NCBI GenBank assembly: GCA_025457915.1
Contig: JALOTL010000003.1
Location: forward strand, 124,001-188,000
Reading direction: 5' to 3'
Length of the DNA: 64,000 bases
Source: Spirochaetota bacterium
Lineage (GTDB): Bacteria; Spirochaetota; UBA4802; UBA5550
A model generated the notes under the pieces. The model saw only the letters and a list, made by a program, of their open reading frames with translations, was not told the DNA's origin and searched no databases. Positions 1 to 64,000 of the stretch are shown here, piece by piece; position 1 is the first letter of the stretch; every line of letters starts with the position of its first letter. The position numbers and the translations under genes are program-made.

Positions 1-1355
1 TCGCGCACAGGCAGGAGGAACGGTTGAAATTTGTTTTTGAAACCGGCGAATTTTCCAGGTCGGAGGGCATGCTTTACAAGGACGGCCAGGAATTCTGGTT
101 CGACCATTATCTCGTACCGCTCAAGAATGAAATTGGCGAAATCGATTCCGTTCTGGGAATAGCGAGGGACATCACCATAAGGAAGAAATCAGAGGAAGAG
201 AACCTCAGGATGGTGAGCCAGCTCAGGCAGACTCAGAAGCTCGAGAGCCTGGGGGTTCTGGCCGGCGGCATAGCGCACGATTTCAACAACCTGCTTACCG
301 GCATACTTGGTAACGCCGACCTGGCGAGGACCGACATACCGGCCGGATCGCCTGCCATGATGAACATAATGGAGATACAGAAAATATCCACCAGGGCGGC
401 CGAGCTATGCAGGCAGATGCTGGCCTATTCAGGCAAGGGAAGGTTCGAGGTGATGGCTCTCGATCTCAACGAGCTCCTGATGGACATGACCCATCTGATA
501 GAAATATCCGTTTCGAAAAAGGCCGCATTGAAATTCAATTTCGGCGAAGATCTTCCGTCAATCGAGGCCGACCAGACCCAGATACGGCAGGTCATCATGA
601 ACCTCGTGATCAACGCCTCCGAGTCCATCGTCGATTCAAGCGGATACATAACGATATCCACGGGCGCCATCGAATGCGAAACGTCATTTATTTCGGATGC
701 CGTTTTCGGCGACGGCCGGTCCGGCGGCCGTTTCGTTTATCTTGAGGTGTCGGATACCGGGAGCGGCATGTCGGAGGATACGAAGTCCAGGATATTCGAA
801 CCGTTTTTCACGACGAAATTCGCCGGAAGGGGCCTCGGTCTCGCGGCGGTACTGGGCATAGTAAGGGGCCATAACGGCATGATAAAAATAACGACCGATC
901 CGGGCAGGGGGACCAGGTTCATGGTCCTTTTCCCCGCAATTGATATCAAGGCCGAATCAATCCGGAAAAGCGAGATAGAAGTTGACGGCTGGAGGGGCAT
1001 CGGAACCGTTCTCCTTGTGGATGACGAGGAGTCAGTACTTCAGGTCGGGAAAAGGATGCTTGAAAAAATCGGGTTTTCTGTAATTACCGCCTGTAATGGA
1101 AATGACGCGATGAATATACTGGCCGGTCAGACCTCCGGGATAAGATGCATAATTCTGGATCTCACCATGCCGATGATGAGCGGCGAGGAAACATTCGAGG
1201 CCCTTAGAAAAATAAATCCGGATGTAAAAATAATAATTTCGAGCGGGTATAATGAAGTTGAGGTCTCGGAGAGGTTCACCGGCAGAAGCATCAGCGGATT
1301 CATCCAGAAGCCTTACAGGCTTTCGGATCTGGTAGCGAAGCTGAGGATAATATGA
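1..1355 (+). CDS. Hybrid sensor histidine kinase (PAS-HK-receiver), 5' end outside window
   Basis: The reading frame is open to the left edge, so the TTG at 24 in the ORF track is an internal codon and the start lies outside the window. What remains is the second half of a PAS domain (ending near 'VLGIARDIT'), a DHp domain with the phospho-accepting histidine in 'GGIAHDFNN' (His codon at 276-278), an HATPase_c domain with N box, 'SDTGSGMS' and 'GRGLGLAAVLGIV', and a C-terminal receiver with acidic 'VDDEE', phospho-Asp in 'LDLTMP' (1158-1160) and Lys in 'QKPYRL'. The 'HDFNN' histidine box is the type seen in orphan PAS kinases with a fused receiver. There is no DNA-binding or enzymatic output domain, so phosphate is probably passed to a separate protein. 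Domain order and receiver ending match the complete kinase at 49723-52710, a likely paralogue. The following gene is 0.9 kb away and unrelated. Confidence 0.9.
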   Translation, partial: AHRQEERLKFVFETGEFSRSEGMLYKDGQEFWFDHYLVPLKNEIGEIDSVLGIARDITIRKKSEEENLRMVSQLRQTQKLESLGVLAGGIAHDFNNLLTGILGNADLARTDIPAGSPAMMNIMEIQKISTRAAELCRQMLAYSGKGRFEVMALDLNELLMDMTHLIEISVSKKAALKFNFGEDLPSIEADQTQIRQVIMNLVINASESIVDSSGYITISTGAIECETSFISDAVFGDGRSGGRFVYLEVSDTGSGMSEDTKSRIFEPFFTTKFAGRGLGLAAVLGIVRGHNGMIKITTDPGRGTRFMVLFPAIDIKAESIRKSEIEVDGWRGIGTVLLVDDEESVLQVGKRMLEKIGFSVITACNGNDAMNILAGQTSGIRCIILDLTMPMMSGEETFEALRKINPDVKIIISSGYNEVEVSERFTGRSISGFIQKPYRLSDLVAKLRII

Positions 1356-1431
1356 AGCCGGACTGCTTTTTGAAAAGATGATTTATCATTCCGGAAAAAT
1401 GCCAAAATTGCAAAAATTTTTTTCTTTCTGA

Positions 1432-2050
1432 TCCTTCGGCGGGAACGCATGGGTCTATGACGTCGGATACGGTGTCATAGACCACGTCATTGCATCTGGT
1501 GAGGATATAAAATTTCTTGTAACGGATCCCGGGGTCTATTCCAATTCCGGCGGCCAGTCGTCAAAATCCTTCCGGCCCGCCGCCGCGGTAAAATTCAGGG
1601 CGGCAGGAAAGAGCATAAGGGGAAAGTATCCCGCCATAATGGCCATTTCCTGCGGATACGTTTATGTGGTGCATTTAGCCATGGGCGGAAATCAGGGCCG
1701 GTATATCAAGGCATTCATGGAGGCGGAAGCTTTCCCGGATCCATACCTGATAATAGCCTGTACACCATGCATAAATTACCTGCTGCGTTCGGGCATGGGA
1801 AAAAGCCGGATGGAGTAAAAGCGAGCTGAGCAGTGCGGATAATGTCATATTTACAGGTAAAACCCGCAGATGGAGAGGGAATTTGGAAATCCGTTCGTTT
1901 TTGATTCAGGTGAACCGGAAGGGACCAGGTTCAGGAATTTCCTTGCAGGTGAGGTCAGGTATGCGTGCGTCCCTGAAGCGGGAATATCCTGAAGTGGCTG
2001 ACCGGCTGTTCGCGACCGCGGAGGATGCCATTCGCAGGTGCTGGAATTAA
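1432..2050 (+). pseudogene. nifJ: Decayed C-terminal fragment of pyruvate:ferredoxin (flavodoxin) oxidoreductase
   Basis: This stretch is absent from the ORF track because its frame is broken. Read from 1432 it gives 'GGNAWVYDVGYGVIDHVIA', then 'VYSNSGGQSSK', 'AMGGNQGRYIKAFMEAEAF' and 'PYLIIACTPCINYLL', the TPP-binding C-terminal region of PFOR (canonical '[21 protein letters not shown]', 'VYSNTGGQSSK', 'LIIAYSPCINHG'). After a TAA at 1816 the same frame continues through two more TAA codons at positions where the family has tyrosine, into 'GNPFVFDSGEPEGTRF'. A frameshift near 1970 then restores 'SLKREYPEVADRLFATAED', ending at 2048-2050. A TGA lies immediately upstream and the first roughly 900 residues are missing. 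The alignment is from memory of the family, but it is long and collinear. It is not expressible as one protein. Confidence 0.85.
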
Positions 2051-2242
2051 GTCCGTTTGAAAGAAACCACGGAATGAAATTTAATTGCTTTTCAAGGGTC
2101 GGTATGTAAAACTGGCACTTGAAAAGCAAGTCGTATCTAATTCAGCCTTGAGGACTTAAAATCAATTTATAAAGTGCGGTGACGGGGAATTAATTATAGG
2201 ATTTTGAATCCCGGACATTAAACCCCTATTTTGGAGTAGCGG

Positions 2243-3094
2243 ATGGATTTTTACAAGTATCACGCCCTGGGAAACGACTACATAGTAATTGATCCCCAAA
2301 AAACATATCTTGACCTCAATCCGCATAACATCTCCCTGATATGCAACAGAAATTACGGTATCGGCTCCGACGGTATTCTTTTCGGTCCAATGTTCGACGA
2401 TGAAAAGATTTATTTAAGGATCTACAACCCCGATGGAAGCGAGGCGGAAACCAGCGGCAACGGGATAAGAATTTTTGCCCGGTATCTGATCAATGCGAAT
2501 TATATTGTTGAGAACGCGTTTTCCGTAAATACAGTAGCCGGTGAATCGAAAATTGAAGTGCTGAACGACGACGCCACTCTCATTAAAGTGGACATGGGGA
2601 GTGTTTCATTTTCAAGTCCGGACATACCGGTCAGCGGAGACCCCCGCGAGGTCGTGAATGAAATCATTGATCTGAATGGATCGAAAGTGAAAGTGATCTG
2701 CCTTTCGATTGGTAATCCTCATTGTGTAATTCCTCTTGAAAGTATAACCCCGCAGATTGTCAAGGAAATGGGACCGATGGTGGAAACCCACGCCCTTTTT
2801 CCCAACAGGATCAATGTTCAGCTTCTCGAGATAATCGACAGGAAAAAAATAAAAATCGAGATCTGGGAAAGGGGCGTTGGTTATACGCTTGCCTCCGGGA
2901 GCTCGAGCTGCGCCGCCGCTGCAGCTGCATATAAAATCGGTCTGGTGGACAGGTGCGTTACGGTTGAAATGCCGGGCGGAATCATCGACGTGGAGATCGA
3001 TGAAAATTACAACATTCATCTGATCGGAGCCGTTTCAAGTATTGCCGAGGGTTTTTTTACCTACGAAATGTGGAAAAAGATTGCTTCTCCATAA
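2243..3094 (+). CDS. Diaminopimelate epimerase family protein lacking both catalytic cysteines
   Basis: A 283-residue protein of DapF length and layout: N-terminal 'YHALGNDYIVID', first-half active-site loop 'GSEAETSGNGIRIFARY', and second-half loop 'ERGVGYTLASGSSSCAAAA'. Classical DapF epimerises LL- to meso-diaminopimelate with two cysteines, one in 'CGNG' and one in 'ACGTGAC'. Here both positions are serine (Ser71 and Ser218), and the Glu of 'GETLACG' is Tyr. The fold and substrate pocket look retained, but the two-base cysteine mechanism cannot operate as described. It may be a divergent isomerase subfamily with another substrate or mechanism, and I recall annotated dapF paralogues with similar loops. 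The start has GGAG 7 nt upstream. The gene stands alone, followed by a terminator. A dapF symbol would overstate what the sequence supports. Confidence 0.8.
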   Translation: MDFYKYHALGNDYIVIDPQKTYLDLNPHNISLICNRNYGIGSDGILFGPMFDDEKIYLRIYNPDGSEAETSGNGIRIFARYLINANYIVENAFSVNTVAGESKIEVLNDDATLIKVDMGSVSFSSPDIPVSGDPREVVNEIIDLNGSKVKVICLSIGNPHCVIPLESITPQIVKEMGPMVETHALFPNRINVQLLEIIDRKKIKIEIWERGVGYTLASGSSSCAAAAAAYKIGLVDRCVTVEMPGGIIDVEIDENYNIHLIGAVSSIAEGFFTYEMWKKIASP

Positions 3095-3097
3095 GAT

Positions 3098-3126
3098 GCC
3101 GTTTTTCCGAAATGGCGTATTTTTAA
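3098..3126 (+). terminator. Rho-independent terminator of the dapF-like gene
   Basis: A stem GCCGTTT / AAATGGC (one G-T pair) with loop TTCCG begins 4 nt after the stop codon and is followed by a run of five T within 'GTATTTTTAAAAG'. It separates the DapF-family gene from the structured RNA candidate downstream. Confidence 0.6.
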
Positions 3127-3139
3127 AAGTAACCCGCGA

Positions 3140-3300
3140 TGCCGTGTAGCGTGTCTTTTTTGAACCTGGTTAACCAGGTGGGTTCCCTCAAGGAGGGTCC
3201 GATCTTCTCTGTGAAAGAGCTTGATCTTAGCATCCAAATGTTGAGATCCCAATCAAAAAAGTTAGGCTCAAAAATACAACGCGTCTATCACGCGCAACGC
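3140..3300 (+). ncRNA. Candidate structured non-coding RNA, multi-branched
   Basis: There is no ORF here, but the sequence can fold extensively. A 9-bp perfect long-range helix, CTTTTTTGA (3155-3163) with TCAAAAAAG (3253-3261), closes a junction. Inside it lie a 16-bp palindrome ACCTGGTTAACCAGGT (3164-3179, or alternatively GAACC/GGTTC around it), a hairpin CCCTC-AAG-GAGGG (3185-3197), a CTCT/AGAG hairpin in 3201-3226, and a long hairpin GATCT-T-AGCAT-CCAA-ATGTT-G-AGATC (3223-3248). A further GCGT/ACGC hairpin follows near 3280. It sits between the terminator of the dapF-like gene and the gene at 3460, so it may be an independent small RNA or a leader of that gene. It does not match the 6S, SRP, RNase P, tmRNA or common riboswitch motifs that I know. 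Ends are approximate. The evidence is base-pairing only. Confidence 0.4.
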
Positions 3301-3459
3301 AGGCTGTATTAATATAGCAAATTAATACGCCGGAAATCAAGAAATTTTCTTTACTTTTTAAATCCTTTGCCTATTATCCCACTTTCATGACGGATGGTTA
3401 AGAATTCCGTTGATACCGGGCGGTAGAGACCAAACAACAACCATATTACGAGGAGACAT

Positions 3460-4218
3460 ATGTTAGCAGAATATTTTAAAAATTTTGAAAAGAAGATTCT
3501 TAAGACGACGAAATCCGCCAAGGCTGAACCGGTGAAAAAAGCCGCCGGCAAGACAAGGGATACTGCAAAAATAAAACCGGCCAAACAGTCCTCCTCTTCG
3601 ACGATAGATTTGAATGCCTTGAAGGAACAGGTCAACAGCATAGTTCCTTCATACCTGATTGTGGATTCCATCAGGCCCATAGACAGTTCCGGTTTTTCTC
3701 CGGAGGGCGCTGATCTGGTGGCCTTCAAGGGCTACTGCAGGGACATCATGAAGCTTATGGGCGGGTATGTGCCGTGCGAGCTTGTCTATGGAACATTTCA
3801 CATAGTCGGAGAGCTTGACAGGAATACGCTTCACGAGGTTTTGAACAGGATAATTTCAGTCAAGAAGCTTAATATGTTCGCCCAGGAAGATACAGGGGAT
3901 GAAAAGAAGCACATTCCTTCCTTTATAATCGCTACAGGAATGTCATATACTTTCATGGAACTTAAAAACGACATCATTAATTACTACATGTCAAAGGGAA
4001 TTGATTATTCCCAGGAAATGGACCTGCTTGCGGTTCTCGGCAGGGGAATCATTGTTAAAAACTGGAGGGAAAAGAGAAATTTCATCGCCATTGAAAGCAA
4101 GAATGATACCTGCATGTGGTTCTGCATATTAATGAATGAGTACCTGGATATTGACGAAAAAAGCTCGATGGATCTCAGGAAATACATAAAAAATGACACG
4201 GTTTACAAGGAATACTGA
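3460..4218 (+). CDS. Conserved-type hypothetical protein with basic N-terminal tail
   Basis: I do not recognise this 252-residue protein with certainty. Residues 1-45 are Lys/Ala-rich and probably disordered ('KTTKSAKAEPVKKAAGK'). A compact domain covers roughly 50-225. Its centre ('EGADLVAFKGY' to 'GYVPCELVYGTFHIVGELD') loosely recalls the DUF6602-type nuclease-like fold, in which a conserved aspartate is followed by a Val-Tyr-x-x-x-E-x-K strand. If that relation is real, the ExK pair is missing ('FHIVGELD') and catalysis is unlikely. There is no signal peptide or membrane segment, so it should be cytoplasmic. The start is supported by GAGGAG 6 nt upstream of ATG. A possible promoter (TTTACT, 16 nt, TATTAT at 3372-3377) precedes it. 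It opens the same-strand run that includes CfpA. Confidence 0.6.
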   Translation: MLAEYFKNFEKKILKTTKSAKAEPVKKAAGKTRDTAKIKPAKQSSSSTIDLNALKEQVNSIVPSYLIVDSIRPIDSSGFSPEGADLVAFKGYCRDIMKLMGGYVPCELVYGTFHIVGELDRNTLHEVLNRIISVKKLNMFAQEDTGDEKKHIPSFIIATGMSYTFMELKNDIINYYMSKGIDYSQEMDLLAVLGRGIIVKNWREKRNFIAIESKNDTCMWFCILMNEYLDIDEKSSMDLRKYIKNDTVYKEY

Positions 4219-4230
4219 CGGTTATTTGAC

Positions 4231-4293
4231 GTATTAATATTTTAATAAACACAGTATTAATATGGTTGACATAATATTGTCTGTTGATATAAT
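4231..4293 (+). promoter_or_regulatory. Consensus sigma-70 promoter with upstream tandem operator-like repeats
   Basis: TTGACA at 4266-4271 and TATAAT at 4288-4293, spaced 16 bp, both hexamers perfect. Immediately upstream the 10-mer GTATTAATAT occurs twice (4231-4240 and 4254-4263), 23 bp apart start to start, with the second copy ending 2 nt before the -35 box. This arrangement suggests regulator binding, which is inferred. It drives the VWA gene whose start is at 4386, leaving a leader of about 85 nt. Confidence 0.75.
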
Positions 4294-4385
4294 TTTTTAC
4301 AAATAAAGTCCGGTTAATTTCACTTTGGACTGCCGGGCAGAAAAAGAAATTCCCTTTTAAAAAAGCAATAACGAGGAGAAATATT

Positions 4386-5513
4386 TTGAAAGCAAAACCT
4401 TTTAAGGCCGTATTGTTTTTTATCACGTTCTGTCTGATGATAAATATAGGGTTCAGTGAAAGGCTTTTTGCCGCCAGGAGCAAGAACGTGATCCTTGTGC
4501 TGGATACATCTCTGTCGATGATCGGTACCGGAGGAGCGGGATATAAAAGCGGCAATATTTTTGAAAGGGTCAAGGAAAGCATTCAGAAATATATCGAACA
4601 GCTGGATGACGGCGACAAGGTCACTTTCATGACCTTTGACGAGAAGGTGAAAACATTCCCCACGGTGCTGGTCGACGACGCCAACGACAAGGACATCATA
4701 AAAAAATATATTTCCATGACTCAGGCAACCGGGAAATGGACAAACACCTTTCTCATGATGGAGAAAGTCCTCCTCAAGGCCAATGATCTGGAAAAAGAGA
4801 AGGGCGGAGACAAAAGGCAGACCGTAATAGTAATAATGACGGATGCTCTTGATGATCCCCCTCCTGCAAGCAAAAGCAGGCTGGACATCAAAAAAGTATT
4901 GAATCCGTATGGCAAGAAAGACTGGTGGGTATACCTGGTAAGCTTCAATGAAATAAAGAATGATCCGAGACTTTCTGCGGTCAGGAAACAGTTCGAAAAA
5001 GACCTTGCGCTTTTAACTAAAGAAGGAAAAGTGATAGACGCGAGCGGAAGCCCGGAAAAGATTATCGGTAAGCAGATACCGGAAGACATTAAAAAGCTTG
5101 AATCCCAGAGAGGTTTTCTGTCGCCATGGCTGATCGTTGTAATTGTGGTACTTGCCCTGCTTCTCGTGCTGTTTTTGATAAAAAGAAATTCACAGCTCAT
5201 CCTGAAGGGCGTCATTGAATACTGGAACAACGAGGTGCTCAGCCCGTATATCGAGCATTTTGATATCAGCAAGAGGCACCTGAAGAATTTAACCGTGGGT
5301 AAGGGCGCAGGCTGTCAGCTCAATATTAGGGATTATCAACTAAAGAGCAGGTTCGGATTAAAGGCCATCAGGGAGAAGGGCGCAATAAGGGCTTCTTTAC
5401 TGGCAGATCAGGGTGTGAATATAGAATTTGTCAACAGGGAGGCTGGTGAGGTTCTTCAGGATGGAGATATCTTTAAAGTGGGGAATTACACTTTTAAGTA
5501 CCTTGATAAATAA
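4386..5513 (+). CDS. VWA-domain membrane protein with degenerate FHA-like C-terminus
   Basis: A 375-residue protein. Residues 1-30 form a signal sequence ending near 'LFAA'. A von Willebrand factor A domain follows with an intact MIDAS start 'DTSLS' (Asp40), the threonine region around 'WTNTFLMME', and 'MTDALDDPP'. A transmembrane helix spans about 244-264 ('LIVVIVVLALLLVLFLI'). The C-terminal 110 residues ('LTVGKGAGCQLNI', 'LQDGDIFKVGNYTF') resemble a forkhead-associated fold in spacing but lack its conserved histidine. Topology would place the VWA domain in the periplasm and the FHA-like part in the cytoplasm. The start is TTG at 4386, chosen because GAGGAG lies 7 nt upstream and no ATG gives the signal peptide. 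It lies between a perfect promoter and the cfpA promoter. A metal-dependent protein-protein adhesion role is inferred from the family. Confidence 0.8.
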   Translation: MKAKPFKAVLFFITFCLMINIGFSERLFAARSKNVILVLDTSLSMIGTGGAGYKSGNIFERVKESIQKYIEQLDDGDKVTFMTFDEKVKTFPTVLVDDANDKDIIKKYISMTQATGKWTNTFLMMEKVLLKANDLEKEKGGDKRQTVIVIMTDALDDPPPASKSRLDIKKVLNPYGKKDWWVYLVSFNEIKNDPRLSAVRKQFEKDLALLTKEGKVIDASGSPEKIIGKQIPEDIKKLESQRGFLSPWLIVVIVVLALLLVLFLIKRNSQLILKGVIEYWNNEVLSPYIEHFDISKRHLKNLTVGKGAGCQLNIRDYQLKSRFGLKAIREKGAIRASLLADQGVNIEFVNREAGEVLQDGDIFKVGNYTFKYLDK

Positions 5514-5578
5514 ACAATATATGAATATTGCCTGATAAAGCAGCGGAATGTGTTTTTTTAATTAATTCCGAATATCTC

Positions 5579-5606
5579 TTGACAGGAAAAGTATTGGTGC
5601 TAAAAT
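5579..5606 (+). promoter_or_regulatory. Strong sigma-70 promoter of cfpA
   Basis: TTGACA (5579-5584), 16-bp spacer, TAAAAT (5601-5606), followed by an AT-rich leader of about 90 nt and AAGGAGG ahead of the ATG at 5699. This fits an abundantly expressed filament protein. Confidence 0.75.
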
Positions 5607-5698
5607 ATCTCAATTAATTATTTTTTCACATCAATTTATTATTCTTTTTTGAAGAAAATTCATAAATAAAGCGTTTTTGAAAAAAGGAGGATTTGTCA

Positions 5699-7648
5699 AT
5701 GTCACTTGCTCAATTTCCAAAAAGCCCCAACAAGTTTCACCCGACCATTCCGAGTGCGGTTGGTTCGAGGGAGTCCCTTGTACAAGAGGGTCGAGATAAA
5801 ATCGCCGAACAGAAACTGATCGTCGATGAGGTCACTGATAAAGTCATCAATCAGGTTATGACAAAAGTTCCCGATGATATCGCTTCTAAATTCGATATCA
5901 TGGGCGGTTTGAAAGAAAAGCTATACAATTATGTAAACCAGACTTACGTCAACATGTTCAACAGGTATACCGTGACGATGGAAGACGAGTTCATGAAAAA
6001 GATCAGGGACTTCGTCGACAGGGAAGAGGTAAAAGGACTCGCACGTTATACGCCGAAAGAAATAATTGAGCTCCTCGACAAGATCGGCGGCGCAGACAAA
6101 TTCCATACCGGTGAGATAGAGAAATCGATAGTCAACATGTTCGGACACCTCCAGGGACATATCCAGCGCGGAGTCAATGACCTTGAGACCGAGACGAACT
6201 CGATATTGAGGCAGAAGACAGACGTCGGAGCTTTTGTCCGCGGTCAGAACGCGTATGCGATACTCAAGTGCGTCTTCAAAGACAATGAATTGAGACCCAA
6301 ATATGTCTATGATGTCAAGCTCTCGATAAACGTTCTCGAAAGCGAGCTCATCAGCCCGATGTATCATTACCAGGTGACGATCGAGTCTCTCTTGAAAGAC
6401 GCCATCCAGAAGCATATACAGGATCTGATAGATCACCAGATCCAGACTCTTAATGATGAGCTTCTCGACCAGGGCAAGCAGGAGCTTAGCGGAAGCGAAA
6501 AGATGTTCGAAAAGATCAAGAGGATAGAAAATTTCACTGATGACGATAAAGAGGATGAGAAATCGAGAAGATATACCATCCTGGCCAAGAAATTTCTTGA
6601 TAAGATAGAAGGACTCAGGGCCGAGATTGATGTAGAAGAGATAGATCCGCTGAACATCAGGGAGAATATCAAATACATCATCGACCAGGAAAACATAAGG
6701 AACAGGGGATACAATACGGCGATCAACTCCATCACCTCGATCCTTGATACCAGTAAGCTCGGCTACCAGGTCTGCAACAACATGAAGAATGCCAGACTCT
6801 GCCATATCAGGGAGTATGAGGAAACGGATTCCACTATTCTTCCGGATGAAAGATATGCAATGAAGCTGGCCTTCTATGATCAGAACCAGCTCAGGGAGAT
6901 GAAGAAGGAATACGACAAGCAAATGGAAGCCTTCACATCCGAGATAAAAATGGCATGGGACGTAACTCACGCCCATTATGAATCAAAGAAGAGATTCAGG
7001 TCTCTCAAGGATTTCGACGACCTCGCAAACAGACTTATGAGCAAGCAGTGGAAGAGGGCCAAGAAGGACAGGGAAGACGATCCCGACATGCCTCTCTGGA
7101 GCGAAGTCGGTGAAATGTATAACGAAAATTCATTCGTCGAGAAGAACAACAGGACTTACGAGGACAGGATTGCCAACCTTGAAAGCAAGCTGAGATTCCT
7201 TACTGATCTTCTTCAGAAGATGCACGGGTTCCAGAACCCGGTCGAGAGGGTCATTCTTGACGAGAGATTGAAATTCATGGAAAAGAGATTCAACGAGTTC
7301 ACATACCTCGTGAATCCTCACCACATACAGCCGGGTCTGATTCTTGATATAGATATCACGACCATAAAGAGAAAGCAGTATATGCTCAAGGGCATGGCAA
7401 ACGTTCTGAACGAGTTTCTGTTCGGCGTGTCCAAGGGCTTTGCTGATGCTGCCTTCGCTTCTTATGCACGAAGAAGGTCCACTCAGAGAGATGACATTGA
7501 ACAGTCCTTCGAGGCTGAAGAAAGCCCGCAGGAAAACCTTTTTGCCCAAGCTTACAAAACTTCCGATGGAGGGGAAATCAAGGGTTCAGTGAATCTTTCT
7601 CCGAGCAGACCGGCCGCGAAGAAAAGGGGCGGGCTGAAAGAGCTTTAA
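5699..7648 (+). CDS. cfpA: Cytoplasmic filament protein CfpA
   Basis: A 649-residue, highly charged, mostly helical protein with no signal peptide or membrane segment. Blocks such as 'LVQEGRDKIAEQKL', 'DEVTDKVINQVMTKVP', 'GEIEKSIVNMFGHLQGHIQRG' and 'ILRQKTDVGAFVRGQNAYAI' match my recollection of the Treponema cytoplasmic filament protein CfpA, which is about 680 residues and forms ribbon-like bundles under the inner membrane along the cell, affecting cell division and morphology. I recall the family only from spirochaetes, so this is the best taxonomic marker in the window. The ATG at 5699 is preferred to the TTG at 5693 of the ORF track because GGAGG (5686-5690) is 8 nt from ATG but only 2 nt from TTG. 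It is flanked by a strong promoter and a strong terminator, indicating a monocistronic, highly expressed gene. Confidence 0.93.
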   Translation: MSLAQFPKSPNKFHPTIPSAVGSRESLVQEGRDKIAEQKLIVDEVTDKVINQVMTKVPDDIASKFDIMGGLKEKLYNYVNQTYVNMFNRYTVTMEDEFMKKIRDFVDREEVKGLARYTPKEIIELLDKIGGADKFHTGEIEKSIVNMFGHLQGHIQRGVNDLETETNSILRQKTDVGAFVRGQNAYAILKCVFKDNELRPKYVYDVKLSINVLESELISPMYHYQVTIESLLKDAIQKHIQDLIDHQIQTLNDELLDQGKQELSGSEKMFEKIKRIENFTDDDKEDEKSRRYTILAKKFLDKIEGLRAEIDVEEIDPLNIRENIKYIIDQENIRNRGYNTAINSITSILDTSKLGYQVCNNMKNARLCHIREYEETDSTILPDERYAMKLAFYDQNQLREMKKEYDKQMEAFTSEIKMAWDVTHAHYESKKRFRSLKDFDDLANRLMSKQWKRAKKDREDDPDMPLWSEVGEMYNENSFVEKNNRTYEDRIANLESKLRFLTDLLQKMHGFQNPVERVILDERLKFMEKRFNEFTYLVNPHHIQPGLILDIDITTIKRKQYMLKGMANVLNEFLFGVSKGFADAAFASYARRRSTQRDDIEQSFEAEESPQENLFAQAYKTSDGGEIKGSVNLSPSRPAAKKRGGLKEL

Positions 7649-7670
7649 AAAAACAATGATTAAAATAAAA

Positions 7671-7695
7671 AGGCTGCCTTTCGGCAGCCTTTTTT
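7671..7695 (+). terminator. Rho-independent terminator of cfpA
   Basis: A perfect 8-bp stem AGGCTGCC / GGCAGCCT with a TTTC tetraloop is followed by a run of six T, 23 nt after the cfpA stop. Confidence 0.93.
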
Positions 7696-7728
7696 ATTTT
7701 CAATGGGGTAAAATCTCAAACAAAATGC

Positions 7729-7756
7729 TTGAAATTAATATTGATTTTTATATTAT
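7729..7756 (+). promoter_or_regulatory. Sigma-70 promoter of the gene at 7804
   Basis: TTGAAA (7729-7734), 16-bp spacer, TATTAT (7751-7756), located between the cfpA terminator and the ATG at 7804 in AT-rich DNA. Confidence 0.6.
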
Positions 7757-7803
7757 ATCAAAAATGGAATATAGAAACTCCCATAATCAAACAGGAGATA
7801 AAT

Positions 7804-8754
7804 ATGGAAACCACCTACTATTCCCTCGCATCAAAGGGAAATTTCAACAAGGCGTTAAAGCATTTTTTCAAGGTAAACGACGTAGTCGATGATATTGATA
7901 ACGGACGAAACCTGGCGGATTCAATTAATGATGATATAGACAGCGGTGAAATCGCCAGTGACCAGATCCTTCCGATTGTCGGGGCAGTTATCCGGGACAA
8001 GTACGGATACAGCTATCATTCATACAGTCTTCCCCAGACGGTTTCGGATTTTTCAAAAATCACCGACGAGACATCCAAGTGGACGGCGCTGGATATTGTA
8101 ATCGTTTATTACAATCCGAGCGGTAAAACCTTCGTCGTCAATCCCAAGAATCCAGACCACTGGGAAATGGTCCGGGAGATCTTCCATGACCAGCTCGCGG
8201 TTATCTATGTCAAAAACCGCAAGGAGGAAGAAAATAAAAAGGTGGAGAAGCAGGCCATAACGGCGATAGAGGAAATGCTTTCCGGAAGGGACGTGTTTAC
8301 AAATAAGGATTTTATCGACAGCACTGTTGTACAGAGAAAACCGGCCCCCAAACCCGTTGCTGCACCGGTAGCCGCCGGTCCTGGACCGGCAAAGGTTGCT
8401 GCGGAACCGGTATCAAAGGTCAAGAAAAACTTCACGCCCAAATATGCCGTACAGGTATCCAACGAGCTGTTCCATAACGGAAATGTCGAGGCCTGGAAAA
8501 AGATCGTTGAAAGCTTTAAGACTAAATTCAAGGATTTGGACGTGTATATATTTTTCGAGGGGGAGCTTATTAACGATATCAATGCCCTCTTCAAGTGGGG
8601 AAAAGTCAAACATGGAGATTCAATTTTTTTCCAGGTGGCCGGCGAGGACATCAAGGGAGTATCCAAGCTTCAGAAATATCTTTTTGAAGGCGCCAGCCCA
8701 AGATTCGAACAGTTTTTGAAAATAGGCGTCGGCCAGGTTCTTAATCTTTTCTAA
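7804..8754 (+). CDS. Hypothetical protein, two globular parts joined by a Pro/Ala linker
   Basis: A 316-residue cytoplasmic-looking protein that I do not recognise. The N-terminal part (about 1-165) contains 'TALDIVIVYYNPSGKTFVVNPKNPDHW', and a helical charged segment follows. Residues about 177-205 are a Pro/Ala/Val-rich linker ('APKPVAAPVAAGPGPAK'). The C-terminal part (about 210-316) is a compact mixed domain ending 'IGVGQVLNLF'. There is no signal peptide or membrane segment. ATG 7804 is preferred to the upstream start in the track (7729, which overlaps the promoter) because AGGAG at 7793-7797 is 6 nt away. The next gene (PPDK-like) begins 22 nt after the stop, so the two are probably co-transcribed and may act together. 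Function is unknown. Confidence 0.7.
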   Translation: METTYYSLASKGNFNKALKHFFKVNDVVDDIDNGRNLADSINDDIDSGEIASDQILPIVGAVIRDKYGYSYHSYSLPQTVSDFSKITDETSKWTALDIVIVYYNPSGKTFVVNPKNPDHWEMVREIFHDQLAVIYVKNRKEEENKKVEKQAITAIEEMLSGRDVFTNKDFIDSTVVQRKPAPKPVAAPVAAGPGPAKVAAEPVSKVKKNFTPKYAVQVSNELFHNGNVEAWKKIVESFKTKFKDLDVYIFFEGELINDINALFKWGKVKHGDSIFFQVAGEDIKGVSKLQKYLFEGASPRFEQFLKIGVGQVLNLF

Positions 8755-8776
8755 AAACCCTTAATGGAGCTGTAAA

Positions 8777-11383
8777 ATGGAAAATGTCATATACTTCAAT
8801 AAAAATTTAAAAAGCGTCGATAGCAAGCTTCATGCCAAACTCGGCATACGCGGCAGGAGGGCGGTTGACCTTGCAATCATGGGTCTTCCGATAGCCCCGG
8901 GTTTTATCATAGATTCGGATATGACCAAAACCCTTCCCCAGATTAACATCAAGGAGATGCTTAAGGACAACATCATCCAGATGGAAAAGGACATGAAGAA
9001 AAAATTCGGCGATTCAACCAAGCCCCTTACCGTAAAGGTTGTTTTGAGTTCCGATCTTAATGTCCCGCATTTCCCATCGATCCACAATGTAGGTATGAAC
9101 AGCACTACGGTGGAAGCGTTCGGTAAGAGCACCGGCCTCGACTTTGCATACGGCGAATATCTGTTTCTTCTCAGGAATCTTGCGAAGCACATTTATACCG
9201 TAGATCCGAAAGATCTCAAGGAGATCGAAAAACCGCTGGGTAAAAAAGCAACCAGGGAAAGCGTAAAGCAGGTCGTAGAGTCTTATAAGAAATATTACGG
9301 TGAGAAATTCAGCGAGGACGTTTATGACCAGCTTGGTCTTATAATAAAGGGGTCAGCGGCCAAATACTGCGATTCCGACATAGATGTTGATAATTCGCTG
9401 TCAATAATGGTCCAGGCCATGGTTTACGGGAATTTCGGAAGCAATTCCTACGCGGGCAATTATTATACCAGAAACATCATAACAGGCAACTCGGACATCC
9501 AGGGCGATTTTTTGCAGAATGAATTTGATTTTGGCAGGGGCAAGGTAAAGGAAATCAAGTCGATTGATAAAAAATTCTATGCCAATTTCACCGATGTCGC
9601 GCGGAAGATTGAGGATAATTTCAAGGAAATCCGCAACATCAAATTTACTATTGAAGAGGGTGATATCTGGCTTGTCGAACAAAAGGAAGCCGACGATAAA
9701 TCCACCCAGTCTCAGATAAAGGCCCTCCTTGACCTGGCGAAAAGAAAGGTTGTGGCAGACACCTATCTGATAGAATCAATAAAACCAAACCAGCTGAATG
9801 AGCTCCTGCACCCGGTGATAGATCCCAGGACCATCAAGGCCATGAAGAGCATCAAGGGAGGCATTGCAGGATCAACTGGTGCGGCCATAGGAAGAGTGTT
9901 TTTCTCAACGCCAAAACTGCTCGAGGAGCACAAGAAGGCGATCATGAAGGGCGCTGATACCAACTTAATACTTGTTATGCCGGCGTCGTATGCCGAAGAC
10001 GTCAAGGCGATTGAAGTCGCCCAGGGAGTTATAACTTCAGAAGGCGGTTTTTCATCGCATGCTCCCGTTGTCGCGAGAAGCCTTGGTAAGGTCGCCATGG
10101 TGCAGCCGGATATGAAGATACGGGGCAATTCATTCACCCTTTCCGGTAAGACTGTAAAGGAAGGCGACTACGTATCGATCAACGTGCCGTATTATGATGA
10201 TCCTACCATCTATATCGGAAGGGTCGGACTGATTGAGCCTGATTTTAAAAACAACGGCCTTCTTGAATTTCTTGATATAGTAGAGAAACATATCAGCGAC
10301 TTCAATGTAAGGGCAAATGCCGACCAGGGAAGGGACGCCGTTGTTGCCAAGGATTTCAAGGCAATCGGGATCGGGCTCTGCAGAACGGAGCACATGTTTT
10401 TCAACGAAAAAAGGATTATGAAATTCAGGGAGATGATTATCGCGGAAAGCGAAGCCGAGAGAAGAAAAGCCCTTGATATCCTTTTACCGATGCAGAGATC
10501 TGACTTTTATGATCTTTTCAAGATCATGAAGGGTTATCCGGTGACGATTAGGCTGCTGGACGCGCCGTTGCACGAGTTTTTACCCAGGTCGGAAGCCAGC
10601 ATGAATGAATTCATAAAGTATATGAATACCAGGAAAAAAGGGATAAAGGCCGCTGAAATCAAGACAAGGTGCGAGGAGCTCGGAGAGATGAACCCGATGC
10701 TCGGGCACAGGGGCTGCCGCGTGGCTGTGACCTATCCGGAAATATATGAGATGCAGACAAGGGCGATTTTTGAAGCGGCCTGCATGCTCAAGAAGGAAGG
10801 GATCAAGGTCACTCCGGAAATAATGATCCCGATAGTAATGAGCGAACAGGAAATTAAATTCATTAAAATCGGTAAAAAGATTGAAGGTAAAGAGGTAAAG
10901 GGCATAAGGGATATCATGAAAGAGGTGGTTGACGAATACGGGATCGAGGATCTGGATTACAAGGTCGGGACGATGATCGAGCTGCCTGCTGCGGCCCTGG
11001 GGGCTGGCAATATCGCCCAGTATGCTGAATTTTTCAGCTTCGGTACAAACGACCTGACGCAGACAACCTACGGCCTGTCGCGGGACGATTCAAACTCCTT
11101 CTTCCCGAGCTATTCGCTTTTCGACCTTATGAAGCTTAATCCTTTCAAATATCTTGGGGAAGAGGTAAAGGAACTGATCGGTGTAGCGGCACTCAGAGGC
11201 AAGCTTTCCAGGCCGGACATCAAAATGGGACTTTGCGGTGAACATGGAGCGAATCCCGACAACATTCAGTTCTGCATGGATACAGGTCTCAACTATGTAT
11301 CCTGTTCTCCATATTCAATTCCTCTGGCTAAACTCGCTATAGCCCAGATCAATATTAAGAAAAAGGCCGAGGAAAAAAAATAA
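8777..11383 (+). CDS. Pyruvate phosphate dikinase-like protein with a degenerate ATP-grasp half
   Basis: At 868 residues it is the length of pyruvate, phosphate dikinase and collinear with it. The C-terminal PEP/pyruvate half is intact: the phosphohistidine 'EGGFSSHAPVVARSLG' (His428), 'GLCRTEHMFF', 'RLLDAPLHEFLP', 'GHRGCRVAV', 'MIELPAAALG', 'FSFGTNDLTQTTYG' and 'LCGEHGANP' (catalytic Cys820). The N-terminal ATP-grasp half is not. By alignment to the Clostridium symbiosum enzyme from memory, Lys22 becomes Arg25, Arg92 becomes Val89, Asp321 becomes Asn287, Glu323 becomes Lys289, Gln335 becomes Glu301 and Arg337 becomes Lys303. PPDK interconverts ATP + phosphate + pyruvate with AMP + PPi + PEP, and loss of the nucleotide site argues against that. 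It may be a PEP-dependent phospho-carrier or regulator. GGAG precedes the ATG by 7 nt. It follows the unknown gene at 7804 and ends at a strong terminator. Confidence 0.85.
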   Translation: MENVIYFNKNLKSVDSKLHAKLGIRGRRAVDLAIMGLPIAPGFIIDSDMTKTLPQINIKEMLKDNIIQMEKDMKKKFGDSTKPLTVKVVLSSDLNVPHFPSIHNVGMNSTTVEAFGKSTGLDFAYGEYLFLLRNLAKHIYTVDPKDLKEIEKPLGKKATRESVKQVVESYKKYYGEKFSEDVYDQLGLIIKGSAAKYCDSDIDVDNSLSIMVQAMVYGNFGSNSYAGNYYTRNIITGNSDIQGDFLQNEFDFGRGKVKEIKSIDKKFYANFTDVARKIEDNFKEIRNIKFTIEEGDIWLVEQKEADDKSTQSQIKALLDLAKRKVVADTYLIESIKPNQLNELLHPVIDPRTIKAMKSIKGGIAGSTGAAIGRVFFSTPKLLEEHKKAIMKGADTNLILVMPASYAEDVKAIEVAQGVITSEGGFSSHAPVVARSLGKVAMVQPDMKIRGNSFTLSGKTVKEGDYVSINVPYYDDPTIYIGRVGLIEPDFKNNGLLEFLDIVEKHISDFNVRANADQGRDAVVAKDFKAIGIGLCRTEHMFFNEKRIMKFREMIIAESEAERRKALDILLPMQRSDFYDLFKIMKGYPVTIRLLDAPLHEFLPRSEASMNEFIKYMNTRKKGIKAAEIKTRCEELGEMNPMLGHRGCRVAVTYPEIYEMQTRAIFEAACMLKKEGIKVTPEIMIPIVMSEQEIKFIKIGKKIEGKEVKGIRDIMKEVVDEYGIEDLDYKVGTMIELPAAALGAGNIAQYAEFFSFGTNDLTQTTYGLSRDDSNSFFPSYSLFDLMKLNPFKYLGEEVKELIGVAALRGKLSRPDIKMGLCGEHGANPDNIQFCMDTGLNYVSCSPYSIPLAKLAIAQINIKKKAEEKK

Positions 11384-11402
11384 GTCAATAACAGGTCAGG
11401 AT

Positions 11403-11438
11403 AAAAAAAGCCCCCGTTGATAAAACGGGGGCTTTTTT
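11403..11438. terminator. Bidirectional rho-independent terminator
   Basis: AGCCCCCGTT-GATA-AACGGGGGCT with an A run on the left and six T on the right can terminate both the PPDK-like gene (plus) and pgk (minus), which converge here. Confidence 0.95.
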
Positions 11439-11450
11439 AGTGCCGGTTTA

Positions 11451-12635
11451 TTATTTATCCAGCGCGGCCAGTCCCGGCAGGGTCTTGCCTTCAAGAAGTT
11501 CAAGGAATGCCCCTCCTCCGGTGGATATATAGGAGATTTTGTCGGAAACGCCTGCCTGATTGACGGCTGTCACGCTGTCACCGCCCCCGACTATGCTGAG
11601 GCAGCTGCTTTCGGCCAGTTTCTGCGCGATGGAATTGGTTCCATTGGCGAAGTTCGGCATCTCGAATGCCCCCATCGGTCCGTTCCAGATAACCGTCCTG
11701 GATTTGGCAATGACATCGTTGAAGAGATTTATCGTTTCCGGACCTATGTCCAGGCCGATGGTATCTTCAGGGATGTCATCCGCAGGGACGACCCTGCTCG
11801 GCGATTCGTTGTTGAATTCGTTCGCTACTTCTATATCGATTGGTAAAAGAAGGTTTACTTTTTTCAGTTCGGCCTCCTTCATTATCTGGGCCGCGGTATC
11901 AACAAGGTCTTCCTCGAGCAGGGATTTGCCTATCCCGAGGCCTTTGGCCTTCAGGAAGGTGAATGCCATCCCCCCCCCGATGAGTATCGAATCAACCTTG
12001 ACCAGTATGTTCCGCAATGCGTCGAGCTTGGTGGAAACCTTGGCCCCTCCTATAATCGCGCAGACGGGCCGTTCCGGATTTTTCATGGCCCTGTTGAAAT
12101 ATTCGATTTCGTCCTTGAGGAGAAAGCCCGCGCCGCAAGCGGCAATGTGGCGCGTCACAGCATCGTTTGATGAGTGGCCCCTGTGAGCCGCGGCAAAGGC
12201 GTCATCTATGTAGACCTCGCCGAGCGATGCTATTTTTTTACCGAGATCGTCGTCGTTTTTTTCCTCTCCGGGGTAAAACCTTATGTTTTCCAGAAGCGCG
12301 ATTTCGCCTTCCTTCAGATCCAGGACCTGTTTGTTCAAATCATCGCCCAGCGGGGTGTCCAGAAATTTGATTTCGCGTTTCAGAATCTCAGACAGTCTTT
12401 TTGCCACAGGTTTGAGGCTCATTTCAGGGACGAATTTTCCCTTGGGCCTGCCCAGATGTGAAATGAGGATCAGCCGTGCGTTGTTTTTCAGGCAGTATTC
12501 GATGGTTGGGGCTGTCGCGGTTATTCTCGTGTCGTCCGTGATGTTCATGTTGTCGTCGTACGGTACGTTAAAGTCAACGCGGAGGATGACCCTTTTACCC
12601 TTGATATCGATCTGATCGATGTATTTAATAGTCAT
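11451..12635 (-). CDS. pgk: Phosphoglycerate kinase
   Basis: A 394-residue protein of standard length. It transfers phosphate from 1,3-bisphosphoglycerate to ADP in lower glycolysis, in the cytoplasm. Seen: 'RVDFNVPYDD' near the N-terminus, 'ISHLGRPKG' in the substrate-binding basic patch, 'LLENIRFYPGEE', 'DDAFAAAHRGHSS', 'AIIGGAKVSTK', 'GGGMAFTFLKA', 'IWNGPMGAFE' and the nucleotide-binding 'STGGGAFLELLEGKTLPG' at the C-terminus. All the family hallmarks are present. It lies about 100 nt downstream of tatC on the same strand and converges on the PPDK-like gene through a shared terminator. Confidence 0.98.
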   Translation of the reverse strand: MTIKYIDQIDIKGKRVILRVDFNVPYDDNMNITDDTRITATAPTIEYCLKNNARLILISHLGRPKGKFVPEMSLKPVAKRLSEILKREIKFLDTPLGDDLNKQVLDLKEGEIALLENIRFYPGEEKNDDDLGKKIASLGEVYIDDAFAAAHRGHSSNDAVTRHIAACGAGFLLKDEIEYFNRAMKNPERPVCAIIGGAKVSTKLDALRNILVKVDSILIGGGMAFTFLKAKGLGIGKSLLEEDLVDTAAQIMKEAELKKVNLLLPIDIEVANEFNNESPSRVVPADDIPEDTIGLDIGPETINLFNDVIAKSRTVIWNGPMGAFEMPNFANGTNSIAQKLAESSCLSIVGGGDSVTAVNQAGVSDKISYISTGGGAFLELLEGKTLPGLAALDK

Positions 12636-12738
12636 TTTAATACCCCACTATTATTTGAAGACGCGTTGTGGTTGTCTGCCGTGCCGGAATTTGCCGTCAC
12701 CCACATGATTTTTTTAGTAAATCAATTAAAAGTCAAGA

Positions 12739-13599
12739 TTAATTTTCAGCGGCCTGGATCCGTTTTTTGCTGCGAAGCATCACCAGCCTCGACACGATTA
12801 TTGATATTTCATAGATCAGCATAAGGGGAAGGGCCACGAGGAACTGAGACAGAACATCCTGCGGCGTGATGATGGCTGCGGTAATCCAGATTATTATTAT
12901 AGAATACTTCCTTTTTTCAATGAGGAACGCCGGCGTAAGAATACCCATCCTGGTCAGTATCATTGCGAGGATGGGCAGCTCGAAAAGCAATCCGGCCGCT
13001 AGACTTGTTGTTACTATGAAACTGATATAATCGTCAGCTCCTATCATCGTGTTCATGTCATCAGAGATGAAGCCGAGCAGGACCTTGATGGCCACAGGGA
13101 GCAGAATGAAAAATACGAAGAGCGATCCGGAATAAAAGAAAAACATCGAAGACAGCAGGGTGATCCTGGAAAAAGACCTTTCCTGAAGCGAAACCGCAGG
13201 CTTTATATATTTCCAGATCTGGTAAAATATTATCGGAATGCCCAGGAAAACCCCGCTGATGAAGGCGGTCTTCATTCTTAAAAAGACACCGCCGGTGACG
13301 ACGAAGATATTCAGCCTTTTTCCTGTCTTTATGAAGGGTTCATTGATGAATCCGAGCAGGTAGTCAGACATGAAAAAAGCGGCAACAATAAGAATCCCGA
13401 GCGCGGCCACGCAGATAATAATTCTGTTCCTCAATTCGTCCAGATGACCAACGACCGTCATGGGTACGTCGCCCCGCTTGACGGCATCGGGGTCGTTTTC
13501 CTCTTTTTCGCGGGCTTCGAGATATACGTCCTTTCCCGGCTTTTTTAATATTTTTCGAGGTTTGCTTTTTACGGGATTTTTATTCTGGGTCGATGCCAT
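12739..13599 (-). CDS. tatC: Sec-independent protein translocase subunit TatC
   Basis: A 286-residue inner-membrane protein with about six transmembrane helices. It is the receptor for twin-arginine signal peptides. The conserved 'HLDELRNRI' motif precedes the first helix, and 'PIIFYQIWKYIKPAV' and 'FFFYSGSLFVFFILLP' are typical. About 45 residues of Lys/Glu-rich sequence come before the conserved core; most TatC proteins have only about 10. An internal Met at 'PMTVVGHLDELR' could be the true start, but the upstream ATG is in frame without interruption. No tatA/tatB lies in the window. It is downstream of the metallo-hydrolase gene with a gap of about 100 nt. Confidence 0.93.
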   Translation of the reverse strand: MASTQNKNPVKSKPRKILKKPGKDVYLEAREKEENDPDAVKRGDVPMTVVGHLDELRNRIIICVAALGILIVAAFFMSDYLLGFINEPFIKTGKRLNIFVVTGGVFLRMKTAFISGVFLGIPIIFYQIWKYIKPAVSLQERSFSRITLLSSMFFFYSGSLFVFFILLPVAIKVLLGFISDDMNTMIGADDYISFIVTTSLAAGLLFELPILAMILTRMGILTPAFLIEKRKYSIIIIWITAAIITPQDVLSQFLVALPLMLIYEISIIVSRLVMLRSKKRIQAAEN

Positions 13600-13698
13600 T
13601 TTATTCTCCGGATGCGGAACGTTTTCCGCATTCGTGCGTTCAGTTATTTTTTTTCACCGGGAGATAAGGTCAAGTACTTTAAGCGCATTAAGATGATA

Positions 13699-14466
13699 TT
13701 ATTTTTTATGTTTTGATACCTCCGGCGAGAGTTCTGTAAACGGTTTTACCAGTCTCAGGGTAAGATTTTTAACGTTTCTGATCGGCGGAAGTATTTTTAA
13801 AAAAATATCGGACCCTTTTTCCTCTGCGTCTCCATGCGCCAGGAGAATCCTGTTCACATCCAGCGTGGAAAGCTTCTCCAGGCTTTTTTTGAATAAATCC
13901 GGAAGAGGGACCGGGAAAGGCGGCATGAGTCTGCCATTGACCCTGAGAATGATGTCCGCGGCATAGAGTATGGATTTGTTTTCGTTATGTAATACAATGT
14001 CGTGGGTCGTATGGCCCGGGGAATGAATCACCCGCCAGTCCGTAAAAAAGGGAAGGACGGAACCGTCATCAAGCAGGAAATCAGGATTTATTTTCCTGGG
14101 CCGCCACATCCTCCTGAACGGCCTTCCCATCTTAAGGGAAACCGCGTCCGCGAAAATGGTATCGAGGAGGTGCTGGAAAAACCCCCCCATTCCGGAATAC
14201 CACATGTCGATCACCCTGTGCGCCGCGATGGGGATCCCGTAATTTTTTCTCAACAGGAGTGCGCCGCCGGCATGGTCCGGGTGCACGTGAGAAACGACGC
14301 AGAGCCGTATATCGGCCGCACTTTTCCCGAGACTGTATTTTATGAATCTTTCTATCCTTGAAGCGTCGCCCCTGCTTCCGCCGTCCAGGATAAGCAGACC
14401 GGTTTCGTATTCGGCGATGAATATATTTTCAATCTGTCCGGTGATTTTATGAATTTTGAATTCCAA
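13699..14466 (-). CDS. Metallo-beta-lactamase-fold hydrolase
   Basis: A 255-residue cytoplasmic protein. The zinc-binding motif 'SHVHPDHAGG' (HxHxDH) sits near residue 60, followed by the metal ligand His in 'SPGHTTHD', the bridging Asp in 'YAADII' and a C-terminal 'LAHGD'. This is the glyoxalase II / general MBL hydrolase pattern. Substrate cannot be assigned; glyoxalase-II-like thioester hydrolysis is one option, and the insertion of about 40 residues between the second and third motifs ('MWYSGMGGFFQHLL') is not typical of it. It is the first gene of a minus-strand run with tatC and pgk. The next gene upstream, purL, is divergent. Confidence 0.85.
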   Translation of the reverse strand: MEFKIHKITGQIENIFIAEYETGLLILDGGSRGDASRIERFIKYSLGKSAADIRLCVVSHVHPDHAGGALLLRKNYGIPIAAHRVIDMWYSGMGGFFQHLLDTIFADAVSLKMGRPFRRMWRPRKINPDFLLDDGSVLPFFTDWRVIHSPGHTTHDIVLHNENKSILYAADIILRVNGRLMPPFPVPLPDLFKKSLEKLSTLDVNRILLAHGDAEEKGSDIFLKILPPIRNVKNLTLRLVKPFTELSPEVSKHKK

Positions 14467-14859
14467 TTTTTTACCAGGGCATGATAGATTGATTTCCGGA
14501 TACTTCTATTTGCCGAATCATTGTGAAAAAAACCGGAGAATCCTTGAATTTTCATTATCATTATTAACCGGTCTTGCCTGGAATCAATGATTTTTTATCT
14601 GACAATATTATTAAATGACAGGATGGATCCGCTCCGGAAGAAAAATAAATTTACTTGGATGTAATAATCCCGGGTCATGATGGTTTAATTATTTGTCCCG
14701 CCATATTTTCACATTTATATGCCGGTGGAATCTATTTTTTGACCAGTTCCGGGTCGCATTCAATCAAAACGGCATTCTTCCAATTATTGGACCATGCAAT
14801 GAAAAATTCTGGACAATTTTGGATGATGTTTTAGCAATTCTACATTCCAGAGAGGATGT
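14467..14859. other. Divergent intergenic region between the MBL hydrolase and purL
   Basis: About 390 nt, AT-rich, with no ORF that I can support. It must hold the promoters of the minus-strand hydrolase-tatC-pgk run and the plus-strand purL-purQ run. Short imperfect inverted repeats occur near 14770-14825 (for example AAAATT-CTGGAC-AATTTT), but I see no consensus promoter or riboswitch. Confidence 0.5.
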
Positions 14860-17844
14860 ATGATGCAGGCCGCTTACAGGATAGATGTATATAAAACCAT
14901 TGATGATCCGAGGAGCCATGTTTTAAAGGACAGGTTAAACAGGCTTGGATTTACTGTAGATGCAGTTCACATCGCCGACAGTTATCTTATCAATTCCAAA
15001 TTCAACGACAGGGATATTAACAGAATAGCTGAAATGCTGACCAACCCGGTCACACAGGGATATATCGTCAATAAGCCGTTTTCACGCATGGATTTTGATT
15101 ATGCACTTGAGATCGGATATCTTCCCGGGGTGACTGATAATGTGGCACACACCGTGAGGGAATCGATCGAGGATCTTCTGAAGATCGATCTGGATCCAGA
15201 AAAGTCTGTTTTTACCGCCACAACCTATTTTTTTAAGGGGTTAAGATCATCGGATGAAGCCTTGAGGATCGGAATGGAGCTGCACAATCCCCTTATCCAG
15301 AGAATCAGCCTGAAATCCGTCGGTGATTATGCAGCGACCGGCGGGATGGACAATTTCATACCCGTGGTCGAGATCCATGAGAACCAGGATGCCGATGTAG
15401 TTGATCTCGATGTCTCGGAAGAAGAGCTTGCCCTCATGGCAAAGCAAGGCATTAAAGATCCGGACGGCAGCAGGAGGGGCCCGCTGGCCCTGGACATGGC
15501 GTCGATGAACGTGATAAAGGACTATTTCATCGGCAGGGAAAAAAGAAATCCCACCGACGTCGAACTGGAATCCATTGCCCAGACTTGGAGCGAGCACTGC
15601 AAGCATACCATTTTTTCAGCCGAGCTTGACGACATCAAGGATGGGATATACAGGCGGTACATCAAGGAAGCCACGATGAGGATCAGAAGAGAGAAGGGCC
15701 ACGGGGACTTCTGCGTTTCCGTCTTCGAGGATAATTCCGGCGGGATCGAGTTTGATGATGAATTTATCATATCCGACAAGGTTGAGACGCATAACAGTCC
15801 GAGCGCGCTCGATCCCTTCGGCGGCGCCATCACCGGCATAGTGGGTGTCAACAGGGACGCCATCGGTTTCGGGATGGCCGCCAAGCCTGTCGCCAACAGG
15901 TACGGCTTCTGTTTTGCCAGCCCGTTCGATGAAAGCCCTCTTTTCAGGGACAGGAAAGCTGAAAGCAAACTGCTGTCTCCCAGGAGGATCATGGAAGGGG
16001 TGATACACGGAGTCAATGTGGGCGGCAATCAATCCGGCATCCCCACTCCGCAGGGTTTCGTCTATTTCGACGAAAGATATAAAGGAAAGCCCCTTGTCTT
16101 CGTGGGCACGGTCGGCCTGCTTCCGAAAGTCGTGAACGGAAAGGCCTCTGTGAAGAAAAAAGCCATGCCGGGCGACCTTGTGGTGATGATCGGCGGAAGG
16201 GTAGGAAGGGACGGGATCCATGGGGCGACTTTTTCATCCGAAGCCCTGACATCCGGGAGCCCGGCCGCCGCGGTCCAGATCGGCGATCCGATAACCCAGA
16301 AGAAGCTTTCCGACGCTGTTGTTAAAGAGGCAAGGGACCTGGGCCTTTACAATTCCATAACCGACAACGGCGCGGGCGGACTTTCGTGTTCCGTTGCCGA
16401 GATGGCAAGGGAATCGGGCGGCTTCGAGGTCGATCTTGACAGGGTGCCGCTGAAATACCATGGTCTTTCCCCATGGCAGGTCTGGGTGAGCGAATCCCAG
16501 GAGAGAATGACCCTCGCGGTCCCGGAATCAAAAATCGTTCAGTTCGGTGAACTGATGAAAAAGAGGGGCGTGGAATGCACGGTCATAGGGCGCTTCAATG
16601 ATTCAGGACGCGGCGTCGTCACCAGCAGGGGAAGGAAGATATTCGACCTCGAAATGGATTTCCTCCACAACGGGCTCCCCAGGAAAAAACTCGGTTCCGT
16701 AAGTCCGAAAAGGGACAACGCACACCCCGTGTTCGCCGAACCATCCGATATTAATGGCGTTTTGCTGGACATGATATCAAGACTGAACACCGCGAGTTTT
16801 GAATTCATTTCGAGCCAGTACGATCATGAGGTCCAGGGTAATTCCGTCATAAAGCCGGTTCAGGGAAAGGGTAGGGTCAACGGCAACGTCAGCGTGATAA
16901 GGCCGGTTCTCGGCTCAAGAAAGGGCGTTGTGCTTTCCCATGGTCTATATCCGTCCTACAGCGACATCGATACTTACTGGATGGCCGCCTGCTCGATCGA
17001 CACCGCGGTGCGCAACGCGGTGTCTGCCGGGGCGCGCCTTGAAAGGCTCGCCATACTTGACAATTTCTGCTGGTGCGATTCGAATAACCCGGAAAGGCTC
17101 GGAGAGCTGAAGAACGCGGCCATGGCCTGTTACGACATATCCGTCGCTTACGGCACGCCGTTCATTTCCGGAAAGGACAGCATGTTCAACGATTTCAGGG
17201 GGTATGGTCCGGATTTCAACGAGATAATGATTTCAGTGCCTCCCACGCTGTTGATTTCTTCAATAGGCGTGATTGAGGATATTTCCTTTTGCCAGACGCT
17301 GGATTTTAAATTCCCAGGGGATTTTGTTTATATAATAGGAACCACAAGGAACGAACTTGGAGGCAGCGAATACCTCGCTTATTCCGGCGAAAGGATCTCT
17401 GGAAAAAAATACACGGGAAATGACGTTCCCAGGGTATATCCCGGTGAATTCCTGCGCTCGTATTCTGCCGTGGAAAAGGCGATCGGGAAGGGACTTCTTT
17501 CGTCATCGCTGAGTTTGGAGAGGGGAGGGCTTGCCGTCGCACTTTGCAGGTCGGCTATGGGAGGCCTGCTTGGTTTCGAGATAGAACTGTCCCGCCTGCC
17601 TGCGGACGGAGTAGCAAGGACGGACGGACTGCTGTTTTCCGAATCACAGGGCAGGCTGCTGGTTTCCGTAAGTCCGGATCGCGCTGGTGAGTTCGAAGCT
17701 GTTTTTTCCGGGCTCGCGTTCGAAAAAATAGGGACGGTCACCAGTGGCAGGGTTGCGATTAAGGGACCCGACGGGAAATACGTCGCCGAAACCGGCGTGT
17801 CGAAGCTCAACGAGGCGTACAGGTCCACATTCAAGGGATTTTAA
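14860..17844 (+). CDS. purL: Phosphoribosylformylglycinamidine synthase, PurS-like domain fused to PurL
   Basis: A 994-residue protein. It makes formylglycinamidine ribonucleotide from FGAR, ATP and glutamine-derived ammonia, the fourth step of purine synthesis. Residues about 3-80 ('YRIDVYKTIDDPRSHVLKDRL') look like a PurS-type ferredoxin-like domain. A linker with 'GYLPGVTDNVAHTV' leads to the synthetase core: 'QTWSEHCKHTIFSA', 'KVETHNSPSALDPFGGAITG', 'DNGAGGLSCSVAEMA', and the duplicated second half ending with 'GRLLVSVSPD'. It lacks the C-terminal glutamine amidotransferase of the large enterobacterial enzyme; that subunit is purQ, 11 nt downstream. This is therefore the long PurL form with a separate amidotransferase. 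Start: two adjacent ATGs preceded by GAGAGGA. It probably forms a complex with PurQ in the cytoplasm. Confidence 0.95.
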   Translation: MMQAAYRIDVYKTIDDPRSHVLKDRLNRLGFTVDAVHIADSYLINSKFNDRDINRIAEMLTNPVTQGYIVNKPFSRMDFDYALEIGYLPGVTDNVAHTVRESIEDLLKIDLDPEKSVFTATTYFFKGLRSSDEALRIGMELHNPLIQRISLKSVGDYAATGGMDNFIPVVEIHENQDADVVDLDVSEEELALMAKQGIKDPDGSRRGPLALDMASMNVIKDYFIGREKRNPTDVELESIAQTWSEHCKHTIFSAELDDIKDGIYRRYIKEATMRIRREKGHGDFCVSVFEDNSGGIEFDDEFIISDKVETHNSPSALDPFGGAITGIVGVNRDAIGFGMAAKPVANRYGFCFASPFDESPLFRDRKAESKLLSPRRIMEGVIHGVNVGGNQSGIPTPQGFVYFDERYKGKPLVFVGTVGLLPKVVNGKASVKKKAMPGDLVVMIGGRVGRDGIHGATFSSEALTSGSPAAAVQIGDPITQKKLSDAVVKEARDLGLYNSITDNGAGGLSCSVAEMARESGGFEVDLDRVPLKYHGLSPWQVWVSESQERMTLAVPESKIVQFGELMKKRGVECTVIGRFNDSGRGVVTSRGRKIFDLEMDFLHNGLPRKKLGSVSPKRDNAHPVFAEPSDINGVLLDMISRLNTASFEFISSQYDHEVQGNSVIKPVQGKGRVNGNVSVIRPVLGSRKGVVLSHGLYPSYSDIDTYWMAACSIDTAVRNAVSAGARLERLAILDNFCWCDSNNPERLGELKNAAMACYDISVAYGTPFISGKDSMFNDFRGYGPDFNEIMISVPPTLLISSIGVIEDISFCQTLDFKFPGDFVYIIGTTRNELGGSEYLAYSGERISGKKYTGNDVPRVYPGEFLRSYSAVEKAIGKGLLSSSLSLERGGLAVALCRSAMGGLLGFEIELSRLPADGVARTDGLLFSESQGRLLVSVSPDRAGEFEAVFSGLAFEKIGTVTSGRVAIKGPDGKYVAETGVSKLNEAYRSTFKGF

Positions 17845-17855
17845 CCGGGGAAGAA

Positions 17856-18665
17856 ATGGCAAAACCCAGAGTATTAGTAATGGCCGGATACGGGATAAAT
17901 TGCGAAGAGGAGACCGCGTTCTCTTTCAGAATATCCGGAGCCGATCCGAAAATTGTTCATATAAATGATCTTATCACCTGCAGGGGGATCCTGGATTCAT
18001 TCCAGGTGTTCGTATTCCCGGGCGGATTCTCCTACGGCGACGACACCGGAAGCGGGAGGGCCCTCGCGAACAGGATCAAGAATAATCTCATGGACGAGAT
18101 AAAAAGGTTCATCGACAGGGACACGCTGATGCTCGGCATCTGCAACGGTTTCCAGGTCATGGTGAATATCGGCCTAATACCGGCCATCGGGGGCTTCTCG
18201 GGCAGGGAAGAGGTTTCGCTTGAAAACAACAGGACATCGAGGTATGAATGCAGGTGGGTGGACCTGGCCGTGAACAGGAATTCATGTTGCGTTTTCACCA
18301 GGGGAATTGAAACGCTTCACGTTCCGGTGGCGCACGGCGAGGGGAATTTTTACGCTCCGCCTGCCGTGCTCGATTCAATACTGGCAGGCGACCTGGTCGC
18401 CCTCAGCTATGTGAAACCGGACGGTACGCCGGCGGGAGGGGAGTTTCCGTATAATCCGAACGGATCGGCGCTTGATATCGCATCGATTTGCGGCGGCAAC
18501 GGAAGGATCATGGGCATGATGCCCCATCCGGAACGCGGCATTTTTTTCAACCAGAGGGATGACTGGACGTTCCTGAGGGATAAACACGCAAGAAACGGAT
18601 CGCCTGTCCCGGAATTTTCCGACGGCATCGCAATATTCAAAAATGCGGTCGATTATTTCAAATGA
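17856..18665 (+). CDS. purQ: FGAM synthase glutamine amidotransferase subunit
   Basis: A 269-residue class I glutamine amidotransferase. It releases ammonia from glutamine for PurL. Seen: 'VLVMAGYGINCEEE' at the N-terminus, 'FVFPGGFSYGDD', nucleophile Cys96 in 'LGICNGFQ', and the His-x-Glu pair of the triad in 'MMPHPERG' (His224, Glu226). It starts 11 nt after purL and is surely co-transcribed and in complex with it. It is slightly longer than the short PurQ of Bacillus (about 227) and closer to the amidotransferase domain of the large PurL. GGGGAAG lies just upstream of the ATG. Confidence 0.96.
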   Translation: MAKPRVLVMAGYGINCEEETAFSFRISGADPKIVHINDLITCRGILDSFQVFVFPGGFSYGDDTGSGRALANRIKNNLMDEIKRFIDRDTLMLGICNGFQVMVNIGLIPAIGGFSGREEVSLENNRTSRYECRWVDLAVNRNSCCVFTRGIETLHVPVAHGEGNFYAPPAVLDSILAGDLVALSYVKPDGTPAGGEFPYNPNGSALDIASICGGNGRIMGMMPHPERGIFFNQRDDWTFLRDKHARNGSPVPEFSDGIAIFKNAVDYFK

Positions 18666-18689
18666 TTTCAAGACCCGGAGATTAATAAA

Positions 18690-19718
18690 ATGGCTTTCAG
18701 GTATATAAAGAAGTTTCCGTCCGTCGAAGAGGTGATGGATGCATATCCGCTGCCGGAAAAATTCGCCGCCATCAAGAAGAACAGGGACGCAGAAATCGCA
18801 GCCGTCCTCAGGGGAGAAGACCCGAGAATCCTCCTGTTGATCGGACCGTGCTCCGCCCACCAGGAGGATGCGGTGTGCGAATACGCGTCAAGGCTCGCAA
18901 AGGTACAGGAAAAGGTCAGGGACAGCATCATCCTCATCCCGAGGATATACACGAACAAGCCCAGGACGACAGGCATGGGATACAAGGGGATGTTCCATCA
19001 GCCGGACCACCAGAAAAAGCCTGACATGACCAGGGGGCTCATTGCCATAAGGAAGATGCATATAAGGGCCATGAAAGAGTCCCATCTTTCCGCGGCGGAT
19101 GAAATGCTGTATCCGGACAACTATTCCTACCTGTCCGATCTGCTCGCCTATGTCGCCATCGGGGCCAGGTCAGTGGAAAACCAGCAGCACCGGCTCACCG
19201 TCAGCGGGCTCGACATCCCGGTTGGCATGAAGAACCCTACATCCGGTGATTTCAATGTAATGCTGGATTCGGTATTCGCCGCCCAGAAATCCCATACCTT
19301 CGTCTACAACGGCTGGGAGGTTTCTACCGATGGCAACGATCTCGCGCATTCCGTGGTAAGGGGCGCCTATGACAGGAGCGGCAACCATATTCCGAATTAT
19401 CACTTTGAGGACCTGCACCAGCTTGCCGGGCTCTATAAAAAGCGCGAGCTGAAAAATCCCGCCGTGCTGGTCGATACCAACCATTCTAATTCCGGGAAAC
19501 GATTCAGGGAACAGCCCCGCATCGCCATGGAGGTGATGCGGAACAGGCGGAATTCAAAGTCCATCAAGGAGATGGTCAAGGGATTCATGGTAGAAAGCTA
19601 TCTCCTTGAGGGCTCCCAGGACCCTTCCGGGAACGAGTTCGGGAAATCAATTACTGATCCCTGCCTTGGCTGGGAGGATTCGGAAAAGCTCATTTTAAAT
19701 CTTTCCGAACTTGTTTAA
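18690..19718 (+). CDS. aroF: 3-deoxy-7-phosphoheptulonate (DAHP) synthase, class I
   Basis: A 342-residue cytoplasmic enzyme. It condenses phosphoenolpyruvate and erythrose 4-phosphate, the first step of aromatic amino acid synthesis. It aligns with AroF/AroG/AroH: 'LLIGPCSAHQEDAVCEYASRL', 'IPRIYTNKPRTTGMGYKG', 'AADEMLYP', 'IGARSVENQQHR', 'GMKNPTSGDFNV', 'VDTNHSNSGKRFREQ' and 'FMVESYLLEGSQ'. The metal-binding Cys ('GPCS'), His and Glu are present. Which E. coli isoenzyme it corresponds to cannot be told, so the symbol is approximate. It follows purQ by 24 nt and probably shares its transcript. There is no ACT or chorismate-mutase regulatory domain. Confidence 0.93.
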   Translation: MAFRYIKKFPSVEEVMDAYPLPEKFAAIKKNRDAEIAAVLRGEDPRILLLIGPCSAHQEDAVCEYASRLAKVQEKVRDSIILIPRIYTNKPRTTGMGYKGMFHQPDHQKKPDMTRGLIAIRKMHIRAMKESHLSAADEMLYPDNYSYLSDLLAYVAIGARSVENQQHRLTVSGLDIPVGMKNPTSGDFNVMLDSVFAAQKSHTFVYNGWEVSTDGNDLAHSVVRGAYDRSGNHIPNYHFEDLHQLAGLYKKRELKNPAVLVDTNHSNSGKRFREQPRIAMEVMRNRRNSKSIKEMVKGFMVESYLLEGSQDPSGNEFGKSITDPCLGWEDSEKLILNLSELV

Positions 19719-19892
19719 TAACAGTATTTATTTAAAAAAGAGGCAATCAGCTTTTCACCGCCGGTTTAATTCCTCCCCCCCTTCCGTACTGTACTCTTTA
19801 AAATTCAAGCGGGAATATTCATTTTTTCCCGGTAAAAAAAAGGGTTGAAAAAATGAGAAAAAAATTATAATATTAAGTTCATTTTATGATCT

Positions 19893-19920
19893 TTGAACCA
19901 GTTTTTTAAAACACTATATT
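19893..19920 (+). promoter_or_regulatory. Sigma-70-like promoter of the chemoreceptor gene
   Basis: TTGAAC (19893-19898), 16-bp spacer, TATATT (19915-19920), about 40 nt before the start codon, within very AT-rich DNA. Confidence 0.5.
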
Positions 19921-19958
19921 ATCGGAAACATGCATAAATATATACGGCATGGAATTTC

Positions 19959-22112
19959 ATGGGGGAAGAGTCAGTGAATGAATTAATAAAAAAGCTATAC
20001 ATTAATTTCATCAGGTACGCTTCATTTGTTATCGCGTTCAACATTCTGGTATTCATAATCGTATATTCCATTTCTTTTCCTGTTTTCAAAGATTTAAGGT
20101 TGCTTGTATTGGTCTTCGTCGTATCTCCGATTAACTTCATGCTGCTTTTAGCCTATTATATGTACAGGATAAAAGGGCTCCTGAAATATGCTGGTGGCGG
20201 GAACACGGATGTGTCAGAATCCATTAAAATGTATAAAAAGATTTCGATGCTCACTTTTTACCTGAATATCCTTATACTCTGGACATCGTATATCCCTGTA
20301 ACGCTCATTTTATATTTCCAACTCGGATACACAAACCTGTACTATCATTTTTACATAATATTCATCTACGGCTTCGTTTTTCTATTTCTCGGCTATTATT
20401 CCCTGAACGTGTGGTTCGTCAGGACATATCCACTGGGAAAGTTTAATATCCCGGTTTTCATCCAGAGCCTCGGGAGCAAGATCGAGAACCTCGTACTGCC
20501 CATCGTGCTCATCGTCGCCGTAATCATTTCAGTCATGATTTATTCGATCAACTGGCGGATCATCACGCATGAGACGGACAGGAGCATCCTTGACGGATTG
20601 AAGATAGTCGCATACCAGATCGAAGGCGGGACCGTTTTTTCCGGCATAGATCTTCCGGAATCCCTGAAGGAGAAAAAAGGTGCGGTATTCATTCTTAACG
20701 GGGAACTGGAGATAATCTATCCCGATAGCGCCGCAAAAAAGGGGGCTTTTTTAAGCCATATAAAAAAGGGAAACATTGCGGAATATCTTTATGATAATAC
20801 GAAGACTTCTTTAAAGGGTATGAAAAACACGGATTCAGGATTTTTCGACGGTGTTTATGATGAAACCCATTCCCTTTATTATTACCGGAAAAACAAGGAT
20901 TCCGGTGAAATCATTCTTGCAGTCTTTTCGGAGGAGGAGGCCTACAAATCATTCTACCAGAGCATTGCCGCGCAGACTATAGCGCTTTTCATTTTCAATT
21001 TCATAATCTGGATCGTCGTACGTTGGAGGGTGAAAAGGATATCGAGGTCGATCGACAGCGTCATGCCGGCCATCACCATGGCGTCAAAAGGCGACCTGAC
21101 GCAGACCATAACCCTGGTAAAATCACGCGACATCATGGAGGACTTCACCAGGATATTCGCGGCATTCGTGAACAACGTCAGGGGCCTCATGATCAAGTCG
21201 GGCGACCTGTCGTCCCTCCTGCTGGATCTGTCGCAGTCCATCGAGGGGACCGGCGCGTACATCAAGGACTCTTCCGCCTCGAATGCAAAGATACTGGGAG
21301 AATCAACCGAACTGGTTAAATCCATGTCCGGCTCCTTTTCCCGAATAACAAAGGAATCCGAAAGCCAGAGCAACAGAATAAAGAGCTTCGAGGACACGAT
21401 AAACATACTGACCAGCTCGATGAACGACGTTTCCGGAAACGCCACAAGGGTCATAGATGCGATGAAGGAGATGGAAACCAACGCCCAGAAGGGCGAGATC
21501 CTGGTGCAGAACACGTTCCAGGGCATACAGAACATCGAAAAATTCTACAATGGAATACTCGAGGTGATACAGCTCATATCCGACATAGCGGAGCAGGTGA
21601 ACCTTCTTTCCCTTAACGCTTCCATTGAGGCCGCGAGGGCGGGGGAATACGGCAGGGGATTTGCCGTGGTAGCTGAAGAGATTTCAAAGCTTGCCGACAG
21701 GACCGGGTCCAGCGTCAAGGAGATAACCAATCTCATAACGAGCGGCAGCGCCGAGATAGTGAAGGACAAGGACATGGTCCTGGACATGAAAAATTCTTTT
21801 ACCCAGATCATGAAAAACATATCGGATACGGCCACGATTGTAAAGGGGTTCATAGAAATGATCCGCGACAGGGTAAGGGAGATCGTTCAGATAAGGACCG
21901 ACATATCATCGATAAGCGAATTTTCGAAAAACCTTTCCGAGTCTATGATCAGCCAGATTGAAAAGGCCCTGATGGTCACGGAAACCATTGAAAGGGTGAA
22001 CAGCGGCGCGCAGGATTTCGTGGAGAAATCAAACAAGCTTTCAGATTCGTCCGTGAGCCTCAAGGAAATGGCGCTTTCCCTGAACGAGAGCCTCAAGAAG
22101 TTTAAGCTCTAA
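19959..22112 (+). CDS. Methyl-accepting chemotaxis-type receptor with multi-helix membrane N-terminus
   Basis: A 717-residue membrane receptor. The N-terminus has about six transmembrane helices within residues 20-200. A short extracytoplasmic region (about 200-325) and another helix (about 330-350) follow, then a HAMP-like segment and a long coiled-coil signalling domain. Its tip, '[38 protein letters not shown]', is the conserved CheA/CheW contact hairpin. The usual architecture is two helices flanking a periplasmic sensor, so the membrane-embedded bundle is unusual. There is no C-terminal CheR-docking pentapeptide. The ATG at 19959 is in the track; GTG at 19974 has a better ribosome site (GGGGGAAG) and may be the real start. 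No other che genes are nearby. Its end overlaps adk by 11 bp, tail to tail. Confidence 0.88.
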
Positions 22113-22755
22113 CTCCATCCTTAATGATGGAGATTATACCGTCAAATACCGATTTCCTGTCTTTTTCACCGTCGATCTCGTGAAGAATTCCCTCTTTTCC
22201 GTAAAATTCGATAACGGGCTTTGTTTCTTCCATGTAAACCCGTATCCTGTTGATTATCGTATCCCTGTTGTCGTCGGTCCTGCGGTAAACCTCGCCGCCG
22301 CAGATGTCGCAGATGCCTTCTTTCGCTGGCGGATTGTCGTTGAGGCTGTATATCGCTCCGCAGCCGCGGCAGATCCTTCGTGAAGCGATCCTGTTTGCTA
22401 CCGCATCCCCGGTTACGTCGATAAGAAACGCGAAGTTTATATTAAAATTTTCCCTCAGCTTTTCAGCCTGGTACAGGGTCCTGGGAAAGCCGTCAAGAAT
22501 GAATCCATCAGCGCATTCATTTTTAAGGTGGCCGATAATCGCCCCTGTTATAAGCTCTACCGGTCCGATTTCTCCCCTGTCCATGAATTCCTTGATTTTT
22601 TTCCCGAGCTCGGAGCCTCTGCCGACCTCGCCCCTCAGAACATCGCCGGATGAGACATGGGGAAGTGAAAACAGGCGTTTCAATTCAGAGGCCTGGGTGC
22701 CCTTCCCGCAGCCCGGTGGGCCCATCAGTAATATCCTGAGGGCCTTTTCAGTCAT
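22102..22755 (-). CDS. adk: Adenylate kinase with zinc-binding LID
   Basis: A 217-residue cytoplasmic enzyme catalysing 2 ADP = ATP + AMP. P-loop '[10 protein letters not shown]' at residues 11-20, AMP-binding '[10 protein letters not shown]', '[14 protein letters not shown]', and a long LID with the zinc pattern 'CRGCG ... CDICG' followed by 'YRRTDDN' and 'RIRVYMEET'. All four zinc cysteines are present. Its start overlaps the end of the upstream lipoprotein gene by 8 bp, so the two are translationally coupled. Its 3' end overlaps the chemoreceptor gene. Confidence 0.98.
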
Positions 22756-23452
22756 AATTTTTTTCCTCTTTTTTCACGCCCTTTTCGTCGTATATAACCC
22801 ACTTTCCGGTCTTTTTCCCGTCTTTATAGTTCCCTTCGCTTTCAAGCCTTCCTTCTTCGTTGTATAACATCCACTTGCCGTCTTTCCTGTCCTTTGAATA
22901 CCTGCCGATTTCCTTCTTGTTGCCGTTCGGGTAGAAGATGTTTGTCTGGCCGTGCTTTATTCCCTCTTCGTACCAGCAGATTTCCCTCGGCTTGCCGTCT
23001 TCATAATACTCCATCGATTTGCCGTTCACCTTTCCGTTTTTGAAATAGAATTCGCTCCTGGCCATTCCATTGTCATAGAAATTCATTGTGGAAGTCAGGA
23101 GTCCTTTTCTGTAGATGAACTTGTTTTTTATTTTACCGTCGGATGAATATTCCTTCCATTCCCCGTCAAGGACATCGTCGAAGAACCCGCCCTCCGCCAT
23201 TATGCTTTTTCCAGCGGTCCCCTTGTAGAAAATTTTCCAGGTCCCGTTCTTTTTTGAGTTTCTGGCGGGCCCTGAAGCCTTCAGCGAACCGTCCGTCCAG
23301 AGTATGCTCTGCGGGCCGTTTTTCTGGTCAGGCTGGAACTGGAGGTCCCGGACTATGTCTTTAAATCCCGGATCGACAACAACCTGCCTGGTTTCAGCGC
23401 AGGAAATTATTAAAGAAAACAATAAAAGAAATATCAGCGAAGTCGGTCTCAT
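22748..23452 (-). CDS. Lipoprotein with MORN/YwqK-type repeats
   Basis: A 234-residue probable outer-envelope lipoprotein. The signal peptide 'RPTSLIFLLLFSLIISC' ends in a lipobox-like 'IISC'. The mature part consists of about seven repeats of 20-24 residues with the pattern G.W..Y...G......Y..G ('NGTWKIFYKGTAG', 'DGEWKEYSSDGKI', 'DGKWMLYNEEGRL', 'TGKWVIYDEKG'). This is the MORN-like repeat of the YwqK 'toxin-antitoxin' annotation group, a label that does not imply an antitoxin role. The start is moved from the track (23473) to ATG 23452, because AAGGAG lies 6 nt upstream and the signal peptide then begins at residue 1. It is coupled to adk. Function is unknown. Confidence 0.85.
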   Translation of the reverse strand: MRPTSLIFLLLFSLIISCAETRQVVVDPGFKDIVRDLQFQPDQKNGPQSILWTDGSLKASGPARNSKKNGTWKIFYKGTAGKSIMAEGGFFDDVLDGEWKEYSSDGKIKNKFIYRKGLLTSTMNFYDNGMARSEFYFKNGKVNGKSMEYYEDGKPREICWYEEGIKHGQTNIFYPNGNKKEIGRYSKDRKDGKWMLYNEEGRLESEGNYKDGKKTGKWVIYDEKGVKKEEKNYD

Positions 23453-23668
23453 TTTTTGCTCCTTTTTATACAACTGATCCTGGTCATGATGCTGTATAAA
23501 AGCGACAGGATCATGATTTTCGACAAAAAGTATGACAGTTAGAGGCGTTTTTGTCCGAAAATAAACTTAGGAAAAAATTTGCCTAAACTTATTGATTAAC
23601 GGGAAGTTGTCAAACAATTTTTTTTAAACATTATATATTTTTTGTATAAAAATAAGAGGTGAACAACC

Positions 23669-24466
23669 ATGATGAGATCTCTGTGGACTGCAGCATCAGG
23701 AATGGTGGGACAGCAATTCAATATCGATACTATTTCAAACAATCTATCGAACGTTAATACGACCGGTTTTAAAAAGCAGAGGGCTGAATTCGAAGACCTG
23801 CTTTACCAAACGCTGCTTATGGCCGGAACTCCTGCGACCGAGGTCACAGAGGTTCCGACCGGGATCCAGGTTGGGCATGGGGTAAAGGTCGCGGCAACCC
23901 AGAAAATGTTCCAGCAGGGCAGCCTGCAGGCCACGGAGAACAAGCTTGACCTTGCGCTTGAAGGCGAGGGTTTTTTCAAGATCCAGCTTTACGACGGAAC
24001 CATGGCATATACGAGGGATGGTTCGTTCAAGGTTGATTCAAACAGGCAGGTAGTGACTTCCAGCGGATATCTTCTCGAGCCGCCCATAGTGCTTCCGGAG
24101 AACTTTATCATGGATACCCTGTCCATCAGCCAGACCGGAAGGGTTACGGTAAAGATCGTCGGCGAGGACGATCCGATAGAAGTGGGACAGCTCGAGATAT
24201 ACAGGTTCGTCAACCCGGCAGGCCTTTCAAGCATCGGGGGGAACCTGTACAAGACCACCCCGGCATCCGGAGAAGAGATTCCCGGCCAGCCCGGCATAGA
24301 GGGGATGGCCAGGACCCATCAGGGATTTCTGGAAATGTCGAACGTGAAGATCGTTGAGGAGATGGTCAACATGATAGTGGCACAGAGGGCATATGAGGTC
24401 AATTCAAAGGCAATACAGACGTCTGATTCCATGCTCGGTACTGCCATAGGATTGAAGCGTGGATAA
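23669..24466 (+). CDS. flgG: Flagellar distal rod protein FlgG
   Basis: A 265-residue rod component of the periplasmic flagellum, exported by the flagellar type III apparatus. N-terminal 'MRSLWTAASGMVGQQFNIDTISNNLSNVNTTGFKK' and C-terminal 'QGFLEMSNVKIVEEMVNMIVAQRAYEVNSKAIQTSD' are the paired heptad regions common to axial proteins, with 'LALEGEGFFKI' between. The length is standard. AGAGGTG precedes the double ATG. It heads the flgG-A-H-I-J run. A possible promoter lies upstream (TTGTCA at 23607-23612 with TATATT-like DNA near 23631); I see no clear sigma-28 site. Confidence 0.98.
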   Translation: MMRSLWTAASGMVGQQFNIDTISNNLSNVNTTGFKKQRAEFEDLLYQTLLMAGTPATEVTEVPTGIQVGHGVKVAATQKMFQQGSLQATENKLDLALEGEGFFKIQLYDGTMAYTRDGSFKVDSNRQVVTSSGYLLEPPIVLPENFIMDTLSISQTGRVTVKIVGEDDPIEVGQLEIYRFVNPAGLSSIGGNLYKTTPASGEEIPGQPGIEGMARTHQGFLEMSNVKIVEEMVNMIVAQRAYEVNSKAIQTSDSMLGTAIGLKRG

Positions 24467-24977
24467 AATGATCAGGTCGGCCCTTCTAGCGGTATTTCTG
24501 GCCGTCCCGTCAGGAGTTTTCGCTGAGATAAACGTTTATATTCATTCCAGCTCCGAGTTGAAAAAAGAGGGCCTGAAGGTTTCAGATATAGCGTCTGTCG
24601 ATTGCCCGGCGGAGTCCGCGGCAATAAAGGACGTGGAGATTAACGGACCGTTGTATTCAGACGGCTATGTGGACAGGGCCGAGCTGCTTCAGCTGCTGAA
24701 AAAACAGACGGATGAAAGGATCAATATTTACGGGAGCGCGGCAAGAATATTGCCCGTTTCCGGCGAAGGAAAGGATGACGGGAAAAAAGCCGAAACGGCC
24801 GTTAAAAACGGCAGCCAGGTTAAATTCACGGCGATGAAAAACGGGATCAGGATAGAATTGACCGGAACGGCCATGAGGGACGGGGCGGTCGGAGACGTAA
24901 TTCCCGTCAGGCTCAGGAAGAACAAAACCGCCTCGGGAAAGATTACGGAAGACAGGAAGGTGGAGTTGGAACTATGA
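24459..24977 (+). CDS. flgA: Flagella basal body P-ring formation protein FlgA
   Basis: A 172-residue periplasmic chaperone for FlgI assembly. The signal peptide is 'IRSALLAVFLAVPSGVFA'. The C-terminal SAF-like domain is seen as 'VKNGSQVKFTAMKNGIRIELTGTAMRDGAVGDVIPVRLR', the usual FlgA ending. The N-terminal half is poorly conserved. It is recognised by this domain together with its place between flgG and flgH. The track start is GTG 24459, overlapping the flgG stop; ATG 24468 would also give a full signal peptide. It overlaps flgH by 4 bp (ATGA). Confidence 0.88.
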   Translation: MDKMIRSALLAVFLAVPSGVFAEINVYIHSSSELKKEGLKVSDIASVDCPAESAAIKDVEINGPLYSDGYVDRAELLQLLKKQTDERINIYGSAARILPVSGEGKDDGKKAETAVKNGSQVKFTAMKNGIRIELTGTAMRDGAVGDVIPVRLRKNKTASGKITEDRKVELEL

Positions 24978-25600
24978 TCCGAAAGGCTGCGATAATCTGT
25001 CTCTTCTTTGTGCCTTCCGCGCTGTTTTCGAAAACAATCTGGCAGGAAAAGAATCTCTATGCTACGGACGCCAACCTGCAGGTCGGAAGCATAATAGTAG
25101 TGAACGTCAATGAACTGTCGAACATGAGATTCTCAATGTCTCTTTCCAGCAAGAACATGTCCGCCATCTCCTCCAGCCCGGATTCGACTATAACCGGTTT
25201 TTTGCCGAAGGCCTCCTCAAGCAAGAAAATCAATAATGACGACAAGATCGAGCTCGGCGGTAAGGGCGACATCAGGTTTTCCATGGCTGCAAGAATCGCG
25301 AACAGGACGCAGCAGGGCCAGTACGGTTTAACCGGGTCAAAGACCTTCAACTTCCACGGCGTGAGCAACATAATTACGGTCACCGGACTCGTGGATCCCG
25401 TTCACGTCAAGGGCGGCACAATTGATTCAAGAAGCATAGCGGACCTCGCGCTGGAAATACGTGAAGTAAAGACCGGGATAAACATCACGAGGCCTAACGT
25501 TAAGCCCGGTGAAAAGCTGGACACGAACCTCACAGAGGATGAGAAGCAGAGGATATTCATCGATTACCTGCAGAAAATTATTAGAGAGCTGACGAAATGA
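24974..25600 (+). CDS. flgH: Flagellar L-ring protein FlgH
   Basis: A 208-residue protein. FlgH normally forms the outer-membrane L-ring. Seen: 'NLQVGSIIVVNVNELS' (family 'vGDivtV.i.E'), the Ser-rich stretch, 'GKGDIRFSMAARIANRTQQGQYGLTGSK' and 'NIITVTGLVDPVHVKGGTIDSRSIADLALEIR'. FlgH is usually a lipoprotein. Here the N-terminal hydrophobic stretch 'AAIICLFFVPSALF' has no proper lipobox, so lipid anchoring is doubtful. In spirochaetes the flagellum stays in the periplasm, so a non-anchored L-ring protein would be understandable. It overlaps flgA and flgI by 4 bp at each end, indicating tight translational coupling. Confidence 0.9.
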   Translation: MIRKAAIICLFFVPSALFSKTIWQEKNLYATDANLQVGSIIVVNVNELSNMRFSMSLSSKNMSAISSSPDSTITGFLPKASSSKKINNDDKIELGGKGDIRFSMAARIANRTQQGQYGLTGSKTFNFHGVSNIITVTGLVDPVHVKGGTIDSRSIADLALEIREVKTGINITRPNVKPGEKLDTNLTEDEKQRIFIDYLQKIIRELTK

Positions 25601-26598
25601 TCAAGAGGATTTTCATGCAGATCGCGGTCATACTGATCGCTTCATCCGCTTCCTTCGCCGAGGTCACGGTAAAGGTCCGTGACATATCGTTTTTCGAAGG
25701 CATGAAAGAGAACCAGGTGTTCGGCTACGGACTGGTCGTCGGGCTTCAGGGCACCGGCGATTCGAAACTGTCGCCGCTGACGAAAACATCTCTCAAGAAC
25801 CTGCTCAAAAATATCGGGATGGAAAGCGAAGAGCTGATACTTAAGAACTCGGCGGCCGTTCTCGTAACCGCGCAGCTGCCTCCCTACGTCAGGGTGGGCG
25901 ACAGGGTGGATGTAACGGTCTCATCGATAGGCGACGCGAAATCGCTAGAGGGCGGGATGCTGATCCAGTCGCAGCTGAAGGGCGCCGACAATGCCGTATA
26001 CGTGGCGGCCCAGGGCCCGCTGACCGTGACCAGAATCAAGGGCGGAAACAGGAAGGAGATCAAGAGCTCTTCAGTCGTAACGGGGGGCGGCGTCGTTGAA
26101 AAAGAGATCCCGTCCGAGATCGTCAGCGAAAATTCGCTCACGCTCGTGATAAAGAACTGGGACTACACGGTCGCCAACAGCATCCTGAAAGCGATAGCGG
26201 AAAAATACCCGGAATCAAAACCTGAGCTTTTCAGCTCCGGCAAGATAAAAATCGGGGTCGTCAAGAACACGCCGCTGCCGGAATTCATAGCGGGCATAGA
26301 ATCGATAGAGATAGCGCCGAGCACCAGGGCCCGCGTGGTCGTGAACGAGCGCGACGGCACGATAGTGACCGGGGGAGAGGTCAAGATATCAGAAGCGATG
26401 ATTAGCAGGGAAGGAGTCACGGTGGAGATACCCAAGACGGCGAAAAAAGTCTCTGTAGCGCATATCAAGGATTCGCCTTCGGTCAAGGACCTCGTGGAGG
26501 CCATGAATTCCATAGGCGCCAGCACGGCGGACATAATATCAATTCTTAAGGCATTGAAATCCGCGGGCGCCCTGCACGCGGAATTAATAGTGAGGTGA
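25597..26598 (+). CDS. flgI: Flagellar P-ring protein FlgI
   Basis: A 333-residue periplasmic ring protein around the rod. Signal peptide 'IFMQIAVILIASSASFA', then 'VKVRDISFFEGMKENQVFGYGLVVGLQGTGD', 'NSAAVLVTAQLPPYVRVGDRVDVTVSSIGDAKSLEGGMLIQSQLKGAD', 'NERDGTIVTGGEVKISEAMIS' and C-terminal 'DLVEAMNSIGASTADIISILKALKSAGALHAEL'. These are complete family signatures at nearly standard length. It overlaps flgH by 4 bp, and flgJ starts 4 nt after the stop. Confidence 0.97.
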   Translation: MIKRIFMQIAVILIASSASFAEVTVKVRDISFFEGMKENQVFGYGLVVGLQGTGDSKLSPLTKTSLKNLLKNIGMESEELILKNSAAVLVTAQLPPYVRVGDRVDVTVSSIGDAKSLEGGMLIQSQLKGADNAVYVAAQGPLTVTRIKGGNRKEIKSSSVVTGGGVVEKEIPSEIVSENSLTLVIKNWDYTVANSILKAIAEKYPESKPELFSSGKIKIGVVKNTPLPEFIAGIESIEIAPSTRARVVVNERDGTIVTGGEVKISEAMISREGVTVEIPKTAKKVSVAHIKDSPSVKDLVEAMNSIGASTADIISILKALKSAGALHAELIVR

Positions 26599-26601
26599 AT
26601 C

Positions 26602-26970
26602 ATGATAGACAGGTTGAATCCGGCAATCAATCCCATGGTCAATCCGCAAAACGGCGCGGAGAACAGGGTTTTATCTTCGGCAAAAACGCTGTCTTTCAGT
26701 GAAAACCTCGACAGTGCCCTTGGCGAAATGAAAAAGAGGGACAAGGAAAAGAGGCTCATGGACGCATGTACTGAAATGGAATCCCTTTTCGTTTCCCGGC
26801 TGTTTAAAGAGATGAGAAAAAACGTCCAGAAGAATGAATGGATTCACGGCGGCTTTGCCGAGGAAATATTCGAAGACATGCTTTATGACGAGTATGCCAT
26901 GAAGGTTTCCAAAAATTCGCGTCTCGGGCTCGGCGAAATGCTGTATAAAGAGCTCAGCAAGAATCTTTAA
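26602..26970 (+). CDS. flgJ: FlgJ-type rod-binding protein (no muramidase domain)
   Basis: A 122-residue protein with the rod-binding domain only: 'MDACTEMESLFVSRLFKEMRKNV', 'GGFAEEIFEDMLYDEYAMKVSKNSRLGLGEMLYKEL'. Enterobacterial FlgJ carries an additional C-terminal peptidoglycan hydrolase; spirochaete forms commonly have the short version. It acts as a scaffold for rod assembly in the periplasm. It is the last gene of the flg block. Confidence 0.92.
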   Translation: MIDRLNPAINPMVNPQNGAENRVLSSAKTLSFSENLDSALGEMKKRDKEKRLMDACTEMESLFVSRLFKEMRKNVQKNEWIHGGFAEEIFEDMLYDEYAMKVSKNSRLGLGEMLYKELSKNL

Positions 26971-27146
26971 TTATAAATAGCCTTACCTTATTTTCCGCCC
27001 GCGGTCTCATGGGTATCGGATTGCAAAACCTTACATTCCAAGGCTGATCCAGGCAGGCATTCCCTCTTAAATTTAGAATTGAAAAAAAAACCGCCGGATG
27101 TATAATTTTGCATGGATAAAAATAAGAAAAGGCATATTATATAGAT

Positions 27147-29069
27147 ATGGGCCATAATTACGGATTTATAAAAACAGCGGCCGCCGTGCCGTTTTCAAGC
27201 ATAGGCGGCGTCTCTCAGAACTGCGAAATAATTGCAGGCCAGATCAACGAGGCATCGGACAACGGCGCGTCAATAGTCGTATTTCCGGAGATGTCCGTTT
27301 CCGGATACACCTGCAACGATTTGTTCCAGCATGAGACAATAATTAGTAAGTGCGAGGAGGGCCTGTCCGGCATCCTGTCATCGACAAGAAAGCTCCCGAT
27401 TCTCGCAATGGTCGGACTCCCGGTCATTAACGGCAGCAATTTATACAACTGCGCGTGCGTGATCAACATGGGCAGGATACTCGGCATCGTGCCGAAATCC
27501 TTCATCCCGGGGTACAGGGAATTTTACGAACCGCGATGGTTTTCAGGCTCCCGCTCGGATTACATGCCCGAGATCGAACTCTGCGGCCAGAGGGTCCCCT
27601 TCGGCACAAGGATCCTGTTCTGCGATGAAAATGAAAGGAACCACGCCGTGGCCGTTGAAATCTGCGAGGACCTCTGGGTCCCGGTACCCCCGTCCTGCGG
27701 ACATGCGCTTGCCGGCGCCACCGTTATCTGCAATCTTTCCGCGAGCAACGCCCTCATAGCAAAGCATGAGTACAGGAGGGACCTGGTCAACGCCCAGTCC
27801 GCCAGGTGCATATGCGGATACGTCTATTGCTCGTCCGGCACGGGAGAATCAACCACCGACGTGGTGTTTGACGGCGACGCAGCCATAGCCGAGAACGGGA
27901 CGGTGCTGGCTGAATCGGAAAGATTTCTCAGGAAGAGCCAGGTAATATATTCTGAGATCGACGTGGACAGGCTTGCCGGTGAAAGGATAAAGATGAATTC
28001 CTTCGAGGGGACCGGCTCGGGCTATGTCAGGACCGGGTTCACCGGCCAGGGGAAGTCCTTCAGCCTGACGAGGGTTATTGACCCGATGCCGTTCGTGCCG
28101 AAGGACAGGGACAGGCTTGACGAGCGCTGCGGCGAAATTTTCCGCATCCAGGCTTCCGGACTTGCAAGAAGGCTTGAGTCCGTTCCAGGCGCAAGGCCGG
28201 TGATCGGAGTATCCGGCGGGCTTGATTCAACCCTTGCGCTGCTCGTTTCCATCCGCGCGCTCGGCATGCTGGACCGGCTGCAGTCGGATATAATAGCCGT
28301 AACGATGCCGGGCTTCGGCACAACCGAGGGCACCTACAAAAACGCGACGCTGCTTTGCAAAAATCTGGGGATCGATCTGAGGGAAGTGGATATAAAAAAT
28401 CTTTCCGGGGAGGTCTTCACCGCCTGCGGGATCGATGATAAAAACCACGACGTCACGTATGAAAACGTCCAGGCAAGGGCCAGGACCTACGTCCTGATGA
28501 CTATTGCTAACAGGTCAAACGGCCTTGTCATAGGCACGGGCGACCTGTCTGAGATCGCCCTGGGCTGGAACACCTACAACGGCGACCATATGAGCATGTA
28601 CAACGTGAATTCCGGCATACCGAAAACGCTTGTGAAATTTCTGATAAAGAGGGTCGCGGAACATGAGTTCGAGGGCGATGCGGCGAAAATACTGTCCGGT
28701 ATTGCGGAACAGCCCATTACACCGGAACTGCTGCCCCCGGACGGGAAAAACATTTCGCAGAAGACCGAGGAGATAATCGGCCCTTACAGGCTTCATGATT
28801 TCTTCCTGTATTATTTCGTCAGGTTCGGTTTCTCTCCAGACAAGATATTCTTTCTTTCGAAAGCGGCCTTCAGGGTGGAGTATGATGAAAAGACACTGAA
28901 ACGCTGGCTCGCTGTTTTCCTCGAGAGGTTTTTCAAGAATCAGTGGAAGAGGGATTGCGTTCCCGCGGGGGTCAAGGTGGGCAGCATTGATCTCTCCCCG
29001 AGGGGGTCCTGGAGAATGCCGGCTGAGGCCAGCCTCAGGGATTATCTTGATATTCTGGAAAGGGCCTGA
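27147..29069 (+). CDS. nadE: Glutamine-dependent NAD+ synthetase
   Basis: A 640-residue cytoplasmic enzyme converting deamido-NAD+ to NAD+ with glutamine and ATP. The N-terminal nitrilase-type glutaminase (about 1-290) shows catalytic Glu in 'VFPEMSVSGY', Lys in 'VPKSFIPGY' and Cys in 'AVEICEDLW'. The C-terminal synthetase begins at the ATP-pyrophosphatase loop 'GVSGGLDSTLALL', with 'MPGFGTTEGTYKNA', 'QARARTYVLMTIAN', 'GTGDLSEIALGWNTYNGDHMSMYN' and 'ELLPP'. Length and order match the bacterial two-domain enzyme. The ribosome site is weak. It converges with tonB, the stop codons being 60 nt apart. Confidence 0.97.
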   Translation: MGHNYGFIKTAAAVPFSSIGGVSQNCEIIAGQINEASDNGASIVVFPEMSVSGYTCNDLFQHETIISKCEEGLSGILSSTRKLPILAMVGLPVINGSNLYNCACVINMGRILGIVPKSFIPGYREFYEPRWFSGSRSDYMPEIELCGQRVPFGTRILFCDENERNHAVAVEICEDLWVPVPPSCGHALAGATVICNLSASNALIAKHEYRRDLVNAQSARCICGYVYCSSGTGESTTDVVFDGDAAIAENGTVLAESERFLRKSQVIYSEIDVDRLAGERIKMNSFEGTGSGYVRTGFTGQGKSFSLTRVIDPMPFVPKDRDRLDERCGEIFRIQASGLARRLESVPGARPVIGVSGGLDSTLALLVSIRALGMLDRLQSDIIAVTMPGFGTTEGTYKNATLLCKNLGIDLREVDIKNLSGEVFTACGIDDKNHDVTYENVQARARTYVLMTIANRSNGLVIGTGDLSEIALGWNTYNGDHMSMYNVNSGIPKTLVKFLIKRVAEHEFEGDAAKILSGIAEQPITPELLPPDGKNISQKTEEIIGPYRLHDFFLYYFVRFGFSPDKIFFLSKAAFRVEYDEKTLKRWLAVFLERFFKNQWKRDCVPAGVKVGSIDLSPRGSWRMPAEASLRDYLDILERA

Positions 29070-29128
29070 ATCCTCCGGTCGAATCGTAACAAATGCGATT
29101 GCGGTGTAGTTCCATTCCGCTCCTTTAC

Positions 29129-29764
29129 TCATTCAAGAACAAAGCGTATTGGAAGCTCGTGGACCATTCTTGTAGGCTTCCCCTTGAGATAGCCGGGTAC
29201 GAACCTGGCGCGGTTTATTACCAGCATTGCGGCCTCGTCGAATCCATAGCCGGCCTTTCCTGATACGATCTTCGCGCTTGTCAGCTTTCCGTCCGCCTCG
29301 ACCTGGACCCTTACGATAACCGTTTTCTGCGTGATGTTCGCCCACTTGGCCTCGTTGGGGAAGAATTTTTTCAGGTCAAAATCAATTATGGGCTGAGGCG
29401 GCCTGTCGCCGTTGAATGAAAAGAGGTATCCGTCCTTGTCGGTGCCGGTGCCGGAAACGGCGTTGTAATTAATATCTTCTTCGACCGGATCGTTCGTGTT
29501 ATTCCCTGTTCCCTCCACCCATTCATGTTTTTCAACCGGTGCCGGGTTCGATGATCCCCCGTATAGTTCCGGAGGGATGTCATCGAAATCCACCTCGACA
29601 TTTTCCAGCTTTACTACGTCGGAGCTTATGTATTCCGATGGAAGCGTTGATATGAAATACGCGAGATACCCGGACCCGTGCATGAAGGCGGAGATAAGGA
29701 AACAGGAAAGAAAGAGGTTTTTGTAAAACAGCCTCCGGAGCTTTTTTTTGATGGGTTCAGGCAT
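29129..29764 (-). CDS. tonB: TonB family energy-transducing protein
   Basis: A 211-residue protein with one N-terminal transmembrane helix ('NLFLSCFLISAFMHGSGYLAYFIS') preceded by a basic stretch. An acidic, Asn/Gly-rich periplasmic linker takes the place of the usual Pro/Lys-rich one, and the C-terminal TonB domain (about 130-211) reads 'VIVRVQVEADGKLTSAKIVSGKAGYGFDEAAMLVINRARFVPGYLKGKPTRMVHELPIRFVLE'. It couples the proton-driven ExbB-ExbD complex to outer-membrane receptors. It is the last gene of exbB-exbD-tonB, 7 nt after exbD. No TonB-dependent receptor is in the window. Confidence 0.92.
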   Translation of the reverse strand: MPEPIKKKLRRLFYKNLFLSCFLISAFMHGSGYLAYFISTLPSEYISSDVVKLENVEVDFDDIPPELYGGSSNPAPVEKHEWVEGTGNNTNDPVEEDINYNAVSGTGTDKDGYLFSFNGDRPPQPIIDFDLKKFFPNEAKWANITQKTVIVRVQVEADGKLTSAKIVSGKAGYGFDEAAMLVINRARFVPGYLKGKPTRMVHELPIRFVLE

Positions 29765-29771
29765 GGGGTGT

Positions 29772-30182
29772 CTATCTCTTAACGGACAGGGCGATTTTTG
29801 AAACGCCTGATTTTCTTATAAGACCCATCACCCTCGCTATGGTACCGTAAGAAAGCTTTTCATCCGCGGAGAGAGTTACCCGCATGTTGGGCCTGTATTT
29901 CGATTCCCTTGCCAGGGAATTTACCAGCCTGGCTTCATCAACCTCGAGGCCCTCTTTCAGTATCTTGCCTTCCCTCGTTATTGCTATCTGCACCGACTGC
30001 GCGACGTTCGGATCGGAAGCCGCCACTTTCGGCAGATTGATATTCACCGATTCTTTTTTCAGGAAATTGGCGGTAACCATGAATATGACCAGGAGGACCA
30101 GAATTATATCGACCATCGGGGTTATATTGATGTTGGCGATTTCGTCGTCGTCCTGTCCGGGAGTGAAGCCCATGTTATTCAC
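29772..30182 (-). CDS. exbD: Biopolymer transport protein ExbD/TolR family
   Basis: A 136-residue protein with a short cytoplasmic N-terminus, one transmembrane helix carrying the proton-relay Asp ('TPMVDIILVLLVIFMVTA') and a periplasmic domain 'RVTLSADEKLSYGTIARVMGLIRKSGVSKIALSV'. It overlaps exbB by 8 bp and precedes tonB, which favours the Exb over the Tol assignment. Confidence 0.95.
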   Translation of the reverse strand: MNNMGFTPGQDDDEIANINITPMVDIILVLLVIFMVTANFLKKESVNINLPKVAASDPNVAQSVQIAITREGKILKEGLEVDEARLVNSLARESKYRPNMRVTLSADEKLSYGTIARVMGLIRKSGVSKIALSVKR

Positions 30183-30819
30183 CCCTCCTGTGTGATTTTT
30201 TCCTGGAGGCGGTATATGCGTAGCTGGCGATGAATTCCTTTGAAAGGATCTCGAGGTGCTGTATTATTATCTTCACCTTTTTCGTGAAATAGTTATTGGC
30301 CATGACGACGGGAATGGCTACGAAAAGTCCCGCCGCGGTTGCGAGAAGCGCCGATGAAATGCTTCTCATTACGACCTCCGCGCCTGTATTTCCCAGGGTG
30401 CCAAGTCCGTGGAAGGCCTTGATTACGCCCAGGACCGTGCCCAGGAGGCCGATGAATGGAGCGTTGTTTCCCAGGGTGCTCAGGATGGGAAGTCTCTTCT
30501 CAAGGTCGATTCTTTCTTCTATGGCCTTCCCGGACATGAGATTGGTCAGCTTTTCCTGCCCGTCATCGTAATGGGTAAGGGAGAATTCAGCGAACCGGGA
30601 GTAGATGTTTTCATCCGTATTATTAAGGTATTCCCTGGCTCCCTTCATGTCAGCTTTTCTAAGCAAACCCGCCAGTTCCCTTAAAAATTTATTTGATTCT
30701 TTCGACATGTTTTTTCTGAAGACGAGGGCCCTTTCGATTCCGACCGACAGGGCCAATATGCTTGCAAATAATAGCGATAGAAAAACGAAAATTTCACCGT
30801 ACTCAACTAATGATATCAT
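30175..30819 (-). CDS. exbB: Biopolymer transport protein ExbB/TolQ family (MotA-like proton channel)
   Basis: A 214-residue membrane protein. Three helices: about 8-30, and the conserved pair in 'LPILSTLGNNAPFIGLLGTVLGVIKAF' and 'SISSALLATAAGLFVAIPVVMANNYF'. With ExbD it forms the proton channel that energises TonB. It is the first gene of the operon; a Fur-like inverted repeat lies about 140 nt upstream. Confidence 0.95.
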   Translation of the reverse strand: MISLVEYGEIFVFLSLLFASILALSVGIERALVFRKNMSKESNKFLRELAGLLRKADMKGAREYLNNTDENIYSRFAEFSLTHYDDGQEKLTNLMSGKAIEERIDLEKRLPILSTLGNNAPFIGLLGTVLGVIKAFHGLGTLGNTGAEVVMRSISSALLATAAGLFVAIPVVMANNYFTKKVKIIIQHLEILSKEFIASYAYTASRKKSHRRGE

Positions 30820-31388
30820 ACCATCTCCTGCTGTGAATAGGGATTTAATCAGGTTGCATTAAATAATGAAACAAGTAGTTTTCAATCTCCTAAAAAATCA
30901 ACAAAAAATATCTCTTTGTTTTGTTAATATCAGGGTGATAACTTTAATAAAGATAATGAAAGATGATAATTTTCATTAAAGACGTGATAAACTTCTCACT
31001 AATAATTTTTTTCCAGTAGTTTTAATTATGATTTATCTTATATAACAATCAAAAATGAAAAAAGTGTCACTTTTATTATGTATTATAAGCAATAATAATT
31101 ATATATATTAAGCATAATTGATTCACGGGATTCAAATATTCTATGATGGGTTGAATTTTTGGTTTATGGCTATTCATGAGTTAAAAAAGGTTATTTAAAA
31201 AAAACATCTAAAATTTAATAAATAATTTAAAAAAAGCATTTTCCCATAAAAATAAAACAACATTCATTATTATGATATTGATTATTCGAATTAAAATCAG
31301 ATATAATGCGTTATTGTTTATAATGAAATTCTGGAGAAAACATTTTTCATCTCTATTTATAAAGCAAAAATGAACAGTGATGGGATCG
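30820..31388. other. AT-rich intergenic region upstream of exbB
   Basis: About 570 nt, extremely AT-rich, with no ORF I can support. It must contain the minus-strand exbB promoter. The right half leads into the truncated antiporter remnant and is probably decayed coding DNA beyond recognition. Confidence 0.6.
30955..30977. promoter_or_regulatory. Fur-box-like inverted repeat upstream of exbB
   Basis: AATGAAA (30955-30961) and TTTCATT (30971-30977) are perfect 7-bp inverted arms. The overlapping 19-mer GATGATAATTTTCATTAAA matches the classical Fur consensus GATAATGATAATCATTATC at 13 of 19 positions by eye. Its placement before a TonB system makes iron control plausible, but AT-rich DNA produces such matches easily. 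Confidence 0.35.
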
Positions 31389-31802
31389 ACCCAGGTTTTT
31401 GCCGGTCAGGCGGACTAGTTCGAGGAGATTGTCGATCTATCGGTCGGAATCCCGAAGCCCTGGCAGTTTTTCTGGGCGGCAGGGTCACTGTCCTCGTTCC
31501 TCGATAACGCTCCGACTTATCTGACCTTCGTCTCTCTTGCAAAGGGCCTTAAAATGGTCAATGACCTTGGGTTCAATTTTAATGACGGAGGCGGCATATC
31601 TGCAAGCGTGCTGGCAGCCATATCCTGCGGCGCGGTTTTCATAGGGGCGAATTCATACATCGGTAACGGGCCGAACTTCATGGTGAGATCAATCGCTGAG
31701 GAGCAGGGTGTCAAAATGCCAAGCTTTTTCGGATACATGATATATTCCGGGCTGGTATTGATCCCGACGTTCATTCTGATTACATTCATATTTTTTTTAT
31801 AA
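31389..31802 (+). pseudogene. 5'-truncated sodium:proton antiporter (citrate-transporter superfamily) remnant
   Basis: The 82-residue ORF at 31554 is the end of a longer frame. Reading back in the same frame gives 'PWQFFWAAGSLSSFLDNAPTYLTFVSLAKGL', then 'LAAISCGAVFIGANSYIGNGPNFMVRSIAEEQGVKMPSFFGYM' and a final transmembrane helix. This is the C-terminal third of NhaD-like/UIT3-type antiporters, in which the 'SSFLDNAPTYL' segment is strongly conserved. An in-frame TAG lies at 31416-31418, and the first roughly 300 residues are missing, replaced by AT-rich DNA. It is best read as a decaying gene. The downstream permease gene is unrelated. Confidence 0.8.
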
Positions 31803-32049
31803 AATCCGCTGAATATCAAATGCGGGCCATGTTGTGGCTCAAAATGGCCCGCTTCAACGTTCATAAACATAAAAAACATGAATTATAAAAAATTTAAACA
31901 TTTTTACATGTTTAATTTTCAGCTATCACCTTTTTATTTTCTTACAAACAAATAAATCAATGCTTCATCGCTCGAACAGGCTTCTTTTTTAATTGACAAT
32001 TAATTAAATCGGTCGTTTTTTCGATTAACCAGATCCCCAGGAGATCCAT

Positions 32050-33543
32050 ATGAAAAGATTGTTCCAGAAAAAGCCGCTTCATCTGCTGCACGAAGAGATG
32101 AAGGACGAAAACCGTCTTCACAGGATTTTGGGTCCAGTAACCCTGACCACACTGGGGATAGGAGCGATCATAGGAACCGGCATTTTTGTACTAACCGGAA
32201 TAGCAGCCCACGACAAGGCCGGTCCCGCTCTCATGCTTTCATTTTTCGTTTCCGGCCTTGCCTGTATTTTCGCCGCCCTCTGCTATGCCGAATTCGCCTC
32301 AATGGTTCCTGTTGCCGGTTCGGCGTACACTTATGCGTACGCCACCCTGGGCGAGCTGATGGCCTGGATCATCGGGTGGGACCTCATTCTTGAATACGCG
32401 GTCGCTTCTGCGACGGTCGCTCACGGATGGTCGCATTACTTCCAGGATTTCATAGGAATATTTGGATACAGGCTGCCGATCTGTTTCCAGAGGGCCCCGT
32501 TCGATTTCGACGTAAAGACCGGGCTCATGACGGAGACCGGGTCGGTGATGGACCTGCCGGCCATAATAATAGCCCTCATCATCACGGCGATACTTGTTAA
32601 GGGAATCAGGGAGAGCGCAAGGTTCAACGCGGTCATGGTTGCGATAAAACTGGTAATCGTGCTGTTCGTGATAGGCGTGGGGATTTTTTTTATAAATACT
32701 GACAACTGGATTCCTTTCGCTCCTTTCGGTTATACCGGAATCAGCTTTTTTGGAAATACCGTCATAGGGCAGACCGGTATGGGAGGGGTCCCCATTGGGA
32801 TGCTTGCGGGTGCTGCAATGATATTCTTCGCCTATATAGGTTTCGATTCCATATCCACCCATGCCGAGGAGGCCAGGAACCCCCAGAGAGACGTTCCCAT
32901 CGCGATTATTCTTTCATTGATCATCTGCACGGTGCTTTACATCGCAGTGGCGGCCGTGCTGACCGGCATGGTTCATTACGACAGAATCAACATCGACGCC
33001 CCTATTTCCGACGCTTTCAAGCAGGTAGGCATGCCATGGGCGCAGATGCTGATATCGCTCGGGGCGCTTGCCGGCATTACATCAGTTCTGCTGGTGATGA
33101 TGCTCAGCCAGCCCAGGATATTCCTTGCGATGGCCCGGGACGGCATGCTTCCGCAGAAATTTTTCGGCGCAGTTCACGAGAGGTTCAAGACCCCGTGGAA
33201 ATCCACGATACTTACGGGTTTGTTCGTTGCCCTGCTTTCCGCGTTTCTGCCGCTTAGGATCCTTGCTGAGCTCGTAAATATCGGCACGCTGTTCGCTTTC
33301 GTTACGGTATGCACGGCCGTGCTGATAGTAAGAAAAACCCACCCCGATTTCCACAGGCCGTTCAGGACGCCGTTTGTTCCGCTCGTTCCGGTTCTCGGTA
33401 TAATTTTTTGTCTGGTGCTTATGTTTTCTCTGCCGGCTGAAAACTGGCTGAGACTGATAATATGGCTGCTGGCAGGTTTCGTGATCTATTTCGGATATGG
33501 AAGGAACCATAGCGTTCTGCACCACAGGTTGTCCAAGATGTAA
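32050..33543 (+). CDS. APC family amino acid permease (cationic amino acid transporter type)
   Basis: A 497-residue inner-membrane protein with about 12-14 helices. The first helix carries the substrate-binding motif 'GIGAIIGTGIFVLTG'; 'SFFVSGLACIFAALCYAEFASMVPVAGSAYTYAYATLGELMAWIIGWDLILEYA' and 'FFAYIGFDSISTHAEEARNPQRDVP' are the signatures of the CAT/YfnA branch of the APC superfamily. Substrate is uncertain. The start has AGGAG 7 nt upstream of ATG. It is a single gene with no regulator or enzyme neighbour to suggest the substrate. Confidence 0.93.
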   Translation: MKRLFQKKPLHLLHEEMKDENRLHRILGPVTLTTLGIGAIIGTGIFVLTGIAAHDKAGPALMLSFFVSGLACIFAALCYAEFASMVPVAGSAYTYAYATLGELMAWIIGWDLILEYAVASATVAHGWSHYFQDFIGIFGYRLPICFQRAPFDFDVKTGLMTETGSVMDLPAIIIALIITAILVKGIRESARFNAVMVAIKLVIVLFVIGVGIFFINTDNWIPFAPFGYTGISFFGNTVIGQTGMGGVPIGMLAGAAMIFFAYIGFDSISTHAEEARNPQRDVPIAIILSLIICTVLYIAVAAVLTGMVHYDRINIDAPISDAFKQVGMPWAQMLISLGALAGITSVLLVMMLSQPRIFLAMARDGMLPQKFFGAVHERFKTPWKSTILTGLFVALLSAFLPLRILAELVNIGTLFAFVTVCTAVLIVRKTHPDFHRPFRTPFVPLVPVLGIIFCLVLMFSLPAENWLRLIIWLLAGFVIYFGYGRNHSVLHHRLSKM

Positions 33544-33652
33544 AAAAATATTAATAATTTTCGGGTTTAAAAAAAAAATTGTGGATATTTAAAAACACAT
33601 TGTTAATTAATTGATTAATTTAAATAATCCTGATATCAGTTTTTTTTAATCC

Positions 33653-36600
33653 ATGAAATATTCATTTAATATTGCAAAATTTTCAATAAAGCGGCCCATC
33701 TTCATTGCCAGTCTTGTCATTTTGTTGATGTTTGTCGGAATGATATCCCTGAACAGGCTCGGCGTTGACCTTTTTCCGGAAGTCAATTTTCCCATAATAT
33801 CCATAACAACCATATACTCGGGTTCTGCGCCTGAAGAAATCGAAAACCTCATTTCCAAGCCCGTTGAAGATGAAATGGTCTCCCTTTCGGGTTTGAAGAG
33901 AATTTCTTCCAGGAACATGGACGGCATGTCAATTGTCACCGTCGAATTCACCCTTGAAACCGATATCAAATACGCGGAACAGCAGGTAAGGGACAGGATG
34001 GCCCTTGTAAGGCCGAAGCTTCCTGACGGGATCGAAGAGCCGCTCATTAAAAGGTTCGACCCGATAGACATTCCGGTAATCCGCCTGGCTGTATCCGCCA
34101 ATCTGCCGCCGACAAAGCTGTATGACCTCGCCAAGGAGACGATAAAGTCCGAAATCGAACAGGTCAAAGACGTCGGATCGGTCCTGATCATAGGCGGCAC
34201 GAGGAGGGAAATCCAGGTAGAGCTCGACAGGAACAAGCTGAACACGTATGAGATTTCGGCCAATTCTATCGCAAACAAGATCAAGAGCTCCGGCGTTAAC
34301 GTTCCGGTAGGCAAGTTTGAAAAGGACAGGTCGGAGGTCGTGTACAGGACTATCGGTCAATTCACGGAGCTCGGCCAGATAGAAAATATCCCCGCATCAT
34401 TTGCGGGCGACATAGGCAGCGTCACGCTTAAATCGTTGGCCTCGGTAAAAGACGGGTCCGAGGATGAGACGAGCCGGGGCTTTCTTTATGCTCCCCTTGA
34501 AGATCCCAGCGGCAATAGCGGGAAGGTTAAAAAAGTCACAAAACCCGCCCTTCTTCTCGACGTTTACAAACAATCAGGGTCGAATACCGTCGCAGTGGCG
34601 GACGGGATCATGAAGAAGATTGAAAAAATCAACGAGAGGATGAAGGACAGCGACGCCAAAATAAAAGTCATGACCGTTTATGACGGCGCCAAGTGGATCA
34701 GGATAAACATCAAGGACGTTTTCGAAACCATGCTTATCGGCATATTGCTTGCCGTCATAGTCGTATACCTTTTCCTCGGCAACGTGAGATCTACCATCAT
34801 AACAGGAATCGCCCTCCCGAACAGCCTGCTGGGAGCTTTCATCCTCATGTATATAATGGGCTTCACAATCAATGTCATGACCCTTCTCGCGCTCTCCCTC
34901 ACTGTCGGACTTCTGATTGACGATGCAATTGTAGTAAGGGAAAATATTTTCAGGAAGATGGAGGAGGGTATGCATCCCGTCGATGCGGCGGAGATAGGCA
35001 CCATGCAGGTGGCGCTCGCGGTAATCGCGACGACAATGACCGTCATTTCCGTCTTTTTCCCGATAGGATTTTTAAAGGGAATCGTGGGCCAGTTTTTCAA
35101 ACAGTTCGGTCTTACAGTCGTGTTCGCGATGATAATAAGCCTCTTCGACGCGATGACCGTGGCCCCTCTCCTGAGCGCTTATTTCGCCGGAAAGATGCAT
35201 GCCCATCAGAACAGGCTCGTCAAGGGGTTCGAGAAGTTCCAGGAATGGCTCGAGGAAACCTACGGCAAAATGATCGGTTTCACCCTGAAAAAGCCTATGA
35301 TAGTCATCATCATCACCTCCGCCGTATTCATCTTGAGCCTGCTCACTTTTCCGTTCATCAAGAAGACATTCATGAACGAAAGCGACCAGGGGGAATTCAT
35401 GGTAAATATTGAAATGCCGCCGGGCACCAGTCTGGACGGCACCCAGGTAGTTGCCCTGAAGATACACGACAGGCTTAAATCGGTCCCGGAACTTGATACA
35501 ATGTCCGTAGTTATAGGCGGGAACCAGGGAGAGGCGAACATAGGTGTCATAGGGGTTAACCTGGTCACAGCAAAAAACAGGAAAAGGACATCGATAGAGA
35601 TCAAGGAAGCCGTAAGAAAGATGATGAAGGATTTTGAGTTTGCGAAGCCGACCGTCAGCAATTACACCATGTCGGGCGGGCAGAAATATCCATTCATGAT
35701 GAACCTCCAGGGCAACGACCTCGAGGTCCTTGAAAACTATTCAAGGGAACTAATGAAAAGAATGGGCAAGATCTCTGACCTGATGGAGATAACGACCAGC
35801 CTCCAGAGCGGAAAGCCTGAATTCCAGATCAAGCTCGATCCTAAAAAAATGGAAAAGGTCGGTTGTGATTCCGGCCTGGTCGGAATGGAACTCAGGAACC
35901 ATATTGCGGGGAGCGTTGTCGGAAAATTCCACGAGTCCGGCCTTGAATACGATGTCAGGCTCAGGCTCAGGCCTGAACAGAGGGAGATCAAGAGCTCCTA
36001 CTACCAGATCAAGGTGCCGAACACGAATTCCAAGCTCATTCCGCTTTCTTACATCAGCACCCCTGTTGAAAAGCTCGGCCCTTCCTACATACTGAGGCAG
36101 GACAGGATTCGGGCCATACAGATCAGCGCGAACATATCACCTTCGGGCGGGGTTGGAGATGCGATCGACAAGGTCGTCAATATAATGAAAAAGGACTATC
36201 CATTGCCAAAGGGCGTGACCTATTCATTCATTGGACAGACCGAGAGCTTCGGAGAGCTAATTGATAACATGATTCTCGCGTTTACCCTTTCCTTTATTTT
36301 CATATATCTCGTTCTATCAAGCCTTTATGAATCCTTCATTACGCCAATCACAATCCTCGCGGCGATCCCGCCCGCCCTGTCAGGCGCGCTGTATGCTCTT
36401 TTTGTAACGGGAGAGATGTTCAATATGCTCAGCATGATAGGGATCATCATGCTCATGGGGCTGGTAACGAAGAATTCAATTCTTCTGGTCGACTTCGCCC
36501 TCGAAAACGTGAGATCCGGGAAAACCAGGGAAAAGGCCATCCTGGAAGCGGGCGTTGTCAGGCTCAGGCCCATACTCATGACGACTTTTGCAATGATAGC

Positions 36601-36946
36601 CGGCACCATCCCGGTCGCACTGGGATGGGGAGAGGCCGCTTCATTCAGAAAGGCGATGGGTATCGCGATAGTGGGAGGACTGGTTGTATCGACGATGATC
36701 ACCCTTTTCGTCGTACCGGCTATATTCGGTTATATCGACAGGTTCAGGGAATTCATTGAAAGCAAGTTCAGGCCGAAATACGACATCGATCTTGAGGAAA
36801 AACCGGAAGAAGAGGAAATTATCGAAACGATAGAGGAAGAAGAAACAACGGTTATCGAATTCATTCCCAATGAAAGCGGTTTTAATAAAAAGAAAAAAAA
36901 CGACTCTCCGGGCAGTAGCAAATCAAAGAATAAAAGAGGCAAATGA
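33653..36946 (+). CDS. RND superfamily efflux transporter (AcrB/HAE-1 type)
   Basis: A 1097-residue inner-membrane pump subunit with the RND layout: helix 1, a large periplasmic loop, helices 2-7, a second loop, and helices 8-12. The proton-relay Asp pair is intact in 'GLLIDDAIVVREN' (Asp423, Asp424). 'GVDLFPEVNFPIISI', 'YSGSAPEEIENLISKPVEDEM' and 'GLVTKNSILLVDFA' are family signatures. The C-terminus adds about 60 residues of acidic then Lys-rich tail. No membrane-fusion protein or outer-membrane channel gene is adjacent, so partners must be elsewhere. No clear ribosome site precedes the ATG. Confidence 0.93.
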   Translation: MKYSFNIAKFSIKRPIFIASLVILLMFVGMISLNRLGVDLFPEVNFPIISITTIYSGSAPEEIENLISKPVEDEMVSLSGLKRISSRNMDGMSIVTVEFTLETDIKYAEQQVRDRMALVRPKLPDGIEEPLIKRFDPIDIPVIRLAVSANLPPTKLYDLAKETIKSEIEQVKDVGSVLIIGGTRREIQVELDRNKLNTYEISANSIANKIKSSGVNVPVGKFEKDRSEVVYRTIGQFTELGQIENIPASFAGDIGSVTLKSLASVKDGSEDETSRGFLYAPLEDPSGNSGKVKKVTKPALLLDVYKQSGSNTVAVADGIMKKIEKINERMKDSDAKIKVMTVYDGAKWIRINIKDVFETMLIGILLAVIVVYLFLGNVRSTIITGIALPNSLLGAFILMYIMGFTINVMTLLALSLTVGLLIDDAIVVRENIFRKMEEGMHPVDAAEIGTMQVALAVIATTMTVISVFFPIGFLKGIVGQFFKQFGLTVVFAMIISLFDAMTVAPLLSAYFAGKMHAHQNRLVKGFEKFQEWLEETYGKMIGFTLKKPMIVIIITSAVFILSLLTFPFIKKTFMNESDQGEFMVNIEMPPGTSLDGTQVVALKIHDRLKSVPELDTMSVVIGGNQGEANIGVIGVNLVTAKNRKRTSIEIKEAVRKMMKDFEFAKPTVSNYTMSGGQKYPFMMNLQGNDLEVLENYSRELMKRMGKISDLMEITTSLQSGKPEFQIKLDPKKMEKVGCDSGLVGMELRNHIAGSVVGKFHESGLEYDVRLRLRPEQREIKSSYYQIKVPNTNSKLIPLSYISTPVEKLGPSYILRQDRIRAIQISANISPSGGVGDAIDKVVNIMKKDYPLPKGVTYSFIGQTESFGELIDNMILAFTLSFIFIYLVLSSLYESFITPITILAAIPPALSGALYALFVTGEMFNMLSMIGIIMLMGLVTKNSILLVDFALENVRSGKTREKAILEAGVVRLRPILMTTFAMIAGTIPVALGWGEAASFRKAMGIAIVGGLVVSTMITLFVVPAIFGYIDRFREFIESKFRPKYDIDLEEKPEEEEIIETIEEEETTVIEFIPNESGFNKKKKNDSPGSSKSKNKRGK

Positions 36947-37127
36947 CCGTAAAACCGGTAAAATATCCTGCAGTTGTGATTTACCAGGCCTGAAATGAAT
37001 AACATGCATGATCTATTAAGTGGAGAGTTCATTTGCCGTAAAAAATGCAAACGGTTATATTTTTATTTTGCTGAATAATCATTCGTATTTTTCCCTCGCG
37101 TCATCACATGGAATTTAAACAAAAATC

Positions 37128-37156
37128 TTGACATTGCTGTATAAAGATGATAATAT
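37128..37156 (+). promoter_or_regulatory. Sigma-70 promoter of the gene at 37202
   Basis: TTGACA (37128-37133), 17-bp spacer, TAATAT (37151-37156), 45 nt before the ATG. Confidence 0.6.
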
Positions 37157-37201
37157 TATTTTATAGATAATAATAAAAGAATGTATAAATTTATTTAAAT
37201 T

Positions 37202-37765
37202 ATGAAAGTATTAACTTTATTAACAGCGATTTATATGGTTACGGCACCCGTATCCGTTGATGAACATTGCCCGATAAAAGTCAAGGACATGAGGATCGGC
37301 ACAAATGATGTTTTTACTACAGAGATCAGGCTTACCGTCATAAACCTGTCGGAGAAGGATGTGGCGAATTTCGAGATAGAGGTAAGCTGCTTCAATAAAT
37401 ACGGGAACCCGGTCAGGAGATACAATGCCGGGAATAATAATTACATATTTACCGTGAAGGGGGACGTTATCCCCGCAGAGAAAAACCTCATTTATAAAAT
37501 TGAGAAATACGACTGCAAGAAGGAATGGGTGGGGGAGTCATGGAAGACCAAAAAAACCGTGTGCAAGGAAAAAAAGATACCGATTGATAAAAACGAGAGA
37601 AGCTACACGGTTTTACTGAGCGGTTTTGACGGCACGGTCAAGGTCAAGGATTTCTCAGTAAAAAGAGTCATATTCACTGACAACCAGAGCTGGATAAAAG
37701 ACGAACGTTCTGGAAGCAAAAAATTTTCTCCCCAGGGAAACGCGGATCAAGTCAAATCTCACTGA
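37202..37765 (+). CDS. Hypothetical secreted protein
   Basis: A 187-residue protein with a short signal peptide ('KVLTLLTAIYMVTAPVSV'). The mature part is a predicted beta-rich domain with 'TEIRLTVINLSEKDVANFEIEVSCFNKYGNPVRRYNAGNNNYIF', a pattern seen in small Ig-like domains of unknown function that describe comparative or additive modifiers. Five or so cysteines in the mature part may form disulfides. The C-terminus is Lys/Ser-rich. It has its own promoter, and a further TTGACA at 37794-37799 precedes the next gene. I cannot assign a function. Confidence 0.65.
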   Translation: MKVLTLLTAIYMVTAPVSVDEHCPIKVKDMRIGTNDVFTTEIRLTVINLSEKDVANFEIEVSCFNKYGNPVRRYNAGNNNYIFTVKGDVIPAEKNLIYKIEKYDCKKEWVGESWKTKKTVCKEKKIPIDKNERSYTVLLSGFDGTVKVKDFSVKRVIFTDNQSWIKDERSGSKKFSPQGNADQVKSH

Positions 37766-37882
37766 ATCCGTAGCTGGAAATCAAAAATAATATTTGACAT
37801 TAATATTCTTGTGCCCTCTTTAATTACTTTTTGATCAAATTGAAATTAATGACTGTTTTATAGTATTTTATTCGGTGATACC

Positions 37883-39346
37883 ATGCAATTTAATTCATTG
37901 AGTTTCCTCATTTTTTTTCCGGTTATAGTGTTTTTTTATTTCCTGTTGCCGGACCGCAGGATCAGAAACATATTGCTCCTCGCCGCGAGCTTTTTTTTCT
38001 ACATGTGGTGGATCCCCAAGTATGTCCTTGTAATCCTCGCCTCGATCGCGATAACCTATGTTTCAGGGCTCCTGATCGGGATGACGGAAAGCAAATCCAG
38101 AAAAAAATTGTACGTGGCCCTGAGCGTGGTGCTGAATGTTGTATTGCTGGGCGTGTTCAAATACTTTAATTTTTTCAACGAATCGATAACATGGCTGTTA
38201 AAGCAGATCAATCTCGAGTGGGGCGTCCAGAACCTGTCGATACTCCTTCCGATAGGGATTTCCTTCTATACATTCAAGGCCCTGAGCTACACGATCGACG
38301 TTTACAAGGGGGCCGTGAAACCGGAAAAGAATTTTCTCACTTACGCGCTTTTCGTTTCATTCTTCCCCCAGCTGATAACTGGCCCCATCGAAAGGGGATG
38401 GCATCTTCTGCCGCAGTTCTACGAGGACCACAATTTCGATTACCAGAGGGTTTCAAACGGTTTCAAGCTCATGGCATGGGGCTTTTTTAAAAAGGCCGTC
38501 ATAGCCGACAAGTGCGGAATTTTCATCGACGGCGTATACAACAATCTCCAGGCCTACCATGGCCTGCCCCTCATCCTCGCAACGTGGCTCTACGTGATAC
38601 AGATTTACTGCGACCTTTCGGGATATACCGACATTGCAATCGGCGCGGCCGATGTTCTCGGATTCAAAACAATTAAAAACTTCAACAGGCCGCTTTTTTC
38701 AAAATCTATCGTGGACCTCTGGAGGAGATGGCACATGTCGATGATGTCGTGGTTCAGGGACTACCTCTATATCCCGCTCGGTGGCAACAGGGTCTCGAAG
38801 ACAAGGCATTATTTCAATACCATCGTGACGTTTACCGTAAGCGGATTCTGGCACAGCGCGAACTGGACTTTCATCATATGGGGTTTCATCAACGGCATCC
38901 TGATAATCATCTCTACGAATACCAGGGGCATCAGGGACAGGATAAGAACGATGATCGGACTTGAGAAGTTTCCGGTGCTGAAAAGCATATGGCAGATAGC
39001 CGTCACGATTTTCATATTCGGTTTCGGCGCGGTATTATTCAGGGCCAGGAACATCGGCGAGACGTCATACATTGTAAAAAACCTGCTCAATGGACTCGGC
39101 GGCCAGCTGCTGAATATCACGTCGTTTAAGATGGATATAGGGATGAGCTGGGGGAAGGCGACCATAATGATCATATCCATAATTATCCTGATCGCGGTGG
39201 AATTTTTGCAGAGGAAGGGAAGCGTCAGGGAGATGATATCAAAAAAGCCGGTTTACATAAGGTTTTCGGCTTATTACATACTTCTGCTCTGGATCCTGAT
39301 TTTCGGGGAATTCGGAAGCAAGTCGTTCATTTATTTCCAGTTCTAG
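37883..39346 (+). CDS. MBOAT family O-acyltransferase
   Basis: A 487-residue inner-membrane protein with about 11 helices, of the AlgI/PatA type. Seen: 'LSFLIFFPVIVFFYFLLPDRRIRNILLLAASFFFYMWW', 'LPIGISFYTFKALSYTIDVYKG', 'FFPQLITGPIERGWHLLPQF', 'CDLSGYTDIAIGAADVLGF', 'NFNRPLFSKSIVDLWRRWHMSMMSWFRDYLYIPLGGNR' and the catalytic His324 in 'SGFWHSANWTFIIWG'. Such proteins pass acetyl groups across the membrane to a periplasmic SGNH-type transferase. The next two genes, 10 and 12 nt apart, encode membrane-anchored SGNH-type proteins, so this is an O-acylation cassette for a surface glycan. The acceptor is unknown. Confidence 0.95.
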   Translation: MQFNSLSFLIFFPVIVFFYFLLPDRRIRNILLLAASFFFYMWWIPKYVLVILASIAITYVSGLLIGMTESKSRKKLYVALSVVLNVVLLGVFKYFNFFNESITWLLKQINLEWGVQNLSILLPIGISFYTFKALSYTIDVYKGAVKPEKNFLTYALFVSFFPQLITGPIERGWHLLPQFYEDHNFDYQRVSNGFKLMAWGFFKKAVIADKCGIFIDGVYNNLQAYHGLPLILATWLYVIQIYCDLSGYTDIAIGAADVLGFKTIKNFNRPLFSKSIVDLWRRWHMSMMSWFRDYLYIPLGGNRVSKTRHYFNTIVTFTVSGFWHSANWTFIIWGFINGILIIISTNTRGIRDRIRTMIGLEKFPVLKSIWQIAVTIFIFGFGAVLFRARNIGETSYIVKNLLNGLGGQLLNITSFKMDIGMSWGKATIMIISIIILIAVEFLQRKGSVREMISKKPVYIRFSAYYILLLWILIFGEFGSKSFIYFQF

Positions 39347-39356
39347 AGGACCGTAA

Positions 39357-40418
39357 ATGATAAGGAAACTAATAGTCAAAGCCGCATTGCTGGCCGTCGC
39401 TTCTCTCGGCAGCATAATACTCTACAATTATATCATTGACTGCTATTCCGTCCTCAGGAGGAACATAAACCAGATAGAGGTCACGCCGAACGACAAATAC
39501 GTCAAAATTAATTACATCCTGAACAACAAGGAAAAATTCGATTCTTTTGTTTTCGGATCGTCCAGGGCCGCCCATATACACGCGTACAAGCTGAAAGAGG
39601 GCAAATGGTACAATATGTTTTACTGGATGGGGATACCCACGGAATGGCTTAAAACCGTGAGGGTGCTCCTGAAAAACAACGTCAGGATCAAGAACATAAT
39701 GCTGGCCATCGATGAATATTCTTACACGGTGGACAGGGGCCCTATATATGACGAGTACCTTTTCACGTTTTACCCAGAGACCTTTACCGACAGGGCGGAT
39801 TTTTTCTTTAAATACATGGTAAAGCAGCCTGACCTCATCGAGCTCAAGGACATGTACAAGCCCATAAAAAAGTGGGGACTCGTTTTCGATTTTGAAAAGA
39901 CCGGATGTTATTATCTCAGGAAGCTTGAGCGGGACATAGAGCTCAACCCGCAGGCGCACATGAATTCAGGGGTGTTCATTCACGGCGTCAAAAACAGGGG
40001 CAACCGGGTGAAGGATTTCATGTACGAGATCACAGAGATCGACAGGCTTTGCAGGGAAAACAATATCAATCTCATTTTCGTCTTCAATCCGATAATAAGC
40101 CTCAACTATGAACTTGAGGACATGGACCTTTTTGTTGATATGAAAAAAAGGGTTGCCGGGGTGAGGGATTACTGGGACTTCAGCGGCTTCAATTCGATCG
40201 GCACCAACTTTTATTATTTTACTGACATACTTCATTACCGGCCCGTCGTGGGGGACATGATGCTTTCAAGGATTTTCAACGAGAATATCGCCAGGGTCCC
40301 GGGTGATTTCGGCATACATGTCACGAAAGACAACGTTGAGCGGTATGCCGGGTTCCTGAAAGAGCAGATGGACTATTATAAAAAGACAAGGAAGGTGATG
40401 CCTTTCAATTACAAGTGA
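39357..40418 (+). CDS. Membrane-anchored SGNH-like protein, partner of MBOAT
   Basis: A 353-residue protein with an N-terminal transmembrane anchor ('IVKAALLAVASLGSIILYNYII') and a periplasmic domain. 'SFVFGSSRAAHIHA' looks like SGNH block I (nucleophile Ser), and 'FYYFTDILHYRPVVGDMMLSRI' looks like the block V Asp-x-x-His pair, as in AlgJ/AlgX- and DltD-like proteins paired with MBOATs. The intervening blocks are diverged. With the MBOAT gene 10 nt upstream it probably completes acyl transfer to a periplasmic or surface acceptor. Role inferred from context and two motifs. Confidence 0.7.
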   Translation: MIRKLIVKAALLAVASLGSIILYNYIIDCYSVLRRNINQIEVTPNDKYVKINYILNNKEKFDSFVFGSSRAAHIHAYKLKEGKWYNMFYWMGIPTEWLKTVRVLLKNNVRIKNIMLAIDEYSYTVDRGPIYDEYLFTFYPETFTDRADFFFKYMVKQPDLIELKDMYKPIKKWGLVFDFEKTGCYYLRKLERDIELNPQAHMNSGVFIHGVKNRGNRVKDFMYEITEIDRLCRENNINLIFVFNPIISLNYELEDMDLFVDMKKRVAGVRDYWDFSGFNSIGTNFYYFTDILHYRPVVGDMMLSRIFNENIARVPGDFGIHVTKDNVERYAGFLKEQMDYYKKTRKVMPFNYK

Positions 40419-40430
40419 AGGGGTGCCCGA

Positions 40431-41105
40431 TTGAAAAAAAGCGTTTTTCACGGTATATTGATAGCGGCGGCTTTTTTACTGGCCGTTCCGCTTGTATATA
40501 TGATCGCGGTCACGTTCCGTCCCGGTCCAGGGCAATCCGCGGGTGCGAATCCATACGTTTACGGAAAAAGGTCCCTCTTTAAAATCCTGCCTGTAAAAAA
40601 CAACGCGATCATATTCCTGGGCGACAGCCTGACCGACGGATGCGAGTGGTCGGAGCTGTTCGGAAATCCCGTGATCATAAACAGGGGCATAAACAGCGAG
40701 ACGACGTCCGGTGTCCTGGAATGGATTGACGACGTTTCGGCCAAGAAACCCTCCAGTATATTCATCATGATAGGCGGCAACGATATACTTGCCGGATCGT
40801 CGCAGGCGGAGGTAATCTCAAATTACTCCAGGATCATCGACAGGATAAAAAACAACTCCCCTTCGACAAAAATATTCGTGCAGGGTAACCTGCCGTGCAC
40901 GGTCATGGAGCTCAACAGGACCGTTCTGGAGTTGAGAACGGAATTGAAGAAAATGTCCGGCGAGAAGGGCGTTGAATTCATTGATCTATACGACCGTTTT
41001 ACCGATAAGGACGGCCTTCTCGACAGGAGCCTGACGTATGACGGGATACACCTGAACGGAAAAGGATATATGGTCTGGAAGAAGGCCCTGTCAGGGTATT
41101 TTTGA
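40431..41105 (+). CDS. Membrane-anchored GDSL/SGNH hydrolase
   Basis: A 224-residue protein with an N-terminal anchor ('GILIAAAFLLAVPLVYMIAV') and a canonical SGNH domain: 'IIFLGDSLTDG' (nucleophile Ser), 'INRGINSETT' (Gly), 'FIMIGGNDIL' (Asn) and 'YDGIHLNGKGY' (Asp, His). All four catalytic blocks are present, so it is likely an active esterase or acyltransferase in the periplasm. The start is TTG 40431, supported by AAGGGG 7 nt upstream; no nearby ATG gives the anchor. It follows the MBOAT partner gene by 12 nt and ends 48 nt before tRNA-Arg. Confidence 0.9.
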   Translation: MKKSVFHGILIAAAFLLAVPLVYMIAVTFRPGPGQSAGANPYVYGKRSLFKILPVKNNAIIFLGDSLTDGCEWSELFGNPVIINRGINSETTSGVLEWIDDVSAKKPSSIFIMIGGNDILAGSSQAEVISNYSRIIDRIKNNSPSTKIFVQGNLPCTVMELNRTVLELRTELKKMSGEKGVEFIDLYDRFTDKDGLLDRSLTYDGIHLNGKGYMVWKKALSGYF

Positions 41106-41114
41106 AATAAATAC

Positions 41115-41144
41115 TTGACACGGGAATGTCCTGACTGCAAATAA
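41115..41144 (+). promoter_or_regulatory. Possible promoter of tRNA-Arg
   Basis: A perfect TTGACA (41115-41120) is followed after 17-18 bp by an AT-rich CAAATAA segment that is only a weak -10. The tRNA starts at 41154. Confidence 0.4.
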
Positions 41145-41153
41145 CAGGGAAAT

Positions 41154-41227
<74 letters not shown>

Positions 41228-41463
41228 CATTATAACTCCTGAATCTATCAGGGATTACAAAACTCTCATCAATATTCAGATATTCGAGTCACCCCGGTTC
41301 GATCAATTGCCACACCCGATACAGATCTCACATCATCAGAGCTCATTGTTTTGCATAGCTGACATGTGATAATATAAAGTGAAAAAACATATGGAACAGT
41401 CGACAGGTAATACCATTCCCAATGAAAGATTTTGAAATGAGTATATCTCAGATTGAGGTTCAG

Positions 41464-41751
41464 CCCTATTTCAAACCCTTCAATTTTTTTGAAAACCCTG
41501 TTCTTGAGGTTGAGTCCGGCCATCAGTTGTTTTAGAGATTCGTTCTCGGATCGGATGTCACTTTTTTTCAGTATTGACTTCCCGGATTTTATAAAATCAT
41601 TTCTACATTTGTAAACGGGTTTGGATGAAATCCCTGTCTGTGGCAAAAATCGAGGTATATTCTGCAGGGATCTCTTTTTCGCTTGCCATGGTTCAATTTC
41701 TAGGTTTAATTTATTAACCATTGCTTTAAAGATCTTGCCAGCCGTCCAGAT
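41464..41751 (-). pseudogene. IS3-type transposase OrfA remnant
   Basis: On the minus strand the frame containing the ORF at 41269-41721 reads 'WTAGKIFKAM', then 'QTGISSKPVYKCRNDFIKSGKSILKKS' and 'SENESLKQLMAGLNLKNRVFKK'. That is the helix-turn-helix plus leucine-zipper layout of IS3-family OrfA ('..ETGIS..TVYKWRN.F...G' and 'E N..LK.L...L.L.N..LKK'). The tryptophan of 'YKWRN' is Cys, a stop lies just before the match, there is no OrfB, and the rest of the ORF has no family similarity. It is therefore a dead fragment of an insertion sequence beside the left end of the island. Confidence 0.6.
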
Positions 41752-41934
41752 TCATCTGAAATTGAACATTTTTGTACTTGCTTTTCCGGTGAATTTACCA
41801 TGTCATTACCCCTGCAATAATTTTTTTTATTATCATAATGATACGGTTCCTTGAACAAACCCACTATTTGACAGTCAATTATGCACTTTTTTTGCATCAT
41901 ATTATTAGCAAGATGTTTCCGCCTGGAATAAATT

Positions 41935-44900
41935 ATGCCGCGAATATTCGATAACTTCAATATTTTTCTAATACCTCCCGTACTGTTTTTAATTACCGGG
42001 GTTTCTCTTGGCGTTTTTTCGCTTATAAAGGGAAAACGTCACTTCGAAAATATTCTATTCGCCCTTATATGCTTCTGGTGGTCGCTGCTTATGCCGGTGT
42101 TCATGTCCCACCATATCTTCAAGGGAAACATACCGCTCATCCTGACAATTGAACGCAGCGTTCACTTCGTGTATGTCTATCTGCCGGCGATCGTTATTTT
42201 GTTTGTACATTCAATGGTTAATAAAAAGAACAGGGGCATTGAGATAGCGGCATTTGTCCTTAGTTTTATTTTTTCTCTGTTCACATTTACTGATTATTAT
42301 TTTAACGTAATGCTGGAATACCGATGGGGATATATAGCAAGGGCCGGCATAGCGTTTGATCTGTTCGGCCTGTACAGTTTTTGCTGTATAATTTATTGTA
42401 TAATACTGATCATGAAAAAAATGAAAACGGGTATTGATGACTATACCCGACTGAAAATAAAATATATCATGATTGCCATTATATCGATGGCCGTTTTGAC
42501 TACAGGCAACATACCGGCCATGAATGGCATCGACATTTATCCGCCGGGAAACTTCGCCTTTATATCCATGCTGTTCATGGCATGGGGGATATACCGGCAT
42601 GATGTTATCAAGATGAACCTTTACTCGAAGCGTCGTATTGTCGGTGCCATTGTGAGGATGTTTGTCACAGCCGGACTAATTGCCGCAATTTTGGTATGCT
42701 GGTGGGCATTAGCTAATTACAGTTTGAGTCATATTTTCACTAGAATAATACCTTATGGAATCCCTCCGCTTCTGTCGTTTATATGCTGTGTCTTTTTGTC
42801 TTATCTCTCACTGCGGTTAGGTGAAAACCGAAAAGATTCAATAATATTCAGCATTCTGATGCTTGTATATGCGCTTTTAAGTATTGATATATATCTCAAC
42901 AGCATCATAAATGATCCATATATCGGTTTGCGGGTAAGCAGATTCAGTCATATTTTTGTCGTTTTTATTCCAGCTCTGGGGATGCATCTCATGAGGAGCG
43001 TCACCGACCGTCAATCCGAAACCCGTCTCCTTTACGGCAATTACCTGATATGTTTTATATTATTGCTGTTTTCACAATCAGATTATTATCTTCAGGGAAT
43101 GTATTTATACTCATGGGGGCAGTTTGCCAGAAAAGCAATTCTGTTTGACCTGATGAGCGTTCTTGCGACCCTGACTCTTGCATATAACATTTTGATCCTG
43201 TTGGCTGCCTATAGGCAGAGTAATATCAGTTTTTTACGAAGCCGGTATCTTTTTCTTCTTATAGGTTCAGCAAGCACTGCGGTCATGTCTCTTGGGAATG
43301 TCCCTGCAATGAACGGGTATGACATTTATCCGCTGGGAAATTTTATTTTTATTCCGGCAGCAATTTTTGCTGTGGCGCTTTTCAGACATAATATCACTGA
43401 GATAATGCGATTTTCCGGGATGTTTGTGTATTACGGCGTGATATCGGCGGCAGTATTTGCCGCTGTATGGGTTCTGGCCCTGAATCATTCAGACGATTTT
43501 TTGCCGGTATACACCGGCATCTCATTTTTCAGTATCCTCGTGTTTAATTTTTTTCTCCGTCGGCTGCGTGATTATGTTTCCGGCAGGCATGCCGATAAAT
43601 TAAAAATCGCATTCGAAAACCTGAGCGACAAACTATCCAGAGCCCGGAGTTTCGATGAGATAGAAGCATGCATTTCGCGCTCTTTTTTTACTGATCTTGA
43701 CTGCGTACAATGTGCGGTGTTGATATATAAAGAAAACCTGAATAAATATACCGGGAAAAAACTCTGGAATAATCAGATTGAATTCATGCATGGATTGCCT
43801 GTTATGGAAAATTCACAGTCGATAAATATCGACCCGGGCCATCCTTTGCTCGACTGTATTCGGATAAAACATTCATATATGAAGCAGGAGGAAATTGAAT
43901 TCTGCATCCTCAACAATGAGCTGGCTGTTGATTATAATGATCCGCTGCGGCAGTTTGAGATAATTCTGCCTGTTTTTTTTGAAAACCATTTATCAGCTCT
44001 TATTCTGCTTGGCGTTAAAATCGACGCTTCAGTATTTTCCAGTAATGAAACCGGATTTCTCTATCAGCTCGGGATCAATCTCGGTCCGCATATTGAAAAT
44101 GTCATAATACTCCAGCAGCTTGAAGAAACACTGGAGGAGCGGACAAAGAAACTTCGTGATTCTGAAGAGAAATACAGGAACTTGATAGAAAATGCGAATG
44201 ATATCATATACAAGGCAGACTGGCGCGGTTATTTTATCTATTCGAATCCTGCTTTTCATAAAAAGTTTGAATATACGAGCGAGGAAATACGCCATCTGCA
44301 TTATCTTGACCTCATACCGCCTGATAACCGGGATGATGAATTTGCTTTTTACAGCAGTCAGTTGAAAAATAAAACCGACCAATCCCATCGCGAGCTTCCT
44401 GTTCTCGCAAAATCCGGAAGGATTCTATGGATCGTGCAGGATGTGAAGTCTATCAAGGATGAGAACGGGCGTATTGTTGAATTCGACTGCATCGTTCATG
44501 ATATTACGGACAGAAAAGCTGCTGAAGATGCCCTGCGCGAGAGCGAGGAGCGCTTTCGACTTGTTGTGGAGAACGTCAACGATGCGGTTTTTATCTGCAA
44601 ATTTGACGGACATTTGAAATACATGAGCCCGACTATTGTGCGGATTACAGGCTACTCCTCGGAAGAAATGCTCAATGCACACTATCTCCATTTTATCCAT
44701 CCTGATTGCCGGAAAGGCGAGTTTGATTTGTACAAAAAACAGGTACAGGAGAATGTTGAGGTCAGCGTGCATGAATACCCTTTTATTACAAAGCATGGAG
44801 GAATTATTTGGGTAGGTCAGACTGTGCGCATGGTGAAGAACGATACTGGCGAGATAGAATTTTTCGGAGTTATAAGGGATATTTCAGACAGAAAAGCCGC

Positions 44901-47286
44901 TGAGAACGCGCTGCGTGAGAGCGAAATGCGCTATCAGCAGCTGATGGAAAACGTCAGCGATTGTGTTTTCATCTGTAGACTGGATGGACATTTCAAATAT
45001 ATCAACCCGGCCGTTACCCGATTGACCGGGATTCCTCCAAATGATCTGATCGGTACACACTATCTTTCTATCGTGCATCCGGACTATCGTGAGAAGCAGA
45101 TGAAATTTTATCAGAAGCAGGTGAGTGATAATATTGAAACAACATATTGTGAATTCCAGATACTGATAAAAAACAATGAAACCAGATGGGTGGGGCAAAC
45201 CGTCCGTATGATCAGAAACAACGAGGGAGAAATCGAATTTTACGGCATTGCCCTTGACATTTCCGCTCTCAAAAAAGCAGAGGAGGCCAGGCGCGATCTC
45301 GAGGAGGCAAAAACCAATTTTTTTGCCAATATCTCACACGAAATACGCACTCCGCTCACCCTCATGCTGGGGCCTATCGAGTCCGTACTCCATGGAGATT
45401 ACGGTAAGGAGGTCGACAATGAATTTTTTAAGAACCTTCACCGGAATACTCTGAGCCTTCTTAAACTTGTGAATAATCTTCTTGATTTTTCTAAAATTGA
45501 AGCTGGAAAAATGATTTTGCGGGTACAGGAGGGTGATATAGTTTACTTCGCCCGTCATTATCTTGAAAGTATACGGCTGGCCGGGAAATCAAAGAATATT
45601 AATTTGTTTTTTAATTCCTCTTCCGGTTCTATCATAGTCTGCTTTGATCCGGAAAGGCTGGACAAGGTCTTTATGAATCTTCTTTCAAACGCATTGAAAT
45701 TTACCGGTGAGGGGGGATCGATTTCGATCACACTTTCCGAGGATGAAGACAACTGCCTGATCAATGTGTCCGATAATGGAGATGGAATTTCAGAGAAAGA
45801 TATTGTCAACATATTCGACCGTTTCTGCCAGTCGGATAGGACTTCACCCAGAAAGCATGAGGGTACCGGCATCGGACTCGCACTGGCAAAGGAGCTTGTG
45901 GAACTGCACGGAGGCTCCATCTCGGTCGAGAGCAGACATATCCAAAAATATCCCGATGATCACGGTTCAACCTTCACGGTGATTCTTCCGAAAGGAATAA
46001 AACATTTTGAGAAGAGGGCAAATGTTGAATTTGTTGAAAAGAGGAATCTTGACGATTGGGTGAAGGATTATCGGCAAATCGGACTTCGCGAGATAGAGCC
46101 ATTAAAAATTAGTGATTCAATTTTAGACTGTCATGCAGAAGGCGGGGAAACGCAGTTCTCTGGCATAAAAAAGACCATACTGGTTGTTGATGACAATGAG
46201 GATATGCAGAATTTTATGAAAATACTGCTCCAGAAACATTATAAGGTGATACTCGCCGAAAACGGCGAGGAGGGAATTAACCGTGCAAGGATACTGAAAC
46301 CGGACCTGATTGTTACGGACGTCATGATGCCGGTGATGAACGGCTTTGAGATGACTTCAATCATCAAAAATGATAATGAGCTTAAGATAATCCCGATAAT
46401 CATGCTCACTGCCGATACGGAATTTATGAACAAAGTGGCAGGTCTTGAATACGGTGCCGACGATTATTTACATAAACCTTTTAACTCGATGGAGCTTTTA
46501 ACGCGGATCGCTTCCCTGCTGAAAAATTATGAATTTCAGCAGATCATCAGCCGTCGCAACGCTGATATAGAAAGTGAACTTGAAGTGGCGCGTCTGCTAC
46601 AGCAGCGGCTGTTTCCCTCATCAATGCCGGAGATTTCCGGATATCATGAACACGTTATATATATCCCCATGGATAAAATCGGAGGCGATTTTTACGATAT
46701 TGAAAACCGTGACGGATTACTTAATCTTTTCATTGCTGATGTTTCCGGGCATGGTCTCCCCGGAGCGTTTCTGGCGACAGTAACGAAAATCGCCCTCGAA
46801 AATATATCTGTCCGGACAAGCTCAAACAAGGTGCTTTATCTTCTCAATAATGTTATCCTTCGTCACACTGTGCAGAGTAATTATGTAACAGCTTTTTTTG
46901 CTACAATCGACATCAATACGAATCTCATGCGGTATGCCAGTGCGGGTCATGTTTCGCCTATTCTGTATCGTAAAAAAAACGATGAATTCATTGAACTTAA
47001 AACTAAAGGAAAACCGCTCGGATGGTTCAAAGATGTTCAGATAGATGAAAAAACAATTCAGCTCGATTCAGGCGACCGCATAATTCTCTATACCGACGGT
47101 TTAACTGAGTGTATGGATTATTCCGGGGAGCTATTCGGTGAGGAACGCCTTCGGAAAATCATCAAAGATTATTCATGCAAACCAGCTGTTGAGTTTTCAA
47201 AAGAGCTGATGAAGGAACTGGAAATATTTAATGGCAGCAATTCCTACGAAGATGACATCACCATGGTTGTACTCGATGTTCTGTAA
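41935..47286 (+). CDS. Giant sensor kinase-receiver-SpoIIE/PP2C phosphatase fusion
   Basis: A single 1783-residue protein. Order: first membrane block (about 1-270); second membrane block (about 275-545) homologous to the first ('GNIPAMNGIDIYPPGNFAFI' near 190, 'GNVPAMNGYDIYPLGNFIFI' near 452); GAF-like region (about 550-730); three PAS domains (about 740-862, 868-985, 993-1113); DHp with His1135 in 'ANISHEIRTPLTLMLGP'; HATPase_c with 'NLLSNALKF', 'SDNGDGIS' and 'GTGIGLALAKELVELHGG'; receiver with phospho-Asp1462 in 'VTDVMMPVMNG'; and a C-terminal RsbU/SpoIIE phosphatase with metal ligands in 'IGGDFYD' (Asp1585), 'ADVSGHGLPGAF' (Asp1602) and 'YEDDITMVV'. All catalytic residues look intact. 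Likely logic: a membrane signal drives His-Asp phosphotransfer that switches the PP2C domain, which dephosphorylates an anti-sigma-factor antagonist. No such partner is encoded in the island. Arginine codons are mainly CGN, unlike host genes. Confidence 0.92.
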   Translation: MPRIFDNFNIFLIPPVLFLITGVSLGVFSLIKGKRHFENILFALICFWWSLLMPVFMSHHIFKGNIPLILTIERSVHFVYVYLPAIVILFVHSMVNKKNRGIEIAAFVLSFIFSLFTFTDYYFNVMLEYRWGYIARAGIAFDLFGLYSFCCIIYCIILIMKKMKTGIDDYTRLKIKYIMIAIISMAVLTTGNIPAMNGIDIYPPGNFAFISMLFMAWGIYRHDVIKMNLYSKRRIVGAIVRMFVTAGLIAAILVCWWALANYSLSHIFTRIIPYGIPPLLSFICCVFLSYLSLRLGENRKDSIIFSILMLVYALLSIDIYLNSIINDPYIGLRVSRFSHIFVVFIPALGMHLMRSVTDRQSETRLLYGNYLICFILLLFSQSDYYLQGMYLYSWGQFARKAILFDLMSVLATLTLAYNILILLAAYRQSNISFLRSRYLFLLIGSASTAVMSLGNVPAMNGYDIYPLGNFIFIPAAIFAVALFRHNITEIMRFSGMFVYYGVISAAVFAAVWVLALNHSDDFLPVYTGISFFSILVFNFFLRRLRDYVSGRHADKLKIAFENLSDKLSRARSFDEIEACISRSFFTDLDCVQCAVLIYKENLNKYTGKKLWNNQIEFMHGLPVMENSQSINIDPGHPLLDCIRIKHSYMKQEEIEFCILNNELAVDYNDPLRQFEIILPVFFENHLSALILLGVKIDASVFSSNETGFLYQLGINLGPHIENVIILQQLEETLEERTKKLRDSEEKYRNLIENANDIIYKADWRGYFIYSNPAFHKKFEYTSEEIRHLHYLDLIPPDNRDDEFAFYSSQLKNKTDQSHRELPVLAKSGRILWIVQDVKSIKDENGRIVEFDCIVHDITDRKAAEDALRESEERFRLVVENVNDAVFICKFDGHLKYMSPTIVRITGYSSEEMLNAHYLHFIHPDCRKGEFDLYKKQVQENVEVSVHEYPFITKHGGIIWVGQTVRMVKNDTGEIEFFGVIRDISDRKAAENALRESEMRYQQLMENVSDCVFICRLDGHFKYINPAVTRLTGIPPNDLIGTHYLSIVHPDYREKQMKFYQKQVSDNIETTYCEFQILIKNNETRWVGQTVRMIRNNEGEIEFYGIALDISALKKAEEARRDLEEAKTNFFANISHEIRTPLTLMLGPIESVLHGDYGKEVDNEFFKNLHRNTLSLLKLVNNLLDFSKIEAGKMILRVQEGDIVYFARHYLESIRLAGKSKNINLFFNSSSGSIIVCFDPERLDKVFMNLLSNALKFTGEGGSISITLSEDEDNCLINVSDNGDGISEKDIVNIFDRFCQSDRTSPRKHEGTGIGLALAKELVELHGGSISVESRHIQKYPDDHGSTFTVILPKGIKHFEKRANVEFVEKRNLDDWVKDYRQIGLREIEPLKISDSILDCHAEGGETQFSGIKKTILVVDDNEDMQNFMKILLQKHYKVILAENGEEGINRARILKPDLIVTDVMMPVMNGFEMTSIIKNDNELKIIPIIMLTADTEFMNKVAGLEYGADDYLHKPFNSMELLTRIASLLKNYEFQQIISRRNADIESELEVARLLQQRLFPSSMPEISGYHEHVIYIPMDKIGGDFYDIENRDGLLNLFIADVSGHGLPGAFLATVTKIALENISVRTSSNKVLYLLNNVILRHTVQSNYVTAFFATIDINTNLMRYASAGHVSPILYRKKNDEFIELKTKGKPLGWFKDVQIDEKTIQLDSGDRIILYTDGLTECMDYSGELFGEERLRKIIKDYSCKPAVEFSKELMKELEIFNGSNSYEDDITMVVLDVL

Positions 47287-47773
47287 TTCAAAATGACAGG
47301 CGGGAGATTGAATTTCTAAGGCCGCCATCAAAGGGTTTTTGGGGTTGGATGGGATCGTGTCAACGGAAGTACTTCTGATAACACCCGATGTGTCCCGAAA
47401 TTTTTGTAATCAGCGGACTGGAGTTGCCCCATAAAACAGCAAACGCGCGGCAAATTCGCTGCATGAACGCGGAACTGAAAGGAGTTATTTACGGCACCGG
47501 TTAAAAAACACTCTACACTCTATTCCTTTTTAAAGAACAAAATAAAAACCGGTTTTTTTATATCTGCTTCCGAAACCCGGAAATTCGTTTACATCGCGGA
47601 CCTTCAAAAAAGGAACACCCAACGATTGAACCGTAATGCTAGGAATATTGGGGCCGTTTGGATTTAGCTATTTCATATAAACGGAAAAGGTGGTAAATTG
47701 TTGGAATACTTTATTGACTTATTTGTCAATAAATATTATAACTTATTATTCTCACTTTGTCCGGGGGTATAAG
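47287..47773. other. Non-coding spacer inside the island
   Basis: About 490 nt with no ORF I can support. It contains a 14-bp palindrome AAAAACCGGTTTTT (47544-47557) followed by more T, which could terminate the kinase transcript. The DNA changes from balanced to AT-rich towards the ankyrin gene. Confidence 0.5.
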
Positions 47774-48313
47774 ATGAAAAAATTATTTGTAATACTATTA
47801 TTGATTTTTCCTTTATCTATATGGGCTGGAATTAAGGAAGATTTATTAAAAGCCTCGGAACAGGGAAATAAGGTTAAGGTAGCATCTCTACTCGCAAAAG
47901 GCACTGATGTTAATGTGAACGATAATACCGGCCTTACACCATTGATGTGGGCTTCATACAGGGGCCATAAAGAAATAGTAAAACTCCTTATAGAGAAAGG
48001 TGCTGATGTGAACGCAAAGCCCGACAATGGCCACACGGCACTGATGATGGCATCAGTATCTGCCTATAAAGATATAGTAAAACTACTGCTTGAGAAAGGT
48101 GCCGACGTGAACGCAAAGGATGAAAAAGGCAGAACAGCATTGATATACGCTTCAGAACAAGGCCATAAAGATATAGTAAAACTCCTTCTCGAGAAAGGCG
48201 CTGATGTGAAGGTGAAGGATGGGAAAGGCTTCACGGCCCTGGGACTTGCTTCATACTATGAGCATAAAGAGGTAGTGATCTTACTGAAAGCCGCCGGGGC
48301 GAAGGAACAGTAA
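47774..48313 (+). CDS. Secreted ankyrin-repeat protein
   Basis: A 179-residue protein. The signal peptide is 'KKLFVILLLIFPLSIWA'. The mature part is four to five ankyrin repeats of 33 residues, each with 'G.TALM.AS..GHK.IVKLLLEKGADVNAKD'. Repeats two to four are also very alike at the DNA level (for example 'AAAGATATAGTAAAACT' recurs), indicating recent duplication. ATG 47774 is chosen over 47690 because it begins the signal peptide and has GGGGGT upstream. Ankyrin repeats bind other proteins; the periplasmic or extracellular target is unknown. It is the last gene of the island, 35 nt before the right repeat. Confidence 0.88.
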   Translation: MKKLFVILLLIFPLSIWAGIKEDLLKASEQGNKVKVASLLAKGTDVNVNDNTGLTPLMWASYRGHKEIVKLLIEKGADVNAKPDNGHTALMMASVSAYKDIVKLLLEKGADVNAKDEKGRTALIYASEQGHKDIVKLLLEKGADVKVKDGKGFTALGLASYYEHKEVVILLKAAGAKEQ

Positions 48314-48347
48314 CAGTTAAACGCGGGCAGAGGTTTATTCAGTCACC

Positions 48348-48382
48348 GGGGGTTCGACTCCTCCCGGGCGCGCATTATAACC
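48348..48382 (+). repeat. attR-like direct repeat (orphan tRNA-Arg 3' end)
   Basis: Exact copy of 41202-41236 with no tRNA 5' part before it. It lies 32 nt from the end of the acyltransferase gene at 48414 and marks the right boundary of the island. Confidence 0.88.
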
Positions 48383-48413
48383 TTCGAACCAACCCCTCAT
48401 CATTATCAGACAA

Positions 48414-49499
48414 TTATTTTTTTTCTTCTTCAATATCAGGCGTTCTTTCTGCAACGGTCTTTTTTTTGTACCACCTGCCCAGCATGAACGGGAAAAACCT
48501 GTTGATGATGAGGATCAGCGGGATGATTGAAAAGAATTGCAGCATTACGTAAAACGCCTGCCAGAGTACGAACAGGTATTCCGGGACCGTGTTGACCATG
48601 GGGATCTGGATGCCGATGACAGTAAGGACCATTATCAGGACTATGCTCATCGGCCTGTGAAGGGCGAGAAGTATGACCGTGTTCGTTGAAAGGAAATTCA
48701 TGATGAAATTTTTCCTGATCAGCGTGCTGAATCCTATCAAAAATACCGATCCGGCGGCGAATGATATATAAAACAGCGACATGTAGTTGTATCTCTGTCC
48801 CAGAATGTCTACTTCACCGTTGAAAATCGAAGTGAACAGCCAGACCGCTATGAAAGGCAGGAGGATCCAGGCCTTCTTGAATCCGAAGCCGCTGACTTTT
48901 TCGGAAATTTTATCCTTTAACAGATAACCGCCGCCGTAGATCACCATCATGCTGAATACCGCGTTGAACGAGTAGGGCAGTTGTGAAATATTGAAATGGT
49001 TCATCGCGAACCCTATAGCGGTTGATACGCAAAGGAATACTATTATGATGTTTGTCTTCCTCGTGTACCTTGTTACCAGGTAGAAGATGATTTCGATGAA
49101 GAAAAGGCACGGCAGGAACCAGAGGGGCCTGGCCATGGTAAAAGGGATCCCGTTCAGCACGTCAAGTACGGCCTTGACGTAAATCCTTGTCGTCAGGACG
49201 ATCCCGGTCTGCTGGGATGACACATAGATCCAGAAAAAGAACAATACAAAGGAAAACGCGAAATAGGGGACCATGAGGAGTTTGAATCTTTTAATGATAA
49301 ACGTCTTTATGTCCCTGTTCCTTTCCGGATCAAACAGATAACCTGATATCAGGAAGAATACCGGCACGTTGATTACATTGATGACCGTCTTGATTTCAGT
49401 CAATATCGGGGTGCCGAAAAAGGCAGTACTGTGGTAAAATGCGACCAGATAAAGGGCTACCAGCCTGAGGTAGTCGATCCATTTTTCTCTATCATTCAT
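48414..49499 (-). CDS. Acyltransferase family 3 membrane protein
   Basis: A 361-residue membrane protein with about ten helices. The N-terminal 'REKWIDYLRLVALYLVAFYHS' carries the catalytic-type His of the OafA/NodX-like acyltransferase 3 family, followed by 'VPVFFLISGYLF' and 'RPLWFLPCLFFIEIIFYL'. It transfers acyl groups to sugars or other envelope molecules. It has a basic/acidic C-terminal tail ('KKKTVAERTPDIEEEKK'). It would have been the original downstream neighbour of tRNA-Arg and the MBOAT cassette before the island inserted, which may place two O-acylation functions side by side. Confidence 0.9.
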   Translation of the reverse strand: MNDREKWIDYLRLVALYLVAFYHSTAFFGTPILTEIKTVINVINVPVFFLISGYLFDPERNRDIKTFIIKRFKLLMVPYFAFSFVLFFFWIYVSSQQTGIVLTTRIYVKAVLDVLNGIPFTMARPLWFLPCLFFIEIIFYLVTRYTRKTNIIIVFLCVSTAIGFAMNHFNISQLPYSFNAVFSMMVIYGGGYLLKDKISEKVSGFGFKKAWILLPFIAVWLFTSIFNGEVDILGQRYNYMSLFYISFAAGSVFLIGFSTLIRKNFIMNFLSTNTVILLALHRPMSIVLIMVLTVIGIQIPMVNTVPEYLFVLWQAFYVMLQFFSIIPLILIINRFFPFMLGRWYKKKTVAERTPDIEEEKK

Positions 49500-49722
49500 A
49501 GTATTCCCTGGCTTCGAATTTGTATCACGGCCATTTCGGCCCAGATCATTTTTTCCGACTGCAAAGACCCGGTGTCAAGTACAAATATTTATTATCCTTG
49601 CGGGTGTGATGTTATTACTGTGCATTTGTCATGCCGCTCGAGGATATATGCCCGTAATTCAGCGGCTTCCCGTTAAAGCTGCGGTATTTAATCCCGGGTT
49701 TTTAATATCGTGCTCTTTGCTT

Positions 49723-52710
49723 TTAATCAGGAAGTATATTGTTGATCATCTCTTCAATCTCTTCAAGCCTGTAGGGCTTTGTTACGACCCCGGAAAATCC
49801 GTATTTTTTATATTCAGACATCACCGGATCGTTCGAGTAACCGCTTGAGACGACGGCCCTGATTTCAGGGTCATACTCCTTTAAATGCATTATTGTATCT
49901 TTTCCGCCCATTCCGCCGCGGATGGTGAGGTCCATGATGACAAGGTCGAACGGTTTTCCGTTTTCTTTTGATTTTTTGTAGAGGCCGATCGTTTCCTCGC
50001 CGTTTTTTACGGCCGCTACCTCGAAGCCGAGATATCCGAAGAGCCTTTTCCCTAGGTCAAGGATCATCTCCTCGTCGTCCATGAGAAGGATTGTCCCGGA
50101 TCTTTTTTTCCACTGGCGTGGAATGATATTCTCAAACAGGATCTCCTCCTTCGATGCCGGCAGATATATTTCAAACGAAGTGCCCTGTCCATCCTTTGAT
50201 TTGACTGATATATGCCCTTCATGCTTTTTGATTATGGAATATGTAATCGATAGACCGAGCCCGGTTCCGGTTTCCTTTGTTGTGAAAAACGGATCGAATA
50301 TGAACGGCAGATTTTTTTCTTCGATGCCGTTTCCGCTGTCAATGACCCTGAGCAGTACATAATCCCCGGGTGAAAGGGGTATTACGTCTCCGCTTTTAAT
50401 GGTTTCGTTGGAGGCGGTGATGGTGATTTTGCCTCCGGAGGGCATGGCCTGGAACGAATTTATGATCAGGTTGTGTATGACCTGGCTGATCTGCGGCGGG
50501 TCCACGTTTACGTTCCATATCTCGTCCTGTATGTCGAATTCGCACGATATGCTCGATCCGCTCAGCACGAAATAGGCCGTGTCGATGAGAAGGTCCCTTA
50601 TGGATGTGGTTTTTTTTATGGGCGCGCCCCCCTTGGAGAAGGTGAGCAGTTGCATGGTAAGGTCCTTTGCCCTGAGTGATGCCTTTTCGATTTCGCACAT
50701 GAGATCAAAGTTCGGGTCGTGTTCATCGGAGTTGTTTTTCGCGAGTGAAACGTTCCCGATGATCGTCGTAAGGAGATTGTTGAAATCATGCGCGATCCCT
50801 CCTGCGAACACGCCGATGGATTCTATCTTCGATGTTTTTATGAGCTCGTCCTCCATTTTTATCCTTTCAGTGATGTCCCTGAAAGCGAGAACGGCGCCCT
50901 CCGTGTCGCCGGCGTCATTTTTAATCGGCGCGGCTATCGAGGAGATGAACAGTTTCTGCCCTTTCCTGTTTGTCAGGCATGTGTTTCTTTTCATCTCTAC
51001 TATATAACCGCTTGATAGTACCTTTCCCACGAGATTCGCGCAGGTCTCGCCGGTTTTTTCATTCAGCAGGGGCAGGACGATTCCAGCATCAAGACCGGCG
51101 GATTCTTCCTGCTTCCACCCGGTGATCATTTCACCGATCCTGTTGATGAGCTCGACCCGTCCGTTTCCGTCGATTGTAATGACACCTTCACCGATCGATG
51201 CAAGGGTCGTGAGAAGCCTGTCTTTTTCCTTCGAAAGCCTTGCATTGATATGAAGAAGCTCGCTATGCGTACTGGAAAGCTCGAGGTTCATTTTTTCAAG
51301 CCTGTCGTATTGCTCCTGTATTTTCAGTTCGTTTAATTTCCGTTCAGTTATGTCAAGCGCCGAGGCTATCATATATTTTTCGCCGTTGATGGTGATGACG
51401 TCGGCCGACATGTTGCCTATTTTTATTTCCCCGGATTTGATCCTTATTTTACATTCAAAATCCTTCAGCCTCCCGTCACTGAGAATCAATCCGATCATTT
51501 TTTTATATTCATCTTCATCAAAGATCAGCTTGAGGCTTTTTAAGGTGTTGGCCAGGAATTCATCCCTGCTGATGCCGCTCTGCCTTACATGGGCCTCGTT
51601 GACGTCCACGTATTTTCCGTCTTTAAATCTGATCAGCGCCATCGGCATGGGATTTGAGTGGAACGCCATTGAGAATTTTTCCCGGGAAACAAAAAGCTCG
51701 TTTTCCGCGGTTTTCTTTTCGGTTATATCCTTCATGATTACAAGTTTACCGGTCAGTATGCCGCCCAGAAGAATGGGGCTCTGTGTGACGAGCATCGTCA
51801 GCCTGCCGTTTTTGACTGAAAACTCCAGCTCGCGGTTTTTATAATTTTCATCGAAGGAGTAGCTGGCCGGGAAAATGTCAGTGCTGGTCATGCGTATAGC
51901 ATCATCGGAACTTAAACCGAAAAGAAGCCTTCCTGATTCATTGATCTCCAGGACCCTGCGGTTTTCATCGAATATTATTACGCAGTCTGTCGTTCCCGAG
52001 AAAAGCTCGTATGCCGTATGAGTTATACCGGGCGAGAGGAACTTGTATTTCACCATGGCGATGAAGACAAACATGGACAGTATAATTGTGAGCGAAGAAG
52101 CCAGCTTGGGCAGGGATTGTATGCCCATGATGTTCTGGAGAAATATGCTTGTTATAAAGCTGAGGATGAGGGTTGACGAGAGTCCGGTGAAAACGAGCCT
52201 GAGCTGTTTTTTTAATATCGCCTGGCCGGCGGATGACCATGTTTTCCAGATTATGTAGAGCCCGTAAAATCCAGGCATTATGTATAATACAAATATGAAC
52301 GGGAAATAGAATCTGCCTGGAGTCAGAATCATGCCAGAGTCAAAGTGCTGTATTTCTTTCCTGATGTATAAATCCGTCAGATAAAATAGAATTACTGATA
52401 TTACGACCGATGATGAGTATGCATAGTAATAAAGGTTTCTTTTTTTATTGGCCAGTTCAAATATAAAATTAATCAGCAAGAATCCGGACGACATGTAGAT
52501 CGGGGCCAGTATTTTCAGAACCAGGAGCAGTGTATCATCATCCTTTATATAAAAAGTGAAGAATTGTGCTATCTCCCATATAACAAGCATCCCTGAAAAA
52601 AGAAGGAAAGCGACCGATGTCCTGTTTTTTCTGCTTGTTGCGAATATATAGGTCCATATGAACAGGTTTATGATGAAGGATCCCAGGGGAATTAACGAAA
52701 ATGGGTTCAT
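49723..52710 (-). CDS. Hybrid sensor histidine kinase with 7TM sensor, PAS domains and receiver
   Basis: A 995-residue protein. Residues about 1-225 form a seven-helix membrane sensor of the HK N-terminal type. Three PAS domains follow (about 235-350, 355-470 and 505-625), separated by a coiled coil ('LELSSTHSELLHINARLSKEKDRL'). The DHp has the phospho-His in 'GVFAGGIAHDFNNLLTTIIGN'; HATPase_c has 'IDSGNGIEEKNLPFIFDPFFTTKETGTGLGLSI'; the receiver shows 'LLMDDEE', phospho-Asp in 'VIMDLTIRG' and Lys in 'VTKPYRLEEI'. There is no output domain. It resembles the truncated kinase at the left edge of the window. It is a single gene, divergent from the serine hydrolase at 53112. Confidence 0.94.
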   Translation of the reverse strand: MNPFSLIPLGSFIINLFIWTYIFATSRKNRTSVAFLLFSGMLVIWEIAQFFTFYIKDDDTLLLVLKILAPIYMSSGFLLINFIFELANKKRNLYYYAYSSSVVISVILFYLTDLYIRKEIQHFDSGMILTPGRFYFPFIFVLYIMPGFYGLYIIWKTWSSAGQAILKKQLRLVFTGLSSTLILSFITSIFLQNIMGIQSLPKLASSLTIILSMFVFIAMVKYKFLSPGITHTAYELFSGTTDCVIIFDENRRVLEINESGRLLFGLSSDDAIRMTSTDIFPASYSFDENYKNRELEFSVKNGRLTMLVTQSPILLGGILTGKLVIMKDITEKKTAENELFVSREKFSMAFHSNPMPMALIRFKDGKYVDVNEAHVRQSGISRDEFLANTLKSLKLIFDEDEYKKMIGLILSDGRLKDFECKIRIKSGEIKIGNMSADVITINGEKYMIASALDITERKLNELKIQEQYDRLEKMNLELSSTHSELLHINARLSKEKDRLLTTLASIGEGVITIDGNGRVELINRIGEMITGWKQEESAGLDAGIVLPLLNEKTGETCANLVGKVLSSGYIVEMKRNTCLTNRKGQKLFISSIAAPIKNDAGDTEGAVLAFRDITERIKMEDELIKTSKIESIGVFAGGIAHDFNNLLTTIIGNVSLAKNNSDEHDPNFDLMCEIEKASLRAKDLTMQLLTFSKGGAPIKKTTSIRDLLIDTAYFVLSGSSISCEFDIQDEIWNVNVDPPQISQVIHNLIINSFQAMPSGGKITITASNETIKSGDVIPLSPGDYVLLRVIDSGNGIEEKNLPFIFDPFFTTKETGTGLGLSITYSIIKKHEGHISVKSKDGQGTSFEIYLPASKEEILFENIIPRQWKKRSGTILLMDDEEMILDLGKRLFGYLGFEVAAVKNGEETIGLYKKSKENGKPFDLVIMDLTIRGGMGGKDTIMHLKEYDPEIRAVVSSGYSNDPVMSEYKKYGFSGVVTKPYRLEEIEEMINNILPD

Positions 52711-53111
52711 TTATTTGGCGGAATAAAAATATTTTTATCTGATAAACAAGGGATGCCGGTGTCTGCCGGCAGTACAATAATATGATATCAGGATTGCGGA
52801 ACATGTCAATAAATAAATAGGCCCGTGATGCTTATAAGAAAACCAGTATTGATGCAAAGTGCCGTGTTAACGCGTTCATAGTTCATGCATTTTATGATTA
52901 TTACCGAAAATATAAACAGAAAAGTATCAGAATCCTGCAGGAGGTTTTTCATTGTTACTTTTTAAAATGAAATTTTTCTTGACACTGCATATCCGATAAT
53001 TTTTGTTAATAAATTCCGATAAAAGAGAGATTTTTCCGAGGATATTCCCGGATGATGAGACCCTTTTTAACAGGCGTCAGATAGACTATTGCGATCCATA
53101 CTGGAGATGAA
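52711..53111. other. Divergent intergenic region
   Basis: About 400 nt between the hybrid kinase (minus) and the serine hydrolase (plus), so it holds both promoters. TTGACA at 52980-52985 is a candidate -35 for the plus gene, but no good -10 follows at the right distance. A short hairpin GCCGG-TGTCTG-CCGGC lies near 52752-52768. No ORF supported. Confidence 0.45.
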
Positions 53112-54485
53112 ATGAGGAAAAGACTTTTTAGCGCGGCCATAATATTATCAATACTATCGCTGGTGTTGTTTTACCATTACGGCATTTCAAAGGCGACCAC
53201 CAAGGACGCCCGCGGACTGAACGGCGAAGACCTTGCGAGAGTGGCCCCCTCGGACCCAGAAAAGGCCGCCAGGATAGAAAAATACGGCAGCGCTCTTTCA
53301 TCGTGGATGGACGCGAATCTGAATACATCAATCGTGCCATCGGCCGTCGCTGGAGTCGTTACTCCAGAGGGGCTTGTTTATTATCACGGCGCAAACGCCG
53401 GTGCCTCGTCCAGATATGACGTGGCGTCTTTAACAAAGACATTCACGGCCGTACTGGCGCTGCGTCTGGCCGAGGAAGGTATATTTTCGCTCGACGATCC
53501 GGTCAGAAAATATCTCCCCGGCGTCGTCATCGAAAGGGCCGAGCTGAAATCATGTCCCGTGACCATCAGGCACCTGCTTGCCCATACATCCGGAATCCCG
53601 AGCGGCGAATCAGACTGTTCCATATCGAATGCCAGGGGCGGGTCATTTTCCGTTCCGAAGCAGGCGTATCCTGCCGGATATTGCTACGCCTATTCCAACG
53701 CGGGCTATGTCATAATGAAACATGTTATCGAGTCTGCCGCCGGGAAGAGTTATTCCGATCTTGTCAGGAGCAGAATTTTTGAACCGCTCGGAATGAAATC
53801 CAGCACGGCAGAAGGCTCGAACGGAACAGGCGGTATTGTAACAAATATCTCGGATCTTTCAAAGTACGTCGTAATGCTCATCAACGAAGGCGCCTATGGA
53901 AGCAGGAGGATCATCTCCGCGGATTCCTTCCATGCAATGATGGAAAAAACTGTTGAGCTGCCCAGAACAAGCATAGACTATCATTATTCGCTGAGCTGGG
54001 AAGTAATAACCGTAAACGGGAAAATCGACAGCTATTACAAGGCCGGCAGGTGGTTCGGCGGGGCGTCTGGATTGCAGGTTTTCCCGGATAAAAAAATAGC
54101 GCTCATCTACCTTTGCAATCCTCCACATCATCTGACATCGAACTTCATGAATTTTCGGCAGGGACTTACCGGCATCCTGAGAACGCTTGTGAGAAATATA
54201 TCCGGGGACCAGAGTCTCTGCACCAGGTGGCCGGCGATGTCGCCGCCCGAGCTCGGAAGATACCAGGGCGTATACAGGAATTCAATTTCCGGTAACAGCG
54301 TGAGGATCTTTCTCAGGGACGGAAGGCTCTTCAGCACAATTAATGGCTCCATCAGACCGCTTTCAGTTTTCACCTCCAACAGATTTCTCGTTGACAGCGG
54401 AAAAAATTTGCATAATTTTGTATGGAAGAACAGCAGGGTAATCGGACTGGCCGTACATGGCGGCTATTACGAATTATCTTATTGA
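53112..54485 (+). CDS. Serine hydrolase, beta-lactamase/DD-peptidase (class C) family, copy 1
   Basis: A 457-residue protein with an N-terminal membrane anchor or signal ('LFSAAIILSILSLVLFYHYGI'). Catalytic Ser106-x-x-Lys109 in 'VASLTKTFTAVLALRLAEEG' and Tyr194-x-Asn196 in 'YAYSNAGYVIMKHV' are present. The third motif, usually HxG or KTG, reads 'GRWFGGASG', with no His or Lys at the first position. Family members include esterases, D-aminopeptidases and penicillin-binding-protein-like enzymes, so the substrate cannot be assigned. A C-terminal domain (about 375-457) is lipocalin-like, as in some of these proteins. GGAG precedes the ATG. It is followed 108 nt later by a paralogue. Confidence 0.88.
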   Translation: MRKRLFSAAIILSILSLVLFYHYGISKATTKDARGLNGEDLARVAPSDPEKAARIEKYGSALSSWMDANLNTSIVPSAVAGVVTPEGLVYYHGANAGASSRYDVASLTKTFTAVLALRLAEEGIFSLDDPVRKYLPGVVIERAELKSCPVTIRHLLAHTSGIPSGESDCSISNARGGSFSVPKQAYPAGYCYAYSNAGYVIMKHVIESAAGKSYSDLVRSRIFEPLGMKSSTAEGSNGTGGIVTNISDLSKYVVMLINEGAYGSRRIISADSFHAMMEKTVELPRTSIDYHYSLSWEVITVNGKIDSYYKAGRWFGGASGLQVFPDKKIALIYLCNPPHHLTSNFMNFRQGLTGILRTLVRNISGDQSLCTRWPAMSPPELGRYQGVYRNSISGNSVRIFLRDGRLFSTINGSIRPLSVFTSNRFLVDSGKNLHNFVWKNSRVIGLAVHGGYYELSY

Positions 54486-54593
54486 TTTTATCCGGTTCCC
54501 TGCATTTCAGATCATATGGATATGCCGGGGCTTTTCCAGTTCAAAGGCATTTTTTAATCTGTCCGGCTGATCCGACAACCCGCATAAACTATT

Positions 54594-55982
54594 ATGAATG
54601 AAATCCTGATAAGATTATTCAAGCCGCTCTCAATCGCATTTTTTACCATGGTCTTTTTTGCCGCCTCCAATTCCAGCATGAAGGAACTCGAGTTCACTAT
54701 CAAACAGGAAAAAAAACTCGAGGCTCACTACAGAAGAGTTCATCTTTTTGAAAAGGAGAAGGAGGAATTCGGGAAATGGATACAGGCGAGCGCATCATAT
54801 CCTGAAATACCTTCATGCGGCGTCATAATGGTCAAAAACGGCGAAGTCATGTATATGAATACTCTGAGGTGCGCTCCCGACAAGCTGTTCATGATAGCTT
54901 CATTCACGAAGACCTTTACCGCGATATCCATATTGCAGCTGGCGGAAAAGGGGATACTTTCCCTGGACGACCATGTCAGCAGGTATATCGACGTTAGTTT
55001 CGAAAACCCTCAGCTTAAAACCGATCCCATAACAATACGGCAGCTGCTGACCCATTCATCCGGACTTGTCGACAATGAAAGCCGTGAAAAGACCAGCAAC
55101 TCGATGCCGTTTTATATACCCGAACAGAAATACCCGGCCGGATACCTTTTCAGCTACTGCAATCAGGGATACATAATACTCGGGCACGTGATTTTCGAGG
55201 TAACGGGCATACCTCTCGGCGATTACGTGACGCATAACATAATATTGCCGCTGGAGATGAAGGATTCGAAAGCCCCGGACAATACGCAGGGCGCAGCGGG
55301 AATAGAATGTTCAATCAGGGACCTTGGCAACTACCTGAGCATGCTTGCTTCGGGCGGGGTGTATAAAAAGAAAAGGATATTATCAGACAGATATTTCAGC
55401 GAAATTTTCAGAGAATCGGTTTTCACGCCGCCCGGGAGAAACAAGGAATACAGGGGCATTGCCTGGAGGATATGGAACGCTGACGGGAGCATTTATTCCT
55501 TCAACCATGCCGCCCATATGGACGGGGCAGGGGGATGGATGCAGATCTTTCCCGGTTCGCGCGTCGCCTATGCCTTTATCAGCAACCCGCCGGTTTATGA
55601 AACGGAAAAATTTTACGGATTTTATCAGGGAATGAAATACAGGCTCCTGAAGCTGGCATCTCTTCTGATGGAAGACGAGATGGACCCGCTTGAATTCACT
55701 CCGACTAAACCTGACGGGAACGATCTCAAGAATTACACAGGCACATATAAAAATGAAGGCGACGGGAGCACCATAAACGTATGGCTGAATGAAAATGACT
55801 CTCTTTTTGCCAGGAAATCCATATCTTACCAGCAATACCCGCTTGCCGCCATGTCAAGAAGCACCTTCGTCTATATATATCCGGGTCAGAACGAAAAGGG
55901 CGAGCTCTTTGATTTTGTCTGGAGGAATGGGGCAGTGGCAGGACTCGGAGCGAAGGAAGGTTATTTTATTAAAGTTGAATGA
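54594..55982 (+). CDS. Serine hydrolase, beta-lactamase/DD-peptidase (class C) family, copy 2
   Basis: A 462-residue paralogue of the preceding gene. An N-terminal hydrophobic segment ('PLSIAFFTMVFFAASNSS') is followed by Ser103-x-x-Lys106 in 'IASFTKTFTAISILQLAEKG', Tyr188-x-Asn190 in 'FSYCNQGYIILGHV' and a third motif 'AHMDGAGGW' with His308, so unlike copy 1 it has the complete triad set. The C-terminal domain again resembles copy 1 ('LKNYTGTYKNEGDG' against 'LGRYQGVYRNSISG'). The pair evidently arose by tandem duplication, and their third motifs have diverged. It is probably periplasmic. It converges with the SGNH gene, 8 nt apart. Confidence 0.88.
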   Translation: MNEILIRLFKPLSIAFFTMVFFAASNSSMKELEFTIKQEKKLEAHYRRVHLFEKEKEEFGKWIQASASYPEIPSCGVIMVKNGEVMYMNTLRCAPDKLFMIASFTKTFTAISILQLAEKGILSLDDHVSRYIDVSFENPQLKTDPITIRQLLTHSSGLVDNESREKTSNSMPFYIPEQKYPAGYLFSYCNQGYIILGHVIFEVTGIPLGDYVTHNIILPLEMKDSKAPDNTQGAAGIECSIRDLGNYLSMLASGGVYKKKRILSDRYFSEIFRESVFTPPGRNKEYRGIAWRIWNADGSIYSFNHAAHMDGAGGWMQIFPGSRVAYAFISNPPVYETEKFYGFYQGMKYRLLKLASLLMEDEMDPLEFTPTKPDGNDLKNYTGTYKNEGDGSTINVWLNENDSLFARKSISYQQYPLAAMSRSTFVYIYPGQNEKGELFDFVWRNGAVAGLGAKEGYFIKVE

Positions 55983-55989
55983 AATCCCG

Positions 55990-57033
55990 TCATTTTTTTA
56001 AATCGCGGAGATAGGCGGAAATTGCATCATGCATGGCTGTTCCGACTAAGAGGTTTCCCATGATATTCCAGTGGGTATCAAGGGGCTTGTAAAGGGTTTC
56101 GCCTTCCCGGATTTTTTTTTCAAGAATGGGCAGAAGATCCACATATCTGATTCCGTATCTGCCGAGCTTTTCATGAAGCATCCTGTTGGGAAGACTGAAG
56201 TCGCATTCATCCGTGCTCATGCGGAGAAGGAATGCTATTCTTTCACTCAATGGCCTGTCTGCCTGCATTTCTTCCGGAGCGATCACAACCATGAAGGGAA
56301 TCCCGAGCCGGTCGCAGGTACGCTTTGCATTTACGAGGAAGTCTGTGCACCATTCGAAATTTTCCTTGAGAAATCCGGATTTTTTCCAGAAAAGCTTCAT
56401 TCTTTTTTTCAGTATCTGATGATAATAGTCTTCCGGGAAGGTGGGCCGTTTATCATCGTAATTTTCGATCCCGGATGAAGGGATGGTTTCGGTTTTTACG
56501 AGAATGCCTCTTATGTGGTCTGCAAGAAACGGCGTTCTGAATTTTGAAAGTATCCGTTTTATCCTGCTTCCGGAGAAATCATCTCCGATGAAGAAAGTGA
56601 TAATCACCATGTCCGGGCGGTATGCCAGTCCTTCATTAAGAAGAAGGGCAAGAATATCCTTCTGCCCTATCGATGGGATTCCCATATTGATGATTTCTGT
56701 TTTTTTCCCTGATTTATTGAATAGTCCTTCGGTTACGGACAGGCTGCATTTTCCGTAAGGCACGGCGGAGAAGAATATTGAATCGCCTGCCGCTACTATC
56801 CGGAAGGTGCCAGGTTTTTTTTCCTTCCGGTGTTCCGTGTCATTAAAGCCCGAAGAATTGAGCCTGAACCCGAAGCGACCGGATCGGGGAGCCGGACGGT
56901 ATTTATTGTATTCGAAACCGAAATATTGTTTTTCAGGGCTTATTCCTGCGAGTACCTGGAGCGACATTTCCGCCAGTATTAATAATGCAAGGGGTATTGA
57001 AAATATTATGACTATGATCGATTTCCGGCTCAT
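55990..57033 (-). CDS. SGNH/GDSL-type hydrolase-like protein, membrane anchored
   Basis: A 347-residue protein with an N-terminal anchor ('SIIVIIFSIPLALLILAEMSL'). The SGNH motifs are nucleophile 'VAAGDSIFFS', block II 'NMGIPSIGQKD', block III 'ITFFIGDDFSG' (Asp where Asn is usual) and block V 'DTHWNIMGNLL' (Asp-x-His). 'NSSGFND' near residue 60 is typical of bacterial SGNH proteins linked to exopolysaccharide genes. It is likely active as an esterase or acyl transferase in the periplasm. No clear ribosome site is seen before the ATG. It is divergent from the crotonase gene. Confidence 0.82.
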   Translation of the reverse strand: MSRKSIIVIIFSIPLALLILAEMSLQVLAGISPEKQYFGFEYNKYRPAPRSGRFGFRLNSSGFNDTEHRKEKKPGTFRIVAAGDSIFFSAVPYGKCSLSVTEGLFNKSGKKTEIINMGIPSIGQKDILALLLNEGLAYRPDMVIITFFIGDDFSGSRIKRILSKFRTPFLADHIRGILVKTETIPSSGIENYDDKRPTFPEDYYHQILKKRMKLFWKKSGFLKENFEWCTDFLVNAKRTCDRLGIPFMVVIAPEEMQADRPLSERIAFLLRMSTDECDFSLPNRMLHEKLGRYGIRYVDLLPILEKKIREGETLYKPLDTHWNIMGNLLVGTAMHDAISAYLRDLKK

Positions 57034-57197
57034 TGTTTAATAACGCAACAAACTTCATTATTATCAAGAATAATTTAATTCATATCAAATTTTTTAATTT
57101 TATTGATGCCTCATAAAATGGAAGATCTGTTTTTATTGTTGACTTAAACTCCGGGATGAAGAGCCTGTAATTACACTGAGTGGTTCCGGAGGACTGG

Positions 57198-57914
57198 ATG
57201 GATAAATCGGTATTGTTTGAAACCAGAAACGGGATAGCCATAATAACCCTGAACAGGCCTGAACGACGCAATGCCATAAACCAGGACCTTCTTGTCGGCC
57301 TGTACAACTCGCTGGATGCTGTTTCATCGAGCAATGAAATAAAGGCTGCAATACTGACGGGCAGCGGGAAGTCATTCTGCTCGGGGATAGATCTGGAGTC
57401 AATCAAGACCGACAACCTGTTTGATCCGAGGGGGGATGGCACGGACCTTCCCGACGCTTTTGCGGACTGCGGAAAACCGCTCATAGGGGCCATAAACGGT
57501 CATGCTATAACCGGCGGTTTTGAAATCGCGCTCAACTGCGATTTTCTCATCGCGTCAGAAAATGCGTCATTTGCAGATACCCATGCGAAGGTGGGGATTC
57601 ATCCCGGATGGGGAATGACACAGCTCCTTCAGCAGGCGGTCGGCAGAAGAATGGCCAAGCAGATGTCCCTGACCTGCAGCTTCCTGACGGCAGCCGATGC
57701 ATTGAGGATCGGGCTTGTTAACGAGGTCGTTCCCCAGGCCGATTTGATGGCGAGGGCACTGCATATCGCCTCTGATATAGCAACCCTGGATATGAAAATG
57801 GTTAAGACGATTAGGAATCTCATTGATTGCAGTAATGACCGTTCATGCTCTGATGCTCTCGAGTATGAGCGGAAGGGATTCAGGGATTTTATCAAGAGAG
57901 GGATGAAGCTTTAG
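57198..57914 (+). CDS. Enoyl-CoA hydratase/isomerase (crotonase) family
   Basis: A 238-residue cytoplasmic enzyme. Seen: 'IAIITLNRPERRNAINQDLL', oxyanion-hole segment 'SGKSFCSGIDLESI', 'KPLIGAINGHAITGGFEIALNCDFLIASENASFADTHAKVGIHPGWG'. The positions used as catalytic Glu in enoyl-CoA hydratase are partly changed ('THAKVGI' and 'GGFEIAL'; the first Glu is present, the second is Gly/Ile), so the specific reaction is uncertain. ATG 57198 is chosen over the GTG of the track because GGAGG (57188-57192) lies 5 nt upstream. No other fatty-acid genes are nearby. Confidence 0.88.
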   Translation: MDKSVLFETRNGIAIITLNRPERRNAINQDLLVGLYNSLDAVSSSNEIKAAILTGSGKSFCSGIDLESIKTDNLFDPRGDGTDLPDAFADCGKPLIGAINGHAITGGFEIALNCDFLIASENASFADTHAKVGIHPGWGMTQLLQQAVGRRMAKQMSLTCSFLTAADALRIGLVNEVVPQADLMARALHIASDIATLDMKMVKTIRNLIDCSNDRSCSDALEYERKGFRDFIKRGMKL

Positions 57915-57942
57915 CGGGTGAATTTATTCACAGTCCCTTTTT
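57912..57942. terminator. Possible bidirectional terminator between convergent genes
   Basis: GTGAAT-TT-ATTCAC, flanked by GGG/CCC and a following T run, sits at the junction of the crotonase and FN3 genes. The loop is short, so confidence is low. Confidence 0.3.
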
Positions 57943-58863
57943 ATGGGCCTCTTTTATCCTCCTGTCCATCTCCTTGTCGCTCGACCCGAACATGACGGTA
58001 TTGGATTTCCATTTCTTATAATCCCTGAAATATTCAGTCGAAAAGCCGACTGCCTCGAAATGCGGCATTATCCTGATCCTTTTATCCGGAAGAACGGTCT
58101 CGCAGACGCCCCTTCTAATGCAGAAAACAATTCCATTTCTGATAAGCCGGTCTAGAAGATTTTTTTCCTGGATGTTGAGAACGTCCATTGTTTTAATGAA
58201 TCGGAAAAGTCTTTTTGAGGTGAACTTTACCCTCATGATGTTGGGTTTTGTCAGATAAATGGTGACCTTGTTCCGGTCCAGGTGGTAGTTTTCGAAGTCC
58301 CTGTAGATTATTAGCTCGCCCCTGTAAACGTAGATCCTTCCGACAAGGTATATAAACGTGCACATAAAATAATTTTCATAAAAAAAAGAAAGGAATTTGA
58401 GGTGGTATTGTTCTTTCTGAGAATCCTCTTCCCTGGCCGGAGGCAGCGGCCTGTCTTTTGTCCTGGCGTCTATAACTTCGTCATGTGTCAATCCCTTCGG
58501 GGCAGGCGGATTTCTAAACCCGGAATCGATCATGTCTGAATATCTTTCATGCCCGGTTTCCGGTTTTACCTTGTACCAGTATTTAATGCCTTGTTCAGCG
58601 GTCGTATCGGTATAGCTTGTTGAGCCGGTATTGACCAGCGGTTCATAAGGTCCGTTTTTAAAGGCCGATCTGTATAATGTATAATTCCCGCAATCATTTG
58701 AGCGCCAGCTTATGGTAATGTTTTCTTCGCTTTCGCCCTTTGTCGCCTTCAACTCGTACTGATGTTCGGTTTTGCCGTCCGGGATCTGTCCGGATATAGA
58801 TACCGATACCGTAATTAAGGTCGCAAGGACCGCTATGATGCTGAATTTTTTAGTGGCATGCAT
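57928..58863 (-). CDS. Secreted fibronectin type III-like protein of unknown function
   Basis: A 311-residue protein. The signal peptide is 'TKKFSIIAVLATLITVSVSISG'. An FN3-like domain follows (about 30-110): 'ELKATKGESEENITISWRSNDCGNYTLYRSAFKNGPYEPLVNTGSTSYTDTTAEQGIKYWYKVKPE'. The C-terminal part (about 150-311) is rich in aromatic and basic residues and unrecognised. The start is moved from 58935 to ATG 58863, because the upstream segment overlaps the glycosyltransferase gene and only the internal Met gives a signal peptide. Periplasmic or surface location is inferred. It is probably co-transcribed with the GT-C gene upstream. Confidence 0.65.
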   Translation of the reverse strand: MHATKKFSIIAVLATLITVSVSISGQIPDGKTEHQYELKATKGESEENITISWRSNDCGNYTLYRSAFKNGPYEPLVNTGSTSYTDTTAEQGIKYWYKVKPETGHERYSDMIDSGFRNPPAPKGLTHDEVIDARTKDRPLPPAREEDSQKEQYHLKFLSFFYENYFMCTFIYLVGRIYVYRGELIIYRDFENYHLDRNKVTIYLTKPNIMRVKFTSKRLFRFIKTMDVLNIQEKNLLDRLIRNGIVFCIRRGVCETVLPDKRIRIMPHFEAVGFSTEYFRDYKKWKSNTVMFGSSDKEMDRRIKEAHKKGL

Positions 58864-58897
58864 TTGATTCCGCTGCTCCAGGTGCCGCGATAATTGG

Positions 58898-60781
58898 TTA
58901 TCTGATTTTATAAAGCTCCACATCGAAATAACCAAAATGAAAGGTTCGGACGAGATTGTCCATGATAAAAAGATCCCTGTATCTTTCGGTTATTTTCCTC
59001 TCGAACACTACGTTCCTGCAAACCGCTATGTAAAGGGGTATGTTTTTTTCCATTATTTTTCCGTGACTTCCGCCGGAATGGGTATTGATGCTTACGGGTT
59101 CATTCCTGATGAGTTTGCCGACCAGCCTGTGGTTGTATTCTCCCTGCCACTGGACGATCAGCGGCTTCAGTCTGTTTTCAATCGTAAGCCCGGATGACCA
59201 GCTCCCGGCAATTATGCTGTTTGATGGGAGCGTGGAGCCGATATTTTTTGATGCCTCGAAGAGATTGTTGTCGTGGAAAATAAACCATTTCCCGTATTGA
59301 AACATCTGAATGACCACAATTATTATTAATACCATTTTGTTAAAGTCCGGCCTCTTGATGAATGAAAAGACCCTTTTCCTGCTTAAAAAGATCACGACCA
59401 GCACGGCCGCCACCGTTAAAACCATGGGCGCGAGAACCGGCAATGCACCGGAGATTCCTCCCGTTTCAAAATATGGGTATATTTTTTTAATCAGGCTGTT
59501 CCTCGTCCATGCGGGAATGACCATAACGTAGATCACCACTGCCGAATAAAGAAAGGCCGTGATCCACAGGAACGCGGCAAGGATGTTGTACGGAGGATTT
59601 TTTTTCCCGAAAAGAAAAGACTGCAGCTTCCCGTCCTCAAGGGTGGAAACGGCCCTGGATGCGATTATCATCATTGGAGGAAAAACGAGCAGATAATACC
59701 TTGAAGGGTGGTAGTACATCAGTGAAAGGAATATGAATCCGAAAACCAGCCATGAGGCCATGATCAGATCGATGAGCCGGCCTTCGGATCTCGTTATGAA
59801 TTCATGGAGGATGTAAATAGAGAAAAAGGCGGCAAGGAAAAAAGTAACCGGATGAAGGAAAATGAATTCATTGTATAAATTTTTTCCCAGCATTATATGC
59901 AGGGGATCGAACATCCAGAATGGTATGAACTCGATTACTGGCTTTCCGAAAACCGTGAATTCAAATAAAAATTTTGCCATGTACATCTTGAAGATGGTGA
60001 CATGCGCGAAAAGCAGATACATGGTCGTGATGCCGCTGAGGATCGATATCAGGACCGCGTTGGCGTACTTTTTCAAAATCACGGATTTGCCGCAGGCGTA
60101 TATTATCAGTGCCGGTATGACAGAAAGGAAAATTACCAGGAAGGATTTTTTTATGTTATAGCAGGCGATAAGGGCGGCCAATCCTCCGGCAAGGAAAATC
60201 GTCCTGGATAAGATGCCGGGAAAGACGCCATAACCTTTCAAGCGCGGTGTCTTTTTCCATGGCATGAAGACCTCCGCGAAGCAGAACATTGCCAGGATGA
60301 CATAGAATATCAGATGGCTTTCATACAGGCCCAGGCGGTTGTACATCGTAAAATAAAAATTTGTTCCGGCCAGTAGAAGGCCTAGAGCAGCGGTTAAGTC
60401 ATCATAATTTCTTTTGAGGAAAACGAACAGAAGCAGCAAAGAAAAAACAGAATATATTATTGAAACCGATCTGATCGAGGCAAAACTCACCCCGAAGGTT
60501 TTGAATATCCAGAGAAAGGTGTAATTCGGGAGAGGGCCCCGTTCGAGCCAGTGGGCGTATTCGTCCTCGTCGGACCATCTCCAGTCGCCGTAAAGAGCCA
60601 TGTTCCTTGAGGCATACGTTTTGAATCCTTCATCGGTGTAGGTGGCTGCGGATATCGATATGTCCTGCGGACCGTCGGCGTTTATGAACGCGATCCTCAT
60701 TGCCGAAAGGACTATGAACGCGAAAACGACGATTAAGCAATAGTATTTTTTCGAAGAAAGGGATTTCAGGTATTCGAACAT
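58898..60781 (-). CDS. GT-C type membrane glycosyltransferase (PMT/ArnT-like)
   Basis: A 627-residue protein with about 12 helices and a C-terminal soluble part. The first extracytoplasmic loop carries the acidic motif 'TYTDEGFKTYASRNMALYGDWRW', as in dolichyl/undecaprenyl-phosphate sugar transferases of the PMT_2/ArnT group. 'YHPSRYYLLVFPPMMI' is a typical later helix. It uses a lipid-linked sugar donor at the outer face of the inner membrane. It lies downstream of two GT4 enzymes and a flippase-like protein, so it probably finishes a surface glycan or glycolipid. Confidence 0.85.
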   Translation of the reverse strand: MFEYLKSLSSKKYYCLIVVFAFIVLSAMRIAFINADGPQDISISAATYTDEGFKTYASRNMALYGDWRWSDEDEYAHWLERGPLPNYTFLWIFKTFGVSFASIRSVSIIYSVFSLLLLFVFLKRNYDDLTAALGLLLAGTNFYFTMYNRLGLYESHLIFYVILAMFCFAEVFMPWKKTPRLKGYGVFPGILSRTIFLAGGLAALIACYNIKKSFLVIFLSVIPALIIYACGKSVILKKYANAVLISILSGITTMYLLFAHVTIFKMYMAKFLFEFTVFGKPVIEFIPFWMFDPLHIMLGKNLYNEFIFLHPVTFFLAAFFSIYILHEFITRSEGRLIDLIMASWLVFGFIFLSLMYYHPSRYYLLVFPPMMIIASRAVSTLEDGKLQSFLFGKKNPPYNILAAFLWITAFLYSAVVIYVMVIPAWTRNSLIKKIYPYFETGGISGALPVLAPMVLTVAAVLVVIFLSRKRVFSFIKRPDFNKMVLIIIVVIQMFQYGKWFIFHDNNLFEASKNIGSTLPSNSIIAGSWSSGLTIENRLKPLIVQWQGEYNHRLVGKLIRNEPVSINTHSGGSHGKIMEKNIPLYIAVCRNVVFERKITERYRDLFIMDNLVRTFHFGYFDVELYKIR

Positions 60782-60825
60782 TTTGATCCCGGATAAGAAA
60801 TTTTAAATCAGGATTCGGATTTTCA

Positions 60826-62094
60826 TCAGGCATTTTTCCTGACGAATTTGTTCCAGTTGAAAGACTCTGAAAATTCCGGGTAATCCCTTTTTTCCATGTT
60901 CCATACCTTTTTTGCGGAAAGGGGCTGCCTGTGCTGGAATTTTTTGAAAATGGATATGTATCCCTCTACCATTCGTTCCCATTTATAATTGGTTATCGTA
61001 TAATGTTTTGCCGCTTCCCCGAATTTTTTAAGCGCCTTCATGTCCGACAGAAGGGAATGGATCTTGCTGACCCATGAATCCGGGTTCTGCGGAGGAACCA
61101 GGAACCCGTTGCCGCCGTCTATGACGGCGCAGGTTATTCCCTCTATTGCCGATGCGACGACGGGAAGCCCGCATATGGCGGCTTCCAGCGCAACCAGACC
61201 GAATCCCTCTGCGTCCCCCTTGACTTTTATATTGGGCATAATAAAAAGATCTGAATGCTTGAGGATCTGTACCATCTCCTCGAAAGGCTGTTTGCCGAGA
61301 TAGAAGGCCCTGTTTTTCAGCTCCGGTTTCTTCAGGGCCTTTTTTATATAGATCTCGTCCATGCCCAACCCGAAGACAAGGCTTATCTGGAGCGCTATTC
61401 TTTCCGGAAGAAGGCTTAAGAAAAGGAATATTTTTTTTATGTGTCTCTGGGGCGGGCCTATGATAATATATATCACATCCTTGTCGAGTTTGGGCATCAC
61501 CTTGTTCAGAAACCAGGAAAAGCCCTTTCTTATCACGCTTCTTCCCACGGAAACCAGAATTTTTTTGCCTTCCAGAGATATCTGAAGTTTCTTCTCCAGG
61601 ATCGACCTGTAATTGTTTTTTTTATGGATCTCGCTCAGATCGGTATCCACTCCGTTCCTTACAACGAAAATTTTTTCCCTGTCGAATCCCCTTTTAAGGC
61701 ATTCTTCGGCTGTCGCCCTGCTTACGGCTATCAGCCCGTCGTATTTTTTAAAATGTTTTTCGACCGTGCTCTGGAATATTTTGCTCGGGAATACTATATC
61801 CAGTCCGTGCAATGTAACAAGTATGGGCACCCTGGTGATTTTTCGTAAAAAAAGTCCGAAAAGGGCCATAAGGCCGTCGTTCAGGTGTATAACGGAAATG
61901 CCCGGGTTTTCTTTGAGAATTTTTTTAACCCTTGACGATAACGACAGGAAGAAGTTCAATTTGCTGGTGTTATTGTCGTAAATCAGAGTATGCACCTTGT
62001 ATGACTTTGATACGCCGCTTATCAGTTCATAGCTCTGTTTTTCCATTCCGCCGATTGATGGCGGATATTTATGAGTTATAAACAACGCTTCCAT
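60826..62094 (-). CDS. Glycosyltransferase family 4 (GT-B fold)
   Basis: A 422-residue cytoplasmic or membrane-associated enzyme. The N-terminal acceptor domain is 'LFITHKYPPSIGGMEKQSYELI'; 'VIHLNDGLMALFGLFLRK'; 'VPILVTLHGLDIVFP'. The donor domain shows 'ILVSVGRSVIRKGFSWFLNKVMPKL' and the nucleotide-sugar signature 'PNIKVKGDAEGFGLVALEAAICGLPVVASAIEGI' with the E-x7-E pattern. ATG 62094 is chosen (the track begins at a TTG two codons earlier) because AGGAG lies 6 nt upstream. It overlaps the flippase-like gene by 26 bp, so they are coupled. Confidence 0.93.
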   Translation of the reverse strand: MEALFITHKYPPSIGGMEKQSYELISGVSKSYKVHTLIYDNNTSKLNFFLSLSSRVKKILKENPGISVIHLNDGLMALFGLFLRKITRVPILVTLHGLDIVFPSKIFQSTVEKHFKKYDGLIAVSRATAEECLKRGFDREKIFVVRNGVDTDLSEIHKKNNYRSILEKKLQISLEGKKILVSVGRSVIRKGFSWFLNKVMPKLDKDVIYIIIGPPQRHIKKIFLFLSLLPERIALQISLVFGLGMDEIYIKKALKKPELKNRAFYLGKQPFEEMVQILKHSDLFIMPNIKVKGDAEGFGLVALEAAICGLPVVASAIEGITCAVIDGGNGFLVPPQNPDSWVSKIHSLLSDMKALKKFGEAAKHYTITNYKWERMVEGYISIFKKFQHRQPLSAKKVWNMEKRDYPEFSESFNWNKFVRKNA

Positions 62095-63139
62095 TACCAA
62101 CTCCTTTGGTTTTTCGCATAACCAGTAAGAACGCGATGAAACCGACTGCTATCCAGAATATCTGCCGTGTCCTTCTCAGTATGGCGACCGTGATCCAGAC
62201 TTCGGATCCGGCAACCCCTGTAACTTCCAGCATTTTTTTCGTTGCAAATTCCTCTACACCGATCTGTCCCGGAACAAACGCTCCCATTGCTTTAAAAACC
62301 ATCACTCCGATTTCTATAATAATGCAGGAAATGAATGACTGGTTTATTCCAAGAAAATAAAGAATCAAGTAAAATTCCCCCGCTCCTGCTATCCAGCTGA
62401 GAAGGGATAGAATATATGCAAAAATGAAATTTGTTTTTTTATACCTGTAAAAATCAATCAGCTCCCTGTCAATTTCTACCATGTGAGCGATGGTTTGTGT
62501 AAGTTTTTTTGGTTGTTTAATCTTTTTTTCCAAAATTTGCAATAAAAAAATCGGAAGAAAAAGGACTCCTTTGCCTGTTTTTAATAAAGCGATTATTGCA
62601 AACAATACAAAAGTGATTGTTGTGAACATAATTATCATACGGTTGCCGCTCAAATTTAGAGCATCGACAAGAAAAACAGCGCCGAGAAAAATCAGCGTTA
62701 CTGATGATAAAACAATCAGAAACCGTGAAATCGTTATTGAAGCGACGCCTTTTTTTAAGGAAACCCCTTTTCTTTTCAGCAACACCGCCTTCAGGGCTTC
62801 CCCGGCGATTACGTTTGTCGGATTTATTTGCGCGAGGCTTTCACCTATGAGTCTTATGATGAACATATCCCAGAGATTGATATGCCCGGGACGGTCGTTG
62901 AAAGATAAATACCAGGCCGTTGAAACGAGAAAATACGCGAACAGGGTAACCATAAGAAGAAATATGAAATTAATGTTAATTGTCCGGAGCTGTAAGTAAA
63001 TATTCGAGAGGTTGGAATTTACTATGAACCATCCGACGAGAATAAGTCCCGCGGACAGGCATAAGTATTTAATAATTGTAACGGTGAGGCTTTTCCGCTT
63101 GCCGGGTGATGAATCTGATATGTCAGACGGCAACTTCAT
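62069..63139 (-). CDS. Lysylphosphatidylglycerol synthase-TM/UPF0104-type membrane protein (flippase-like)
   Basis: A 356-residue membrane protein with about eight helices. 'LRTININFIFLLMVTLFAYFLVSTAWYLSF', 'RLIGESLAQINPTNVIAGEALKAVLLKRKG' and 'MGAFVPGQIGVEEFATKKML' match the transmembrane family shared by MprF flippase domains and AglD-type proteins, common in glycan clusters. A role in moving or protecting lipid-linked intermediates is inferred. ATG 63139 is preferred over 63175 because AAGAGG lies 6 nt upstream and the overlap with the upstream gene shrinks to 17 bp. Confidence 0.85.
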   Translation of the reverse strand: MKLPSDISDSSPGKRKSLTVTIIKYLCLSAGLILVGWFIVNSNLSNIYLQLRTININFIFLLMVTLFAYFLVSTAWYLSFNDRPGHINLWDMFIIRLIGESLAQINPTNVIAGEALKAVLLKRKGVSLKKGVASITISRFLIVLSSVTLIFLGAVFLVDALNLSGNRMIIMFTTITFVLFAIIALLKTGKGVLFLPIFLLQILEKKIKQPKKLTQTIAHMVEIDRELIDFYRYKKTNFIFAYILSLLSWIAGAGEFYLILYFLGINQSFISCIIIEIGVMVFKAMGAFVPGQIGVEEFATKKMLEVTGVAGSEVWITVAILRRTRQIFWIAVGFIAFLLVMRKTKGVGNGSVVYNS

Positions 63140-64000
63140 CAAGAACCTCTTGCTCCTCATTCTTCCGGGCTTCAATTATTTTTTCATAGGTATCAAACAT
63201 CTTCACGCAGAGGTTGTCCCACTTCTGGGACATGGCATATTTTACCGCGTTTTTTCTTATCCGGCTGAAAAGCTGCTGATCGTCAAGAAGCCTGGATATT
63301 TTAATGCAGAAATCGTCAGGGTTCTTGGGTTCGGCCAGGAACCCTGTAAGACCGTCCTTGATTATACCCTTGGGGCCCCCCTTGTCTGCGGCTACTACTG
63401 CCAGACCCGAAGCCATGGCTTCGAGGACAACGTTGCCGAAGGTTTCAGTTATTGACGGGAACACGAAAATATCGCACGAGGCATAGACTCTTGCGAGTTC
63501 CCTGTTAGTGAGCTTCCCTGTGAAGATTGCTCCAGGCATTTTCTTTTCCATGTATTCTTTTTCCGGGCCGTCGCCTGTTATTATCATCCTGACATCGTTT
63601 CTTGTTTTGGCAAGCTGTTCATAAATGCCAATAAGGGTATTTACTTCTTTCTCCCATACAAGCCTGCTTACAAAGAGGATCCTTTTAATGCCCTTGCCGC
63701 TCAGTTTGTTTATATATGAATCGTTCCTGAATTTCGGATTGAATTCATGCAGATCAATGCCCCTGCCCCAGATCAGCAGCCTTTTTTCATCGATTCCGGA
63801 TTTGATTAATTCATCCCTTATGGGGGACGTGGGCACGAAGGTTATATCACACCTGTTGTAATGGAACTTCATGATCCTGTTTGCCAGGTATTTCATCAGC
63901 CTTCTCAGGCCGGGTATATTCTTGAAATAGTAATCAACATAGGCGAGAAAATGCGTATGATAAGTGCTTGTTAGAGGGATATTCCTGCTTTCGGCATATT
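63123..64000 (-). CDS. Glycosyltransferase family 4, 5' end outside window
   Basis: The frame stays open to the right edge: upstream of the track Met (63896) it reads 'IPLTSTYHTHFLAYVDYYFKNIPG', the usual acceptor-domain segment of GT4 enzymes ('P.v.tyHt.f..Y..yy'). Then come 'DITFVPTSPIRDELIKSGI', 'RILFVSRLVWEKEVNTLI', 'IITGDGPEKEYMEKK' and the donor signature 'FVFPSITETFGNVVLEAMASGLAVVAADKGGPKGII'. It is the mannosyl/glucosyl-diacylglycerol or PimB-like branch by appearance, but the acceptor cannot be fixed. It is first in the visible minus-strand glycan operon. Confidence 0.92.
   Translation of the reverse strand, partial: YAESRNIPLTSTYHTHFLAYVDYYFKNIPGLRRLMKYLANRIMKFHYNRCDITFVPTSPIRDELIKSGIDEKRLLIWGRGIDLHEFNPKFRNDSYINKLSGKGIKRILFVSRLVWEKEVNTLIGIYEQLAKTRNDVRMIITGDGPEKEYMEKKMPGAIFTGKLTNRELARVYASCDIFVFPSITETFGNVVLEAMASGLAVVAADKGGPKGIIKDGLTGFLAEPKNPDDFCIKISRLLDDQQLFSRIRKNAVKYAMSQKWDNLCVKMFDTYEKIIEARKNEEQEVLDEVAV

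Follow-up and report, generated by a model that had tools for sequence, protein, structure and literature searches.

The enzyme closest to the protein described here is PPDK (EC 2.7.9.1), represented by the C. symbiosum structures 1dik and 1kbl, in which K22, R92, D321, E323, Q335 and R337 are the catalytic residues of the ATP-grasp domain, and H455, R561, R617, E745, N768, D769 and C831 make up the phosphohistidine and the PEP/pyruvate site. A homologous PEP-dependent histidine domain and PEP barrel are found in Enzyme I (EI) of the PTS, the partner of HPr. One regulatory descendant of PPDK is VadK (Rv1127c) of M. tuberculosis, which is devoid of the pyruvate/PEP domain and autophosphorylates (PMC13400623). 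Rifampin phosphotransferase and related two-part dikinases (PMC4844700) share the architecture of an ATP-grasp domain and a swivelling histidine domain, one half of which was swapped for a new function; the ATP half is kept there and the other half varies. In T. pallidum, a PPDK-related protein, TP0746, has been treated as the enzyme converting PEP to pyruvate (PMC10013896, PMC8525777). The cytoplasmic filaments of treponemes are made of CfpA, and in T. denticola a cfpA mutant filaments and has condensed chromosomes (PMC3398590).

The window (the whole stretch of DNA analysed, 64,000 nucleotides) carries on its forward strand a PPDK-like gene (8777..11383) encoding 868 aa, with a dismantled ATP-grasp N domain, an intact phosphohistidine domain and an intact PEP/pyruvate barrel. 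The protein has the domain order of PPDK, and its residues 18-861 align nearly end to end with 1dik/1kbl (HMMER, E ~1e-158). In this pairwise alignment all six ATP-grasp positions are replaced (K22 by R25, R92 by V89, D321 by N287, E323 by K289, Q335 by E301 and R337 by K303), exactly as a first-pass annotation of the sequence had assigned them; they lie in a remodelled N domain of residues 1-340 (8777..9796, forward strand). The other half of the molecule, which the same annotation described as retained, is indeed complete: H455 corresponds to His428 (codon 10058..10060, forward strand), R561 to R536, R617 to R592, E745 to E735, N768 to N758, D769 to D759, and the catalytic cysteine C831 to Cys820 (codon 11234..11236, forward strand). 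A misalignment of the ATP site was ruled out, as pairwise HMMER and multiple MAFFT alignments concur, both placing replaced rather than intact residues in the nucleotide site. Among Pfam models, PF02896 (PEP-utilising barrel) and PF00391 (phosphohistidine domain) matched the protein, while its score with PPDK_N (PF01326), 26.4, was narrowly under the gathering cut-off of 27; with NCBIfam TIGR01828 it scored 687.9, under the curated cut-off of 843.45. Unlike that of Enzyme I, the N domain is derived from the ATP-grasp domain of PPDK, and the HPr-binding domain of the EI type (PF05524) gave no match in the Pfam scan. The protein may work in the manner of Enzyme I, by analogy, while not being a member of that family.

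Relatives were taken from 393 Spirochaetota genomes and from named genome contigs, and 109 sequences with the altered ATP site (the dead type, a few of them fragments) were aligned by MAFFT with 19 canonical PPDKs. In the dead type, R stands at position 22 in 102/102 sequences and V or I at position 92 in 102/102; R or K replaces E323 in 100/104, and at position 335 there is E or D in 102 of 104. Position 337 shows the weakest of the six changes, since R is still present in 60 dead-type relatives. Both metal-binding acidic positions are gone in most members, E323 being turned into R or K. H455, R561, R617, E745, N768, D769 and C831 are invariant wherever readable, which includes His428 and Cys820 of the window's protein. 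Among the 95 N-domain residues that are invariant in canonical PPDKs, 48 are lost and 19 kept in the dead type; for the 97 such residues of the PEP domain the corresponding numbers are 7 and 81. The N domain has also gained conserved basic residues (R25, K87, R286 and K/R289), and in the tree a single fully supported branch parts the dead type from the canonical one. The substitutions are thus fixed in a spirochaete clade, and what the first-pass annotation saw in one protein, an ATP half selectively lost beside a retained PEP half, holds across the phylum.

Comparisons of close relatives gave dN/dS values of about 0.01-0.1 for every estimable domain including the N domain, with synonymous sites often saturated, indicating that the altered N domain is maintained and not decaying. 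A few dead-type members are truncated or frameshifted (G287 and some MAGs), as would be expected of a decaying pseudogene; against this reading, and against an alignment artefact, stand the open reading frames maintained phylum-wide, dN/dS values well under 1 for all domains and the agreement of the alignments, so that either is extremely improbable. A single-genome oddity was likewise ruled out by the clade-wide fixation and the selection pattern. Judging from these residues, the protein has very probably lost PPDK function, and PEP-dependent phosphorylation of His428 appears probable, if slightly less secure. One lineage has gone further: in G212 (L124 5597-7357) a PPDK-like ORF with a 587-residue frame is devoid of the whole N domain and keeps H455, R561, R617, E745, N768, D769 and C831. 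It lies directly downstream of an intact gene for P341, the protein described below, and cfpA is intact elsewhere in the genome. In this lineage the ORF has dispensed with the ATP-derived domain, and not with the PEP/histidine part or P341.

The genome of the window also contains a canonical ppdK (G000:C26:107903-110599) with all site residues intact, which the first-pass annotation had proposed looking for, as well as a pyruvate kinase. A canonical PPDK is also kept by most genomes with a dead-type gene, and pyruvate kinase was present in 11 of the 12 genomes checked.

The PPDK-like gene is preceded by two genes on the same strand. The first, cfpA (5693..7648, start codon uncertain), encodes the cytoplasmic filament protein (NF040882, 887.8 bits, cut-off 500). 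The second encodes P341 (7804..8754), a protein of 316 aa counted from the ATG at 7804, which belongs to a TP0747-type family and has two domains, the C-terminal one HPr-like by prediction. Only 22 bp separate the stop codon of the P341 gene from the start of the PPDK-like gene, and a terminator-like 12-bp hairpin (7667..7694, consensus scan only) lies between cfpA and the P341 gene; the latter two genes, P341 and PPDK-like, therefore probably form one operon. A promoter-like site, TTGAAA-16-TATTAT, was found upstream of the P341 gene (7729..7756, forward strand) by a consensus scan only, and the regional frequency of such sites is not above chance.

Among the 393 genomes, a dead-type PPDK gene was found in 133, cfpA (NF040882) in 137 and P341 in 132; the complete set occurs in 127 and no member of it in 252, all counts being uncorrected for phylogeny. 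Of the 14 partial cases, most come from incomplete bins or from the ends of contigs; G117 and G303 do not. Within each of five families (f24, f43, f48, f50 and f56) some genera have the set and others lack it, a pattern suggesting that the genes were lost together more than once. In G303 (L198 4871-6292) cfpA is damaged and scores below the cut-off, while P341 and the PPDK-like gene are absent; judging from such a case, the three genes seem to decay together. In 95 of the 133 genomes cfpA is located 1.1-2.2 kb upstream of the dead-type gene on the same strand, and the loci with enough upstream sequence have P341 upstream in 48/48 and cfpA in 45/48 cases. P341 usually lies directly upstream of the PPDK-like gene, although G125 has P341 beside cfpA and the PPDK-like gene elsewhere, and in G059 the three genes are all present on three contigs. 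The connection to CfpA, first noticed from the gene order in the window, thus extends across the phylum. There is solid support both for the loss of PPDK activity and for the association of the three genes, and a role of the PPDK-like protein and P341 together with CfpA, as judged from gene association only, is rather likely.

Conservation of the other neighbours in the window was not found outside close relatives. The VWA gene, the ORF at 3460, pgk and tatC were considered as members of the module and rejected, since among 26 loci that do not come from close relatives each was found at one or at none. The VWA-domain protein and the upstream ORF of no known family precede cfpA (3460-5513) and are conserved in close relatives only. 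Elsewhere, the window encodes a hybrid signalling protein of 1783 aa (41935-47286) with several PAS domains, a histidine kinase, a receiver and a C-terminal SpoIIE phosphatase domain, and, on the reverse strand, a 627-aa ORF without a Pfam match (58898-60781).

P341 had no convincing match in the Pfam scan, including PF00381 (HPr), and no solved relative in a PDB profile search; hhalign and HMM scores, compared with controls, lean towards HPr and are not significant. The last 110 residues of the protein are very highly conserved, with a mean column identity of 72% and the invariant motifs FHNGNVEAWK and LFKWGKVK. In the full-length AlphaFold model (pLDDT 89.6 overall) the C-terminal part (8422..8751, forward strand) is predicted to have the order strand-helix-strand-strand-helix-strand-helix, which is that of HPr, and when modelled alone it reached a pLDDT of 93 and a pTM of 0.88. 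In a Foldseek search of the PDB with this domain, HPr or Crh took the first 17 places and 32 of the first 35; the probability reached 0.99, the best E was 0.025, and target TM-scores lay at about 0.5-0.6. The phosphohistidine of HPr is His15, directly before the first helix; His224 of P341 (codon 8473..8475, forward strand), invariant in 78 sequences, has the equivalent place and is the proposed phosphoacceptor. Arg17 of HPr is absent, HNGN replacing HARP. An HPr-like fold of the C-terminal domain thus has good, if not conclusive, support from the models, and P341 is not assigned to the HPr family here. Residues 1-206 (7804-8421) have a predicted order of strands and helices as in the HPr-like half, with no conserved histidine, and may possibly be its degenerate duplicate.

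The ATP site is gone while the residues for PEP and histidine chemistry are kept; therefore the phosphate from PEP must go elsewhere. P341 is the natural candidate acceptor because it is HPr-like by prediction, has an invariant histidine, is encoded beside the PPDK-like gene and is lost with it. The phosphorelay suggested in the first-pass annotation would thus acquire a concrete candidate acceptor, with a predicted HPr fold. We propose that PEP would occupy the intact barrel and phosphorylate His428, with pyruvate being released. As the ATP-grasp site is dismantled, AMP and PPi could not accept the phosphoryl group, which would pass to a protein, at His224 in the HPr-like domain of P341; the remodelled N domain might have a docking or regulatory part. 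PEP and pyruvate would set how far P341 is phosphorylated, and this state would then act on the CfpA filament, in its assembly, its anchoring or a role in division. The G212 variant, without an N domain but next to an intact P341, also speaks for this scheme. For this scheme as a whole, a PPDK-derived, EI-like PEP:protein phosphotransferase that phosphorylates P341 and reports the glycolytic state to the CfpA filament system, the chances appear about even, and the same holds for P341 as the phosphoacceptor. Phosphotransfer and the action on the filament are inferred; control of the filament by PEP and pyruvate is the likely output, judged from gene association only. The system resembles EI/HPr in its PEP-dependent histidine domain, its barrel and a partner whose predicted fold is that of HPr and whose histidine is invariant, but P341 is unrecognisable as HPr by sequence, and true EI and HPr coexist with it. 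Their presence in the genomes checked counts against P341 as the acceptor of this protein, and they could phosphorylate P341 instead. The non-significant sequence comparisons with HPr, the modest Foldseek E-values and TM-scores, the missing Arg17 and the missing PF05524 domain count against the scheme as well.

A less probable explanation, to which we would give roughly one chance in four, is that the protein senses PEP and pyruvate without phosphotransfer: ligand binding or transient phosphorylation of the histidine would shift its conformation and so control P341 and CfpA, any turnover being slow PEP hydrolysis. The basic residues gained in the N domain could bind an anionic ligand, P341 has no counterpart of Arg17, and the swivelling domain of PPDK-type proteins is known to move with the ligand state (PMC5371819). 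A mere sensor, however, would hardly need the full invariant catalytic set, including His428 and Cys820, and such a role gives no reason why a histidine should be invariant in an HPr-like fold. If phosphotransfer does occur, the acceptor might be another protein (ordinary HPr, CfpA or an as yet unnamed one), with P341 as a scaffold or regulator; true HPr was present in 22/22 spirochaete genomes checked, and the most constant partner in the set is CfpA, but adjacency and joint loss belong to P341 and not to HPr, which makes this variant unlikely.

The protein might also still be metabolic, as a PPDK whose donor site has been rebuilt to take PPi, polyphosphate or another nucleotide for the exchange of PEP and pyruvate. 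Its N-domain pocket has become more basic, TP0746 is the sole candidate for the PEP-to-pyruvate step of T. pallidum, and it is among the highly expressed genes of this organism, where it is listed under glycolysis (PMC8525777). The loss of the acidic metal-binding positions in most members, with E323 replaced by a basic residue, argues against this, as do the canonical PPDK kept by most of the genomes and the pyruvate kinase present in 11 of the 12 checked; the near-perfect tie to cfpA would remain unexplained, and T. pallidum could obtain pyruvate through PEP carboxykinase and oxaloacetate decarboxylase. We therefore regard this explanation as quite improbable, and the EI-like relay through P341 as the preferred one.

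In T. pallidum Nichols (G056) the dead-type protein is TP0746 (positions as in PMC10013896; length 901 aa as in PMC3373638), with R, V, E, R, E and K at the six ATP positions (K22, R92, D321, E323, Q335 and R337). The same three-gene set is present at TP0746-TP0748 (L115, 6672-12546), with cfpA as TP0748 and P341 adjacent. No PPDK_N match besides TP0746 was found in this genome (the best, with E of 0.01, being TP0746 itself), and pyruvate kinase was looked for and not found. The genome encodes a GTP-type PEP carboxykinase and the alpha subunit of oxaloacetate decarboxylase, and from these genes it is possible that the two enzymes provide the route from PEP to pyruvate. The loss of the ATP site makes it doubtful, as far as can be judged from its residues, that TP0746 yields ATP and pyruvate as the literature assumes. 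PPDK and phosphoenolpyruvate are unmentioned in the main text of one metabolic model of T. pallidum (PMC12097511), and pyruvate in that of another (PMC4606156). Our literature search, which was thin on subscription journals, found neither a paper naming TP0747 nor a published description of a spirochaete PPDK with a dead ATP site.

If the spirochaete protein was, as proposed, turned from a PPDK into a regulator that is phosphorylated on histidine, VadK and the EI/HPr pair are its nearest functional parallels. VadK is its mirror image, since the spirochaete protein keeps the PEP half and has lost the ATP half; this suggests that a regulator can arise from PPDK by loss of one half or the other. 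The dead-type PPDKs of spirochaetes, that of T. pallidum included, are probably PEP-powered signalling proteins and not the glycolytic enzymes as which they are annotated. In the syphilis spirochaete, whose protein is read as glycolytic in genome and transcriptome studies, this casts doubt on the enzyme to which the PEP-to-pyruvate step has been assigned. The spirochaete cytoplasmic filament, for its part, gains two near-obligate partner proteins. Taken to its full extent, which we consider somewhat short of an even chance, this would mean that spirochaetes evolved from PPDK another PEP phosphorelay besides the PTS and independent of it, whose HPr-like protein couples the glycolytic state to a cytoskeletal filament, and that the last glycolytic step of T. 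pallidum has been misassigned.
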